Of a stretch of 43,760 nucleotides of DNA, positions 1 to 43,760 are shown piece by piece. The first letter of the stretch is position 1. Every line of letters begins with the position of its first letter. The notes beneath the pieces were generated by a model. It searched no databases, was not told the DNA's origin, and saw only the letters and a program-made list of their open reading frames with translations. Origin of the DNA: a virus. Both the position numbers and the translations under genes were made by a program. The stretch is taken from the IMG/VR virus record IMGVR_UViG_3300009506_000066, positions 1-43,760 of that record; one strand, given 5' to 3'.

Positions 1-80
1 ATCATAAGCAAGTCCATACGCACATAGTCAGGCGCATAGTACCTCTCAGCTTCTGTTTGAAACGCTTTCATGTAAGACAT
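1..80 (-). CDS. Hypothetical protein, cut by the left edge
   Basis: The minus strand opens with ATG at 80 and reads MSYMKAFQTEAERYYAPDYV and on without a stop to the window edge, so only about 26 N-terminal residues are seen. A GGAG ribosome site lies about 10 bases upstream, inside the end of the preceding gene, and the start follows that gene's TAA by one base, as expected for a member of the same leftward operon. No family can be recognised from this fragment. Confidence 0.6.
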   Translation of the reverse strand, partial: MSYMKAFQTEAERYYAPDYVRMDLLM

Positions 81-81
81 A

Positions 82-297
82 TTATTCTCCGTATCGTTCG
101 TATAACTCCTGGCGCAGGTAGACTGCTAGGTCCAGGACTTCCTCATAGGCATCTACCAGCGGATCTCTCCCGTTGTGGGCCCGTAGCTTCTCTCCGTAGG
201 TCTCCAGGCCCTTCTCCATCCTGGCATCGATATCCTTTTGTACCAGCTCTGCTATAGCAGGGCCTGTGCCATGAGGTGTTGGTTGTGTTACTTTCAT
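82..297 (-). CDS. Small helical phage protein, MazG-like in appearance
   Basis: A 71-residue protein with a GGAGATAGT ribosome site before ATG 297. It has the pattern of a short helical protein often seen in phages: an N-terminal helix with K-D-I-D-A-R, a Y-G-E-K-L segment, N-G-R-D-P, then D-A-Y-E-E-V-L-D-L and an acidic/aromatic tail. The paired acidic helices (DAYEEVLDLAVYL) recall all-alpha NTP pyrophosphatases, which would fit the neighbouring dUTPase and RNR, but the protein is too short for a full MazG fold and I do not assign an activity. It overlaps the upstream gene by 4 bases (ATGA), so translation is probably coupled. Confidence 0.75.
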   Translation of the reverse strand: MKVTQPTPHGTGPAIAELVQKDIDARMEKGLETYGEKLRAHNGRDPLVDAYEEVLDLAVYLRQELYERYGE

Positions 298-545
298 ACT
301 ATCTCCACATCAATAGACATCCATACAGGCTCTAAGTGTAAACACCAACCTTCTTTTAGTAATACTTCCTCTGTTTCCCACAGCTTTTTACCACTATCTT
401 CATCTTCCAGGAAGTACTTGACATAAACTCCACCGCTGTTGATCCTTACAATTTCGATTCCGACTCTGCCCGTCATCCTCTGAGTAGCAAAATCCCCATT
501 TAGCAGTTTTTCTTTAGCAAAATCTGTAAAGATTTTCTCAACCAT
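294..545 (-). CDS. Hypothetical protein, 83 aa
   Basis: A short soluble protein with AAGGAGATAGTAA before ATG 545. It starts inside the last codons of the metallopeptidase-like gene (8-base overlap) and overlaps the next gene by 4 bases, so it belongs to the leftward operon. It has an N-terminal basic helix and then alternating beta-like segments with acidic turns (FLEDEDSGKKLWETEEVLL). I recognise no family or catalytic motif. Confidence 0.7.
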   Translation of the reverse strand: MVEKIFTDFAKEKLLNGDFATQRMTGRVGIEIVRINSGGVYVKYFLEDEDSGKKLWETEEVLLKEGWCLHLEPVWMSIDVEIV

Positions 546-1188
546 TTACTATCTCCTTTATCCTTCTAACACTCCCCGATCCAAAACCCATAAACTGCAG
601 CCAGTATCCCCAATCATTCGCTGGTATCCTGTTGTCTTCGAAGTGCTGCTCATTCCTGGCATTCTTAGAGTACAGTCCAACATTGGGGAACCTCTCTACT
701 AAGTAGTCACAAGCATCCATGGGCCACCCAGTAAGAGCCTCGAGATCGGCTTTTGCCCGTTTCTTCTGCGCCTCCGAGTTGCTGAGGTCATACAGCACCG
801 CAAAGGATACTATGTATGCCAGCACTTCCATGTAGTTGGTGGAATCCCCGATCCATCTTTTATATCGTCCCGGGGAAAACCCACCACTTGGAAAGTATTT
901 GGGCCTGGACAGGTCTCTCTGCAGCAGGTGCGTAATCTCATGGCAGATAACGCTAACATTATAGTCGTCATATCCTCTCGGACCCCTGAATAAGTTGTCC
1001 AATAAGATAATGTTTCTCCATGGGGTTATTGCAAACCCAGCAAGAGGGGCGTATATTATCGTGGTTTCCCGTCTTTTCATTATGTCCCAGATGTCGTGAC
1101 CGACCTCTGTTACTGCTGCTATATGCAGCAACGGGGTTATAGGACCGTCGATTGCGACGCCACGTTGTCTTCGGATGGAGGCAACCAT
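538..1188 (-). CDS. Putative zinc metallopeptidase with HEITH motif
   Basis: A 216-residue protein starting at ATG 1188 after AAAGGAG. Residues 81-90 read ICHEITHLLQ, a classical HExxH zinc site (His83, Glu84, His87). Glu121 in NYMEVLAY, 34 residues later, is a plausible third ligand as in gluzincins. A hydrophobic segment near 122-135 packs beside it and is not a convincing membrane span. No signal peptide is seen, so the protein is probably cytoplasmic. The HExxH motif is seen directly; family membership is inferred. The substrate is unknown: host protein processing or virion maturation are possible. It overlaps its upstream neighbour by 52 bases and sits among nucleotide-metabolism genes. 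Confidence 0.65.
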   Translation of the reverse strand: MVASIRRQRGVAIDGPITPLLHIAAVTEVGHDIWDIMKRRETTIIYAPLAGFAITPWRNIILLDNLFRGPRGYDDYNVSVICHEITHLLQRDLSRPKYFPSGGFSPGRYKRWIGDSTNYMEVLAYIVSFAVLYDLSNSEAQKKRAKADLEALTGWPMDACDYLVERFPNVGLYSKNARNEQHFEDNRIPANDWGYWLQFMGFGSGSVRRIKEIVNG

Positions 1189-1481
1189 AGCAACTCCTTT
1201 GTGTATTCAACCATCTCTGGTTGTGTTTTTCCCAGAGCAGTAAGTACAACTTGAACCTGGGACAGATCATGCAAGTTATAGTTTGAGATATTTACCAGAC
1301 CATCTCCACCAAACATGACATTAGCTGTCCAGTTTCTGTCTTTCAGGTCATCCGGGTGCGATTTATTCCAGATGTCCTCCATTGGGGGCAGATCCCAGAT
1401 GATGCACACAAAGGCCAGGGCACACAGTGCATCGTGCTCTGACAACTTATTCAGATAAACTTGTTCCATCGATTCCGCCAC
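1137..1481 (-). CDS. Hypothetical protein, about 114 aa
   Basis: The open frame extends upstream to 1550, but the best start is GTG 1481, preceded by GAGAGG at five-base spacing; ATG 1469 is an alternative. The protein reads MAESMEQVYLNKLSEHDALC, continues with a hydrophobic helix (ALAFVCIIWDLPP) and ends in a polar tail that overlaps the start of the metallopeptidase-like gene by 52 bases. It also overlaps the dUTPase end by 35 bases. It looks soluble and mostly helical. I recognise no family. Confidence 0.6.
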   Translation of the reverse strand: MAESMEQVYLNKLSEHDALCALAFVCIIWDLPPMEDIWNKSHPDDLKDRNWTANVMFGGDGLVNISNYNLHDLSQVQVVLTALGKTQPEMVEYTKELLWLPPSEDNVASQSTVL

Positions 1482-1917
1482 TGCTACCTCTCTTTGTTTG
1501 TTTACTAAATAGCTCCGAAATAGGGACTTCCAACACAGCTGGGCTCTCATTTTTCACCAGTACCATCTGACCAAGAGCCTCTCCCCACGCTATGTGCAGA
1601 TAATCCTCCGGGTACCAGTTGATTATCTTAAACTTTATCGTCCCCTGGTAAGTCCAATCAACAACCCCTGCGCCAATAAGGTAATCACTCTTACCCTTGG
1701 GCCATAGCAGACCTACACAGTCCGTTGGGATTGCAATACTGATCCCAGTATCTACCACAGAGCTCCTGAGAGGTGGGATTACAACCTTCTCATATGCATA
1801 GAAATCTATCCCTGCATCGTGCTCATGGTTCACAGTTGGTAATATAGACAAGGGGTGAACCCTCGCTACTTTTATTGGCGTAGTGATTGCCACACCTCTA
1901 AATACCTGTTGCATCAT
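1447..1917 (-). CDS. dut: dUTPase (trimeric type)
   Basis: Hydrolyses dUTP to dUMP and pyrophosphate, keeping uracil out of phage DNA and supplying dUMP. The five motifs of trimeric dUTPases can be followed: motif 1 as DAGIDFYAY, motif 2 as PKGKS (usually GRSS), motif 3 as GVVDWTYQGTIK with the base-contacting Asp and Tyr, motif 4 as ALGQMVLV and motif 5 as RGSSGGIDG near the C-terminus. Three close ATGs exist; 1917 is chosen because AAGGAG abuts the first one and leaves six bases before the second. About 156 residues, normal for the family. Motif 2 departs from consensus, so a related dCTP deaminase/dUTPase activity cannot be excluded. Confidence 0.88.
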   Translation of the reverse strand: MMQQVFRGVAITTPIKVARVHPLSILPTVNHEHDAGIDFYAYEKVVIPPLRSSVVDTGISIAIPTDCVGLLWPKGKSDYLIGAGVVDWTYQGTIKFKIINWYPEDYLHIAWGEALGQMVLVKNESPAVLEVPISELFSKQTKRGSSGGIDGTSLSE

Positions 1918-2497
1918 AAACATCTCCTTCCCAAATTGTATCTAATAACTCTTTTTCGTCGGGATAGAAACTCTTGATTGCCCAACGTTCCTTTTTAGAT
2001 GCTACCTCAAATGCCTCGATAGAGATCTGAGGCTTTCCAACCCTCTCGTTCGATTTCGGACTAAACCGGGTAATTTCAGGAAGAAACTCCAAAAGGTCGT
2101 TATATAGAAACTCTGTCCTTCCAACCCGAATGTCATCTACAAAAAACTTCTTGAAGTACTCTCCAACGATCCCTGGCTTAGCCATCTCCACATTGATGAT
2201 AAACTCAGAGCAAACATCCCTGGCAAACGGGTTTAGCTCCTTTGTGATCTTATTCCACTCTCCATTACCACCCCCAATAGCCCAGTAATTGTCAACCCGG
2301 TTTGCCCAGTATGACCTGAGCCAGAAAGCTGGGTGTCTGACGAAAGTAAACACCATGGGTCGATCAACTATCTCCGCCTTTGCATGGTAAGGGTGCCTGA
2401 CTATAGTAGTGAAGTTTAGTCGTAGGGTCTCCCGCACGCTATGCCCACCAGTCTTATGTATGTGGGTGAAGATAAAGTCGTTTCCTACTTCGCTCAT
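1898..2497 (-). CDS. Sulfotransferase family protein
   Basis: A 199-residue protein with the two PAPS-binding signatures of carbohydrate-type sulfotransferases: a 5'-phosphosulfate loop, FTHIHKTGGHSVRETL (about residues 10-25), and a 3'-phosphate motif, FVRHPAFWLRSYW (about 52-64), with the typical Arg-His-Pro. These enzymes move sulfate from PAPS to a sugar or other hydroxyl. It is compact for the family but keeps both motifs. The start overlaps the transglycosylase stop (ATGA), so the two are translationally coupled. A role in modifying host envelope glycans or phage components is inference; no PAPS-synthesis gene lies in this window. Confidence 0.82.
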   Translation of the reverse strand: MSEVGNDFIFTHIHKTGGHSVRETLRLNFTTIVRHPYHAKAEIVDRPMVFTFVRHPAFWLRSYWANRVDNYWAIGGGNGEWNKITKELNPFARDVCSEFIINVEMAKPGIVGEYFKKFFVDDIRVGRTEFLYNDLLEFLPEITRFSPKSNERVGKPQISIEAFEVASKKERWAIKSFYPDEKELLDTIWEGDVYDATGI

Positions 2498-3144
2498 TTC
2501 TTATACTTATTATATATTGCAAGTACTTTATCAGCATAGTAGTACCCGACATTAGCCGGGCCATATTTAAATAAAGCATTGCGTATACTTCCCTGGCTAT
2601 TCACCAGATTTCCCAGGAAGTTTGTGCCATATTTCACATTGAAATTTGGCCTGAATAGCTCTTCCATCGTTGGCCTGTTGGAAAAGCAGGGCCCATTGGG
2701 GCACATAAAGCTTGCTGCGATACCGTCCCTGGGCATTACTTGCATCAACCCAACTGCACCACTTCCGGAGTAAGCTTGCGGGTTTCCCCCGCTCTCCTGC
2801 CAGATGAGGGCAGCTACTAAGTCTGGGTCAAGGCCATTATTTTTGGAATGTTTTGTGATCAAGTCACACCATTGCCGGATGTTCTCAGGATAACTTGAAG
2901 AGATTCCGCAACTTTTTGGTGATGCCTCGGTTTCTTTTTTCGTATTGCTGCTGGGCTCGCTCTGCGTAGCCACCATAGTCGGTGTCGCCGTCGAGGTTGA
3001 TTCTGTAGGGACTGTAGCTTCCGCCTCCCCCATCGTCAAGTACATCCCCATCCCCACCAGTAGTCCCAGCACCAAGAGCACCAGCATACGCTGACTCTGG
3101 TAACTTCGGTAGTACTTTGATCGCATTGATTTCCATGTACGCAT
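2494..3144 (-). CDS. Membrane-anchored lytic transglycosylase (SLT fold)
   Basis: Cleaves peptidoglycan glycan strands. Residues 20-38 form one hydrophobic signal anchor (LVLLVLGLLVGMGMYLTMG), followed by a Thr/Ser/Pro linker and a C-terminal SLT domain from about 95. The catalytic Glu117 lies in WQESGGNPQAYSGSGAVG, followed by GLMQVMP, the family hallmark. Two Cys pairs may form disulfides outside the membrane. ATG 3144 has GAGGAG eight bases upstream, well inside the upstream gene, so the start is well supported despite an out-of-frame overlap of 260 bases. The gene is far from the GH25 lysis cassette, so a role in envelope access or accessory lysis is possible. Confidence 0.88.
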   Translation of the reverse strand: MRTWKSMRSKYYRSYQSQRMLVLLVLGLLVGMGMYLTMGEAEATVPTESTSTATPTMVATQSEPSSNTKKETEASPKSCGISSSYPENIRQWCDLITKHSKNNGLDPDLVAALIWQESGGNPQAYSGSGAVGLMQVMPRDGIAASFMCPNGPCFSNRPTMEELFRPNFNVKYGTNFLGNLVNSQGSIRNALFKYGPANVGYYYADKVLAIYNKYKK

Positions 3145-3481
3145 TAGATGTACTCCTCATAATATAACCGACTGCGATTGCAAAAGCTATCACCACTACT
3201 CCGATCGCCAGGGAGGTTAAAAAAAGACCCCGGCCCAACTCCCAAGACGCACTCCCGGCTGCATGCAGCGTATCGGGGTATGCCTCAACAAGTTGGGCCT
3301 TAGCCTGTAGTAATGTAGATTCACCCTGGTATTCTGCTGCCCGGGCCTGGGCAAGTGCAGCTTCCGCAGCTAGTGACTCTGCATTAGGTCTGGTTATGAG
3401 GGTGTACAGCACGAATGCGGTAACCAATACCAACACTGCCATAATAATGGCAACTTTCGTAGTCTGCCTCCGATCAATCAT
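2885..3481 (-). CDS. Two-TM membrane protein overlapping the transglycosylase gene
   Basis: A 198-residue protein with AGAGGAGA before ATG 3481 and its own promoter just upstream. Two membrane spans are clear (about residues 8-30 and 84-107), separated by an Ala/Gln/Glu-rich helical segment. The tail is Gly/Asp-rich (GGDGDVLDDGGGG) and ends in a basic helix (KKLRNLFKLS). The last 86 codons lie over the first codons of the transglycosylase gene in another frame. The pairing with a muralytic enzyme suggests a holin- or spanin-like envelope role, but no family is recognised and no lipobox is present. Confidence 0.72.
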   Translation of the reverse strand: MIDRRQTTKVAIIMAVLVLVTAFVLYTLITRPNAESLAAEAALAQARAAEYQGESTLLQAKAQLVEAYPDTLHAAGSASWELGRGLFLTSLAIGVVVIAFAIAVGYIMRSTSNAYMEINAIKVLPKLPESAYAGALGAGTTGGDGDVLDDGGGGSYSPYRINLDGDTDYGGYAERAQQQYEKRNRGITKKLRNLFKLS

Positions 3482-3516
3482 GTCCCTGTCTCCTCTATAT
3501 GTAGATTCATCTTACA

Positions 3517-3545
3517 ATTATACTACATATTTACCCAGAGGTCAA
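3517..3545 (-). promoter_or_regulatory. Sigma70/A-type promoter for the membrane protein/transglycosylase block
   Basis: Read on the minus strand: TTGACC (3545-3540), 17-base spacer, TATAAT (3522-3517), with TAG directly before the -10. It lies between RNR and the gene starting at 3481, giving a leader of about 30 bases with an AGAGGAGA ribosome site. It probably adds transcription to the left half of the minus-strand operon. Confidence 0.8.
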
Positions 3546-3548
3546 GGG

Positions 3549-5447
3549 TTAGAGAGAACAGAGTGAGTACGTACACACAGAACAGTCTATACAACCATTC
3601 TCGTGTACGAGGTCCCCACCACATTGGGGACACTTATCCTCCTCTTTATCATGTGCATACAAAACTTGCTCTGACCTGGACTCATCTACATAAACGGTCA
3701 TACCCTTCAGGCCCTTCTCCCATCCGGTACGATAAGCAATAGCTACATCACCAGGGGTTGCGTCCTTTGACAGGTTCAGCGTCTTAGAGATTGATTGGTC
3801 AATGTACTCTTGGGCCAGGGCCTGTAATGCAATGTGATCGTCTGGAGATACTTCATAAGCTGTTTCATAGATGTTCTCAGACTTGCCGTTTGCTAGTGCG
3901 AGTTTTACGCCTGGGTGCACATATTCAATAAACTCGTCGTTACCACTCATTCTTACCCGGCGTGTGAACCTGGGCGCAAATAGAGGCTCTATTCCTGACG
4001 TAACACCGAACAGGTTGCTGATAGTCCCAGTCGGCGCCACAGACAACAGGGTAACATTACGGGTGCCGTGGTCTATGATTGATCTGCGAAGGTTAGGGGG
4101 AAGGGTGCCAAAGAACCCTTGCCTTGATATGGATTCCCGGCTATCTTCTGTTATATCCCAGGCCTTAGCCGGGCCCTTTTCATGGGCCATTGTTACAGAC
4201 TGAGTATAAGCAGCATCCCGCATCGACTTGAAGACAGAGTTTACAAAGGACACTGTCGTAGGGTTGGAAGAGTACGAATATCCCAGCATAGCTAGGGTAT
4301 CTGCCAGTCCCATAACCCCAAGACCAACTCTCCGCAACATAATCAGGGACCTGCGCTGCCTGTCCGTGATCCATCCTTTGTTGTCCAGCTCCAGGTCGAT
4401 CACCTCATCCAGGAACCTGACAGACGCCATCACGTCAGATGTAAAAGAGGTCATATCAAACCGGGCGTAGCTGGTAAATGGGTCATACACATAAGCAGCT
4501 AGGTTCATGCTGCCCAGGTTGCAAACCCCGTCCTGGTCCAGCACCTGCTCGCTGCATGCATTTACCCCAACGATGCGCCACTCATCACCGAATAGGTCAG
4601 AGTTTGAGAACCTTTTAGAAGTATCCCAAAATAGCACTCCGGGCTCTGCAGCAGCATGAGCGGAATGTGCCAGGGTATCAAAAAGATCCTGAGCAGAGAT
4701 AATCGTCTCTGACCTGAAATCCTGTCCACCACTATTACCTTTAAATGACAAAGTCCATAACTGGTCCGAGATTGCTGCATCCATGAAGGCGTCACTAATC
4801 CGTACAGAGATGTTTGCGCTGGACATCCCTGGAAGTCTTTTAATGTTAAGAAAATCCATCGGTATGTAGCCGTTAAAACATGCATCACATCCAGCCCCTC
4901 CACATACTGGACATAGCATGTCTTTATGGCCCAAGCGGTATAAATCGGGGTGGTCATCAGCGATAGAAAACAACAGGGCAGCACGTCGTCCTTCCTGCCC
5001 TATCGTAGCACCAACATTATTCAGCATCTGCATGAAACTGATTGCCCCGGTGGATGTCTTTGCAGCATTATTTACTGGTGAATCAAAAGGACGCAGGTTA
5101 GAGATATCGATCCCTATTCCCTGCCCCCTTGAAGACGCCCTCATAATTGTATAAGCAGTATCTGAGATATCCTCGAGGCTATCCCCGGGGACCTCATGTG
5201 TTGTGCAGTTCATCAGACTTAGTTTTGCTGTCGGTCTACCAGCATATGCAAGTATCCTTCCGCCTGGAGAAAAGCGTTTGTTTATCATTAAGTCGTAGTA
5301 GCGTCGTGCGTACCTGGGGTCGCCCCCAGCTTCGGCAACGGTCTGGGCTAGGTACCAAAAGTGATCCTCTACCCCTTTGCGTTCCCCTTTGTACTTGGTC
5401 TCAAAAATCTCCCTAGCGAAAGGGTCGGTAAACCAAGAAGTGTCCAT
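3549..5447 (-). CDS. nrdJ: Class II (adenosylcobalamin-dependent) ribonucleotide reductase
   Basis: Reduces ribonucleotides to deoxyribonucleotides for phage DNA synthesis. The 632-residue single chain carries the expected sites: first redox Cys81 in LMNCTTHEV, the active-site triad in NACSE (Asn296, Cys298, Glu300), the second redox Cys309 in GVCNLGSMNL, the phosphate-binding APTGTISNLFG loop and a C-terminal Cys cluster (CPQCGG...GCIDCSVC) typical of the swinging redox tail. No beta subunit is nearby, as expected for class II. Unusually, a four-Cys knuckle CPVCGGAGCDAC (179-190) is inserted after the ADDHPDL loop. ATG 5447 has TGGAGGTC upstream. The host must supply cobalamin. Confidence 0.93.
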   Translation of the reverse strand: MDTSWFTDPFAREIFETKYKGERKGVEDHFWYLAQTVAEAGGDPRYARRYYDLMINKRFSPGGRILAYAGRPTAKLSLMNCTTHEVPGDSLEDISDTAYTIMRASSRGQGIGIDISNLRPFDSPVNNAAKTSTGAISFMQMLNNVGATIGQEGRRAALLFSIADDHPDLYRLGHKDMLCPVCGGAGCDACFNGYIPMDFLNIKRLPGMSSANISVRISDAFMDAAISDQLWTLSFKGNSGGQDFRSETIISAQDLFDTLAHSAHAAAEPGVLFWDTSKRFSNSDLFGDEWRIVGVNACSEQVLDQDGVCNLGSMNLAAYVYDPFTSYARFDMTSFTSDVMASVRFLDEVIDLELDNKGWITDRQRRSLIMLRRVGLGVMGLADTLAMLGYSYSSNPTTVSFVNSVFKSMRDAAYTQSVTMAHEKGPAKAWDITEDSRESISRQGFFGTLPPNLRRSIIDHGTRNVTLLSVAPTGTISNLFGVTSGIEPLFAPRFTRRVRMSGNDEFIEYVHPGVKLALANGKSENIYETAYEVSPDDHIALQALAQEYIDQSISKTLNLSKDATPGDVAIAYRTGWEKGLKGMTVYVDESRSEQVLYAHDKEEDKCPQCGGDLVHENGCIDCSVCTYSLCSL

Positions 5448-5472
5448 AATAGACCTCCAGTGTATGAAATTA

Positions 5473-5994
5473 TTAACTTGAGATGAAGTGTTGAGCGAAG
5501 CTAGGAAGCTTCATTACAGCAATTTTGGTACCAGTACCATACTTTTCTATCTTGGCTACTGGGATGGCGTTTATCTTACGTGCCCACTCTTCGGCGTCTT
5601 CTACAGTCTTCCAGATTTCTTTCATCGTAGGCCTTCTGGAGGGCAGATAAGATATACCCCATCCGGGACTTCCTGAGTTTGGGTTGAAGTAGTCCATGAA
5701 AGTATCCCAGTCTACTATGACTAGGGCATTGCTGTCATGTCTACCCTTTTCTTTTACTACTGCTATTGGTATGTCTTCTGGTACTGATTTATTGCTTTGT
5801 GCCTGTTGGGCTGCGTTCACTAGAATCTGAAAAGATACTGTACTCAGCAGTTTACACTCTATGGCCCATCCTGGAGAAACTACATCGGTCTTTCCCTGGT
5901 TCTTTTCTCCTTGTGTATCTGGGCCTCGTCTCCGTCCATCCGGAAAATATTTTGCTACCCGTCTCTCAAAACTCTTCCACGCATCATCAGGCAT
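5473..5994 (-). CDS. PD-(D/E)XK nuclease, possibly a Holliday-junction-resolvase relative
   Basis: About 173 residues. The N-terminal half shows the nuclease core: Glu10, Asp37 in GKTDVVSP, then Glu46-Cys-Lys48 in WAIECKLL, followed by a helix with Ala/Gln (VNAAQQAQ) and AVVKEKGR, an arrangement seen in archaeal-type resolvases and phage endonucleases. It probably acts on branched or phage/host DNA; the substrate is inferred. The C-terminal half (KEIWKTVEDAEEWARKI) is helical. GTG 5997 directly precedes ATG 5994; the ATG is preferred, with GCGGAGA upstream. A copy of the intergenic CGATTGAAGTA motif lies about 25 bases upstream, the only one on this strand. Confidence 0.72.
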   Translation of the reverse strand: MPDDAWKSFERRVAKYFPDGRRRGPDTQGEKNQGKTDVVSPGWAIECKLLSTVSFQILVNAAQQAQSNKSVPEDIPIAVVKEKGRHDSNALVIVDWDTFMDYFNPNSGSPGWGISYLPSRRPTMKEIWKTVEDAEEWARKINAIPVAKIEKYGTGTKIAVMKLPSFAQHFISS

Positions 5995-6017
5995 CACGGT
6001 CTCCGCAAGTTGTTAAG

Positions 6018-6032
6018 TACTTCAATCGATCC
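6018..6032 (-). promoter_or_regulatory. Copy of the recurrent CGATTGAAGTA motif (minus strand)
   Basis: On the minus strand the bases read GGATCGATTGAAGTA, 13/15 identical to the plus-strand copies at 26197 and 39113. It lies in the gap between the zinc-ribbon membrane gene and the nuclease gene and points toward the nuclease start, as the plus copies point toward their genes. A promoter or activator site is inferred. Confidence 0.6.
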
Positions 6033-6058
6033 ATTAAACAAAGTGTAACTAAAAAACC

Positions 6059-6349
6059 TTAAAAGTTTAGAAGTGCTAATAAAATCGCTGCCGTAACAGC
6101 TCCTCCTAGACACACACCAACCATAAACCACTTTATACGTTCGGACTTTGCTTTCTCCAGCTCAGCATAATAGTATGTCCAGTCAAACTCTTCACTAGTC
6201 ATAAAAACCTCTCTTCTTAGATAGCACGATCTACAATAGTTGCCATAGTACTTTCCACTATGTATCATTGGGAAAAGTTTCTGTATCGGAAAATATTTAC
6301 CGCAGCCCTTACACTGGTTTCCTAAACTCTTTGTTGATTGGATGCTCAT
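6059..6349 (-). CDS. Small zinc-ribbon protein with C-terminal membrane anchor
   Basis: 96 residues. The N-terminus has two Cys pairs, CKGCGK and CRSC about 20 residues later, forming a probable zinc ribbon. An acidic linker (TSEEFDWTYYYAELEKA) follows, then one hydrophobic span ending the protein (WFMVGVCLGGAVTAAILLAL). A tail-anchored protein with a cytoplasmic zinc knuckle is likely. It overlaps the HNH gene end by 41 bases; the ribosome site is weak (AGG), but the first Cys pair requires a start this far upstream. Function unknown. Confidence 0.68.
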   Translation of the reverse strand: MSIQSTKSLGNQCKGCGKYFPIQKLFPMIHSGKYYGNYCRSCYLRREVFMTSEEFDWTYYYAELEKAKSERIKWFMVGVCLGGAVTAAILLALLNF

Positions 6350-6680
6350 TAGCCTGTCTCAATATGTCCTCTACCCACCCCAGGCGAGCAGACCCGCCAG
6401 GAAATTGGATTGCAGGGGGATGACACTCTTTACACACACAGAGGAGATTGTCATACCTTTCCCGGAAGTCCCCGGATCTGCGACCTCTACTGTATACGTG
6501 GTGTACTTCTTCCCTTCTTCGGTATCTTCCATGCTTAAAGTGGCATATTGCACACCTGTTGTCATCTCTACTGATCGCCAGGGCAACATTCGTTTTTCTG
6601 TATTCCTTGAGGGCCCGTTTTCTTGCATCATCGTCCCTCTTCTTCCCGCCCTTCTTCGGTTTTGGGTAACCTATTCCCAT
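6309..6680 (-). CDS. HNH endonuclease
   Basis: 123 residues with a clear HNH (beta-beta-alpha metal) fold: zinc pair CAIC (43-46), catalytic VHH (59-61), Asn78 in YDNLLCVC, and a second Cys pair CKEC-H (83-87). The basic N-terminus (KPKKGGKKRDDDARKR) fits DNA binding. In many phages an HNH protein beside the terminase aids packaging; this one instead lies in the early block, so it may nick host or phage DNA, or be a free-standing homing-type enzyme. ATG 6680 has GGAGGG upstream and lies within the last codons of the preceding gene. Confidence 0.88.
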   Translation of the reverse strand: MGIGYPKPKKGGKKRDDDARKRALKEYRKTNVALAISRDDNRCAICHFKHGRYRRREEVHHVYSRGRRSGDFRERYDNLLCVCKECHPPAIQFPGGSARLGWVEDILRQANEHPINKEFRKPV

Positions 6681-6888
6681 AAACGGCCCTCCACATCATC
6701 CCTGGTTGTCCGTCGTGTTCCATGGCAACAATCATCATGCCCGGGTGCTGCGTTTTAGAAGACGGCAGCACTCTCTCAGACCTGATTATATAACCCTCTG
6801 ACAGACTTTTGTTTACCTTCTCAGCCAGCAGGTTCATGCGGAGTACGTTCCCAACATGAAATCTATATTTAGGCAGCCCAGTATTCAT
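6628..6888 (-). CDS. Hypothetical protein, 86 aa
   Basis: The frame is open further upstream, but ATG 6888 preceded by AGGGGGG is the only start with a good ribosome site, and it overlaps the methyltransferase end by 20 bases. The product has a beta-rich core (LPKYRFHVGNVLRMN, then EGYIIRSERVLPSS, then MMIVAMEHDGQPGMMWRAVY) and a basic/acidic tail that overlaps the HNH start by 53 bases. It resembles small single-domain beta proteins of early phage regions. No function assigned. Confidence 0.62.
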   Translation of the reverse strand: MNTGLPKYRFHVGNVLRMNLLAEKVNKSLSEGYIIRSERVLPSSKTQHPGMMIVAMEHDGQPGMMWRAVYGNRLPKTEEGREEEGR

Positions 6889-7507
6889 CGTCCCCCCTGT
6901 TGTGTAGCAGTAATGATGTGACCCATAACCGGGGTGCACCAACTGGTTTACCGTGGTCATCCTTCTCCCAGTAGTATATGCCGTAGTCCGTCCCGTTTGT
7001 TCCACCACCATAGAAGGATGGTCTTCGAGCACACACCGAAACTTCACTGGGCCAGATCTCATTCCAGAGACCTTCATATCTTTTAACACTGGCCTGGAAA
7101 GCTAACCTTAAAAGAAAGATCATCTGTCCTCCAGGGACCAGCAGATCCCAAGATAGCCTGATCATTTCCTCAGCAAACTTATAAGGCGGATTGCTGACGA
7201 TCAGGTCATATATCTGGTCTTGCAGGGGCGCCCATTTCATGAAATCTGTGTTGTTAAACCAGATATCGAAGTTGGGCGGTTGTGGTTGGTTTAGTAACTC
7301 TACTCCAGTAAGGTTAGCTGTAGGGACGTACTCTATGAGCACCTCCCCCCAGCGACCGTCCCCGGCACCAACATCCAGGGCATTACTAACTGGCTCTACT
7401 AGAAACTCATTGTAGGCTGCCCGAATGAGATTTTTCTCAGTGACGTAAACATCATTGGGGTCTCGTTCTGGCAGGTCATCCGTATCTTTTACGTAGATTG
7501 TGGTCAT
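6869..7507 (-). CDS. Class I SAM-dependent methyltransferase (NPPY type)
   Basis: About 212 residues. Motif I is ALDVGAGDGRWGEV (43-56), the acidic end of strand 2 is GVELL (68-72), and motif IV is SNPPYKFAEE (105-114), the signature of N6-adenine or N5-glutamine methyltransferases. The N-terminal VYVTEKNLIRA resembles the substrate-docking segment of small adenine methyltransferases. Start 7507 is preferred because it overlaps the upstream stop (ATGA) and has AAGGGAAAA before it. It probably methylates adenine in DNA or RNA; a partner restriction enzyme is not seen. The C-terminal YGIYYWEKDDHG segment is typical of phage members. Confidence 0.78.
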   Translation of the reverse strand: MTTIYVKDTDDLPERDPNDVYVTEKNLIRAAYNEFLVEPVSNALDVGAGDGRWGEVLIEYVPTANLTGVELLNQPQPPNFDIWFNNTDFMKWAPLQDQIYDLIVSNPPYKFAEEMIRLSWDLLVPGGQMIFLLRLAFQASVKRYEGLWNEIWPSEVSVCARRPSFYGGGTNGTDYGIYYWEKDDHGKPVGAPRLWVTSLLLHNRGDDEYWAA

Positions 7508-7701
7508 TTTTCCCTTTTTATTCCTGCAGTAAACAGTCCCAGGTAGTGGTATCCCCATCCAATGCCGATGAAGCTGTATTCCCCATCAGGCCATTTTTTG
7601 AAGATGTACTTTAGAACCTCTTTAGGAAATTTTACTATAGCAAACTTCCCAAAGATAGTCTTATATAAGAACCCCTCCCTGGGCATCGTCTCTTGTTCCA
7701 T
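7504..7701 (-). CDS. Hypothetical protein, about 65 aa
   Basis: Three starts are possible near 7713-7701. ATG 7701 is chosen because GGAGG ends five bases before it. The gene overlaps the end of the upstream methyltransferase and is coupled by ATGA to the downstream one. The product is small, basic and aromatic-rich (FLYKTIFGKFAIVKFPKEV, then KKWPDGEYSFIGIGWGYHYL), with beta-like periodicity. No family recognised; a partner for one of the flanking methyltransferases is possible from the context only. Confidence 0.6.
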   Translation of the reverse strand: MEQETMPREGFLYKTIFGKFAIVKFPKEVLKYIFKKWPDGEYSFIGIGWGYHYLGLFTAGIKREK

Positions 7702-8332
7702 CATTGCCTCCAAGATTATCGAGTATGGAGATAAGCTGGACCCTTCCGAAGTATGTTCTTGGTTGCCAGTATGCGAGATCAGTCAGGTCAAAAGTTTTAC
7801 CTTCTCCTTCCTCTACAATCACACCCCCACCATCCACGCCAATTAGAAGTGTCTTATTTTCCTTAAGATATTCGTAAGGCATTTCTGGAACAATAGCACC
7901 TTCAACTAAGTGCCAAACATGTGCTTTTTTAAACTTTCCGTCTTTGTTTACCGGGGAGAACCAGTGCTGAAAGATGATCCTTTTCCTGGCAACCCGGTGC
8001 AACTCATTTAACATATCATGGTTCCACTGAAACTTCCCGTTGTACGGGGGGTCTATCAGCACAGTATCAAAAGAGTTGTCTGCTACGGGCAGCCTTGCAG
8101 CGTCCGCTTTGATGTCAGCGTCTTCGAACAGGTCGATCCTAACATCTCCCAGCATGCTCTTACCAGGGCAAACGTGTAAGGTCGTACCAACCAACCTCTC
8201 CCGCAAGTACTCCTCAACTGCATCGGGCCATAGCACTTTATCTACGGTGTAGAGATGTGCTGTACCTGCCAGAGGAACAGCCCCTCGAGTAGCATGTATC
8301 CCTTTTTGCGCCTTGTAGGTTACGGTGCTCAT
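7661..8332 (-). CDS. SAM-dependent methyltransferase with DPPYNGK motif
   Basis: 223 residues. The second half of a Rossmann methyltransferase is clear: DADIKADAARLPVADNSFD (71-89), then VLIDPPYNGK (91-100), then a helix and a KRIIFQHWFSP strand. The usual glycine-rich motif I is replaced by HVCPGKSMLGD (53-63), which still fits a SAM loop. DPPY suggests an amino-group target (adenine or cytosine N4); the pattern with PVADNSFD also occurs in small-molecule and tRNA methyltransferases. The start overlaps the RNase H stop (ATGA). The target cannot be fixed from sequence alone. Confidence 0.75.
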   Translation of the reverse strand: MSTVTYKAQKGIHATRGAVPLAGTAHLYTVDKVLWPDAVEEYLRERLVGTTLHVCPGKSMLGDVRIDLFEDADIKADAARLPVADNSFDTVLIDPPYNGKFQWNHDMLNELHRVARKRIIFQHWFSPVNKDGKFKKAHVWHLVEGAIVPEMPYEYLKENKTLLIGVDGGGVIVEEGEGKTFDLTDLAYWQPRTYFGRVQLISILDNLGGNDGTRDDAQGGVLI

Positions 8333-8823
8333 GGTGATATTCTTCCCATGAAGTCTACCAAGCGCCTCTGGTTGAAGTCGTGTATTGTCTCGTCAATCGT
8401 TAGCATCTTGGTCCTGCATTGCACTGCAACCTGATCTGCGATCTCATTCATGTACTCTCCGTCGTGGCCTTTTATTTTGGTCAGGTCTATGCGATGCTTT
8501 CCTGCTACGATTTCTTTCTGCAGCATCTCCCACAACCAAGTGTTTGTTTCCAGGAGTTTTTTGCCTGTCATGATGCGCCTTATCCCGTAGATAACATACT
8601 GGCTGTCCGTGATTATCTCTACATGGCACGGGTAGTATAGGGCCTCGATTGCAGCAAGCACTGCATAAGCTTCCATGACATTATTGGTAGTATCGGACAT
8701 ATATTGTCCAATAATACGCACAATTTTGATATTGTCTTTTTCTGTTAGTAGGACTGCAGCCCAGCCCCCCATCCTAGTGTTCCAATCCGAGCTCCCATCA
8801 GTCCAAACTTGGACTTTTTTCAT
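8329..8823 (-). CDS. rnhA: Ribonuclease HI
   Basis: Degrades RNA in RNA-DNA hybrids, removing primers and R-loops. The four catalytic acids are present: Asp9 in WTDGSSDW, Glu51 in NNVMEAYA, Asp73 in IITDSQYVI and Asp130 in NEIADQVA, with the KGHDGEYMNE loop before the last. The length of 164 residues is normal, with about 30 extra residues at the C-terminus. It is translationally coupled (ATGA) to genes on both sides, close to SSB, as expected for a replication operon. Confidence 0.93.
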   Translation of the reverse strand: MKKVQVWTDGSSDWNTRMGGWAAVLLTEKDNIKIVRIIGQYMSDTTNNVMEAYAVLAAIEALYYPCHVEIITDSQYVIYGIRRIMTGKKLLETNTWLWEMLQKEIVAGKHRIDLTKIKGHDGEYMNEIADQVAVQCRTKMLTIDETIHDFNQRRLVDFMGRISP

Positions 8824-9017
8824 TCTGTTTCCTCGAAGAAACTACCAATATATTCCTTTACCTCCACTTCTTTTTGAGCCACGAGGTTTGACAACTCTTC
8901 GGCGTCTATACCTTGTTTTGTAGCTGCTTGGATTGTTTCCCTGTGCAAGCTGATCTTGATCTTCAGCGTCCCTATTATCAGGGGGTCCTTGTGGATCGTC
9001 ACTGGTAGTTGTAGCAT
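8820..9017 (-). CDS. Small hypothetical protein overlapping another gene out of frame
   Basis: 65 residues starting at ATG 9017 with ATGGAG at about seven-base spacing and ending in ATGA with RNase HI, both strong signs of real translation. The product is helical and charged (TLKIKISLHRETIQAA, then DAEELSNLVAQKEVEVKEYI). Nearly the whole gene lies over the C-terminal third of the 146-aa gene in another frame. No family recognised. Confidence 0.65.
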   Translation of the reverse strand: MLQLPVTIHKDPLIIGTLKIKISLHRETIQAATKQGIDAEELSNLVAQKEVEVKEYIGSFFEETE

Positions 9018-9282
9018 TTATAGCTCCATACTTTGTTAGTAACCCGTCGTCCAAAGTACCGGGCTCTTCACTGTGTCTTATGAACAGGTTCTCTCTCCAG
9101 GCTCTCTCGAGGCTGGGTAGTAAGACGGTGGATAAGTCCAGACCATCTGCTATCATCTTTTCAACCTGCTGGTAAGCTAGTCCAAGATAAATAGCAATAA
9201 GGAGGGTGGGGTCTTCCCCCACATCCTCCTCAAGCAGTCGTGCAAACTTATCCAGGCTTACCCCGTAACTAGAAGGGCACAT
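8842..9282 (-). CDS. Hypothetical protein, 146 aa, helical N-terminal domain
   Basis: It starts inside the SSB gene (14-base overlap). The first 90 residues look like a folded helical domain (LDKFARLLEEDVGEDPTLL, then YLGLAYQQVEKMIADGL). The remainder is low-complexity, first acidic and Asn/Gln-rich, then strongly basic (TRYRRRRVVKPRGSKR). That second part overlaps the 65-aa gene in another frame, so it may be a disordered nucleic-acid-binding tail or simply tolerated sequence. The position next to SSB suggests a DNA-replication accessory role, which is inference. Confidence 0.62.
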   Translation of the reverse strand: MCPSSYGVSLDKFARLLEEDVGEDPTLLIAIYLGLAYQQVEKMIADGLDLSTVLLPSLERAWRENLFIRHSEEPGTLDDGLLTKYGAINATTTSDDPQGPPDNRDAEDQDQLAQGNNPSSYKTRYRRRRVVKPRGSKRSGGKGIYW

Positions 9283-9670
9283 CTACCGCATCAGTATAAA
9301 CTGGTTCGCTGGAGCTTTCTCCAGAGCCAGCATCGATTGCACCCTTTCCAAAGTCTATACTTACAACTTTGAAGTTGTGGAAATAACGGTTGGTCCCGGT
9401 CTCTTCATCTTGGACAGCTCGCCTTTGGTATTCCGCCTCTACGAATACCTGGGTACCTTTTACGGCCCGGGCAATAATCCTTTCGGCTTTCTTCCCAAAT
9501 GCAACGCAGTCAAACCAAGTGGTCTCGTCCTTCCACTGACCGTCATCCCCCATCCAGGACTTGCGGGATGCTACCCCAAAGGTAACCATCGCAGATCCGC
9601 TAGGGAGGTATTTCATCTCTGGGTCCTGACCAAGTAATCCAGAGAACAGGCAAAGATTTTTGACACTCAT
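9269..9670 (-). CDS. ssb: Single-stranded DNA-binding protein
   Basis: 133 residues with the OB-fold pattern of bacterial and phage SSB: an N-terminal strand (NLCLFSGLLGQDPEMKYLPS), GSAMVTFGVASRK, a WKDETTWFDCVAFGKKAE strand, then GTQVFVEAEYQ and a short Ser/Gly linker. The tail VYTDAVDVPF keeps the acidic tip ending in Pro-Phe that recruits replication partners. It protects ssDNA in replication and recombination. First gene of the leftward operon, with AAGGAGG before ATG 9670 and a promoter 33-61 bases upstream. Confidence 0.93.
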   Translation of the reverse strand: MSVKNLCLFSGLLGQDPEMKYLPSGSAMVTFGVASRKSWMGDDGQWKDETTWFDCVAFGKKAERIIARAVKGTQVFVEAEYQRRAVQDEETGTNRYFHNFKVVSIDFGKGAIDAGSGESSSEPVYTDAVDVPF

Positions 9671-9702
9671 TTTAGTGCCTCCTTATGTAGTAAGTTTTAT
9701 TA

Positions 9703-9731
9703 ATTATATCACACATTCTGGATAAATGCAA
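9703..9731 (-). promoter_or_regulatory. Leftward early promoter
   Basis: On the minus strand: TTGCAT (9731-9726), 17-base spacer, TATAAT (9708-9703), then a leader of about 25 bases to the SSB gene. The -35 and -10 hexamers and spacing match those of the opposing rightward promoter at 9826. One arm of the 20-base inverted repeat abuts and overlaps its -35 element by two bases, so a protein bound there could control it. Confidence 0.8.
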
Positions 9732-9787
9732 ACCTCAATTTCAGTAACAATAGTATTGTAGTATAACTGTTACCGAAACTGAGGTTT
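9730..9787. promoter_or_regulatory. 20-bp inverted repeat between divergent promoters, probable operator
   Basis: Arms 9730-9749 and 9768-9787 are inverted copies with two mismatches, separated by 18 AT-rich bases. The left arm touches the -35 of the leftward promoter. No T-run follows, so it is not a terminator. Binding of a dimer or tetramer to the arms is inferred; an AT-rich bend between arms is possible. Confidence 0.55.
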
Positions 9788-9801
9788 TGTTGGTAGTTGT
9801 A

Positions 9802-9818
9802 ACATAAGTGTCTTATGT
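9802..9818. promoter_or_regulatory. 17-bp palindrome upstream of the rightward promoter
   Basis: ACATAAG-TGT-CTTATGT is a perfect 7+3+7 palindrome ending seven bases before the rightward -35 element. Its size and position fit the operator of a dimeric HTH or ribbon-helix-helix repressor, or an activator site. No matching repressor gene is identified in the window. Confidence 0.5.
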
Positions 9819-9825
9819 AGTCAAT

Positions 9826-9854
9826 TTGCATTTTTTTATGTTTTGTGGTATAAT
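9826..9854 (+). promoter_or_regulatory. Rightward early promoter
   Basis: TTGCAT (9826-9831), 17-base spacer, TATAAT (9849-9854). Transcription would start near 9861 and reach the GTG at 9892. The hexamers and spacing equal those of the leftward promoter, so both operons may respond to the same holoenzyme and be balanced by the operators between them. Confidence 0.82.
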
Positions 9855-9891
9855 TATTATATATATCATAAATATAGGGGGAAATATACTT

Positions 9892-10113
9892 GTGCTAGAT
9901 CACACTGATGAGGACAAGCTTTTTGAGCGCATAGAAATAAATGAGGCCGTAATGGCTATGCCACCCAAGCAACGGGTGGTTCTTGCCATGGTATCTGCAG
10001 GACATACCCAACTGGACTGTGCTAAAGTAGTAGGATTGACCCGGGCTGCAATTGGCGCAATCTATCATAAAGCAATTGAAGAGATAAGGGAGGCCATGGA
10101 TGCCAGCTCATAA
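9892..10113 (+). CDS. Sigma-70 region-4-like HTH protein
   Basis: The frame is open from 9808, but that part overlaps the promoter. GTG 9892, eleven bases after AGGGGGA, is the likely start, giving 73 residues. The core MPPKQRVVLAMVSAGHTQLD, then A-K-V-V-G-L-T-R-A-A-I and HKAIEEIREAM, matches the HTH of sigma region 4 and of small phage sigma-like regulators. It lacks region 2, so it cannot melt promoters alone and probably acts as a transcription regulator or an initiation co-factor. It overlaps the next zinc-ribbon gene by 14 bases, and the same two modules occur fused at 17377-17832. Confidence 0.75.
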   Translation: MLDHTDEDKLFERIEINEAVMAMPPKQRVVLAMVSAGHTQLDCAKVVGLTRAAIGAIYHKAIEEIREAMDASS

Positions 10114-10330
10114 ATGTTTAGCAGGTTGTGGGCAGACCATCACATGGCAGTTTGCAATTTGCAGTAAATGCGAAATGAAATACGGGAGCTCCCCATATAG
10201 ATGGCCCGCATGGTTGCGCTATTTGTGGAGGCAGACACAGAAAGAACGTAGGCAGACTAAAAAGCAAAACCTGCACGAAATAAACCTGGACATAACGGAC
10301 CTGGAGGGGGTAATATCAAATGCCAAATGA
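10100..10330 (+). CDS. Zinc-ribbon protein, partner of the HTH protein
   Basis: 76 residues. Cys residues in HKCLAGCGQ and CSKCEMKYG form a likely zinc site, followed by a WPAWLRYLWR helix and a basic stretch (KERRQTKKQN). The segment CGQTITWQFAICSKCE is strikingly like ACAGKTITWTFAICSDCE in the protein at 17377, so the two are paralogues. It overlaps the HTH gene upstream and the terminase small subunit downstream. Zinc ribbons of this size often contact RNA polymerase or nucleic acid; its role as the second half of a regulator is inferred. Confidence 0.72.
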   Translation: MPAHKCLAGCGQTITWQFAICSKCEMKYGSSPYRWPAWLRYLWRQTQKERRQTKKQNLHEINLDITDLEGVISNAK

Positions 10331-11174
10331 GTTAGCAGTGACTAACGCACCGGACCTTGAGTGGAGTGAGATAGTAGACAAACTTATAGACACGATCAAC
10401 GAGGATGAGGACATTCCTGAAGATGTGGTAGAGGCCACAGAGCTCCTCCTGGTTGGGTTTCCTCTGAGCCAAGTAGCAGAAGAGATCGGAGTACAAGCGA
10501 AAACAATCAGGAAGTGGATTTCGAAGTACCCTGTAATGGCAGCCACGCTTGCCAGCGGTAGGGAGATGCTGACCCAATGGAGGATGGCCCGCCTGGAACA
10601 ACAGTTTTTGAAAGCTGTAAACAGGTCTGACCAGATCCTGGACCTCAGTTTGAGCGGGTCTTACTATGATGCAGAAGGAAAAGAGCACTACGTTGACCCT
10701 AAAGTACTGAGTGTAGTTGCTGCTCAGTCCAGGTATGTTATTGGTCTGTTTTCAGGCCAGAAGTTGGACGTGAAAGTTACCCACGAGCTTGGTAATACAG
10801 TATTGAAAGCTCAGAGCGATGCGCTTGACTATATTGTTGATAAGCTCGGAGAGCAGTCAGCCGGGCAGGTAATTGATGCGGTAGAAACTACCTATCGTGT
10901 CATCGATGAAAAGATTGAAGATGGACCAGTACTAAACTCAGATGGTTCCTCACTATACGGGGAAATGGGTGTGCTGGATACAAACGAACATGGTTCTCTG
11001 TGCCATATCTGTGGTAACAGGTATAAGTCCCTGCATTCACACTTGTACTCTAAACACAATATGTCAACGAAGGACTATGAAATAGTTTATCTGCTCGAGC
11101 AGGGGGCTGTTCGGGCAGCAAAAATAGAGGAGAATAACGATGGTGATGTGGCTAAAGAGTCCGCTGCAGTTTAA
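10320..11174 (+). CDS. terS: Terminase small subunit-like protein with C-terminal zinc finger
   Basis: 284 residues directly upstream of the large-subunit block. An HTH appears at about 48-70 (GFPLSQVAEEIGVQAKTIRK), as in small terminases that bind the packaging site, followed by helices (TQWRMARLEQQFLKAV) that could form the ring core. The C-terminus carries LCHICGNRYKSLHSHLYSKH, then MSTKDYEI, closely resembling the Cys2-His2 finger of Ros/MucR regulators (CxxCxxxFKSLxxHL...H). It probably recognises phage DNA and passes it to TerL. The TerS assignment rests on position plus the HTH; the added finger is unusual. Confidence 0.72.
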   Translation: MPNELAVTNAPDLEWSEIVDKLIDTINEDEDIPEDVVEATELLLVGFPLSQVAEEIGVQAKTIRKWISKYPVMAATLASGREMLTQWRMARLEQQFLKAVNRSDQILDLSLSGSYYDAEGKEHYVDPKVLSVVAAQSRYVIGLFSGQKLDVKVTHELGNTVLKAQSDALDYIVDKLGEQSAGQVIDAVETTYRVIDEKIEDGPVLNSDGSSLYGEMGVLDTNEHGSLCHICGNRYKSLHSHLYSKHNMSTKDYEIVYLLEQGAVRAAKIEENNDGDVAKESAAV

Positions 11175-11484
11175 CAGCGACGATCAGGCAAAGGACTTCC
11201 TACATACGTATGGAATGAGGTTTGAAAACTCGGTAAACGACAACCAGACAGACTACATGGTTCTGCTGTCATTGTACAGACAGAAATTAGGTGGTGTGCT
11301 CTGGTTTGATGGTGACCTGGAACCAGACCGGGACGTTTTCATTACCCTGAACCCTGCTGTAGAGTCTGAAGATGTAAAGATTCTAACAAAGGAATATCAG
11401 GACTACACCCTCTCGATGCTAAAGACTTTCTGTAGAGCTCTTGTGCGTCCTGACTGGGCACCCGATATTTCAGATGGTCAATAA
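11140..11484 (+). CDS. Hypothetical protein between terminase genes
   Basis: 114 residues from ATG 11140 with AGAGGAG upstream; ATG 11146 is an alternative. It overlaps TerS by 35 bases and TerL by 11, so the three are co-translated. It has a helical N-terminus (SDDQAKDFLHTYGMRF), a hydrophobic core (YMVLLSLYRQKLGGVLWF) and a C-terminal helix (YTLSMLKTFCRALV). A packaging accessory role is suggested only by position. Confidence 0.62.
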   Translation: MVMWLKSPLQFNSDDQAKDFLHTYGMRFENSVNDNQTDYMVLLSLYRQKLGGVLWFDGDLEPDRDVFITLNPAVESEDVKILTKEYQDYTLSMLKTFCRALVRPDWAPDISDGQ

Positions 11485-13342
11485 AACAGACCTGGAGAGT
11501 TTAGCTCTCCGTGACCCCTTATCATTCGGTATCCTGCACATAGACCTCCTGGACGACAAACACTGGAAGGTCTGGAAATGGCTACCGGAGCTATATTCTG
11601 TTGGCAACCCATGGGCTATAGAAAAGTACCCTGTCGGACTTGCCAGGAAATTTGCTATCCAGAAGAGTACCCAGGCTGGGATTACCACATTGATGATGGT
11701 AAAGTCCCTGCACTTCTTAGCAAACTGGAACGTCAGAGTATTTTACACCCTACCCAGGTTGACCGATGTCGGTGACTTTTCTGGCACCCGGCTTGACCCA
11801 ACTATCCAGGCGTCTCCCTTTCTCAGGGAGTTGCTGGGAGAACCAAACTCCAACCATGCTAAAAGAATAGGCAACAGTTACATGTACATATCTGAGTTGA
11901 CTACGGAACCCCGTATGCTGCCTTCCGATATGGCTATCATTGACGAGGTAGATCTCTCGGACATAGATCACATGTCCACTGTGCTGAACAGATTGGATGC
12001 GTCCCGTTGGAAGTTGAGCAACACACTCTCTACCCCAACCCTGGCAAACTACGGAATAAATGCTATCTTCTTGAACTCGGATATGCGTGAGTGGATGGTG
12101 AAGTGCCCGAGTTGTGGAACCCATCAGGTAATGGACTTCGATGTCAACGTCAGGATTGAAGGCCCCCCTGATACACCAACTCGAGTATACTACGGGTGCG
12201 AGAAATGCGACCGTGAGTTTACTGTCGATGAGATCAACGAATATGGTGAGTGGGTCCCAGGTAAACCTCAACTGAGTGACGAGCACCGGGGATACCACAT
12301 AAGCCAAATGATGACGCACCCCGCAATTGAGTTATACAAAGCTTTCCGTGACCCGCAAACTAAGCTGGTGGAGTTTTACAGGAAAAGGCTCGGGATGCCT
12401 TACCAGTTGGGGGGTGGCAGCATCGAGAGAGAGGACTTCCTGGTAACCTGTTTCGATGACCCGTATCTCCCAGAGATGAGCCCGGATGACCGTTCCAAGT
12501 ACTACATGGGACTTGACCAGGGCAACGAGCTCCAGGTTGTTATAGGCAAAATAGAGCCAGATAGTCGCCTTCGAAAGATTGTCCACATAGAGTTTATTCC
12601 TATGGAGGACGGTTTCGAGCGGGCTGCTAAACTTATGAAACTGTTCCGGATCAAGAGGGCAGTCTGGGACGGAAACCCGAACAGGCACCCGGTACTTACT
12701 ATCCAGAAAAACTTCCCGGGTAAGCTCCTGGCTGCAGATTATATCGAGCAGCAAAAGACAAGATGGAAGACCAACAAACAGGGACAGAAGTATACCACCA
12801 ATGTTACCATCCACAGAACCACAATGTTTGATGAGTTGATGGAGAGTATCAAAAAAGGTGAGTGGCAACTATACGGAGAACCCCCCAGCCTTAACCCGGA
12901 GGTGGAGTTGCTGATTGACCATGTAACGGCTCTCAAGAGAGATGTTGAAGAGCGCACTACAAGATCTGGTACAATAGAGGTTGGTGTTTATCGTAAACTG
13001 AGGATGGACCACTTGGCCCACGCCATGGGATATCTGGGCATAGCCATGGATATCGATAAAGGAAAACGAGGAAAAGTTGCCGTCGTTGGCGAAATGTCTG
13101 CAGAAGAGATTGTAGTAGAAGAAGATTCCGAAAGACCCCCCAAAGAGGATATCGTTTACATTGTTGGTAAACTTGCGGAGGTCCCGAAGGAACAACTATC
13201 AGAGTACTTGTTGAGGAGAGATAGCCCTAAGTATGAGATCCCGTTCCCATTATCTTATAAGATCACCAAGGTTTCAGAGTATGACCAGAATGTTGTTGAC
13301 TGGGTCATCACTGAGATCTTGCTTGGTGATGGGGTTATTTGA
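11474..13342 (+). CDS. terL: Terminase large subunit (GpA-like ATPase/nuclease)
   Basis: Motor that cuts and pumps DNA into the prohead. The ATPase half has a divergent Walker A, QKSTQAGITTLMM (63-75), and a Walker B, MAIIDEVDLSD (153-163). A zinc site CPSC...CEKC interrupts the chain, as in lambda GpA-type terminases. The nuclease half starts with YMGLDQGNE and has later acidic residues in DHVTALKRDV and MDHLAHAMGY. The ATG at 11474 is preferred over TTG 11441 because the latter runs 44 bases into the upstream gene; neither has a strong ribosome site. About 622 residues. The -35 of the next promoter overlaps its TGA. Confidence 0.9.
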   Translation: MVNKTDLESLALRDPLSFGILHIDLLDDKHWKVWKWLPELYSVGNPWAIEKYPVGLARKFAIQKSTQAGITTLMMVKSLHFLANWNVRVFYTLPRLTDVGDFSGTRLDPTIQASPFLRELLGEPNSNHAKRIGNSYMYISELTTEPRMLPSDMAIIDEVDLSDIDHMSTVLNRLDASRWKLSNTLSTPTLANYGINAIFLNSDMREWMVKCPSCGTHQVMDFDVNVRIEGPPDTPTRVYYGCEKCDREFTVDEINEYGEWVPGKPQLSDEHRGYHISQMMTHPAIELYKAFRDPQTKLVEFYRKRLGMPYQLGGGSIEREDFLVTCFDDPYLPEMSPDDRSKYYMGLDQGNELQVVIGKIEPDSRLRKIVHIEFIPMEDGFERAAKLMKLFRIKRAVWDGNPNRHPVLTIQKNFPGKLLAADYIEQQKTRWKTNKQGQKYTTNVTIHRTTMFDELMESIKKGEWQLYGEPPSLNPEVELLIDHVTALKRDVEERTTRSGTIEVGVYRKLRMDHLAHAMGYLGIAMDIDKGKRGKVAVVGEMSAEEIVVEEDSERPPKEDIVYIVGKLAEVPKEQLSEYLLRRDSPKYEIPFPLSYKITKVSEYDQNVVDWVITEILLGDGVI

Positions 13343-13367
13343 CACAGAATAAAATCTGTGATATAAT
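13339..13367 (+). promoter_or_regulatory. Consensus sigma70/A promoter for the noncoding region
   Basis: TTGACA (13339-13344), 17-base spacer, TATAAT (13362-13367): a perfect match to both hexamers with optimal spacing, making it one of the two best promoters in the window. It starts over the stop codon of TerL and points into about 600 bases without a protein gene, so high expression of an RNA is likely. Confidence 0.88.
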
Positions 13368-13373
13368 TGAGGT

Positions 13374-13885
13374 TGGTTTACATCAGGATAGTCCGGTCAG
13401 AGATTATTCTATAAAAAGATTCACCTGCCATCGGGGACCCCTTGTAGGGTCGCTGGGCCAGATGCTGACGGTCAGGAGACATTAGACTTCTCCATTTGCT
13501 GTGCTATCCCAGAACCTACGAAATGTAGCACAGAAACTTGAGTAGGTGTCACCCAAGACACCCCCCGTACTGTAACTCGGGGATTACGCAGAGCACTAGG
13601 TAACTCCTGAAGAAGGAGATAACAGATTAGTCACTCGGTAAAAGCAGACCTGGGCGAGTTGAAGACTGCGTAATGAGGATGCTCGGAGTAAAAGGGTACT
13701 TGTCGGATGGTATTCCCATCCTTAATCGCCCTCTCAGTCAGCCCTGACTGAGCAACGACAGCTCATCCATTCCCCCCTACTTAAGCTATCACACTTATTG
13801 GATACCATTTTTGTGTGGTGGCGGGTAGGGGGGAGTCTATGTTCTATCCTAGGGGTGACCCCAGGCCTTAAAAGCCCTGGTTACC
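13374..13885 (+). ncRNA. Candidate large structured RNA, about 510 nt
   Basis: No credible reading frame exists here, yet many segments pair exactly: 13499-13506 with 13526-13533 (8 bp), 13545-13550 with 13557-13562, 13563-13567 with 13578-13582, 13583-13591 with 13666-13674 (9 bp closing a multi-branch domain that holds 13604-13608/13614-13618 and 13633-13637/13655-13659), 13705-13710 with 13716-13721, 13733-13740 with 13745-13752, 13771-13780 with 13825-13834 (10 bp, holding 13790-13794/13813-13817), and a bulged stem 13854-13866/13874-13885. A loop at 13514-13519 can also pair with 13542-13547. Size and phage setting recall ROOL and GOLLD, but I cannot match either. No T-run marks the 3' end, so it may also be a long leader. 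Confidence 0.7.
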
Positions 13886-13974
13886 AGAGTTAACCCGAAG
13901 GGCATTAAAATATAAGCTCAGGTATATATATAGTAAGATAGAGCCTCCGGAGCTTAAGAGCTATAGGAGATACG
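13886..13974 (+). promoter_or_regulatory. Leader with competing hairpins before the gene at 13975
   Basis: AAGCTC (13914-13919) can pair with GAGCTT (13950-13955), or its GCTC with GAGC (13941-13944). CTCC (13945-13948) can pair with the GGAG of the ribosome site (13966-13969), and AGCT-TAAG-AGCT (13951-13962) can fold alone. These exclude one another, so the ribosome site could be open or closed. No terminator T-run is present. Confidence 0.35.
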
Positions 13975-14199
13975 ATGAAAGACTTAGTCTACAAGGTACG
14001 TGACAAAAACACAAACCTGTTTTTAACAGGCAGGGGTTATTACCCACAATGGACCGAGAGAGGCAGGGTATACACCACAGTTTGGGCATGCAGGGCAGCA
14101 ATGAAGTTGCGTGATTTGTATGATCGTGGTAAAATTAAACCCGAAATAGTTGAGTTTGAGCTGGTACCCACAGGAGAAAAGTATAATGTCGATGCTTGA
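13975..14199 (+). CDS. Hypothetical protein, 74 aa
   Basis: First gene after the noncoding region, with ATAGGAGATACG before the ATG. The product is basic and aromatic (LVYKVRDKNTNLFLTGRGYY, then WTERGRVYTTVWACRAAMKL) and ends in an acidic segment. This pattern of a short beta-hairpin followed by a helix is seen in many small phage proteins without known function. It overlaps the next gene by 14 bases. Confidence 0.72.
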   Translation: MKDLVYKVRDKNTNLFLTGRGYYPQWTERGRVYTTVWACRAAMKLRDLYDRGKIKPEIVEFELVPTGEKYNVDA

Positions 14200-14380
14200 C
14201 TTGTTTCGCAGAAAGACGGATTTTGAAAAAGTAGCAAAGGAAATGAGCCCGGATAAAAGTTATATCCTGGTCATACCGGAAGGTATGGACCCCGTTGATC
14301 TGATCAAAACCACATGGTTCGATGACAAAAATGTCTTTATTGTGCAAGCAAATAAACTAACTCTCCTGGAGCTCGGATGA
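14186..14380 (+). CDS. Hypothetical protein, 64 aa
   Basis: Starts at ATG 14186 after CAGGAGAAAAG, inside the end of the preceding gene; the frame is open to 14150 but without a ribosome site there. It has a basic helix (MLDLFRRKTDFEKVAKEM), then a beta strand (SYILVIPEG) and a final strand/helix. It is coupled by ATGA to the next gene. No family recognised. Confidence 0.68.
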   Translation: MSMLDLFRRKTDFEKVAKEMSPDKSYILVIPEGMDPVDLIKTTWFDDKNVFIVQANKLTLLELG

Positions 14381-14973
14381 TACTAAAAGACTATCTACGC
14401 AAAGTTTACAAAGAATATGGTTGGTTCGAGATCTCAGACGCTATGCTCGAGATCTATCCCGATCAAGAAGGAAACATCGACGGTTACGCTGAGGCGCTGA
14501 CCGAGTTGTTGAATACAGACCCCCTAGAAAAAGAACCGCATATGACCATCTATGTTGAGATGGTAACAGAGCCCTACCAGCAAGAGGACGGTACTATAGA
14601 AGAAGAGACCTATGGGCATGTTTTTGGTCGCAACGGTAACACCCGGCGAGATGTATACTCGGAAGATGGCATACCGATAGACAACTTTAATGACGAGTTT
14701 TTAGACCAGGAGGAATCTTATGCGATAGAGTTGACACCATGGGATGAATGCCTGGGGATGTCTGTTGAATCGTCCCTGGGTCCGCTAGAAACTGTTGCTC
14801 ACATACTCTGGGAGTTGACCTTCTTTGGTTACTCTAATGAGTCCGTACAAAAGAAAGCGAACGATCTGTTATCCCAGTACGATGAGGCACGAGAAGCTTT
14901 CGAGTCCGGTGATACAGAAAGGTTCGCCCCTATCGATGATATCTTAGGAGAAAATGATGATAACTCAGCGTGA
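14377..14973 (+). CDS. Acidic hypothetical protein, 198 aa
   Basis: Starts in an ATGA overlap with CTGGAGCTCGG upstream. It is acidic and soluble: an N-terminal helix (LKDYLRKVYKEYGWFEISD), a beta-rich middle with YVEMVTEP and ETYGHVFGRNG, and a C-terminal helical part (ETVAHILWELTFFGYSNES). The last segment resembles a conserved phage domain of unknown function that I cannot name with confidence. It overlaps the following gene by 20 bases. Confidence 0.72.
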   Translation: MILKDYLRKVYKEYGWFEISDAMLEIYPDQEGNIDGYAEALTELLNTDPLEKEPHMTIYVEMVTEPYQQEDGTIEEETYGHVFGRNGNTRRDVYSEDGIPIDNFNDEFLDQEESYAIELTPWDECLGMSVESSLGPLETVAHILWELTFFGYSNESVQKKANDLLSQYDEAREAFESGDTERFAPIDDILGENDDNSA

Positions 14974-15313
14974 GCTGGACTTAGTTTTTTTGGCTAACAT
15001 GGTTCCAAACTTAAAGAAAGACCAGCTGTTCGATGTGCTTGTTGCTAAGGCCATCCAGGTGATTGGAGAGGAGATATATGGACTGACGAAGCTGGGGCTC
15101 TTCAAGCCCTATGTTGATGAGAAAGGTCAGGTTATGGTTATTGGGCAGTATGGAGAACCAAGAGCCCTATCTGATCTTGTGGTAGAGGTGTTGCAAGACA
15201 CCAGCATATCCGTGTTTGCAGACGGACCGAGTGTGGATGAAATGACAGACGAAGAGATCAAGGAGCTAATAGATGCGAATACAGAAGGATTCGAAAAAGA
15301 GATTCTTCATTGA
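14954..15313 (+). CDS. Hypothetical protein, 119 aa
   Basis: Two adjacent ATGs (14954, 14957) follow AGGAGAAA. The protein is helical at the N-terminus (TQRELDLVFLANMVPNLKK, then LFDVLVAKAIQVIGEEIYG), with a small beta part (KGQVMVIGQYGEPRALSD) and an acidic C-terminus (DEMTDEEIKELID). It overlaps the exonuclease start by 41 bases. No catalytic motif or known family is seen. Confidence 0.7.
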   Translation: MMITQRELDLVFLANMVPNLKKDQLFDVLVAKAIQVIGEEIYGLTKLGLFKPYVDEKGQVMVIGQYGEPRALSDLVVEVLQDTSISVFADGPSVDEMTDEEIKELIDANTEGFEKEILH

Positions 15314-15869
15314 TTTGGAGACAAGTGGGCTAGAGCCCACAGAGGGGGCAGTTATCCTGCAGATAGGCTGCTTGACAGACGACCCCGAAGACGGCGAGTT
15401 TAGTATGACTATCTTGCCGACGAATGAGCAGTACGTAAAGGCATCCCCAAAGGCGATCGAAGTAAACGGTCTTACCTGGGAAGTACTCCAGGAGAAAGGC
15501 AAATCCTTTGAGGAAGTTAAAGAAGAGTTTTTGCGTTATCTTGCCCGCTGCGGTATTGATGGGTGCGTTCTTGTAGGGCAAAACCCAACCTTTGACATGA
15601 AGTTTTTAAGGTTCTTTATGCAGGGTGAGATGGATTATCTTGGGGTGCCTTATGACAGGCCCGTAGATGTCCGTAATATGTACTCAGAAGCTATCCGCAG
15701 GAACCTTGTAAAGCCTACAGAGCAGGGCCGTGCTGGGCACGTAATATCCAGGATGATCGGAGTAGAGGAAGAACCAAAAGTGCACGATGCCCTCGAAGGG
15801 GCCAAGGTGGTAAAGAGAAACTACGATAAGTTAAAGGTATTACTCTCTTCTGCACCACGTCTTGGATAA
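15273..15869 (+). CDS. DEDD-family 3'-5' exonuclease (DnaQ/RNase T-like)
   Basis: 198 residues. ExoI is FFIDLETSG (Asp14, Glu16), ExoII is VLVGQNPTFDMKF (Asp105 region), and ExoIII includes VHDALEGAKVV, giving the DEDDh set with His before the last Asp. Such enzymes trim 3' ends of DNA or RNA; phage members serve as proofreading subunits or RNA-processing exonucleases. The start overlaps the preceding gene by 41 bases but has AGGAGCTAATAG directly upstream. A phage polymerase is not in this window, so its partner is unknown. Confidence 0.88.
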   Translation: MRIQKDSKKRFFIDLETSGLEPTEGAVILQIGCLTDDPEDGEFSMTILPTNEQYVKASPKAIEVNGLTWEVLQEKGKSFEEVKEEFLRYLARCGIDGCVLVGQNPTFDMKFLRFFMQGEMDYLGVPYDRPVDVRNMYSEAIRRNLVKPTEQGRAGHVISRMIGVEEEPKVHDALEGAKVVKRNYDKLKVLLSSAPRLG

Positions 15870-15872
15870 CCC

Positions 15873-15901
15873 TTGACACCATTTCCAACCTATAGTATAA
15901 T
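15873..15901 (+). promoter_or_regulatory. Consensus promoter for the 15986-19028 operon
   Basis: TTGACA (15873-15878), 17-base spacer, TATAAT (15896-15901), four bases after the exonuclease stop. It should drive the genes up to the terminator at 19028-19060. The transcript begins with the structured leader at 15917-15975. Confidence 0.87.
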
Positions 15902-15916
15902 AGAGTTACATGTTGA

Positions 15917-15975
15917 ACCTCCTTAGCGGATGGGGGCAGGGGTTTGCGAGGCCTCTGCCCCCGGACCACGGAGGT
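15917..15975 (+). promoter_or_regulatory. Structured leader with anti-Shine-Dalgarno sequence and GC hairpin
   Basis: 15917-15925 reads ACCTCCTTA, the 3'-terminal sequence of bacterial 16S rRNA. Its ACCTCC can pair with GGAGGT at 15970-15975, just before the AGGAG and ATG 15986. Between them lies an 11-bp hairpin (15932-15942 with 15952-15962, one G-U pair, 9-base loop). No T-run follows, so it is not a terminator. The arrangement would hide part of the ribosome site and suggests translational control of the membrane protein at 15986. Confidence 0.65.
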
Positions 15976-15985
15976 AGGAGATTGG

Positions 15986-16249
15986 ATGTCGGATAACCGA
16001 TTTGGGTTTATTGTGCAAGATCATAAAAACATGGCGACATGTTTAGACACCATGAGTATAATTACGATTATTATAATCGTGTTTAATCTCACTGTCGGTT
16101 CCTGGTCTATTCAGTACTTATCTACCCAATACTTTGGCACAGTAATAAACAATATACTGGCCCTGGTGTTGGGTTTTTTCTTGGGAACCCCGGCTGCTTT
16201 ACTTGCTGCGTTTACCTGGGTATTGGTTAAGTTGTCGGAGATTCTATAA
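15986..16249 (+). CDS. Small two-TM membrane protein
   Basis: 87 residues from ATG 15986; the upstream open frame lies inside the leader hairpin. After a short polar N-terminus (MSDNRFGFIVQDHKNMATC) come two hydrophobic spans, SIITIIIIVFNLTVG and NNILALVLGFFLGTP continuing to the end. Its translation seems to be guarded by the leader. Small inner-membrane proteins in phage middle regions may affect superinfection or host membrane function, but nothing here proves that. The stop overlaps the next start. Confidence 0.75.
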   Translation: MSDNRFGFIVQDHKNMATCLDTMSIITIIIIVFNLTVGSWSIQYLSTQYFGTVINNILALVLGFFLGTPAALLAAFTWVLVKLSEIL

Positions 16250-16551
16250 TGGCGCATGTTGGAGAGCAAATTAAAGTACTGATGCAAACAGCAGATGGTA
16301 TTGTTCATGATATATCTGGTTATGTATCTGAGTTTTCTATAACCCAGAATATTGACGGTATGACCTATGTTGATACACGTATTGTAGGATCAGGAGGGTA
16401 TAACAGGTTTCTTAGTGATGAGTGGGAATCTGAAGTATCCGAAAAGAAAAGTAAAAAAGAGTGGGAGTGCGATTGGTGCCACTCTCCGAATGTATGGAGG
16501 GACAGGCATTGTACCCAGTGTGGTGGTATCAGGAGTTTTATATATGGTTAA
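16249..16551 (+). CDS. Hypothetical protein with C-terminal zinc ribbon
   Basis: 100 residues with GGAGATTCTATA before the ATG. The N-terminal half is beta-rich (IKVLMQTADGIVHDISGYV, then SEFSITQNIDGMTYVDTRIV). The C-terminal part has CDWCHSPNVWRDRHCTQCGG, four Cys in RanBP2-like zinc-ribbon spacing with a Trp and Asn. Such ribbons bind RNA or protein. It overlaps the DNA methyltransferase start by 8 bases. Function unknown. Confidence 0.7.
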   Translation: MAHVGEQIKVLMQTADGIVHDISGYVSEFSITQNIDGMTYVDTRIVGSGGYNRFLSDEWESEVSEKKSKKEWECDWCHSPNVWRDRHCTQCGGIRSFIYG

Positions 16552-17377
16552 AACCGAAACATACCAGGGGGATTGTGTGGATGTTCTCCAGATCTTCGGT
16601 GAGAACAAGTTTGACTTGACTGTTACCAGCCCACCCTACGATGCCATTAGAGATTATGGCAAAGATTGGGACCTGGACCTGGGTGCTCTCGGTGATCAAC
16701 TATACCGGGTAACTAAGCCCGGTGGTTGGGTTACAATGGTCATCCAGGATGGCACAAAGGACAGAAAGAAGTCCGTAACAACATTTAAGACTGCTGTAGA
16801 TTGGGTAGATAGGGTAGGATTTAACCTATTTGAAACTGTGATTTATCAGAGACATGGTAAGCCTGGAAACTGGTGGACCAAGAGGTTCCGGGTTGACCAT
16901 GAGTATATTCTGATCTTCTTTAAGGGTGATAAGCCGGGATACTTTAATAAGGATCCCCTCAAGATCCCGGCACTACACGCTGGGAAGGTGTGGAGTGGAA
17001 CGCAGAGAAAGACGAATGGAGACTTAATCCCCATAGAGCCAACTGAGCAGAAGGCTCTCAAGTGTAGGGGCACGATCTGGCCCTACAGCACCTCCAATAG
17101 TGAAGGGGATAAGTTGAAGCTGCAGCACCCCGCTACCTTCCCAGACGCTCTTGCCCGTGACCTGATATTGTGTTTCAGTCCTCCTGGGGGATTGGTGTTA
17201 GACCCGCTCGCTGGTTCTGGGACAGTGGGTGTAGAATGCATACGACAGGGTCGAGATTTTATTGGTATAGAAATCTCCCAGGAGTACTGCGACATAATGG
17301 GTCAACGGTTACATATTGCTGGAAAGAACGCATACAATGGTGGCTGGCCCGGAGGCTGGGTTCAGGAGAGTTTTTAG
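16544..17377 (+). CDS. DNA methyltransferase, N4-cytosine/N6-adenine beta class
   Basis: 277 residues from ATG 16544. The order is catalytic motif IV first (TVTSPPYDAIRDYG, about 27-40) and SAM-binding motif I last (LVLDPLAGSGTVGVEC, then FIGIEIS), which defines the beta group. TSPPY favours N4-cytosine or N6-adenine as target. Phages use such orphan methylases to shield DNA from host restriction. No cognate restriction gene is adjacent. The upstream frame is open to 16415 but overlaps the preceding gene and lacks a ribosome site. The stop overlaps the next GTG start by one base (TAGTG). Confidence 0.88.
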   Translation: MVKTETYQGDCVDVLQIFGENKFDLTVTSPPYDAIRDYGKDWDLDLGALGDQLYRVTKPGGWVTMVIQDGTKDRKKSVTTFKTAVDWVDRVGFNLFETVIYQRHGKPGNWWTKRFRVDHEYILIFFKGDKPGYFNKDPLKIPALHAGKVWSGTQRKTNGDLIPIEPTEQKALKCRGTIWPYSTSNSEGDKLKLQHPATFPDALARDLILCFSPPGGLVLDPLAGSGTVGVECIRQGRDFIGIEISQEYCDIMGQRLHIAGKNAYNGGWPGGWVQESF

Positions 17378-17832
17378 TGGAAGGCCAGTACCACCCAACG
17401 CAGCACTTATGTCTAGCATGTGCTGGTAAGACGATTACCTGGACATTTGCAATATGCTCGGACTGTGAGAAAGTGTATGGTACAAACAAAGACTGGCCCG
17501 AGTGGTTGAGATTTTCTTGGAGAGATGAGCTTAGACGTAGGAGACTTATTAAATCAATAAATGACAACAACATAGTGATCACATATGGGTACCTGGAAGA
17601 TGTCCTGGGGTTTGTCTCTGATGGGAAACCTTTTATGTTTTCTAATAGAAACCACGAGAGGATGATTAATAACGAGATACTACTTGAGTGGTTAGATTCC
17701 TTGTCTTCTGTACAGAGAGTAGAGATTGTTATGTATATGTTTGGGTACAAACAAGAGCAGATATCAAAAATAACTGGTCAAACGAGGGCCACTGTTGCGT
17801 TACATCTTTCTAAGTTGAAGGAGTTGTTTTGA
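17377..17832 (+). CDS. Fused zinc-ribbon / sigma-region-4-like HTH regulator
   Basis: GTG 17377 follows CAGGAG by nine bases. The 151-residue product has an N-terminal zinc ribbon (LCLACAGKTITWTFAICSDC) with a WPEWLRFSWRDELRRRR helix, a linker, and a C-terminal HTH (SSVQRVEIVMYMFGYKQEQ, then KITGQTRATVALHLSKLKEL). The ribbon is paralogous to the protein at 10100 and the HTH resembles the protein at 9892, but here they are one chain and in reversed order. It probably binds DNA or RNA polymerase as a transcription regulator; serving the recurrent late motif is an attractive but untested idea. Confidence 0.75.
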   Translation: MEGQYHPTQHLCLACAGKTITWTFAICSDCEKVYGTNKDWPEWLRFSWRDELRRRRLIKSINDNNIVITYGYLEDVLGFVSDGKPFMFSNRNHERMINNEILLEWLDSLSSVQRVEIVMYMFGYKQEQISKITGQTRATVALHLSKLKELF

Positions 17833-18036
17833 ATGAAACCTGATACTATTCATAAAACTTTGTCTGCCGTATTGGAGAGTATAACCCAACTATACATGGA
17901 TGAAAAGATAAATGAGCAGGAATATGATCGCCTTATGGTTGACCATGAGGAGGTATTATCCCTTCTAAGGATAGCTTATAGAAGGGTTTTAAGACTCCAG
18001 GCGGAAGTGATATACTTGGAGGACAAAAATGAGTAA
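17833..18036 (+). CDS. Small coiled-coil-like protein
   Basis: 67 residues, starting one base after the regulator's stop, with GGAG upstream inside that gene. Two amphipathic helices are evident (HKTLSAVLESITQLYMDEK, then YDRLMVDHEEVLSLLRIAYR), ending in a leucine-patterned helix (VLRLQAEVIYLEDKNE). It may dimerise or bind the adjacent regulator; no family recognised. It overlaps the next gene by 8 bases. Confidence 0.68.
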   Translation: MKPDTIHKTLSAVLESITQLYMDEKINEQEYDRLMVDHEEVLSLLRIAYRRVLRLQAEVIYLEDKNE

Positions 18037-18319
18037 AGTAGTCTGGAAGTACCAGTTTGGGATGCGATCTGATAGGTCTGTATTTTCTATGCCAAGAGGG
18101 GCGATTATTCGAAGGGCTGCTATGCAGGGTGGAAAGATTACACTATGGGCAGAAGTAGCACCAGACCCGGTGGACGGTCCACATACGGAGTATGAGCAAA
18201 GATATTTTATAATTATCCCTACAGGAATACACTGGTACTCAGATCTTACCTATATAGATACCGTATTTGACGGAGAGTATGTTTGGCACATTTATGAATC
18301 GAAAGGAGAACCACAATGA
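18029..18319 (+). CDS. DUF7352-like small beta protein
   Basis: 96 residues with TTGGAGGACAAAA before ATG. The pattern VWKYQF...SVFSMPRGAIIRRAAMQGG, then ITLWAEVAP and HWYSDLTYIDTVF, is that of a widespread small phage/bacterial domain of unknown function: W-K-Y near the start, M-P-x-G-A, and L-W-A-x-V. I name the family from memory of its pattern. It is coupled by ATGA to the next gene. Confidence 0.72.
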   Translation: MSKVVWKYQFGMRSDRSVFSMPRGAIIRRAAMQGGKITLWAEVAPDPVDGPHTEYEQRYFIIIPTGIHWYSDLTYIDTVFDGEYVWHIYESKGEPQ

Positions 18320-18636
18320 CAATTTCACTGGTTGATTTTTTACCCGAGTTTTTTGAGGCCTTTACAGAAAGGATTACTCAAGATCAGGAACGATGGGGAA
18401 ACGAATGGTTGCGTAGGCCCATAGTAGCAACAAAAAAATGGGACAGTCAGGACGATCGGATATTCTCAAGATTCGATGAATACTTCGAGGCATTCTTCAA
18501 TGATGGTGTTCCCATTAACCAGGAGACATGGCTGCGTATTATAGGCAACGCCTTTATAGCCTGGGTACGTCTGAACCATCCAGAGTTGTTCCCATACGGA
18601 GGAACATTATCGGAAGAGGAGATCGATAAACTATGA
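18316..18636 (+). CDS. Hypothetical helical protein, 106 aa
   Basis: GAAAGGAG precedes the ATG. The protein reads as mostly helical: FLPEFFEAFTERITQDQERW, then RFDEYFEAFFNDGVPINQ, then WLRIIGNAFIAWVRLNHPEL. The E-R-x-x-Q-D-Q-E-R-W-G and W-L-R-I-x-G-x-A-x-I patterns occur in small phage proteins related in outline to MazG-type domains, but catalytic acidic pairs are not clear. It is coupled to the deoxyribosyltransferase-like gene by ATGA, which hints at nucleotide metabolism. Confidence 0.66.
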   Translation: MTISLVDFLPEFFEAFTERITQDQERWGNEWLRRPIVATKKWDSQDDRIFSRFDEYFEAFFNDGVPINQETWLRIIGNAFIAWVRLNHPELFPYGGTLSEEEIDKL

Positions 18637-19028
18637 AAGTCTACCTCTCCGGTGGAATGCGTGGTGACTTTGATTGGCAGCACCATGTAATGTCCCAATT
18701 TCGCACCATACAGTTTTTCAATCCCAGGACCCATGGACTGAAGTACTCAGATGAATATACATTCTGGGATCTTACAGCAATAGAAAAATGTGACCTGCTG
18801 TTCGCTTACCTGGAGACTGGTAATCCTAGTGGTATAGGAATGGCAGCCGAGATTGGGTATGCTAAGGGCCTGGGCAAGAAGGTAATCTTTTGTGAGGAAG
18901 AGGGTGGACGAGAAGATGGAAGATATTGGCACTTCATTGCTGAGATGTCGGATGTTTATTGCCTATCACTTGAACAGGGCATAGACCTGTTGTCCACTAC
19001 TGCTAGGCTGTACAAAGACCCTCAATAA
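18633..19028 (+). CDS. Nucleoside 2-deoxyribosyltransferase-like protein
   Basis: 131 residues. The start MKVYLSGGMRGDFDW, the FFNPRTH strand, WDLTAIEKCDLLFAYL and SGIGMAAEIGYAKGLGKKVI are the conserved steps of this family, in which the Glu of AAEIGYA is the usual nucleophile. Family members swap or hydrolyse bases on deoxynucleosides or nucleotides; some phage relatives help make modified nucleotides or hydrolyse dNMPs. GGAAGAGGAGATC lies upstream. Last gene of its operon, ended by a terminator. The exact substrate is unknown. Confidence 0.8.
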   Translation: MKVYLSGGMRGDFDWQHHVMSQFRTIQFFNPRTHGLKYSDEYTFWDLTAIEKCDLLFAYLETGNPSGIGMAAEIGYAKGLGKKVIFCEEEGGREDGRYWHFIAEMSDVYCLSLEQGIDLLSTTARLYKDPQ

Positions 19029-19060
19029 GCCCAGATCAAAAATCTAGGCTCTTTTCTTTT
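19028..19060 (+). terminator. Rho-independent terminator
   Basis: AGCC-c-AGAT / ATCT-a-GGCT stem (19028-19036 with 19042-19050, one internal mismatch) with a CAAAA loop, followed by CTTTTCTTTT. It ends the 15986-19028 operon and directly precedes the recurrent motif before the portal gene. Confidence 0.85.
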
Positions 19061-19068
19061 CCAATACA

Positions 19069-19084
19069 AAATCAATTGTAGATA
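19069..19084 (+). promoter_or_regulatory. Copy of the recurrent motif before the portal gene
   Basis: AAATCAATTGTAGATA, nine bases after the terminator T-tract and 30 bases before the portal GTG. It shares ATTGTAGATA with copies at 23905 and 43665. Transcription must restart here for the head genes, so this is the best single case for the motif being a promoter. Confidence 0.65.
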
Positions 19085-19114
19085 TTAGGGTTGCTCTGTC
19101 TCGAGGAGGGATTA

Positions 19115-20755
19115 GTGGCAGATTTTGCGTATAAAATAAGGAACAGAAACCGACCAGTTGATAGTAAGAAGCTCAGTGTAATAAAGGAATATGACAGGGG
19201 CACTATAACAATCGGTAATCAGAAAATAAGGCTCGAGGATCTCAATCCTACCGTACAAAGGTTCAATGAGTTTTGGGAGCTTATGGCAGCAATAAAGCAG
19301 CATGGTTACTTACGTGCTGCTATTAGTGTTGTAGGTAAGAGCGCAGTAGGTTCATGGTGGTATCTTGCTAAGAATGCTGAGGCTCGTACAGAGCCCCCAG
19401 ACCTCCAGCGCAGGAGACTGATGGACTTCTATTCCTTTAAGAATAAGGATTGGACCAACATCAAAGACTACCAAAATTTCGCCAGCAAGCTTATGATTGC
19501 TGTCATGTACTTGAGGTATTTCGGACAGGCAGGGTTTCAAATATTAAGGGATGGAAACGATCGCCCAGTTGGTATGGATTTTCTACCAGGGATGTTAGTC
19601 CCTAATGTAGACGCAACTGGAAATTTCAAGAGTAACGGCCCTGCTTTCGTGCAGTTTCCCACATCCGATCCTATGACACAAGTACATTTTAGTAACCCAA
19701 GGGATATAGTGTATCTGACTAATCCAGACTTTGAAGGGTCTCCCTTGGGTGGTACAGATATCAGGTCTATCGCAGACCTTACATTACCTCTGGATTTCTA
19801 TCTGATGACCGCTGCCAGGGAATATATGAAGAACCGTGATAAGCCAGAAGTGGTTTACATGCTTTCGGAAGATATCTCTGACGAGGGGTTTGATCAGTTT
19901 GTACAGGAAATCCAGGCCCGGCACGGTGGGGCGTCTAACGCTGGAAGAAGTGCAATAGCTGTACAGGGTGAGTTTGACGTAAAAGAGTTACGTCCTCTTC
20001 CGGATGCACTACCTTACCAGGAATCTAGGTCCCAGGCCCGGGAAGAAGAGCTTGCCGTAACAGGCGTTAGCGGTACCAAACTTGGACTTACTGATAGTTT
20101 GTCCAGCGCCAACATGCGAGAATCCCGTAGAGAGTATCACGAGACACAGATGGTGCCCCTCTTCAAGTTGATTGAGGAAGGGTTCTTCGACCAGATCCAT
20201 GAGCGGGAGTTTGGCATTGATGGTTGGGAGTTTAAATTTAATACCCCAGATTTCCTTACCCAGGTGGAGAAGGCTACGGTCCATATGAGATACTACAATA
20301 TGGGGGTACTGAATCCAAACGAGATCAGGGACGATATCGGTAAGGAAGACAGGGAAGGGGGAGACCTGTTTATAGATGAGTTGGAGGAAAAACAACGGGA
20401 AGAGGCCCAGGGCAGCGAGCCTGGAGGGCGTGAAGATAACCCGGATTCTCCTTCTAATACTGGTGAGCCAACACTGGATGACCAGGATCCGCCTCGTGGG
20501 GATAACCACGATGATGAGACCCGGCAGGATAGTGCACTGGTAGCAGGTGTTGTGAAAGAGCTGGAGACTTGGTGGAGGTTTGCCAAGAAACGTGTAAAGG
20601 GGGGAAAGCCCGTTAGGAAGTTTAATCCTGATGTGCTGCCAATTGACATAGCCGATCTTATACATTACGAGCTCACTTCTGCAAAGACACCCGAACAGGT
20701 TGACTACATATTTCAATCGGCATTAGGGACGGTATATGAGCTATGGGAAAAGTAG
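19115..20755 (+). CDS. Portal protein
   Basis: 546 residues from GTG 19115, which has GAGGAGGG five bases upstream; the TTG at 19091 lies too close to the motif. The order after terminase, the YLRAAISVVGKSAVGSWWYL segment, VYLTNPDFEGSPLGGTDI and the long helical stem (AAREYMKNRDKPEVVYMLSE) are characteristic of phage portal proteins, which form the dodecameric DNA gate at one capsid vertex. The C-terminal region is acidic and disordered (EEAQGSEPGGREDNPDSP), then ends with a helical segment. It overlaps the next gene by 13 bases. Confidence 0.85.
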   Translation: MADFAYKIRNRNRPVDSKKLSVIKEYDRGTITIGNQKIRLEDLNPTVQRFNEFWELMAAIKQHGYLRAAISVVGKSAVGSWWYLAKNAEARTEPPDLQRRRLMDFYSFKNKDWTNIKDYQNFASKLMIAVMYLRYFGQAGFQILRDGNDRPVGMDFLPGMLVPNVDATGNFKSNGPAFVQFPTSDPMTQVHFSNPRDIVYLTNPDFEGSPLGGTDIRSIADLTLPLDFYLMTAAREYMKNRDKPEVVYMLSEDISDEGFDQFVQEIQARHGGASNAGRSAIAVQGEFDVKELRPLPDALPYQESRSQAREEELAVTGVSGTKLGLTDSLSSANMRESRREYHETQMVPLFKLIEEGFFDQIHEREFGIDGWEFKFNTPDFLTQVEKATVHMRYYNMGVLNPNEIRDDIGKEDREGGDLFIDELEEKQREEAQGSEPGGREDNPDSPSNTGEPTLDDQDPPRGDNHDDETRQDSALVAGVVKELETWWRFAKKRVKGGKPVRKFNPDVLPIDIADLIHYELTSAKTPEQVDYIFQSALGTVYELWEK

Positions 20756-21009
20756 AATGGATGTGTGTGGACTGTGGGTATATCCTGGGTAAGGTCCTAG
20801 GTGGAGAGTTACACCCAGATGTTCCAGGCGCACAACTGAGGACGAATGGCCCCAATCTTGTTGTGACTTGCCCGGAATGCAGCAGAGTAAAAGTGTGGTA
20901 TACAGCAGACCCATTAGTGCGGTCAGTATACCAACTTACGGATGCTATCGCATCTGTTGCTGCTCGAGCAATGGTAAATGAGATGGGGAAGAAAATGCAT
21001 GAGAAATAG
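20743..21009 (+). CDS. Small zinc-ribbon protein
   Basis: 88 residues overlapping the portal end. CVDCGYILGK and CPECSRVKVW form a four-Cys zinc ribbon about 35 residues apart, followed by a helix (SVYQLTDAIASVAARAMVNE). Its ribosome site is weak, so it may depend on translation of the portal gene. Zinc-ribbon proteins lie beside the portal in some phages, but no role is established here. Confidence 0.7.
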   Translation: MGKVEWMCVDCGYILGKVLGGELHPDVPGAQLRTNGPNLVVTCPECSRVKVWYTADPLVRSVYQLTDAIASVAARAMVNEMGKKMHEK

Positions 21010-21031
21010 CATTCATTTGCATTTTATTTGA

Positions 21032-21048
21032 AAATACAATTGAAGAGA
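21032..21048 (+). promoter_or_regulatory. Weak copy of the recurrent motif
   Basis: AAATACAATTGAAGAGA lies between the zinc-ribbon gene and the gene at 21062. It keeps CAATTGAAG but has one extra base and a different end, and it stands so close to the AGGAG at 21051 that a promoter here would leave almost no leader. Listed as a doubtful member. Confidence 0.3.
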
Positions 21049-21061
21049 ATAGGAGATTTTT

Positions 21062-21331
21062 ATGCCTTTGACGGTCGAGACAACGAGATATAGGCAGGGG
21101 ACGAAACTTGCCATAGGAACGATAATCGACGGGTACCTTACGGATGAAGAATCTGAAAAGGTATATACACGTTGGAACAAAGAGTGGCCTGAGATGCTGG
21201 CATTCCCTGGTAACCAAAAGGCGGTTACCTTTGAGATGATCCGGGAAATACCACGCAACCAACTAAATAGGGCGTTTGGTCCTAAATTTGCAAGTAAGTT
21301 GGTAGACATGGCTGCAGAATACGGGGACTAA
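21062..21331 (+). CDS. Hypothetical protein upstream of the prohead protease
   Basis: 89 residues with ATAGGAG before the ATG. N-terminal strands (TRYRQGTKLAIGTIIDGYL) lead into helices (DEESEKVYTRWNKEWPEM, then KAVTFEMIREIPRNQLNRAF). Ends two bases before the protease gene. It belongs to the head operon by position; no family recognised. Confidence 0.7.
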   Translation: MPLTVETTRYRQGTKLAIGTIIDGYLTDEESEKVYTRWNKEWPEMLAFPGNQKAVTFEMIREIPRNQLNRAFGPKFASKLVDMAAEYGD

Positions 21332-21333
21332 AT

Positions 21334-22452
21334 ATGAAAAATCTGACAAAGATTATTGGCGTCCCTCTGTCTAAGGACTTCTCTAAGTCTGATGACGGTT
21401 TTCTTGTTACTCGGGGATATTTTACATCCGATAATAAAGATGAGTTTGGTGACATTATCACCAGGAGCGCCACAGAAAGAGCCCTAGATGCTTATCGACA
21501 ATGGGGTAATATCCGGTACATGCACCAACCACGGCCTGTAGGAAAGATTACTGGCATTGGCACTGCGGATGGACTGGAATGGAACGAAGTAGAAATTAAA
21601 GTTATTGACAAAGATGCTGCTTTCGAAGTAGAGCAGGGTCTTCTAAAAGCCCTGAGTATCGGGGCGCTCATCAAGTTTGAGGACATTGAGTTTCTCGAGG
21701 ATGGTGGGCTGCTGATCAATGATTACCAATTAGCGGAGATATCCCTGGTGGACCATCCCGCAAATTATGATGCTGCACTAAAAGGTGTAGATGCCACGGA
21801 GGGTTTACGAGCCCTCGCAAAACAGCATGGTTTTGATATCGTAGCCAGAAGTATGGCATCCTTAGTAAATATGCATTTGGAGGGAAATATGCCCGAGGAA
21901 GAAAAAGCCTTAGATGAGGTTATCGAGGAGGAAATCCTTGAAGACGAATCCACAGAGGAAGTCGAACCGGAAGAAATCATCGAAGAAGATAAATCAATCG
22001 AGGAAACCGAAGAGGTTACCGAACCGGAAGACGAAGTCGATGTGGAGAAGGATATTGAAGAGGAAACCGAAATCCAGGAACCTGAAGAGGAACCTGTGGT
22101 CCTTGAGTTAAGTATGCTCGAGGCGGTTACCAATATGACTGAAGTGCTTGATAAGTACGCCCAAGCTTTTGATGGATTTTCAGAGAGACTTGATGCTGTC
22201 CTGCGGAATCTAGAGACTTCGACAGAGGATCAAGAGGCCATTGATCAGATCGATAGTACAGAGGAAGTAGAGGCTGAGAGCGACGAAGAAGAGCCAGAGG
22301 AAGTTGAGGAAGAAAAATCAGCTCCAGTAAACCGAGACGGTGGAATCCCCGCAACAGAAGTCGATTTAGACCTGGAACCGGAAGAGACTACCGAGGAAGT
22401 TAGAGACCTGAAGTCCGCTTTGAGAAAATTTCTCAAGGTTGACCAGGAATAA
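21334..22452 (+). CDS. Prohead maturation protease fused to scaffold-like domain
   Basis: 372 residues. The first 170 resemble XkdF/HK97-type prohead proteases: GYFTSDNKDEFGDIIT, catalytic His64 in IRYMHQPRPVGKI, Ser108 in LKALSIGALI, and QLAEISLVDHPAN (132-144). From residue 186 on the chain is extremely Glu-rich and low in complexity, then forms a helix (ELSMLEAVTNMTEVLDKYAQ) and ends in a basic helix (DLKSALRKFLKV), as expected for a scaffold that binds capsid protein. The enzyme clips scaffold and capsid during maturation. An internal start at 21889 likely yields the scaffold alone. Confidence 0.85.
   Translation: MKNLTKIIGVPLSKDFSKSDDGFLVTRGYFTSDNKDEFGDIITRSATERALDAYRQWGNIRYMHQPRPVGKITGIGTADGLEWNEVEIKVIDKDAAFEVEQGLLKALSIGALIKFEDIEFLEDGGLLINDYQLAEISLVDHPANYDAALKGVDATEGLRALAKQHGFDIVARSMASLVNMHLEGNMPEEEKALDEVIEEEILEDESTEEVEPEEIIEEDKSIEETEEVTEPEDEVDVEKDIEEETEIQEPEEEPVVLELSMLEAVTNMTEVLDKYAQAFDGFSERLDAVLRNLETSTEDQEAIDQIDSTEEVEAESDEEEPEEVEEEKSAPVNRDGGIPATEVDLDLEPEETTEEVRDLKSALRKFLKVDQE
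21889..22452 (+). CDS. Internally initiated scaffold protein (in-frame, nested)
   Basis: ATG 21889 inside the protease gene has GGAGG (21879-21883) five bases upstream, as good a ribosome site as any in the window. Starting there gives a 187-residue Glu-rich protein with the C-terminal basic helix, without the protease domain. This is the arrangement of lambda C/Nu3, where protease and scaffold share a C-terminus. The sequence evidence is the ribosome site placed exactly at the domain border; expression itself is inferred. Confidence 0.6.
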   Translation: MPEEEKALDEVIEEEILEDESTEEVEPEEIIEEDKSIEETEEVTEPEDEVDVEKDIEEETEIQEPEEEPVVLELSMLEAVTNMTEVLDKYAQAFDGFSERLDAVLRNLETSTEDQEAIDQIDSTEEVEAESDEEEPEEVEEEKSAPVNRDGGIPATEVDLDLEPEETTEEVRDLKSALRKFLKVDQE

Positions 22453-22481
22453 AAATTTAGAAAACACATAAGGGGGAAGCA

Positions 22482-23783
22482 ATGCCCAGTGAGTTAAAGA
22501 AAGCCTTGCTGACCTCGGCCCAATCTGCTTTGCAAGCAGAGGATCTTGATGCGATTCTTCACGAAGAGCTCATGAAACTGCAACCGTTAGCCCAGCTAAT
22601 GGAAGTGCAGCAAGCCGAGAGCAAGACACACGAATATAATGTCCGCTCGACCCACCCGCAAGGATGGTTCGAAGGCGAGACAACCCCAATGAACCAGACA
22701 TCTGGTACCTACCAGCGCAAGACGGTTCAGCTGAAGATTCAGCGCATTTGGGGTGGTGTTACCGGATTTGCCCAGGCCGTCGATGAGAAGTTTATTGACG
22801 CACTTTCAACCGAGCTGGAAGGCTCTTTGGAAGGAATGGCGGATCTGATGGAGTACGGTGCTATGTACGGTATTGCCAATGATATTGGTTTTACTGGTGA
22901 CGCCTACCAGTACTCAGGTCTTCTGCCCCGTCTGTTTGCGTATGCCCCTGGCAACGTGATTGACGCTGGTGGAAACAAAATCACCCTGGATGACATGGAT
23001 GCTGCGATCGCCAAGGCTGCTGGATATCGTCAGGTCCGCAATGACCCTCGGTTTTGGGTTATGGGTCTCCGGATGAAACAGGTGGTTGACGGCCTACAAT
23101 CGAAGGTCTCCCTGCCCCTCCAAGAGGCAGTGCTGGCTGACGGTAAAATCGTCATGGCATCTTACGCAGGTGCCCCTATCTACGAAAGCGATTTCGTGGT
23201 TCCCGAGGATACTAGCACATCTCCGGCCCTGACTTCGGCTCTCGCATCTGGCGGATCGTTAGCTGATGGCGTTGCCCACCAGCACCAGATCGCATCTGTC
23301 ACCATGTACGGTGAACAGGTTGCCAGTGCACTGTCTACGTCACGGACAATGGGTACGCCTAACTTCTCTGTGGACCTGACATGGACCGCTGATGCTAACG
23401 CAAAAGCCTACATGATCTTCCGCAAAGTTGCTACGGCAGATCCCCAGTTGATCGACATTATCCCCGCAAAGACCTATGACTCTGCTGGAACCGTAAATGG
23501 TTCTGTCGAGGCCTACACTGACGATGGCAGTCTGACTGCTATTGCCGTGAAACCTCTTGCATCAGGGGAACAGCAAATTGTCCTGGTTAACTCCAGGCCA
23601 CAACGTGGTGGTTCGTACATCGGCATGGTCGATGATATGGGCCGTCAGGTTGGCAAGTTGCTGAGCTTTGTCGAGTTAGCTCGGGTGAAAGATAGCTACG
23701 ATTACATGCTCAAGTCCTACTTGGCATTCAAGTTGGTTCACCCCAACGTGAACAGTGTTATCCGGCACGCTAAGTTAGCGTAA
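22482..23783 (+). CDS. Major capsid protein (HK97 fold) with inserted Ig/FN3-like domain
   Basis: 433 residues with AAGGGGGAAGC before the ATG. It follows the protease/scaffold, starts with a helical delta-like region (SELKKALLTSAQSALQAE), then an E-loop-like segment (HPQGWFEGETTPMN), a long spine helix (STELEGSLEGMADLMEYGAM) and a P-domain/A-domain core (DPRFWVMGLRMKQVVDGL). Residues about 268-350 form a beta-rich insertion (VDLTWTADANAKAYMIFRK ... EAYTDDGS) with fibronectin III-like pattern, after which the A-domain resumes (QQIVLVNSRPQRGGSYIG). Such insertions stand out from the shell and may bind host or mucus glycans. Confidence 0.88.
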   Translation: MPSELKKALLTSAQSALQAEDLDAILHEELMKLQPLAQLMEVQQAESKTHEYNVRSTHPQGWFEGETTPMNQTSGTYQRKTVQLKIQRIWGGVTGFAQAVDEKFIDALSTELEGSLEGMADLMEYGAMYGIANDIGFTGDAYQYSGLLPRLFAYAPGNVIDAGGNKITLDDMDAAIAKAAGYRQVRNDPRFWVMGLRMKQVVDGLQSKVSLPLQEAVLADGKIVMASYAGAPIYESDFVVPEDTSTSPALTSALASGGSLADGVAHQHQIASVTMYGEQVASALSTSRTMGTPNFSVDLTWTADANAKAYMIFRKVATADPQLIDIIPAKTYDSAGTVNGSVEAYTDDGSLTAIAVKPLASGEQQIVLVNSRPQRGGSYIGMVDDMGRQVGKLLSFVELARVKDSYDYMLKSYLAFKLVHPNVNSVIRHAKLA

Positions 23784-23809
23784 GATAGCTCCTAAAACTT
23801 AATATGTAT

Positions 23810-23831
23810 GAGCCTCCTACCCAGGGGGCTC
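23810..23831 (+). terminator. Hairpin after the capsid gene (weak terminator)
   Basis: GAGCCTCC (23810-23817) pairs with GGGGGCTC (23824-23831) with one U-G pair and a six-base loop. Only TTCAGC follows, so termination may be partial; it could also protect the capsid mRNA 3' end. A stronger terminator lies about 30 bases on. Confidence 0.5.
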
Positions 23832-23859
23832 TTCAGCTATTATCTCACTCTCCTCTCTC

Positions 23860-23897
23860 ACTCCCTGGGGCCTCCGGTCCCGGGGAGTTTCTTTTTT
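23860..23897 (+). terminator. Rho-independent terminator after the capsid gene
   Basis: ACTCCCTGGG (23860-23869) pairs with CCCGGGGAGT (23879-23888), one U-G pair, nine-base loop, followed by TTCTTTTTT. It ends the head operon and is followed at once by the recurrent motif. Confidence 0.85.
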
Positions 23898-23904
23898 CTG
23901 GAAT

Positions 23905-23919
23905 AATCGATTGTAGATA
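23905..23919 (+). promoter_or_regulatory. Copy of the recurrent motif before the connector genes
   Basis: AATCGATTGTAGATA begins seven bases after the terminator T-tract and about 55 bases before the connector ATG at 23974. Identical over ATTGTAGATA to the copies at 19069 and 43665. No TTGACA/TATAAT pair is seen in this gap, so the motif is the only promoter candidate. Confidence 0.65.
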
Positions 23920-23973
23920 ATGAACCACCTATACCTGGGTGGTGGCTAGTACAAGTTTGGACTTGGAGGCAAG

Positions 23974-24540
23974 ATGGCTGCGTGGGAGTTATGCACTAAA
24001 GAAGATGTTGTTAATATGTACCCTATACCAATGGGAGAGCTGGAAGATTCTTGGTCTATACATGTCGAGGGTCTTATACGCCAGCATCTTGGCACCCCTT
24101 ATCTTGGCGCAGAAGTTATAGTGACAGGCGAGGTTCATAATGGAGACGGGACTCCGTACCTACGGGTAAAGAATCCTCCAATTGTGTCTGTCGAGGACGT
24201 GCGGATTAATGGGGTGTCTGTGTTGGCTACAGACTATATTGTTCAGAAGAACATTATACAACTCGAGAGTGAGCTGTTTCCTCAAGGAAACGCCAATGTA
24301 GAGATCGATTACACATGCGGGGGCACGGACGTTGACCCGGTTATTTCTCTTGCTGCAGCCAGTATGGTGATCGCCATAATTAACTACAAGAAAAGATATG
24401 GCGCAGACTCTAGTATCAAGTGGTCAACAGCAGAGAACCAGACAGGAGAGAACACAGCATCGACAAACATCGGGCTGCCTAAGCACCTGAGAGATATCAT
24501 GCGCCAGTTGCTACGTAGGGACAACCCGAGAGTTATATAA
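23974..24540 (+). CDS. Head-tail connector (gp6-like)
   Basis: 188 residues, with TTGGAGGCAAG upstream, directly after the capsid operon. LCTKEDVVNMYPIPMGELED followed by IRQHLGTPYLG, then beta strands (PPIVSVEDVRINGVSVLATD) and a C-terminal helical region (LAAASMVIAIINYKKRYG), is the common shape of adaptor proteins that sit below the portal. Assignment is by position and pattern. It overlaps the next ATG by one base. Confidence 0.7.
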   Translation: MAAWELCTKEDVVNMYPIPMGELEDSWSIHVEGLIRQHLGTPYLGAEVIVTGEVHNGDGTPYLRVKNPPIVSVEDVRINGVSVLATDYIVQKNIIQLESELFPQGNANVEIDYTCGGTDVDPVISLAAASMVIAIINYKKRYGADSSIKWSTAENQTGENTASTNIGLPKHLRDIMRQLLRRDNPRVI

Positions 24541-25358
24541 TGGTCATAAAGATACAGTTCCAGCCCTTCAAAGATGCAGGGTTCACTAAAGAACAGATGG
24601 TAAGGTTCTCTAATGAAGCTGCTAAAGAACACGGTAAGGCGTTTGCGATGGATATAATTGCAGACCTTAGTAAGTGGTTGGGATTCAACCCTGGCCTGGA
24701 GGTTGATCATCCTATCGCAGAGACCGGAGAGACAGCAAGGTCATTTGAGATTAAAGAAGGGGTTGCCAAAAGTATCAACCATATAGAGATAGTCGAGGGA
24801 GGCAACTCTAAGTACATCAGAAAAGGACTTCCCCCTGGAACAAACGTATCTCTACCCAGGATAAAAATGTGGGCAGCCAGGAAGAATATAAAGTTGCTCA
24901 GCTCAGCAGAGTACGCATCTCAGAATAAAGAAAACTCTGCTCTAACTGATCTCCACTATGGCAGAGCCATAATTATAGAAGCTTTTGGTAGCAGGTCCAA
25001 GAAAGGAAAACCCTTTACAACTAGCACACATGCAAAAGCGTCGAGGGATCAGAAGAAAGTTGTAAATGCTGCATTATCTGCTATTAGAAGGGTGATAAGA
25101 GAATCTGGCACAAACAGGGCAGGTGCCAACTGGTACTCCTACTATCCAAAGAACAAGGGGATGTTTGACTATCCCACTTATTTAGCAGTTGCTCGTAGGA
25201 CACACATGTTTAATTTAGCTACTGCCCATGCACATGGAACAGCTGACGCAATGATGTCCTATTGGAATAGTAGTGGTAAGCATAGGGTCTATGACCCGAC
25301 CATTTCTAGAGCGGAAGGGGGCTCGAGGTCCCCCCGCAGAATAGGAGCTATACATTGA
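24540..25358 (+). CDS. Putative minor head/neck protein
   Basis: 272 residues between the connector and the tail-completion-like gene, where phages encode head-closure or HK97 gp10-like proteins. N-terminal helices (TKEQMVRFSNEAAKEHGKAF) lead to mixed alpha/beta sequence and a basic, Ser/Arg-rich C-terminus (AEGGSRSPRRIG). A central region is Lys/Ser-rich (GSRSKKGKPFTTSTHAKA). No signature motif is seen; the ribosome site is weak, so it probably relies on coupling to the upstream gene. Confidence 0.62.
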   Translation: MVIKIQFQPFKDAGFTKEQMVRFSNEAAKEHGKAFAMDIIADLSKWLGFNPGLEVDHPIAETGETARSFEIKEGVAKSINHIEIVEGGNSKYIRKGLPPGTNVSLPRIKMWAARKNIKLLSSAEYASQNKENSALTDLHYGRAIIIEAFGSRSKKGKPFTTSTHAKASRDQKKVVNAALSAIRRVIRESGTNRAGANWYSYYPKNKGMFDYPTYLAVARRTHMFNLATAHAHGTADAMMSYWNSSGKHRVYDPTISRAEGGSRSPRRIGAIH

Positions 25359-25783
25359 GCTACACAGAGATAGAAGAAGCTGTAAAAGATTTATTCATAA
25401 GCCACTTTGATGAGCTAGACGAAGACCGCTGCAGGATCAGCGATGCGGACGGTGTAATAGACAGCATGTTTGCTAGTGGAGAGATGTACGGTTGCTACAT
25501 AGAATACAATGGTGGCACCGAGATGTCCGGGAAACCATTTTCTAAGCCAGTCTGGGTATGGTCTGTTGCTGGGGTTATTCTTATCCAGTACTCAGCAGAT
25601 ATTGAGGCTAAGCTGCGTGTTATGGTTGACAAAACAAAAACCGTGTTCGATGATGATCCCAGATTGGGAGGTGCGTCTTCTTATGCTAAGATTGTAGACT
25701 TAGCGGACGCTTACATAGGTAATGTAAATGACATACCGTTTTACTTTTTGCCCTTTCTCATTGAGGCGATTGAACCTTTTTAG
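25355..25783 (+). CDS. Putative tail terminator/completion protein
   Basis: 142 residues starting at TTG 25355 (overlapping the previous TGA) with AGGAG eight bases before. MSYTEIEEAVKDLFISHFDE, then CYIEYNGGTEMSGKPFSKPV and VWSVAGVILIQYSADIEAKL match the small alpha/beta proteins that cap the tail tube in siphoviruses in outline. Its position two genes before the tail tube fits. The TTG start is unusual here but is well placed. Confidence 0.6.
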   Translation: MSYTEIEEAVKDLFISHFDELDEDRCRISDADGVIDSMFASGEMYGCYIEYNGGTEMSGKPFSKPVWVWSVAGVILIQYSADIEAKLRVMVDKTKTVFDDDPRLGGASSYAKIVDLADAYIGNVNDIPFYFLPFLIEAIEPF

Positions 25784-25792
25784 GAGGATAGT

Positions 25793-26197
25793 ATGCCGAA
25801 AAATAAAAGCCAGGACGAAATCGAAGAAGTTGCAGAGATTGCAGAACCAGAAGTGGTTGAAAGTCCTGAGCCCGAAGTGGAAGAAGAGCCGAAGGATGAA
25901 CCAGAGGTCAACGAAACTTCCATTGATCTTGATGCGATTCCCCTTGTCTTTGATAAGGATACCGTAGCACTGTGGTTATCTAAAGCATATGCTCGGTTGG
26001 TTAATCAGATGGATGGAGCTCTGTTGATTTCGAGCGCCCTTCCGGAGAAACAGGCACAGACTGTTCTGGTCTGGGCTATTGCTGCAGTAAAGCCTGGGGG
26101 TGTGGTTGTTGTCCCAGAGGTTTTGATGGGCAGCGAATACCTTGAGCCTCTCGAGTACGAAGGGGCGGTCAAGGACTTTTTTGCATTCCGCAAATGA
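25793..26197 (+). CDS. Hypothetical protein with acidic Pro/Glu N-terminus
   Basis: 134 residues with TTAGGAGG before the ATG. Residues 8-45 are a disordered acidic stretch (EVVESPEPEVEEEPKDEPEV). The rest is a small folded domain (FDKDTVALWLSKAYARLVNQ, then QAQTVLVWAIAAVKPGGVVV). It precedes the tail-tube gene and ends exactly where the recurrent motif begins. Its role is unknown; a virion protein is likely from context. Confidence 0.65.
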   Translation: MPKNKSQDEIEEVAEIAEPEVVESPEPEVEEEPKDEPEVNETSIDLDAIPLVFDKDTVALWLSKAYARLVNQMDGALLISSALPEKQAQTVLVWAIAAVKPGGVVVVPEVLMGSEYLEPLEYEGAVKDFFAFRK

Positions 26198-26211
26198 AAT
26201 CGATTGAAGTA
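26197..26211 (+). promoter_or_regulatory. Copy of the recurrent motif before the tail-tube gene
   Basis: AAATCGATTGAAGTA starts at the last base of the preceding stop codon, about 100 bases before the tail-tube ATG. Identical over 15 bases to the copy at 39113. It would give the abundant tail tube protein its own transcript. Confidence 0.65.
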
Positions 26212-26239
26212 TTTGAGTGAAGCTTAAGTTTGAGAAGAA

Positions 26240-26305
26240 ATGATATTAGGGGAAAAACCTTTGACGAGGAGAAACTATGGAAAAATTGTCCAATTAGGAG
26301 GATAA
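26240..26305 (+). CDS. Possible 21-codon leader peptide over the tail-tube ribosome site
   Basis: ATG 26240 after GAGAAGAA opens MILGEKPLTRRNYGKIVQLG and one more Gly, stopping at the TAA that follows the tail-tube ribosome site AGGAGG. A nested six-codon frame (26277-26297, MEKLSN) has a better site, GACGAGGAG, and stops inside the same AGGAGG. Ribosomes on either would cover the downstream site. Short frames occur by chance, so this is tentative. Confidence 0.3.
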   Translation: MILGEKPLTRRNYGKIVQLGG

Positions 26306-26308
26306 CAG

Positions 26309-26725
26309 ATGGCTGCAATAGTTGGTATTGATGCCAGAGTAGACTTTTCTACTAACGGGGGGTCTACATGGGACCCGATTCCAGAACGTAACGAGTTTTC
26401 GATCAACATAAATGTTGATTCGGCAGAGCACAAAGTATTTGTAGCATCGCTGGCAGACGCCTGGATCGAGAAGGCTCGAACCTGGATGTCATGGTCAGGA
26501 TCGCTGAGTGGTTATTACGATGACGCAGACGACACTATCTTTGATACGGTGGTTGCAGGTAATGTGATCAAGATCCGTTTCTATGATAGTCGAAACACTG
26601 CTACAAAATACTGGGAAGGAGACGCTATTCTCACGAGTGTTGATCACTCTACCGGGACTGACGACTTCTCAATGCTGTCGGTGGACTTCGAGGGGCAAGG
26701 CGCCCTAACTCGAGTAACTTCGTAA
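26309..26725 (+). CDS. Major tail tube protein
   Basis: 138 residues, with TTAGGAGGATAACAG before the ATG. The sequence is beta-rich with few charges clustered: VDFSTNGGSTWDPIPERNEF, then AEHKVFVASLADAWIEKART, then TWMSWSGSLSGYYDDADD and FSMLSVDFEGQGALT. The W-x-x-I-P-E opening and late G-x-G-x-L strand match tube proteins of TP901-1-like siphoviruses. It is followed by a terminator and then the chaperone pair, the canonical order. Confidence 0.85.
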   Translation: MAAIVGIDARVDFSTNGGSTWDPIPERNEFSININVDSAEHKVFVASLADAWIEKARTWMSWSGSLSGYYDDADDTIFDTVVAGNVIKIRFYDSRNTATKYWEGDAILTSVDHSTGTDDFSMLSVDFEGQGALTRVTS

Positions 26726-26765
26726 CAATCTGAGACATAAATAGAGTACACCTGGGACCCCATGG

Positions 26766-26788
26766 CACTACCACAAAGTAGTGTTTTT
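26766..26788 (+). terminator. Terminator after the tail tube gene
   Basis: CACTAC (26766-26771) pairs with GTAGTG (26778-26783) around a CACAAA loop, followed by TTTTT. An outer pairing of GACCCC with GGGGTT may replace it. It would reduce, not abolish, transcription into the tail chaperone genes, matching the high need for tube protein. No promoter is seen between it and 26821, so read-through is expected. Confidence 0.7.
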
Positions 26789-26820
26789 GGGGTTCTTAAA
26801 CTTTACAGGAGTGTGAATAA

Positions 26821-27243
26821 ATGGAGAAAGTAGAAGTAGGCGGAAAAGAGTATACAGTAGTAAAAACCGGGCGTGCCCAGGCAGAGCAGGTAGTACTGTT
26901 TACTCGATGGTTGTCAACGTATGGCCCCTCTTTGTTAGAGGGGATGGATACAGAAAATCTTGGGGATAAGAGTGGTCTGATTATGATTACATCTATTTTG
27001 GGTAATCTGACATCGGATGCTCTTGTTGACTTATTCCAGGTACTGGTAGGTTGCAGCAAGAAAGAAGCTGAAACCTACTTTGATATAGGTATCCTGGTAG
27101 AGGTTGCCATGGAAGTCTATGAGAACCAAGCTGGTATCCGGAGATTACTGGACCGTTTTTTCTTCACGGAAGACTTACGAGAGTCTACGGAAGAGCCTTC
27201 CACGAGCTCAGAAGAGAATACGGATACACCGACGACCAAATAA
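26821..27243 (+). CDS. Tail assembly chaperone, short form (gpG-like)
   Basis: 140 residues with ACAGGAGTG upstream. It opens with a beta segment (EKVEVGGKEYTVVKTGRAQA) and helices (VVLFTRWLSTYGPSLLEG), then LLDRFFFTEDL over the slippery site. The zero-frame tail (STEEPSTSSEENTDTPTTK) is low-complexity, as in many gpG-type proteins whose C-terminus is replaced after frameshifting. Located between tail tube and tape measure, the invariant place for these chaperones, which wrap the tape measure during tail assembly. Confidence 0.85.
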   Translation: MEKVEVGGKEYTVVKTGRAQAEQVVLFTRWLSTYGPSLLEGMDTENLGDKSGLIMITSILGNLTSDALVDLFQVLVGCSKKEAETYFDIGILVEVAMEVYENQAGIRRLLDRFFFTEDLRESTEEPSTSSEENTDTPTTK

Positions 27244-27575
27244 TAGACCATATAGAGTTATATGGTGTTAAGTGGCTAACAGATTCCTGGAAATATATAC
27301 AGGAAGACAGGGCCGATCACTATAGGATGCTAACTAATATTGCGCCTCTTGCACGGACTGCGATGGATAAGCAGGGGGGCAGGGCTCTAGCAGACTATTC
27401 TAAGAAGATCGACCGGATGTTAGATAAATATACTCCTTGGAGAAAAAAGCGTGGGTGGGCTAGGGGCCTCACTCATGGAAAGAATGTGGAACCTGGGGAA
27501 GTTATGGTACTCTTGGATGCAGGTGACTCACCCAATGATCCTTTATTTAAGGGCGCAAAAACAACCAGGGAGTAG
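26821..27575 (+). CDS. Tail assembly chaperone, -1 frameshift product (gpGT-like)
   Basis: At 27156-27162 the bases T-TTT-TTC in the zero frame form a classical X-XXY-YYZ slippery heptamer. Slipping back one base re-reads 27162 and continues CTT CAC GGA..., giving LHGRLTRVYGRAFHELRREY, then GYTDDQIIDHIELYGVKWLT and on to 27575, about 251 residues in all. The new frame has no stop for 137 codons and its protein looks well folded and helical, unlike the zero-frame tail. The 82-codon open frame from 27327 is only its end. Frameshifted G/GT pairs are general among long-tailed phages. Confidence 0.9.
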
Positions 27576-27578
27576 ACT

Positions 27579-30500
27579 ATGGCAGCAGAGGGCGTATTCA
27601 GAGTAACAAGTGATGTAGCCAGCGGTATAGCTGGTGCAACCAAGTTATTCGAAAGTATAGACAATCTAACTAAGAAGATAGATGAGCTTTCCAAAAAGGT
27701 AAAAGCCAGCACAGACAAAGTCTCTACCGGAATGAAGAAGGCTGGAGAGGCCACAAAGAACGCTGGTGATAAAGCCAAACAAGCCAAGCAAAGTACAGAT
27801 AAACTTAGCCAATCAATGAACCTGCTGTCCCGATCAGGGATGGCGGTTGGTAATGCTATGCAGAAAATGGGCGGACAGTTAATGAAAGTCCGTGATTACT
27901 GGATGGCAATGACTGATTCCTTCCGTCTTGTTACCCAGGGTATTACTAACTTTGGTAGGGCTCTGTTCTTCTTTGTTAGCATACCTTTGGTAGGTTTTAT
28001 GAAAGGCATGCTGTCTACTGCTGTAGAGTTCGAAGACCAGATGGTCAGGGTAGGAAAAACTACCGGGTTGTGGGGAGATGAGCTAAAGGATCTTACAAAC
28101 GGGATTCGTAACCTAGCACGTAACACTGCGACAAGCCATGAAGATTTAGCGGTGATGGCAGAGCAGATAGGCCAGCTGGGTATATCTAGCAAGAGTTCAA
28201 TTATAGAGTTGGTGGACCTGTTCAATATGATGTCCATTACTACGGACATCACATCCGATGACGTTGCAAAGAACATGGGTAAGATTGCTAACGCCTTTGG
28301 TTGGAACCTCAACAAATCCACAGAAGAAGTTACCAGACTTGCAAATGTAATCAACTACCTTGAGAACACGACTGCTGCATCTGCCGGGGAGATTGTAGAC
28401 GCCCTTTATAAGATAGCATCTGTGGGAGGTATCCTGGATATACAAGCTCAGGATGCTGCAGCGTTTGCTGCGTCCCTTATTGAGACGGGTATGTCAGCGG
28501 AAGAGTCTGGTACTGCTGTAAGAAACCTGTTCTACTACATGTCCCAAAACCAGGATGCGATCTTCAATGCTATGAAGAGCCATGAGAAATATAATACTCT
28601 GACAAAGGTCTCAACAGCACTGAATGAAGATTTTTCTCAGGTAATCCTTGATATAGCTGATGCTATGGAGGGAGAGGACGATAATGTAAACGCCCTGGTA
28701 ACATCTATTGAAATTGGTAACTTGCGTGGTGGTAAAGCTTTGGCAGCCTTTGGGAACAACTTCGAGAACCTTGCCAAGAATATAAGGAATGCCAGGGGTG
28801 AGTGGGAACAGTCAACGTCATTGGTACTAGAATACGAAAAGGCAATGACATCCACTAAGAACCAGATGGCCCTGCTGCAGAACAATATTAAAGACACTGG
28901 TATTACTCTTGCTGATGCGTTTCTACCCTATGTAAATCAGATAATTATGGTCTTAGTACCAGCAATACGAGAGTTGAACGAGTGGTTAACTAAGCTGGAC
29001 GATAAGACCAAGCTTATGATCATTGCTGGTATCATGCTTGCGATCGTGCTCGGCCCAATAGTGATGTTCATTGGACAGATCGCCCATGGCGTAACCCTTT
29101 TGATGATGGGTTTTGGTCAGTTTATAAAGGTTATTGCTTTGACATCTCGGACTATAGGGGGTGTTATAAAGGGGGTATCTGCCCTTATTAAATTTATCCC
29201 AGGCGTAGGTACTGCATTCTCCGCTGTTGGCGGAATAATTGCTAGGATTGGGGCCTTTCTTGTGTCTAGTACTGCGGGGTGGATAGCAGTTATAGTTCTT
29301 GTTGCGGTTGGGATTCTAAAGATCCTATCTAAGATGGGGGTAGATGTAGCCGGGTTCTTTACTAACATAGCTGATAAGGCCACAAAGTGGGGTGAAAGGT
29401 TGATGGAGACCTATGGTAATGGCCTTGCCAAAGGTTTTGCCTATGTCCTAAAAGTTATAACCTGGATTGCTAATACTATAGCTAGCTTCTTTAAGTCTGC
29501 GTCTCCTCCAAAAGCTGGTCCACTAAAAACTATCAACAAATGGGGTGGTAAGCTGATGGAAACCTATTTGAAGGGTTTCTACTTAGCGGACTTCGACATT
29601 TTATCAGGTGTTGGTAGGATTATAGAAAGATACCTTACCATGGGAGTGAAGTCAGAGAACATGGGAGGGGCCCTAAAGAAGGTTCTAAAGGCCCGCACGG
29701 CCTTATCCCAATTGATAGACTTATATAATAAGACTGGGGTTGTAGATCAGGGACTGTTGTCACAGACTACGCAGGGCCTCGGGTACATGACGGAACATGT
29801 CCAGAAATTAATTAAACTCTGGTTAGAGTATGGGAAGATACAAGAGCGCATACGCCAACTTGAGGAGAAAAGGAAGGATGTTGTTCGTGGATACCAGGAA
29901 GAGGTAGAGGGTATTAGTGCATCCAATATGTCCCTGGAGGACAAGGTAAATGCCATACGTATGGCACAGTTTAACCGGGATTCTGAGTTACGGGCTATAG
30001 ATAAAGAGAAGGCTGGATTAGAGGATCAGTCTGCTGAGATGAAAGATCAACTTGAATGGCAGCAGAAGTTTGTTGATGCTATGCAAGATCAAGATAGCAT
30101 AATGGAGAAGCTGAATAACACACTTGATAAGCTTGCTAAGGGGATGGAGGGCATGGGAGGTCTTGGTGGTGACATCGGGACTGACCTGGAGAAATCTGTA
30201 CAAGAGGCAGAGGATGCGATAAAAGGACTTCAAGACAGGCTCGGTGAGGGTGGCCTGATGTGGGAGTTCCTAAAGAAAGGGTTTACTGGTGAGCCTGTTG
30301 ATTGGTACAACATCATATCCAACTTTGACCCAGAGCTCGCTGAGAAACTTAGAGAGTTTTACGAGATAGGGCAAACGTTGGGAGAAACCTGGGATACTCT
30401 TGTTGAGAAGTGGAATACGCTTGTGGGGTATTTCGAAAGTGCTAAGACAACCTGGGGTAACGTAAAGACTTGGTTCCAAGGTATTGGGGATTCTTTACAG

Positions 30501-31442
30501 GGGTTCCTGGATACTATAACGTCATTCGATACGGATACGATAAAAGAGAAAATAAAGTCTGGTATTGCATCTTTGGTAACAGCTGTCTATGATACTTTGT
30601 TTGAGTTTCTTGGTGTAGGCGATGAGGAGAAGAGAGGAGAGCTGGCTGAGAGATGGTCAAAGATGTTCTTTGATGCAGTGGCTATAGGTGCTAAGCTTCT
30701 AGAGCTAGTTGGTTTGGCTTACACAGCTTTATACCAATCCCTCGTGACTGTTTGGAGTGAGAGGTTAGAAACCTTTAGGACATGGTGGGCGAGTGTTATT
30801 ATACAACCTATCCAGGAGGCCTGGGAAAACTCTCTTGCAAAACAATTACTTGAGATCGGTAGAAATATAATCGAAGGCATGTGGAACGGGTTCAAAGAGT
30901 GGTTTGATGAGCACATAGGTGACTGGACTACGAAGATGGAGGAGATTATTACTGCCATAAAAACTGCTCTTGGTATTTCGTCACCATCCACAGTAATGGA
31001 GGAGATTGGTGTCGCTATTATCCAGGGCTTGTGGGATGGTATGGTAAAGATATGGGAAGATGTTACAAAATGGTTCAACAATCTTGCATCACTAATCCCC
31101 AATTGGGTAAAAATAGCTCTTGATATATTTTCACCCTCTAGGGTTATGGAAAAGCTAGGAGAGATGACGATAAAGGGCTACTGGATTGGTATGGACAATG
31201 AGGTAGACAATGTAAGGAGAGTTGCCATGTCTGTAGCAGCAGCTCCTGTTGATGCAATGTCGGGTGGGGCTCTTCCTGTCCAGCCTATTGCAGGTGTGGG
31301 TGGCCCAACTATTCATATAGAGATAAATGATCCAGTTGTAAGGGATCAGACAGATATCGACAGGCTTGCAAAAGCTGTCGCTGATAAATTATCTGCTGCT
31401 CTTGTAAAGCAGCAGGGGTACGGTGGGCAAACACCGTGGTAG
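27579..31442 (+). CDS. Tape measure protein
   Basis: 1287 residues, the second longest gene here, setting tail length. The N-terminus is a Lys/Ala/Ser coiled coil (DELSKKVKASTDKVSTGMKK). The phage minor-tail TP901-like core follows (FEDQMVRVGKTTGLWGDELK, then TSHEDLAVMAEQIGQLGISS), then hydrophobic helices around 470-590 (MLAIVLGPIVMFIGQIAHGV) able to span a membrane at DNA ejection. Repeated segments with SPSTVMEEIG and SPSRVMEKLGE mark the C-terminal part, typical of tape measures. GGGAG precedes the ATG, which lies three bases after the chaperone stop. Confidence 0.95.
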   Translation: MAAEGVFRVTSDVASGIAGATKLFESIDNLTKKIDELSKKVKASTDKVSTGMKKAGEATKNAGDKAKQAKQSTDKLSQSMNLLSRSGMAVGNAMQKMGGQLMKVRDYWMAMTDSFRLVTQGITNFGRALFFFVSIPLVGFMKGMLSTAVEFEDQMVRVGKTTGLWGDELKDLTNGIRNLARNTATSHEDLAVMAEQIGQLGISSKSSIIELVDLFNMMSITTDITSDDVAKNMGKIANAFGWNLNKSTEEVTRLANVINYLENTTAASAGEIVDALYKIASVGGILDIQAQDAAAFAASLIETGMSAEESGTAVRNLFYYMSQNQDAIFNAMKSHEKYNTLTKVSTALNEDFSQVILDIADAMEGEDDNVNALVTSIEIGNLRGGKALAAFGNNFENLAKNIRNARGEWEQSTSLVLEYEKAMTSTKNQMALLQNNIKDTGITLADAFLPYVNQIIMVLVPAIRELNEWLTKLDDKTKLMIIAGIMLAIVLGPIVMFIGQIAHGVTLLMMGFGQFIKVIALTSRTIGGVIKGVSALIKFIPGVGTAFSAVGGIIARIGAFLVSSTAGWIAVIVLVAVGILKILSKMGVDVAGFFTNIADKATKWGERLMETYGNGLAKGFAYVLKVITWIANTIASFFKSASPPKAGPLKTINKWGGKLMETYLKGFYLADFDILSGVGRIIERYLTMGVKSENMGGALKKVLKARTALSQLIDLYNKTGVVDQGLLSQTTQGLGYMTEHVQKLIKLWLEYGKIQERIRQLEEKRKDVVRGYQEEVEGISASNMSLEDKVNAIRMAQFNRDSELRAIDKEKAGLEDQSAEMKDQLEWQQKFVDAMQDQDSIMEKLNNTLDKLAKGMEGMGGLGGDIGTDLEKSVQEAEDAIKGLQDRLGEGGLMWEFLKKGFTGEPVDWYNIISNFDPELAEKLREFYEIGQTLGETWDTLVEKWNTLVGYFESAKTTWGNVKTWFQGIGDSLQGFLDTITSFDTDTIKEKIKSGIASLVTAVYDTLFEFLGVGDEEKRGELAERWSKMFFDAVAIGAKLLELVGLAYTALYQSLVTVWSERLETFRTWWASVIIQPIQEAWENSLAKQLLEIGRNIIEGMWNGFKEWFDEHIGDWTTKMEEIITAIKTALGISSPSTVMEEIGVAIIQGLWDGMVKIWEDVTKWFNNLASLIPNWVKIALDIFSPSRVMEKLGEMTIKGYWIGMDNEVDNVRRVAMSVAAAPVDAMSGGALPVQPIAGVGGPTIHIEINDPVVRDQTDIDRLAKAVADKLSAALVKQQGYGGQTPW

Positions 31443-31451
31443 GAGTGATAA

Positions 31452-32915
31452 ATGGCACAACTTTTTAACCTTTCCGTGTCTGATGGGTCAGATACATTAG
31501 TATTTTTTTCTACTAGCCAGGGTACTGGCACCCGGTACCAACTTGCTGATGGTGGGTTCCAGGTGGGTCTTCCTGCTGCATCAAGGTCTTTTGGTTTACT
31601 GCGCCCTGGCATAGGAGTAATGACTAAGGAGCACTTCGAGACCCGTGAGTGCACGATAGCATTTTCTATTTACGCATCCAGCAGGTCTAACGCTGTTTCT
31701 CAAGTACATCGTATAAACTCTGTTCTAAAGAATGTGTCCCAGCGTGCTAAGACTGGTATGGGTGAGAGGGTAGATCTGATGTATGCTTGGGAGGGTGCCG
31801 GGTCAGCTACTTATCTAGAGGTCTACGCAGGGGAGCTTGTACTTCCCGATGATTTGTGGTCTGTAGAGGGTATACATGGTCAAATATATGGTGAGTATGT
31901 TGTTCCTAACCTCGTACTAAGATTATGGCTAAGTCCGGATGCCTGGAAGATATCTCCCAGGAGCACCAGTATGGTTGCGGTACCTCTTACTAATAGTTAT
32001 GGAAGTAATAATACCAGCGGGCTAAGGGTGCGGAACACTGGCACAAATTATGTTACGATTTCTGCGGGGTCTGTGGATGGGGACGCCCCATGTCCTATAA
32101 AGGTTACTGTTGACCCTGGGGACGCAAACTATTCAAATTATTATTATCTGTACATGGGTCTGCAGAGACAACTGGATGGATATCCTATTAATCTTTTGTA
32201 TGATAGTGCAAACGTTACATATCTTACTGGTGGATCTACAAGTACTATTGGTGGTGGTTATGGAGGAAATTATAAGAGGACAGTATATACTGGGGCCTTT
32301 GTTGGCGCTTTTGCTCAATATTATTGGGACTTCAATAATACGAAAGGATTGTTTTATCAGTTTGTAAATCACGGCGAAGACCATGGTTCAGGTTATAAAG
32401 ATATTGCATATGCTATGGGAATGGATGACTATGTTACGATGGGTATAACCTCTAAGGGAGACTGGTTTTCGGCAACTTACTCTTTTCTGAGTACAAATTG
32501 TGGGGTTATACAACTTCCCCCAGGCCCAAAAGAACTGGCTGACCTTGGGACCTTCCATGAAGACCTTTCATTAGGTGTGTGGGTCGCTTGTGCCAATCCG
32601 AATGGTGGTGTAGCTAGTATGGATTACATCGACTACCTTCCGATCGGTGATGGTGCTAGAATATGGAGGTGTAGGTTGCCAACTACTGGTGGTGGATCCG
32701 CTATTGATGACGGTTGGCAAGGTATAGAATATGTTACTGGTGGTGGTAAGATATGGACACCATTTTACGCTGTTCTGAATCCATTAAAAATAATCCCGGG
32801 GGAAAGCCAGAGAATATACTTCAAGACTGTTGGTTCGTCAAATGGCGCCGAGCATACACGGGAAATTAAAGTACGTGTATCATACGTACCATCTTATAGG
32901 ACAATGGTAGAATAA
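31452..32915 (+). CDS. Distal tail protein-like
   Basis: 487 residues right after the tape measure, the place of Dit proteins that cap the tube and hold the tip. The first 170 residues have a beta-rich hub pattern (GGFQVGLPAASRSFGLLRPG, then VHRINSVLKNVSQRAKTG). A Gly/Tyr/Asn-rich middle domain follows (GGSTSTIGGGYGGNYKRTV), longer than in simple Dit proteins and likely a galectin- or carbohydrate-module-like insertion. GGTAGGAGTG precedes the ATG. It overlaps the next start by one base. Confidence 0.68.
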   Translation: MAQLFNLSVSDGSDTLVFFSTSQGTGTRYQLADGGFQVGLPAASRSFGLLRPGIGVMTKEHFETRECTIAFSIYASSRSNAVSQVHRINSVLKNVSQRAKTGMGERVDLMYAWEGAGSATYLEVYAGELVLPDDLWSVEGIHGQIYGEYVVPNLVLRLWLSPDAWKISPRSTSMVAVPLTNSYGSNNTSGLRVRNTGTNYVTISAGSVDGDAPCPIKVTVDPGDANYSNYYYLYMGLQRQLDGYPINLLYDSANVTYLTGGSTSTIGGGYGGNYKRTVYTGAFVGAFAQYYWDFNNTKGLFYQFVNHGEDHGSGYKDIAYAMGMDDYVTMGITSKGDWFSATYSFLSTNCGVIQLPPGPKELADLGTFHEDLSLGVWVACANPNGGVASMDYIDYLPIGDGARIWRCRLPTTGGGSAIDDGWQGIEYVTGGGKIWTPFYAVLNPLKIIPGESQRIYFKTVGSSNGAEHTREIKVRVSYVPSYRTMVE

Positions 32916-34039
32916 TGACACACTTTTTTGCTACATTTAGAGAAGAGGGAGACGCCCAATGGGGGGCGGTTGGTACCTTTGATGTTTCTTCTGGGCTTTC
33001 GTTTGGTACCCAATTAAATGGAGGGTATGCTGGTGCAAGTATGCAGGTAAATCTTCCACAGAGGCAGTCCTCGTGGTTTGCCAGGACAGTGCTAGGATCC
33101 GAGGTTACTATCTACGATGATCTTGGGCGATATGTTTATAATGGAAGGGTTAGTGGTGTAAACACTATTAGTGACGGAGTAGGCGTGACTGCGTCTGGTT
33201 TTTGGGGGGATGGATCAAAGATAACCGTACCAACGGCCTTGTGGCTTGACCCAGCTACAACTAATGGTCTGGTAATATATGAGGCATCAGCCCTGGTTCC
33301 TTCCTGGAGCCCTGCATTAGGAGCAACATATTTGAATGTTCCTGTTGGAGCTCAGGAGTATGATGATGAGGTAAAAGTAGCCGATCTTATTACAGAAATG
33401 CTAAAGGTTGGGTACAGGACAGACTCTGTTGTCCCTGTGCATATTGCGTTATATGCAAACCAGATTCCTCGGATGATTGTTGAGGATAAGCCAGTATATA
33501 TTAATTACTATGTAGAGGCTGATACTGACAAAGGGGCGTCTGGGTCAACCATATCTATAGATGATGTGTATAATGAGATCTATGCTTTATATGACGACCC
33601 AGCTACGGATTCTGTTGGACCAACTATGTATCCCAGTCCTGTGTCTGACCTCGCATCACAATCAAAATACGGCAAGAGACAGGGTATTATCAATACGGGT
33701 GAATATGGCTTAGGCATTGCTCAAGATCTTCTTGGGTTAGCAAATATTAAATATGCATGGCCCACTGAGCAGTTTCCCATAGAAGTAAGCTCCTATGTTA
33801 GAAATAGTAATGGTGCTTACGAGCCCCCCTATGTCATTAAAGCTGGAGACTGGTTATCAATTACAAACCTTGATGAGGTTTCGGTTTTGAAGTCTTTTGA
33901 TCCTGAGAGGGTGGATGGGTTTGTTACTGGCACGTCTTATTCTTCAGATTCTGCGAGCATAAGGATTACTATGGGCAGTGGTGATAAAAACTTGGAATAT
34001 ATGCTTGCCAGACTAGGGTTGTCCGGAGGTCTTAGTTAA
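32915..34039 (+). CDS. Tail tip/baseplate protein
   Basis: 374 residues following the Dit-like gene. The N-terminus is beta-rich with an exposed-loop pattern (FDVSSGLSFGTQLNGGYAGA, then GSEVTIYDDLGRYVYNGRVS), as in tail-tip hubs related to gp27/Tal N-termini. It lacks a recognisable peptidase or glycosidase. The C-terminus is polar and ends LARLGLSGGLS. The ribosome site is weak; coupling to the upstream stop is likely. Confidence 0.62.
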   Translation: MTHFFATFREEGDAQWGAVGTFDVSSGLSFGTQLNGGYAGASMQVNLPQRQSSWFARTVLGSEVTIYDDLGRYVYNGRVSGVNTISDGVGVTASGFWGDGSKITVPTALWLDPATTNGLVIYEASALVPSWSPALGATYLNVPVGAQEYDDEVKVADLITEMLKVGYRTDSVVPVHIALYANQIPRMIVEDKPVYINYYVEADTDKGASGSTISIDDVYNEIYALYDDPATDSVGPTMYPSPVSDLASQSKYGKRQGIINTGEYGLGIAQDLLGLANIKYAWPTEQFPIEVSSYVRNSNGAYEPPYVIKAGDWLSITNLDEVSVLKSFDPERVDGFVTGTSYSSDSASIRITMGSGDKNLEYMLARLGLSGGLS

Positions 34040-37000
34040 TGAAAATAGATCGTCAGGTTATTGATTTTCTGAAGACATATTTTGTACCTCGTAGAGGAGA
34101 TAGCCATGTAGCTGGTAGTATTATTCCTGGTGGTACTAACACGTATAATCTGGGGGCATCTACCAACAGATGGGATACTATCTATGCACGTCAGGTAGTT
34201 GCAGATAGTTTGACAGGGGGTGGAGGAGCAGCAAATGCGGATACACTAGACGGATTCCACGCATCTCTGACTCCGACCCCCAGTACTATCTTACCCTTAG
34301 ATGCGTCCCAGAAGTACCCAACTACAACTTATCCAGACGCTATTCTAAGGAATGGTACGAGATCCCTTACAGGGGATCTTGCAGTATCATCAGGGGTAAA
34401 GATCGACGGTATAGATATTAGTGCACATGCTGTGGATGCAAGTATTCACCATATTGGTGGTATGACAGCTGATTCCCACACACAGTATATGCACATATCT
34501 CAAAATAGGACAGTAAGCGCAGCCCATACTTATCAACCTGGGGCCCCTTCTCCACCATTTTATCTGGGCACAAATGCGCAGGATCAGTGGATTAACGGTC
34601 TTTATGCCGATAGAGCTTTAGACCTTGATAGGTATGTGGTTGCTGGAATGGGCCTTACTGGTGGTGGGCAGCTTACTGGTGGTAATGTTACTCTGGATGT
34701 TGGTGGTAGTGCTAATATAAGTGTTGGCGCTGATGCTATAAACCTTACTACTCCAGGGCAATTAGATGTTACCAGCACTAGTCAAGCAGCAACTGCACAT
34801 ACACATGGGATTACTGCATCAAATAACCCCGGTGTTGCCACGGCTCTTCTAAAATCAGGGAGTGATGGGTCTCTGTACCTGGGTGGAGATTTTGGTGTGG
34901 ACTCTGATACTCTATATGTGGATGTATCAGAAGATGCTGTTTATATAAATGCGGGTACACTCCCATCTAGGAGAGGGGCCCTAACAGTACATCCGGCTGT
35001 TTCATCTCAAAGAGGGCTTGTACTAGAGCAGCTAAGCGGACAGTCTGTTCCTATACTGCAGGTGTTTGACTATTCAGGGAATGACCTAATATTACTAACA
35101 AGCGATGGGGATTTAGAGAGCGGTAACCCTGGATTTGTGTCTGGACTTACTGGTTGGCAGATTACGCATACTGGTAACGCAGAGTTTTGGAATGCGTTTA
35201 TTCGGGGGGAGCTCCATGCGTCCATATTTGTAGCAGACGAGATGCATGCTACTGGTGGTACCAACGTAGTAGTAACGTCTGGAAAAGTAGCAGACCCGGG
35301 TACATCTGGCAATAATGTTATGGGATCCACAGATAGCCAATTTACTCTAAGGATACAAGCTTCCTGGGATACTGGGTTGTCTTATTTCTCTGTAGATGAT
35401 GTGATCAGATTTAAGTTTATGGGCGACTCTGGCGGGGGTCTGGACTTATGGGATGTGTTTGTAGAGGTGGATAGTGTCGGTTCTATAACTGGGAGAAACC
35501 TTAGCGAAGGTGATCCTGGATATTTCCCGATGACGGTCAGACGCAGGTCTGGTGGGTCCAGTGGTCTCGAGATACCTGCAGGTACTGGTGGTGTACTGTG
35601 GGGTAATGTTTCTGGATCTGGATATAGCGGATCAATATTATTAACCAGCGACTTGAATCAATCTCCATACATAGACATATTTACTGTTGACAACTATGTT
35701 ACTTATGCGCCCTGGAATCCGTTATCTATAAAGCCAAGAGTAAGACTTGGTAATCTTGACGGGGTACTGGGGCTGCCTGAACAGTGGGGCATTGCTTTTG
35801 GTGAGGACTTATCTGATACATCTAAACCTTATGCAGTTTTCAGTGATCTACAGGCGTCTACGCACGGTATTGAACAATCCTGGTGGGACCTTGACGGTAA
35901 TATACGAGGAGCTGTTGATCCCAGCGCTACAGGATCAGGGAAGTTGTTTTGGCTGGGGGTATCAGAATCGGACCCTGGGTTGGTGTTTAGTGGTGATGGG
36001 TTACTTACTATTAAGCAGGGATTTCTCGGCCCTTACCATGATGTTACTTTTGGCAGTGGTCTGTTATGGGTGCCTCCTCTAGGAAATAAATATACGGGGT
36101 GGCTAAATTATAGAAACTGGATAAACTTTGAGGAACCAACCACAGATACTGGGTCCAGTCATGCGGGTCCTGGAAAATATGGCGCAGCTTTTGCAGTTGG
36201 ACGTACAGGCTGGAACTATTTAGTAAATGCTGCTTTCACTGATTCTGTTGCTGAATGGACAAAGGTTGGAACGGGTACTCTTACGTGGGCATCAAGTACT
36301 TATTTCAACTCCAATGGATCTGCGAGATTGACCGCAGGAACCGCAGACACTTATATATATAATGCTGCCCCAATAACAACAGCTGTTAGTGTTCCCAATA
36401 ATGGGTATGTCACTGCGTACTGTTATATGTATATAAGTAGTGGTGTAACACCAGGACAGGGGCGTATAAGGATATACGATCGATCTAGCTCTACTTATAG
36501 AGCTACATCGTCTAATACAGTTGCTGGATCATGGGAGCTGGTTCGTGTAAGCTGGCTTAATACAACAGGAGCTGCTAAAAATGTAGAGGTGCGTCTATCT
36601 AATAATTATAATAACAGCTCTACTTATGTGTGGTTTGACTCTGTCATGTTAGAGCTGGGAGCTTATTATAACTGTTTCTTTGATAAAGAGTATGGTGGTT
36701 GGCCCGGTATAGCTTATAACGTTGATATTGGGAGCTCCAGAACAAAACAGCACGTTGGGTACTCTATAAACTTACCTACCAATGCATATACTATTAGTTG
36801 TTGGTTTACCCCTCTTAATGAGTGTTCTTTAGTAACTGGTAGCGCCAGGGTATTTGAGTGGTATGGGGATGCTGATGATAGGGTAATATTATACTCTAAC
36901 GCTACTGCTGATAGATATACGGCTTATCACCAAGCTGCTGGATCTACAGCAACAATTAATAGTCCAACAGATCCTACAGTTGGGGTTCCACACCATTTTC

Positions 37001-38370
37001 TAATGACGTTCAATGGGTCCAGGCTATACTTTTACGTAGATGGATCTTATGTAAGTGACGTGGCAGCGTCACAATCCTTTGGTACGATACCTAGCACGTT
37101 TTATCTGGGGACAGATTATGCCGGAAACAATGAAAATGCTGGTGGGTACATATCGGATTTATTTATTATATCTGATTATGTAGACGCTGATGGTGTGACA
37201 TCCATATACTCTGCTGCTGACCCCGTAAGTGTAATAAATGACTTCACATTTCGTGTATCAAGGCCTAACTATGGGTCTACAATACTTGCACCGGAAGGGG
37301 TATTTATAACAGACAGGTATGGTACAAATATTCTGGTTGCCAATACTGGTATTGTGCCCTTGGACTTAGAGGGTACTACTCTGCAGCCTGGAGATCTGAT
37401 TATAGGAAGGTCCAATGTTGGCTATCCTGGGGGGTCCTGGTTGTTCCATAACTCTGGATCTTATTCTCTTTCTTATAATGCGTTTGATGCTTGGGGGGCA
37501 ATTACTTACTTTGATCAGAACGGTGAGTTATCTATTGCTAATAGCAGCTTTCTTGGATCTGAGGGGTTGCATTTTTATAACTTAAATAATAGGACACCCA
37601 AGGCACAATCGATTCTATGGGAGCTCGGTGCCTATTTATCCGGAGCTTTTATGCAGGTATACGGAAGAAAGGAGAGCACATATGAGCACGGAGTAGTAAG
37701 TATCTCAAGCGGATCTAGATATGCTCAGCTGGAGCTGCTTGATTATACTACTCCAAGTGCATCAATAACTCTGTCTGTGTCTGATGGGGCGGGTAGATTC
37801 GCTAACATAGGTATACTAGCATCATCAGCTACTGGAGGAGGGAGGATAACTCTTGGGGGTACGTATGTGGACCTTACTAATGCTACATATGTAGATTTTA
37901 CTGGTGTTACGAATATATATGCGGATGTTAATGCTATATATTTTCACGATTCTACAAAATATGTAAGAGAGCCGAGTGGGGGCACTGACCGAGTAGGTAG
38001 ATTATATGTGCCTCTTACCTCTATGATACCATCAGCAAATTATTATTGGGGTGGCACTGTTTCTGGTACAAGTGGAGTATATAGGACAGTCTCAACAGAA
38101 TGGCCCGGGATACCTGCAAATGTTGCTGCTGCAGTATTTCGTATACATGCCAGGGATAGCGCAACGCACCCACTAACAGATGAATACTTCCAGCTGGGTC
38201 CGGCTAATGCAGCGAACCAGTACGACCACTTGAGTGTTCACCCGCCTGGGTCTAATATGTTTGCGTCTGCACAGGGTATTGTTACCGTTACAAGTAATAC
38301 AGTGTATCTTAAATGGAGCACTGCTGGCACTATGTACGTATGGTTATCAATTGTTGGGTACTTTATATAG
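34039..38370 (+). CDS. Tail fibre / receptor-binding protein with lectin-like domains
   Basis: 1443 residues, with GGAGGTCTTAGTTA before the ATG. The start has a fibre attachment module (GGTNTYNLGASTNRWDTIYA), then Gly/Ser/Thr-rich shaft repeats. At about 727-877 lies a carbohydrate-binding-module-like jelly roll (NYLVNAAFTDSVAEWTKVG ... VWFDSVMLELGAYY). At about 907-1050 lies a concanavalin/LamG-type lectin domain (NAYTISCWFTPLN ... HHFLMTFNGSRLYFYVDGS). The C-terminus is beta-rich without a visible S74 autoprotease. It probably binds host surface glycans; two binding modules in tandem may widen or strengthen binding. Confidence 0.88.
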   Translation: MKIDRQVIDFLKTYFVPRRGDSHVAGSIIPGGTNTYNLGASTNRWDTIYARQVVADSLTGGGGAANADTLDGFHASLTPTPSTILPLDASQKYPTTTYPDAILRNGTRSLTGDLAVSSGVKIDGIDISAHAVDASIHHIGGMTADSHTQYMHISQNRTVSAAHTYQPGAPSPPFYLGTNAQDQWINGLYADRALDLDRYVVAGMGLTGGGQLTGGNVTLDVGGSANISVGADAINLTTPGQLDVTSTSQAATAHTHGITASNNPGVATALLKSGSDGSLYLGGDFGVDSDTLYVDVSEDAVYINAGTLPSRRGALTVHPAVSSQRGLVLEQLSGQSVPILQVFDYSGNDLILLTSDGDLESGNPGFVSGLTGWQITHTGNAEFWNAFIRGELHASIFVADEMHATGGTNVVVTSGKVADPGTSGNNVMGSTDSQFTLRIQASWDTGLSYFSVDDVIRFKFMGDSGGGLDLWDVFVEVDSVGSITGRNLSEGDPGYFPMTVRRRSGGSSGLEIPAGTGGVLWGNVSGSGYSGSILLTSDLNQSPYIDIFTVDNYVTYAPWNPLSIKPRVRLGNLDGVLGLPEQWGIAFGEDLSDTSKPYAVFSDLQASTHGIEQSWWDLDGNIRGAVDPSATGSGKLFWLGVSESDPGLVFSGDGLLTIKQGFLGPYHDVTFGSGLLWVPPLGNKYTGWLNYRNWINFEEPTTDTGSSHAGPGKYGAAFAVGRTGWNYLVNAAFTDSVAEWTKVGTGTLTWASSTYFNSNGSARLTAGTADTYIYNAAPITTAVSVPNNGYVTAYCYMYISSGVTPGQGRIRIYDRSSSTYRATSSNTVAGSWELVRVSWLNTTGAAKNVEVRLSNNYNNSSTYVWFDSVMLELGAYYNCFFDKEYGGWPGIAYNVDIGSSRTKQHVGYSINLPTNAYTISCWFTPLNECSLVTGSARVFEWYGDADDRVILYSNATADRYTAYHQAAGSTATINSPTDPTVGVPHHFLMTFNGSRLYFYVDGSYVSDVAASQSFGTIPSTFYLGTDYAGNNENAGGYISDLFIISDYVDADGVTSIYSAADPVSVINDFTFRVSRPNYGSTILAPEGVFITDRYGTNILVANTGIVPLDLEGTTLQPGDLIIGRSNVGYPGGSWLFHNSGSYSLSYNAFDAWGAITYFDQNGELSIANSSFLGSEGLHFYNLNNRTPKAQSILWELGAYLSGAFMQVYGRKESTYEHGVVSISSGSRYAQLELLDYTTPSASITLSVSDGAGRFANIGILASSATGGGRITLGGTYVDLTNATYVDFTGVTNIYADVNAIYFHDSTKYVREPSGGTDRVGRLYVPLTSMIPSANYYWGGTVSGTSGVYRTVSTEWPGIPANVAAAVFRIHARDSATHPLTDEYFQLGPANAANQYDHLSVHPPGSNMFASAQGIVTVTSNTVYLKWSTAGTMYVWLSIVGYFI

Positions 38371-38379
38371 GAGGATAAT

Positions 38380-38664
38380 ATGGGAAGAACAATAATATTG
38401 AGCGATATAAAAATAGTGAGCTGGGTACTGGATGTTGATAATAGAAATGTCACTGTAAATTATCGGATCCTGGATCAGGATTCTAATTTGTATGATGATG
38501 GGCAAGCTATATTTTGGGAGAATCTCCCGGTGCCACAACCAGACCTGGAAGGCAACCCTGGGTCTAATCCAGACAATTGGTATCAACTTCCGTTACAATA
38601 TTCGCAAGCTCTTACTGATATAACATTAGCAGCAAGATCTGGATTATTGCAATTATTGGACTAG
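38380..38664 (+). CDS. Hypothetical protein after the fibre gene
   Basis: 94 residues with TATAGGAGGATAAT before the ATG. N-terminal beta strands (IILSDIKIVSWVLDVDNRNV, then VNYRILDQDSNLYDDGQAIF) and a short helical end. A small gene after the fibre is often a fibre chaperone or tip component, but no signature is present. The promoter for the next gene lies over its 3' end. Confidence 0.68.
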   Translation: MGRTIILSDIKIVSWVLDVDNRNVTVNYRILDQDSNLYDDGQAIFWENLPVPQPDLEGNPGSNPDNWYQLPLQYSQALTDITLAARSGLLQLLD

Positions 38665-38675
38665 TGTGGTATAAT
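38647..38675 (+). promoter_or_regulatory. Sigma70/A-type promoter
   Basis: TTGCAA (38647-38652), 17-base spacer, TATAAT (38670-38675), with TGTGG just before the -10. It overlaps the end of the previous gene and serves the single gene at 38698, which has its own terminator. Confidence 0.75.
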
Positions 38676-38697
38676 TAAATATCAAAGGAGTGTGGAA

Positions 38698-39087
38698 ATG
38701 GAACCAGTGAAACTTACATTAGGGCAGATTGTGTCCTCAGTACAGGTGCTTAGTGTTATAGCCTCTACGAAGTTACCAGTAAAGACAAGTTACAATCTAA
38801 ATAAAATGCTGCGCAAAGTCAGCAAAGAAGCTGAAATCTACGAAGAGGAAAGGGTAAAGATTCTTGAAAGATTCATGGAAGATGACGAAGAGGGAAAGAG
38901 GGTTATTCCGAAAGATAAACGAGAAGAGGCCCAACAGGCCGTCATGGATCTCCTTGGACAGGAGGTTGACATAGTATTACCAGAGCTTACTCTGGATATG
39001 CTAGAAACTGTAGATATATCTCCTCTGGACCTGCAGGTAATAGAGCCCCTGCTCAACTTGAAGGAAGACGACGAGCCCCCGGTATAA
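38698..39087 (+). CDS. Acidic helical hypothetical protein
   Basis: 129 residues. ATG 38698 has AAAGGAG at seven-base spacing; the GTG at 38692 is too close to it. The middle is a charged coiled-coil-like region (LNKMLRKVSKEAEIYEEERV, then KILERFMEDDEEGKRVIPKD), ending acidic. A single-gene unit with promoter and terminator, unlike the surrounding structural genes; it may act early or as a regulator rather than in the virion. No family recognised. Confidence 0.7.
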   Translation: MEPVKLTLGQIVSSVQVLSVIASTKLPVKTSYNLNKMLRKVSKEAEIYEEERVKILERFMEDDEEGKRVIPKDKREEAQQAVMDLLGQEVDIVLPELTLDMLETVDISPLDLQVIEPLLNLKEDDEPPV

Positions 39088-39099
39088 CCGGGGGTTTTT
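39076..39099 (+). terminator. Rho-independent terminator
   Basis: CCCCCGG (39076-39082) pairs with CCGGGGG (39088-39094) around a TATAA loop, followed by TTTTTCCTTTT. The stop codon TAA of the gene lies in the loop. Followed 14 bases later by the recurrent motif. Confidence 0.9.
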
Positions 39100-39112
39100 C
39101 CTTTTATGGGCA

Positions 39113-39127
39113 AAATCGATTGAAGTA
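39113..39127 (+). promoter_or_regulatory. Copy of the recurrent motif before the lysis cassette
   Basis: AAATCGATTGAAGTA, identical over 15 bases to the copy at 26197, between a strong terminator and the XhlA-like gene. TCGATTG here (39116-39122) also has an inverted copy CAATCGA at 39139-39145. Without it the lysis genes would have no visible promoter. Confidence 0.68.
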
Positions 39128-39154
39128 ATTGAAACAATCAATCGAGGTCAACGT

Positions 39155-39565
39155 ATGGGAAATCAAGGGTTCGAGGGCCAAACCCTTACTATTCTGGAGG
39201 CTATCCAGGCTGAGGTTTCTGCAACGAAACAGAACATAGCAGTACTTTCAAAAGATGTGCAGACAAACTGCGAGAAGTTGGATAGCATAGAGTTAAAAAT
39301 AGGGGAGTTGGACAGAACATTAAGAGGATCAAACGGGGATAAGGGATTAGTGGCAGAGGTAGCTATATTACAATCGAGGTTAGAATCCCATTTTGAGGAT
39401 ACCAAAGGTCCTCCTAATGGGGCAGAGCCCAAGAAAGATAAAGAGGGCCCGCTTACAGCATCCTGGCTGCTCGAGAAAGGCCTTATGCCAATCGTTATAG
39501 CATTCCTTGTCTGGTTATTTCTTGATGTCATCCCTAATTTAATAACACATTTGGGGGCGCCGTAG
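39155..39565 (+). CDS. XhlA-like lysis membrane protein
   Basis: 136 residues from ATG 39155 after CGAGGTC. A long amphipathic coiled coil (about 15-85; EVSATKQNIAVLSKDVQTNC, then LDSIELKIGELDRTLRG) is followed by a polar linker and one C-terminal membrane span (PIVIAFLVWLFLDVIPNLI). This is the design of haemolysin XhlA-type proteins, which act with holins to release endolysin. It lies nine bases before the endolysin gene. Confidence 0.72.
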   Translation: MGNQGFEGQTLTILEAIQAEVSATKQNIAVLSKDVQTNCEKLDSIELKIGELDRTLRGSNGDKGLVAEVAILQSRLESHFEDTKGPPNGAEPKKDKEGPLTASWLLEKGLMPIVIAFLVWLFLDVIPNLITHLGAP

Positions 39566-39573
39566 GAGAAGAG

Positions 39574-40515
39574 ATGTCAGCGTTAGATACAATTTTAGCG
39601 AAGTTAGCAAGTTTATTTGAGGACCCGACGGGGCTAGAAAGGCCCTTATGGCGGGACTACTCCAGGTACCAGGAGATAGTAAATTTTGATGTAGCAAAGA
39701 GCAATGGTGTGCTGGGCATGTTTGCCAGGGCAGGTATCTCTTGGGGCTACACAGACCCGTGGTTTCATACCAATTGGGGGGCTGCCGGAGAAGCTGGGAT
39801 GTACAGGTCATCTTACCATGTTCTGTACCCAAGCGAACCTGTTGCGAAACAGGCTGAAAACTGGTTCCGCATTCACCCAACTATTGATGTTATCCCTCGA
39901 GCAATTGACCTTGAGTTGGGGCAGAACCAACTGTGGGCAACCATTGCCAATAAGACCTGGGAGATGTCAGAACGGGTTGCGGATCATGATGGGGTCCGTC
40001 CTATAATCTATACCAGATATCTGCTGGCTAATCAGTGGTTGAGCTCCTGGACTACAGAGATGCTCAACGAACATTATTGGTGGTTAGCTCAGTACTTATA
40101 TGACAGGCGCAGGGAACACGCAGGGCCTCCGACCCTACCCAACAGGATTAACAGGAACCGTGTTCTTCTTCACCAGACCGCAGACAAGAAAGTCGCACCT
40201 GCTGGAGAGGTTACGGGATCTATTGCTGTTGACTGGGATCGCTGGGAGATCGGCAACGAGACCCAGATGAGGCAGTGGATTGCTGCAGCCTGGGGTGGAC
40301 CAGTGGAACCACCTGAGCCTCCGCCTCCTCCGGAGTTCGAGCCTTATAGCGTAAGGATCACCGCTGATGTCCTGAATATTCGGGAACAAGCGGACGCAGC
40401 AAGCGCAGATCTCGGAGAGTTATTGAAGGGATCAGTAGTACCAATCTCGGTTGAAAGGGGCGATTGGCTCAAACTAAGAGGTTGGATACATAAAAAGTGG
40501 ACACAGAAAGAATAA
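39574..40515 (+). CDS. Endolysin: GH25 muramidase with C-terminal SH3 domain
   Basis: 313 residues, GTAGGAGAAGAG upstream. The GH25 barrel begins with PLWRDYSRYQEIVNFDVAK (active-site Asp near 29), with AIDLELGQNQLWATIANKTW and RPIIYTRYLLANQWL strands, and SIAVDWDRW near its end. A Pro/Glu linker (EPPEPPPPPEFEP) leads to a bacterial SH3 wall-binding domain (SVRITADVLNIREQADAASA ... GDWLKLRGWIH). It cleaves the MurNAc-GlcNAc bond to burst the cell. No signal peptide, so it needs the holin system. Confidence 0.88.
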   Translation: MSALDTILAKLASLFEDPTGLERPLWRDYSRYQEIVNFDVAKSNGVLGMFARAGISWGYTDPWFHTNWGAAGEAGMYRSSYHVLYPSEPVAKQAENWFRIHPTIDVIPRAIDLELGQNQLWATIANKTWEMSERVADHDGVRPIIYTRYLLANQWLSSWTTEMLNEHYWWLAQYLYDRRREHAGPPTLPNRINRNRVLLHQTADKKVAPAGEVTGSIAVDWDRWEIGNETQMRQWIAAAWGGPVEPPEPPPPPEFEPYSVRITADVLNIREQADAASADLGELLKGSVVPISVERGDWLKLRGWIHKKWTQKE

Positions 40516-40534
40516 TTTCTAAAAGGAGTTTCTC

Positions 40535-40912
40535 ATGGCAAGAGCAGTTTTAACTGTACAACCTACCGTAAGGACAGGGCTAAACCCCTCGTATACGGCA
40601 GCAGCAGCGGATGGGCACGCATTTGATAACACAACTCAGCGTGTTATGCTGCACGTCAAAAACTCAGGTGGTGGGGCCGTAGTGGTTACCATTGACTGTG
40701 TTATAGCGACGTTGGATGGTTTGACCATCCCTAACCTGCAGGTTACGGTACCTGCTGGAAATGAAAGGTTTATAGGTCCTTTTCCAAAGGACTTGTACAC
40801 ACAGGACGATAGTGCGGGTGCTACCGGGCTCGAGAATGCTGTCTTTGTTGACACCGATACCCAGACGGGTATCACCTATGCAGCTATTCGTCTAGGTTCG
40901 TTGACCTACTAA
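40535..40912 (+). CDS. Small beta protein, possible head decoration protein
   Basis: 125 residues with AAAAGGAG before the ATG. The pattern (NTTQRVMLHVKNSGGGAVVV, then VTVPAGNERFIGPFPKDLYT, then ITYAAIRLGSLTY) is that of a small jelly-roll-like protein found in many phages and often considered a virion or decoration protein. Its place between endolysin and holin is unusual for a capsid protein. Function is inferred from the pattern only. Confidence 0.65.
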   Translation: MARAVLTVQPTVRTGLNPSYTAAAADGHAFDNTTQRVMLHVKNSGGGAVVVTIDCVIATLDGLTIPNLQVTVPAGNERFIGPFPKDLYTQDDSAGATGLENAVFVDTDTQTGITYAAIRLGSLTY

Positions 40913-40933
40913 ATAAACTAAAGGAGTGAAGAA

Positions 40934-41311
40934 ATGTTAGATTGGAGTCCGATTTTGCAAAATGTGATAGAGACAGTAATTTCATTGTTACTGCCTGTTA
41001 TCCTGGGTTTCGTGGTTGTATGGCTACGGGGCCTTATTGCACAGGGTAAAGCGAAGCTTACTGCCGAGCAACTGGCTATGGCACAGGCCTTCGTGGCTGC
41101 CTTCGTGAAAGCAGCTGAACAATCCGGCCTGACCGGGCAGCTGGCAAACGTTGGAGAGGCCAAGAAACAATGGGTTATTGCTCAGGTACAATCTGCACTG
41201 GAAGCTAAAGGGATCAATATTGATGTGGAAGTGATTTCCGGGTTGATCGAAGCTGAAGTGTATGAGGCCTGGGGCGATATCTTCGAAGAAAGAGCTATAG
41301 CAGCAGGATAA
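40934..41311 (+). CDS. Holin (LLH-type)
   Basis: 125 residues, AAAGGAG upstream. One N-terminal membrane span (VISLLLPVILGFVVVWLRG) is followed by a long amphipathic helical region (LTAEQLAMAQAFVAAFVKAA, then AKKQWVIAQVQSALEAKGIN) and an acidic end. This one-TM plus helical-tail form matches the LLH holin family of phages of Gram-positive hosts. It forms membrane holes at the time of lysis. A hairpin and a terminator follow. Confidence 0.8.
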   Translation: MLDWSPILQNVIETVISLLLPVILGFVVVWLRGLIAQGKAKLTAEQLAMAQAFVAAFVKAAEQSGLTGQLANVGEAKKQWVIAQVQSALEAKGINIDVEVISGLIEAEVYEAWGDIFEERAIAAG

Positions 41312-41346
41312 TTTTAGCTCGTCTGCCATGAGTAGAATGAGATCGG

Positions 41347-41409
41347 GGCCCATAGAAATATGGGCCTAGCACCTATCAGGGTGCCCGGGGTTCCCTGGCA
41401 CCCTTTCTT
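41347..41409 (+). terminator. Double hairpin ending the lysis operon
   Basis: The first hairpin is GGCCCATA (41347-41354) with TATGGGCC (41359-41366) and a GAAA tetraloop. The second is AGGGTGCC (41378-41385) with GGCACCCT (41397-41404), followed by TTCTT. The second is the likely terminator; the first may stabilise the mRNA end. The next promoter's -35 starts at once after it. Confidence 0.75.
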
Positions 41410-41436
41410 GACGTTTATTGTAAAGTATAGTATAAT
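41408..41436 (+). promoter_or_regulatory. Sigma70/A-type promoter for the phosphoesterase operon
   Basis: TTGACG (41408-41413), 17-base spacer, TATAAT (41431-41436), followed by a short leader with TTAGGAGG before ATG 41463. Confidence 0.82.
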
Positions 41437-41462
41437 TGAGGGTACATTTATTAGGAGGTACT

Positions 41463-42926
41463 ATGCCTAAGTCTATTTGGACGACACTGACTGATGCAGA
41501 GAAAGATGATCTTGTACGACGTAGGTACAATCTAGGAGAGAGTATAGATAGTCTAGCAGAAGAGCTGGATATGTACGGTCCAACACTGGACCGCAGGATT
41601 AGAGAGTGGAGGCAGTTGCGGGGGGAGAAGTTAGCAGACGCCGTTTTCGAGAGTGAAGAAGAAGAAGAAAAAGAAGAGTTCAAAAAGAAGGTAGAGGGCA
41701 ATACCATGGAAGTCATTGGACCTCCGGGTAGGATTGTCTCTCTCGAGCAGTTGCTAGAGCACTGCGATGTTGACATGGAGGAGTGGGAAGTAGACCGCTA
41801 CGTGGTCAACAAGTGGGAAGTGGGGAGAAAAGAGCAGGAGAAGGACATGGAGTGGGTTGCCGGGGTACCTACTGGCACCATCACCGATACGGGTAAAATC
41901 TTTGTAGAGCCACTTTTCCAGGTGAAAGCTTGGTTGGTACGCAAGAATCCGATCGAAGTCTTCCCAACAGTACAACCAATAAGTCTAAACTTGGACTTGG
42001 AATCTGTGCGCAAAGACACGCCTCTTATGGGTTATCCTGGTAGGCCTCGAGAGATTTCCCTGGTTATACCCGATATCCATGTAGGGTTTTACAGAGACTT
42101 TTACACTGGCAAGCTTACCCCATTTCATGACCGGGGTGTGCTGAGTATAATCCTCAGTGTAATCTATAACCTGCAGCCTGATCGTATAATCCTCCTGGGG
42201 GACAACTTAGATCTCCCGGACTGGTCAGACAAGTTTATCAGGTCACCAGAGTTTAGGAACGTAACCCAACCAGCAGTTGATGAGCTGGGGTGGTGGTTGG
42301 CCCAGATGAGGGGCGCTGCAATGCGAGCTGAGATGGTAGAGATAGAGGGCAACCACGAGAACAGGATGTACAAGGCCAGACAGACAAACATGATCGCAGC
42401 TTTCGATCTTAGAAAAGCTAACAAGGTAGAAGACCCTCCAGCTTTGACTATCCCTTACTTACTTGACCTGGAATCTCTGAATATAGACTGGATCGGAGAC
42501 TACCCGGATGGTCAGTACTGGATCAGTGATGACTTGGTATGTGAGCACGGGGACAGAGCTAGAGCAGGTGCTGGAGATACCGTCAAAGCTATGCTGGCTA
42601 AGAACGACGTGTCTGTTATATTTGGGCACATCCACAGAATGGAGTTTGGTATAAAGACGATAAATACCCGCAAGGGTACCCAGGTTGTGCGGGCTGTATC
42701 CCCAGGCTGCGTTTGCAAGATAGACGGAACAGTCCCAGGTAATGTAGCATCACAAAACTGGTCGCAGGGGTTTGCCCTGGTATACTCCGATGAAGATGGG
42801 GACAACATTGTACCCATAGAGGTTGTGAATGAGAAGGCCCAGGTTGAGGGCATATCCTATAAGGCCTCAGACACAGAGTATATAAACATTTTAAGGAAAG
42901 ATCTTGGACACTGGGTAGGAATATAA
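41463..42926 (+). CDS. Metallophosphoesterase with N-terminal HTH-like region
   Basis: 487 residues from ATG 41463, which follows TTAGGAGG. An HTH-like start (RRYNLGESIDSLAEELDMYG) is followed by a Glu run (62-72) and a linker. From about 198 the calcineurin-like core appears in order: IPDIHVGF (Asp204, His206), LGDNLD (245-250), GNHE (296-299), CEHGD and FGHIHRM. This metal-binding set belongs to phosphodiesterases and nucleases such as Mre11/SbcD and phage DNA-handling relatives. The N-terminus suggests it is delivered to DNA. The exact substrate is unknown. Confidence 0.88.
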   Translation: MPKSIWTTLTDAEKDDLVRRRYNLGESIDSLAEELDMYGPTLDRRIREWRQLRGEKLADAVFESEEEEEKEEFKKKVEGNTMEVIGPPGRIVSLEQLLEHCDVDMEEWEVDRYVVNKWEVGRKEQEKDMEWVAGVPTGTITDTGKIFVEPLFQVKAWLVRKNPIEVFPTVQPISLNLDLESVRKDTPLMGYPGRPREISLVIPDIHVGFYRDFYTGKLTPFHDRGVLSIILSVIYNLQPDRIILLGDNLDLPDWSDKFIRSPEFRNVTQPAVDELGWWLAQMRGAAMRAEMVEIEGNHENRMYKARQTNMIAAFDLRKANKVEDPPALTIPYLLDLESLNIDWIGDYPDGQYWISDDLVCEHGDRARAGAGDTVKAMLAKNDVSVIFGHIHRMEFGIKTINTRKGTQVVRAVSPGCVCKIDGTVPGNVASQNWSQGFALVYSDEDGDNIVPIEVVNEKAQVEGISYKASDTEYINILRKDLGHWVGI

Positions 42927-43153
42927 TGGCTACTGAGTTGATAATAATAGACGTAAGTATTGGACTGGAGAAGGTGATCACATCTGAGGGAGTGCAGAAT
43001 ACACAGCACTTCTCTACAGATGAGGCCCTTTCCAGGGTTGCTTATCACCTGGACAACGGGTATGAGATCCTGACATCTTCAGGGGGCAGTTATACTTTGA
43101 AGAAGAAACAAGGACCACCTCCAAGCAGGTTTATGTATGAGCCAACCTTCTAA
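42926..43153 (+). CDS. Hypothetical protein, 75 aa
   Basis: Its ATG overlaps the phosphoesterase stop by one base and GTAGGAATATA lies upstream. The product is a small alpha/beta protein (ATELIIIDVSIGLEKVITSE, then EALSRVAYHLDNGYEILTSS) with a Lys/Pro tail. It overlaps the next gene by 17 bases. No family recognised. Confidence 0.7.
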   Translation: MATELIIIDVSIGLEKVITSEGVQNTQHFSTDEALSRVAYHLDNGYEILTSSGGSYTLKKKQGPPPSRFMYEPTF

Positions 43154-43640
43154 AGTTATCCTGGATCAGACCGAGATCGAGGCGATGATGTTTCTCGCTG
43201 AGTTGAGGTACATGATCAACAGGGGCACTGGTGTTGACAACTTCCACAACACTACTGACAGACCTCACATGGAGAACGAAGTCATGGGGCTGTGTGGTGA
43301 GTATGCTTTTGGGAAGATGTTTAACCTGTTCATGAACGTTTCTCAAAACCCGTCAGGCCGGGCTGGAGAAGCTGACTTCATAGGCAGGGATGGCAGCCAC
43401 ATTGATGTGAAAACCACCAAACCAGACAAGGCTTTTTCATTGAGGGTGCCTGTACTGAGCAGTCCTCCAGCGCATGATTATTATGTCCTGATGATTGACC
43501 ACTCCCCCATATTTGTCTATGCAGGGTACTGTACTGTTAAAGAGCTTGTTGCCAGAAACCCGAAAGCAGGGACTAAACCCGGGGCACCAGACTATTTCTG
43601 GGTGCCCAGACAGAAGCTACATATAGAGACCCCCAAATAG
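43137..43640 (+). CDS. PD-(D/E)XK nuclease-like protein
   Basis: 167 residues. GLCGEYAFGKMFNL places an acidic helix residue (Glu55), followed by AGEADFIGRDGSHIDVKTT with Asp80, Asp90 and Lys92 in the D-x(n)-D-x-K arrangement of restriction-like nucleases. The C-terminal part (DYYVLMIDHSPIFVYAGYC) supplies further core strands. It is likely a DNA endonuclease, beside the phosphoesterase, suggesting a DNA-processing unit. A weak AGG precedes the ATG. The stop lies in the terminator stem. Confidence 0.75.
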   Translation: MSQPSKVILDQTEIEAMMFLAELRYMINRGTGVDNFHNTTDRPHMENEVMGLCGEYAFGKMFNLFMNVSQNPSGRAGEADFIGRDGSHIDVKTTKPDKAFSLRVPVLSSPPAHDYYVLMIDHSPIFVYAGYCTVKELVARNPKAGTKPGAPDYFWVPRQKLHIETPK

Positions 43641-43657
43641 GGGGTCTTTTGCTTTTT
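43628..43657 (+). terminator. Rho-independent terminator
   Basis: GACCCCC (43628-43634) pairs with GGGGGTC (43640-43646) around an AAATA loop, followed by TTTTGCTTTTT. It ends the phosphoesterase operon just before the last copy of the recurrent motif. Confidence 0.9.
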
Positions 43658-43664
43658 ATACCTG

Positions 43665-43680
43665 AAATAGATTGTAGATA
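43665..43680 (+). promoter_or_regulatory. Copy of the recurrent motif before the right-edge operon
   Basis: AAATAGATTGTAGATA, seven bases after the terminator T-tract and about 33 bases before the GTG at 43714. Shares ATTGTAGATA with the portal and connector copies, with similar distance to the gene as at the portal. Confidence 0.65.
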
Positions 43681-43713
43681 GTAGCGGTAACCACGTCTAA
43701 GGGAGGTCGCAGA

Positions 43714-43760
43714 GTGGCGAAAAACATCCATAATGATGTACTGGATGCTGGGCTAAATGA
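43714..43760 (+). CDS. Hypothetical protein, cut by the right edge
   Basis: GTG 43714 follows AAGGGAGGTCGC. Only about 15 codons are present, reading MAKNIHNDVLDAGLN, an opening I associate with small phage virion-region proteins. It is placed behind a terminator and a recurrent motif, so it begins a new operon, probably late. Confidence 0.65.
   Translation, partial: MAKNIHNDVLDAGLN

Follow-up and report, generated by a model that had tools for sequence, protein, structure and literature searches.

A large structured RNA downstream of a phage terminase gene, with a core that reads as a divergent EGFOA motif

To our knowledge, very few large structured RNAs are known from phages, and the roles of GOLLD and ROOL, like that of the small RNA class EGFOA, are unexplained. 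GOLLD and ROOL, two large RNAs of phages whose function is unknown, form homo-oligomeric RNA cages and are often found near tRNA islands (PMC12286853). In the present study, we considered a virus record of 43,760 nucleotides (IMG/VR record IMGVR_UViG_3300009506_000066, hereafter the window), where an inspection of the letters alone (the sequence-only reading) had placed a candidate large structured RNA. The RNA of the window resembles GOLLD in being large, structured, and phage-borne, ROOL in its similar length, its pseudoknots, and its phage origin, and the packaging RNA (pRNA) of phi29 in being structured, phage-borne, and adjacent to a terminase gene. However, different from GOLLD, it is smaller, is not matched by the covariance model, and has no tRNA genes nearby; different from ROOL, it again gives no covariance-model match and lies outside a tRNA island; and different from pRNA, it is much larger, has no Rfam match, and has relatives that are not tied to packaging genes. 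In particular, neither covariance model matched the window up to an E value of 10, even with permissive filters. The RNA of the window is not a member of either family, but by analogy it may work like them.

The locus was compared with that of a related phage contig, L002 (IMG/VR 3300009509_000080), whose terminase large subunit (TerL) is 87 to 88% identical to that of the window and whose RNA region is about 74% identical. The main features of the locus in the window are the following:

11441 to 13342, + strand: upstream gene, TerL (PHROG 675, E value 2.9e-86)
13339 to 13367, + strand: promoter of the sigma-70/sigma-A type, TTGACA-17-TATAAT with an extended -10 (TGA TATAAT)
13374 to 13906, + strand: large structured non-coding RNA (structured extent; the transcript could reach 13974 or beyond)
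13547 to 13671, + strand: EGFOA-like core (Rfam RF02955), 27.2 bits, E value of 0.008 against all Rfam
13975 to 14199, + strand: downstream gene for a small protein, conserved in L002 (homologue at 7535 to 7786)

The promoter consists of TTGACA (13339 to 13344), a 17-nt spacer, and TATAAT (13362 to 13367) preceded by TG; it overlaps the TGA stop codon of the TerL gene, and the predicted transcription start is at about 13374. It is one of just two perfect TTGACA-17-TATAAT sites in the 43.8-kb window, and the corresponding L002 promoter at 6869 retains the 12/12 hexamer match and the 17-nt spacing with a diverged spacer sequence; thus, the promoter described by the sequence-only reading is both exact and conserved. 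The second perfect site, at 15873 to 15901, lies upstream of the open reading frame (ORF) at 15944, and L002 also carries a perfect promoter, at 9435, fronting a stretch homologous to that at 15944. Elsewhere in the window we noticed genes for the large subunit of a ribonucleotide reductase and for two DNA methyltransferases, at 3549 to 5447 (- strand), 6869 to 7558 (- strand), and 16415 to 17377 (+ strand), together with a stretch at 17826 to 18038 (ORF 17833 to 18036) which is 96% identical to L002 at the nucleotide level, compared to about 69 to 82% in neighbouring stretches, perhaps because of recent exchange or strong constraint.

No reading frame is present in the roughly 530 bases that follow the promoter. 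Between 13374 and 13960, the longest run without a stop codon spans 55 codons, compared to a median of 80 in shuffled sequences, and the gaps in the alignment of the RNA region with L002 do not preserve a frame, which agrees with the earlier claim that no credible ORF is present. Furthermore, the minimum free energy (MFE) of the RNA is -209.5, compared to -183.3 +/- 6.6 in 20 shuffles (z score of -3.95). The structured RNA lies inside the extent first given, 13339 to 13974, but the structure stops near 13906, and the last 65 nt or so are A+T rich and poorly conserved. The downstream gene had no match in Pfam or PHROG.

Most helices of the RNA were taken from folding the window by itself, and they were then read in L002. 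In the list below, double pairs changed on both sides and one-sided pairs on one side, with pairing kept:

13385-13393/13402-13410, + strand: helix H1; 2 double, 1 one-sided, 0 broken
13427 to 13458, + strand: 5' domain hairpin(s) GACCC-CUUGUA-GGGUC, predicted pairs H2a-c
13475 to 13493, + strand: helix H3, GGAGA/UCUCC; 1 of 5 pairs double
13499 to 13533, + strand: helix H4, 8-bp stem; 6 double, 1 one-sided, 0 broken
13514 to 13547, + strand: pseudoknot between the loop 13514-13519 and 13542-13547; 5 of 6 pairs retained, one of them double
13583-13591/13666-13674, + strand: helix P1/H7, 9-bp stem closing the EGFOA-like core; 3 double, 0 broken
13604 to 13618, + strand: helix H8, inside P1; 1 of 5 pairs double
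13633 to 13659, + strand: P2/H9 hairpin ACUCG-GUAAAAGCAGACCUGGG-CGAGU, the class signature, with the 17-nt loop GUAAANNNAGACCUNGG; covariation over six loci
13675 to 13768, + strand: 3' domain, helices H10 to H13, including 13705-13710/13716-13721 and 13733-13740/13745-13752
13771 to 13834, + strand: long 3' hairpin H14+H15, 10-bp stem plus extension; 19 pairs, with 3 double, 4 one-sided, 0 broken
13461 to 13906, + strand: candidate long-range closing helix H16, 13461-13466/13901-13906; 1 double, 1 one-sided, 0 broken

Over 111 tested pairs, 77 are identical in the window and L002, 23 changed on both sides and 9 on one side with pairing kept, and the two others are one broken and one gapped pair, so that pairing is kept in 32 of the 33 variable pairs. 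Restricting the count to helices of the window's own MFE structure gives 20 double-compensated, 8 one-side-compensated, and 1 broken pair. In a simulation where the same changes were placed randomly, based on a helix list slightly different from that of the 111-pair count, the mean number of double-kept pairs was 3.3, and the observed number was reached in none of 20,000 runs. Moreover, when the 276 possible stems of at least 6 bp were ranked by double changes, the top five were all members of one coherent model, and two of them had been named by the sequence-only reading. The three stems which that reading had singled out, at 13499/13526, 13583/13666, and 13771/13825, all exist, with no broken pair in L002 and with six, three, and zero both-sided and one, zero, and one one-sided compensated pairs, respectively; the loop pairing it had proposed is likewise retained, its both-sided change being A-U to G-C. 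The pair cells comprise 25 G-U and no A-C combinations, which indicates an RNA read from the + strand. Thus, the existence of a large structured phage RNA, as predicted from the letters, is strongly supported by covariation with this homologue.

Some parts of the model deserve separate comment. The block 13427 to 13461 is identical in L002, so the predicted pairs H2a-c offer no covariation test, and the first 28 nt of the 3' domain are also identical. The loop of H4 begins with a conserved UCCCAG, and L002 independently folds the same stem; here, the segment 13499 to 13566 was hand-aligned on the shared UCCCAG, since MAFFT misplaced it. In the 3' domain, H12 has one double-compensated pair and H13 has three double, two one-sided, and one broken, while H11 (13700-13705/13756-13761, one double) was taken from the joint analysis; H16 comes from the joint fold only and is absent from the window's own MFE structure. 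As a single close relative was found, support for the 5' and 3' domains comes from comparing two sequences. That the full length is known in two close sequences only, and that some predicted helices are invariant, would suit an intergenic spacer with chance stems and no functional RNA; nevertheless, covariation far beyond the null expectation, together with that of P2 relative to its controls, already strongly disfavours this reading, which we judge extremely improbable.

At the gathering score, the window RNA matched no Rfam family, and a permissive search returned EGFOA and a chance microRNA match only. The resemblance of the middle of the RNA to EGFOA had escaped the sequence-only reading. 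With 27.2 bits, the window falls short of the EGFOA gathering score of 37.7, and L002, with 37.8 bits, exceeds it by 0.1. Even so, the window presents the P1 helix of EGFOA, enclosing a variable hairpin and P2 (13583-13591/13666-13674), and the P2 hairpin, with GUAAAAGCAGACCUGGG at the place of the conserved loop GUAAAGCUAGACCUGGG; the small hairpin that directly follows CCGUCCUAGU in EGFOA is gapped in the model alignment of both the window and L002. Over six loci, 96.7% of the cells of the P2 stem are paired, with a covariation score of 0.547, compared to 0.233 when shuffled and at most 0.160 in slid controls, and the P2 loop is nearly invariant across those loci. The core match in the window and L002, the covariation of P2, and its near-invariant loop point to a divergent relative of EGFOA, and we read the core as a divergent member of the class, even though its score is below the formal threshold and the small hairpin that follows CCGUNCU is missing. 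It follows that the RNA first proposed as a new or distant large class is indeed large and divergent but not entirely new.

The likeness to EGFOA includes the P1 helix, the upstream CCGUNCU, the P2 hairpin with its 17-nt loop followed by UUNRAG, and the occurrence in phage or virus contigs. However, the window RNA measures about 530 nt, compared to the 108 positions of the Rfam model, has an extra hairpin inside P1, and carries 5' and 3' domains unmatched in canonical members. In fact, models of these two domains, built from two sequences and hence insensitive, found no counterpart in the canonical EGFOA contigs, so the sharing of the full-length fold is not supported there.

A search with the core signature identified further virus contigs carrying EGFOA, namely, L005 (with a near-identical copy, L007), L008, and L010, with scores of 67 to 70 bits, and a 97-kb virus contig, L029, whose EGFOA-type RNA (37.1 bits) is truncated by the contig end. 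In the latter case (L029 / L050, 1 to 89), the RNA occupies the extreme end of the contig with its 5' part missing, and the opposite contig end does not continue it. Several other candidates were rejected: L003 (a coding gene), L006, L009, L016, and most of L017 to L045 were chance matches to the DNA pattern, and L064 (Bacillota) lies inside an Rhs gene. Similarly, a resemblance to RNase P or a group I intron noticed by eye near 13386 found no Rfam match, and the motif is lost in L002. Sequence similarity searches against 50,697 phage and 72,556 plasmid records returned nothing meaningful.

Outside viruses, a search of 391 genomes from a single clostridial class found no EGFOA above the cutoff, and a pattern scan of a genome collection covering 84,980 species gave no matches, while the 15 matches of a looser scan all failed EGFOA. 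EGFOA thus seems to belong mainly to viruses, with one subthreshold candidate outside. This EGFOA-like element (L062, 103 to 228, - strand, with L063; 31.7 bits) lies just downstream of the type I restriction-modification gene hsdM, on a contig of 3.9 kb from a clostridial genome, and its stem CCGUG/CACGG encloses the 17-nt loop GUAAGAGCAGACCUGGA.

The gene neighbourhoods of the EGFOA-type RNAs bear on the role of the RNA. The RNA lies directly behind TerL in the window and L002 and directly in front of TerL in L005/L007, which would suit a packaging RNA of the phi29 type, or a structured packaging site, acting together with the adjacent terminase. However, the copy in L008 precedes the genes for a ribbon-helix-helix protein and the major capsid protein, that in L010 a ParA gene, and that in L029 a small protein of no assigned function and a Dam methylase, so that three of five distinct contexts have no adjacent terminase, and the genetic link to packaging genes seen for phi29-type RNAs does not extend across the relatives. 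Furthermore, the TerL of the window belongs to the PHROG 675 family, with large myophages such as SPO1 as best phage-database matches, rather than to phi29-type ATPases, and the wobble pairs and the promoter point to an RNA and not to a DNA site. We therefore regard a packaging role as very unlikely, and the link to packaging drawn by the sequence-only reading finds no support.

The same neighbourhoods speak to a long structured 5' leader, such as a riboswitch or attenuator, which would control in cis the gene at 13975 and the genes that follow. The RNA and this gene, which is conserved in L002, are on the same strand, as are the RNA and the next gene at the other EGFOA loci, and no intrinsic terminator was found between them in the window, so a leader transcript is conceivable. 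On the other hand, an A+T-rich, poorly conserved stretch parts the RNA from the gene, and the downstream genes differ wholly among the EGFOA loci (TerL, ribbon-helix-helix, ParA, and small protein). In a blastp comparison (E value of 1e-3), which for L029 covered about 9 kb, the contigs had no protein in common other than a spurious translation of the RNA. Since EGFOA-type RNAs adjoin different genes and share no common protein, a cis leader for one gene, which had been the stated alternative, is rather unlikely; the lack of a common protein and the differing downstream genes point instead to an RNA acting by itself, and the varied neighbours argue against a role tied to any one of them, packaging included.

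We favour, with moderate confidence, a large and highly structured non-coding RNA of about 530 nt, transcribed from its own promoter, which would act in trans and whose central domain is a divergent EGFOA within its own 5' and 3' domains. On the evidence of the letters, the locus holds a conserved promoter, a folded RNA on the + strand, a P1/P2 core common to EGFOA, and a pseudoknot. The RNA would be transcribed by the host RNA polymerase during infection and, as thought for GOLLD and ROOL, may serve as a stable structural or ribonucleoprotein scaffold, where the invariant P2 loop could represent a functional docking or binding module. It is possible to hypothesize that CUGGG in this loop (13650 to 13654) probably pairs with the conserved upstream CCCAG (13508 to 13512); both are kept in L002 and, by inspection, the counterparts in the distant candidate L062 are UCCAG and CUGGA, but this contact was seen in few sequences, and some members fit it only with wobble pairs.

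A cage-forming ornate RNA that behaves like GOLLD or ROOL, assembling into homo-oligomers through loop-loop contacts, would suit the similar size, the phage location, the many helices with pseudoknots, and the invariant loops, and those two phage RNAs do form homo-oligomers (PMC12286853). Nevertheless, we hold this analogy to be doubtful, as there is no sequence match to either family and no tRNA genes lie nearby, whereas GOLLD and ROOL are often near tRNA islands (PMC12286853). A broader suggestion, which we make only tentatively and consider unlikely, is that EGFOA forms the central part of a whole class of large ornate RNAs which act in trans in unrelated phages and assemble an RNA-only or RNA-protein particle via the invariant P2 loop; GOLLD and ROOL assemble by other means.

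If true, EGFOA, catalogued as a small motif, would be part of large ornate RNAs. The EGFOA core is carried by phages without detectable common genes. The class had been known solely as a short motif; the locus now adds an example at full length, in which the promoter is clear and the fold is supported by covariation, and the class becomes testable, in that it is now apparent what to transcribe, where the start lies, and which loop to mutate.
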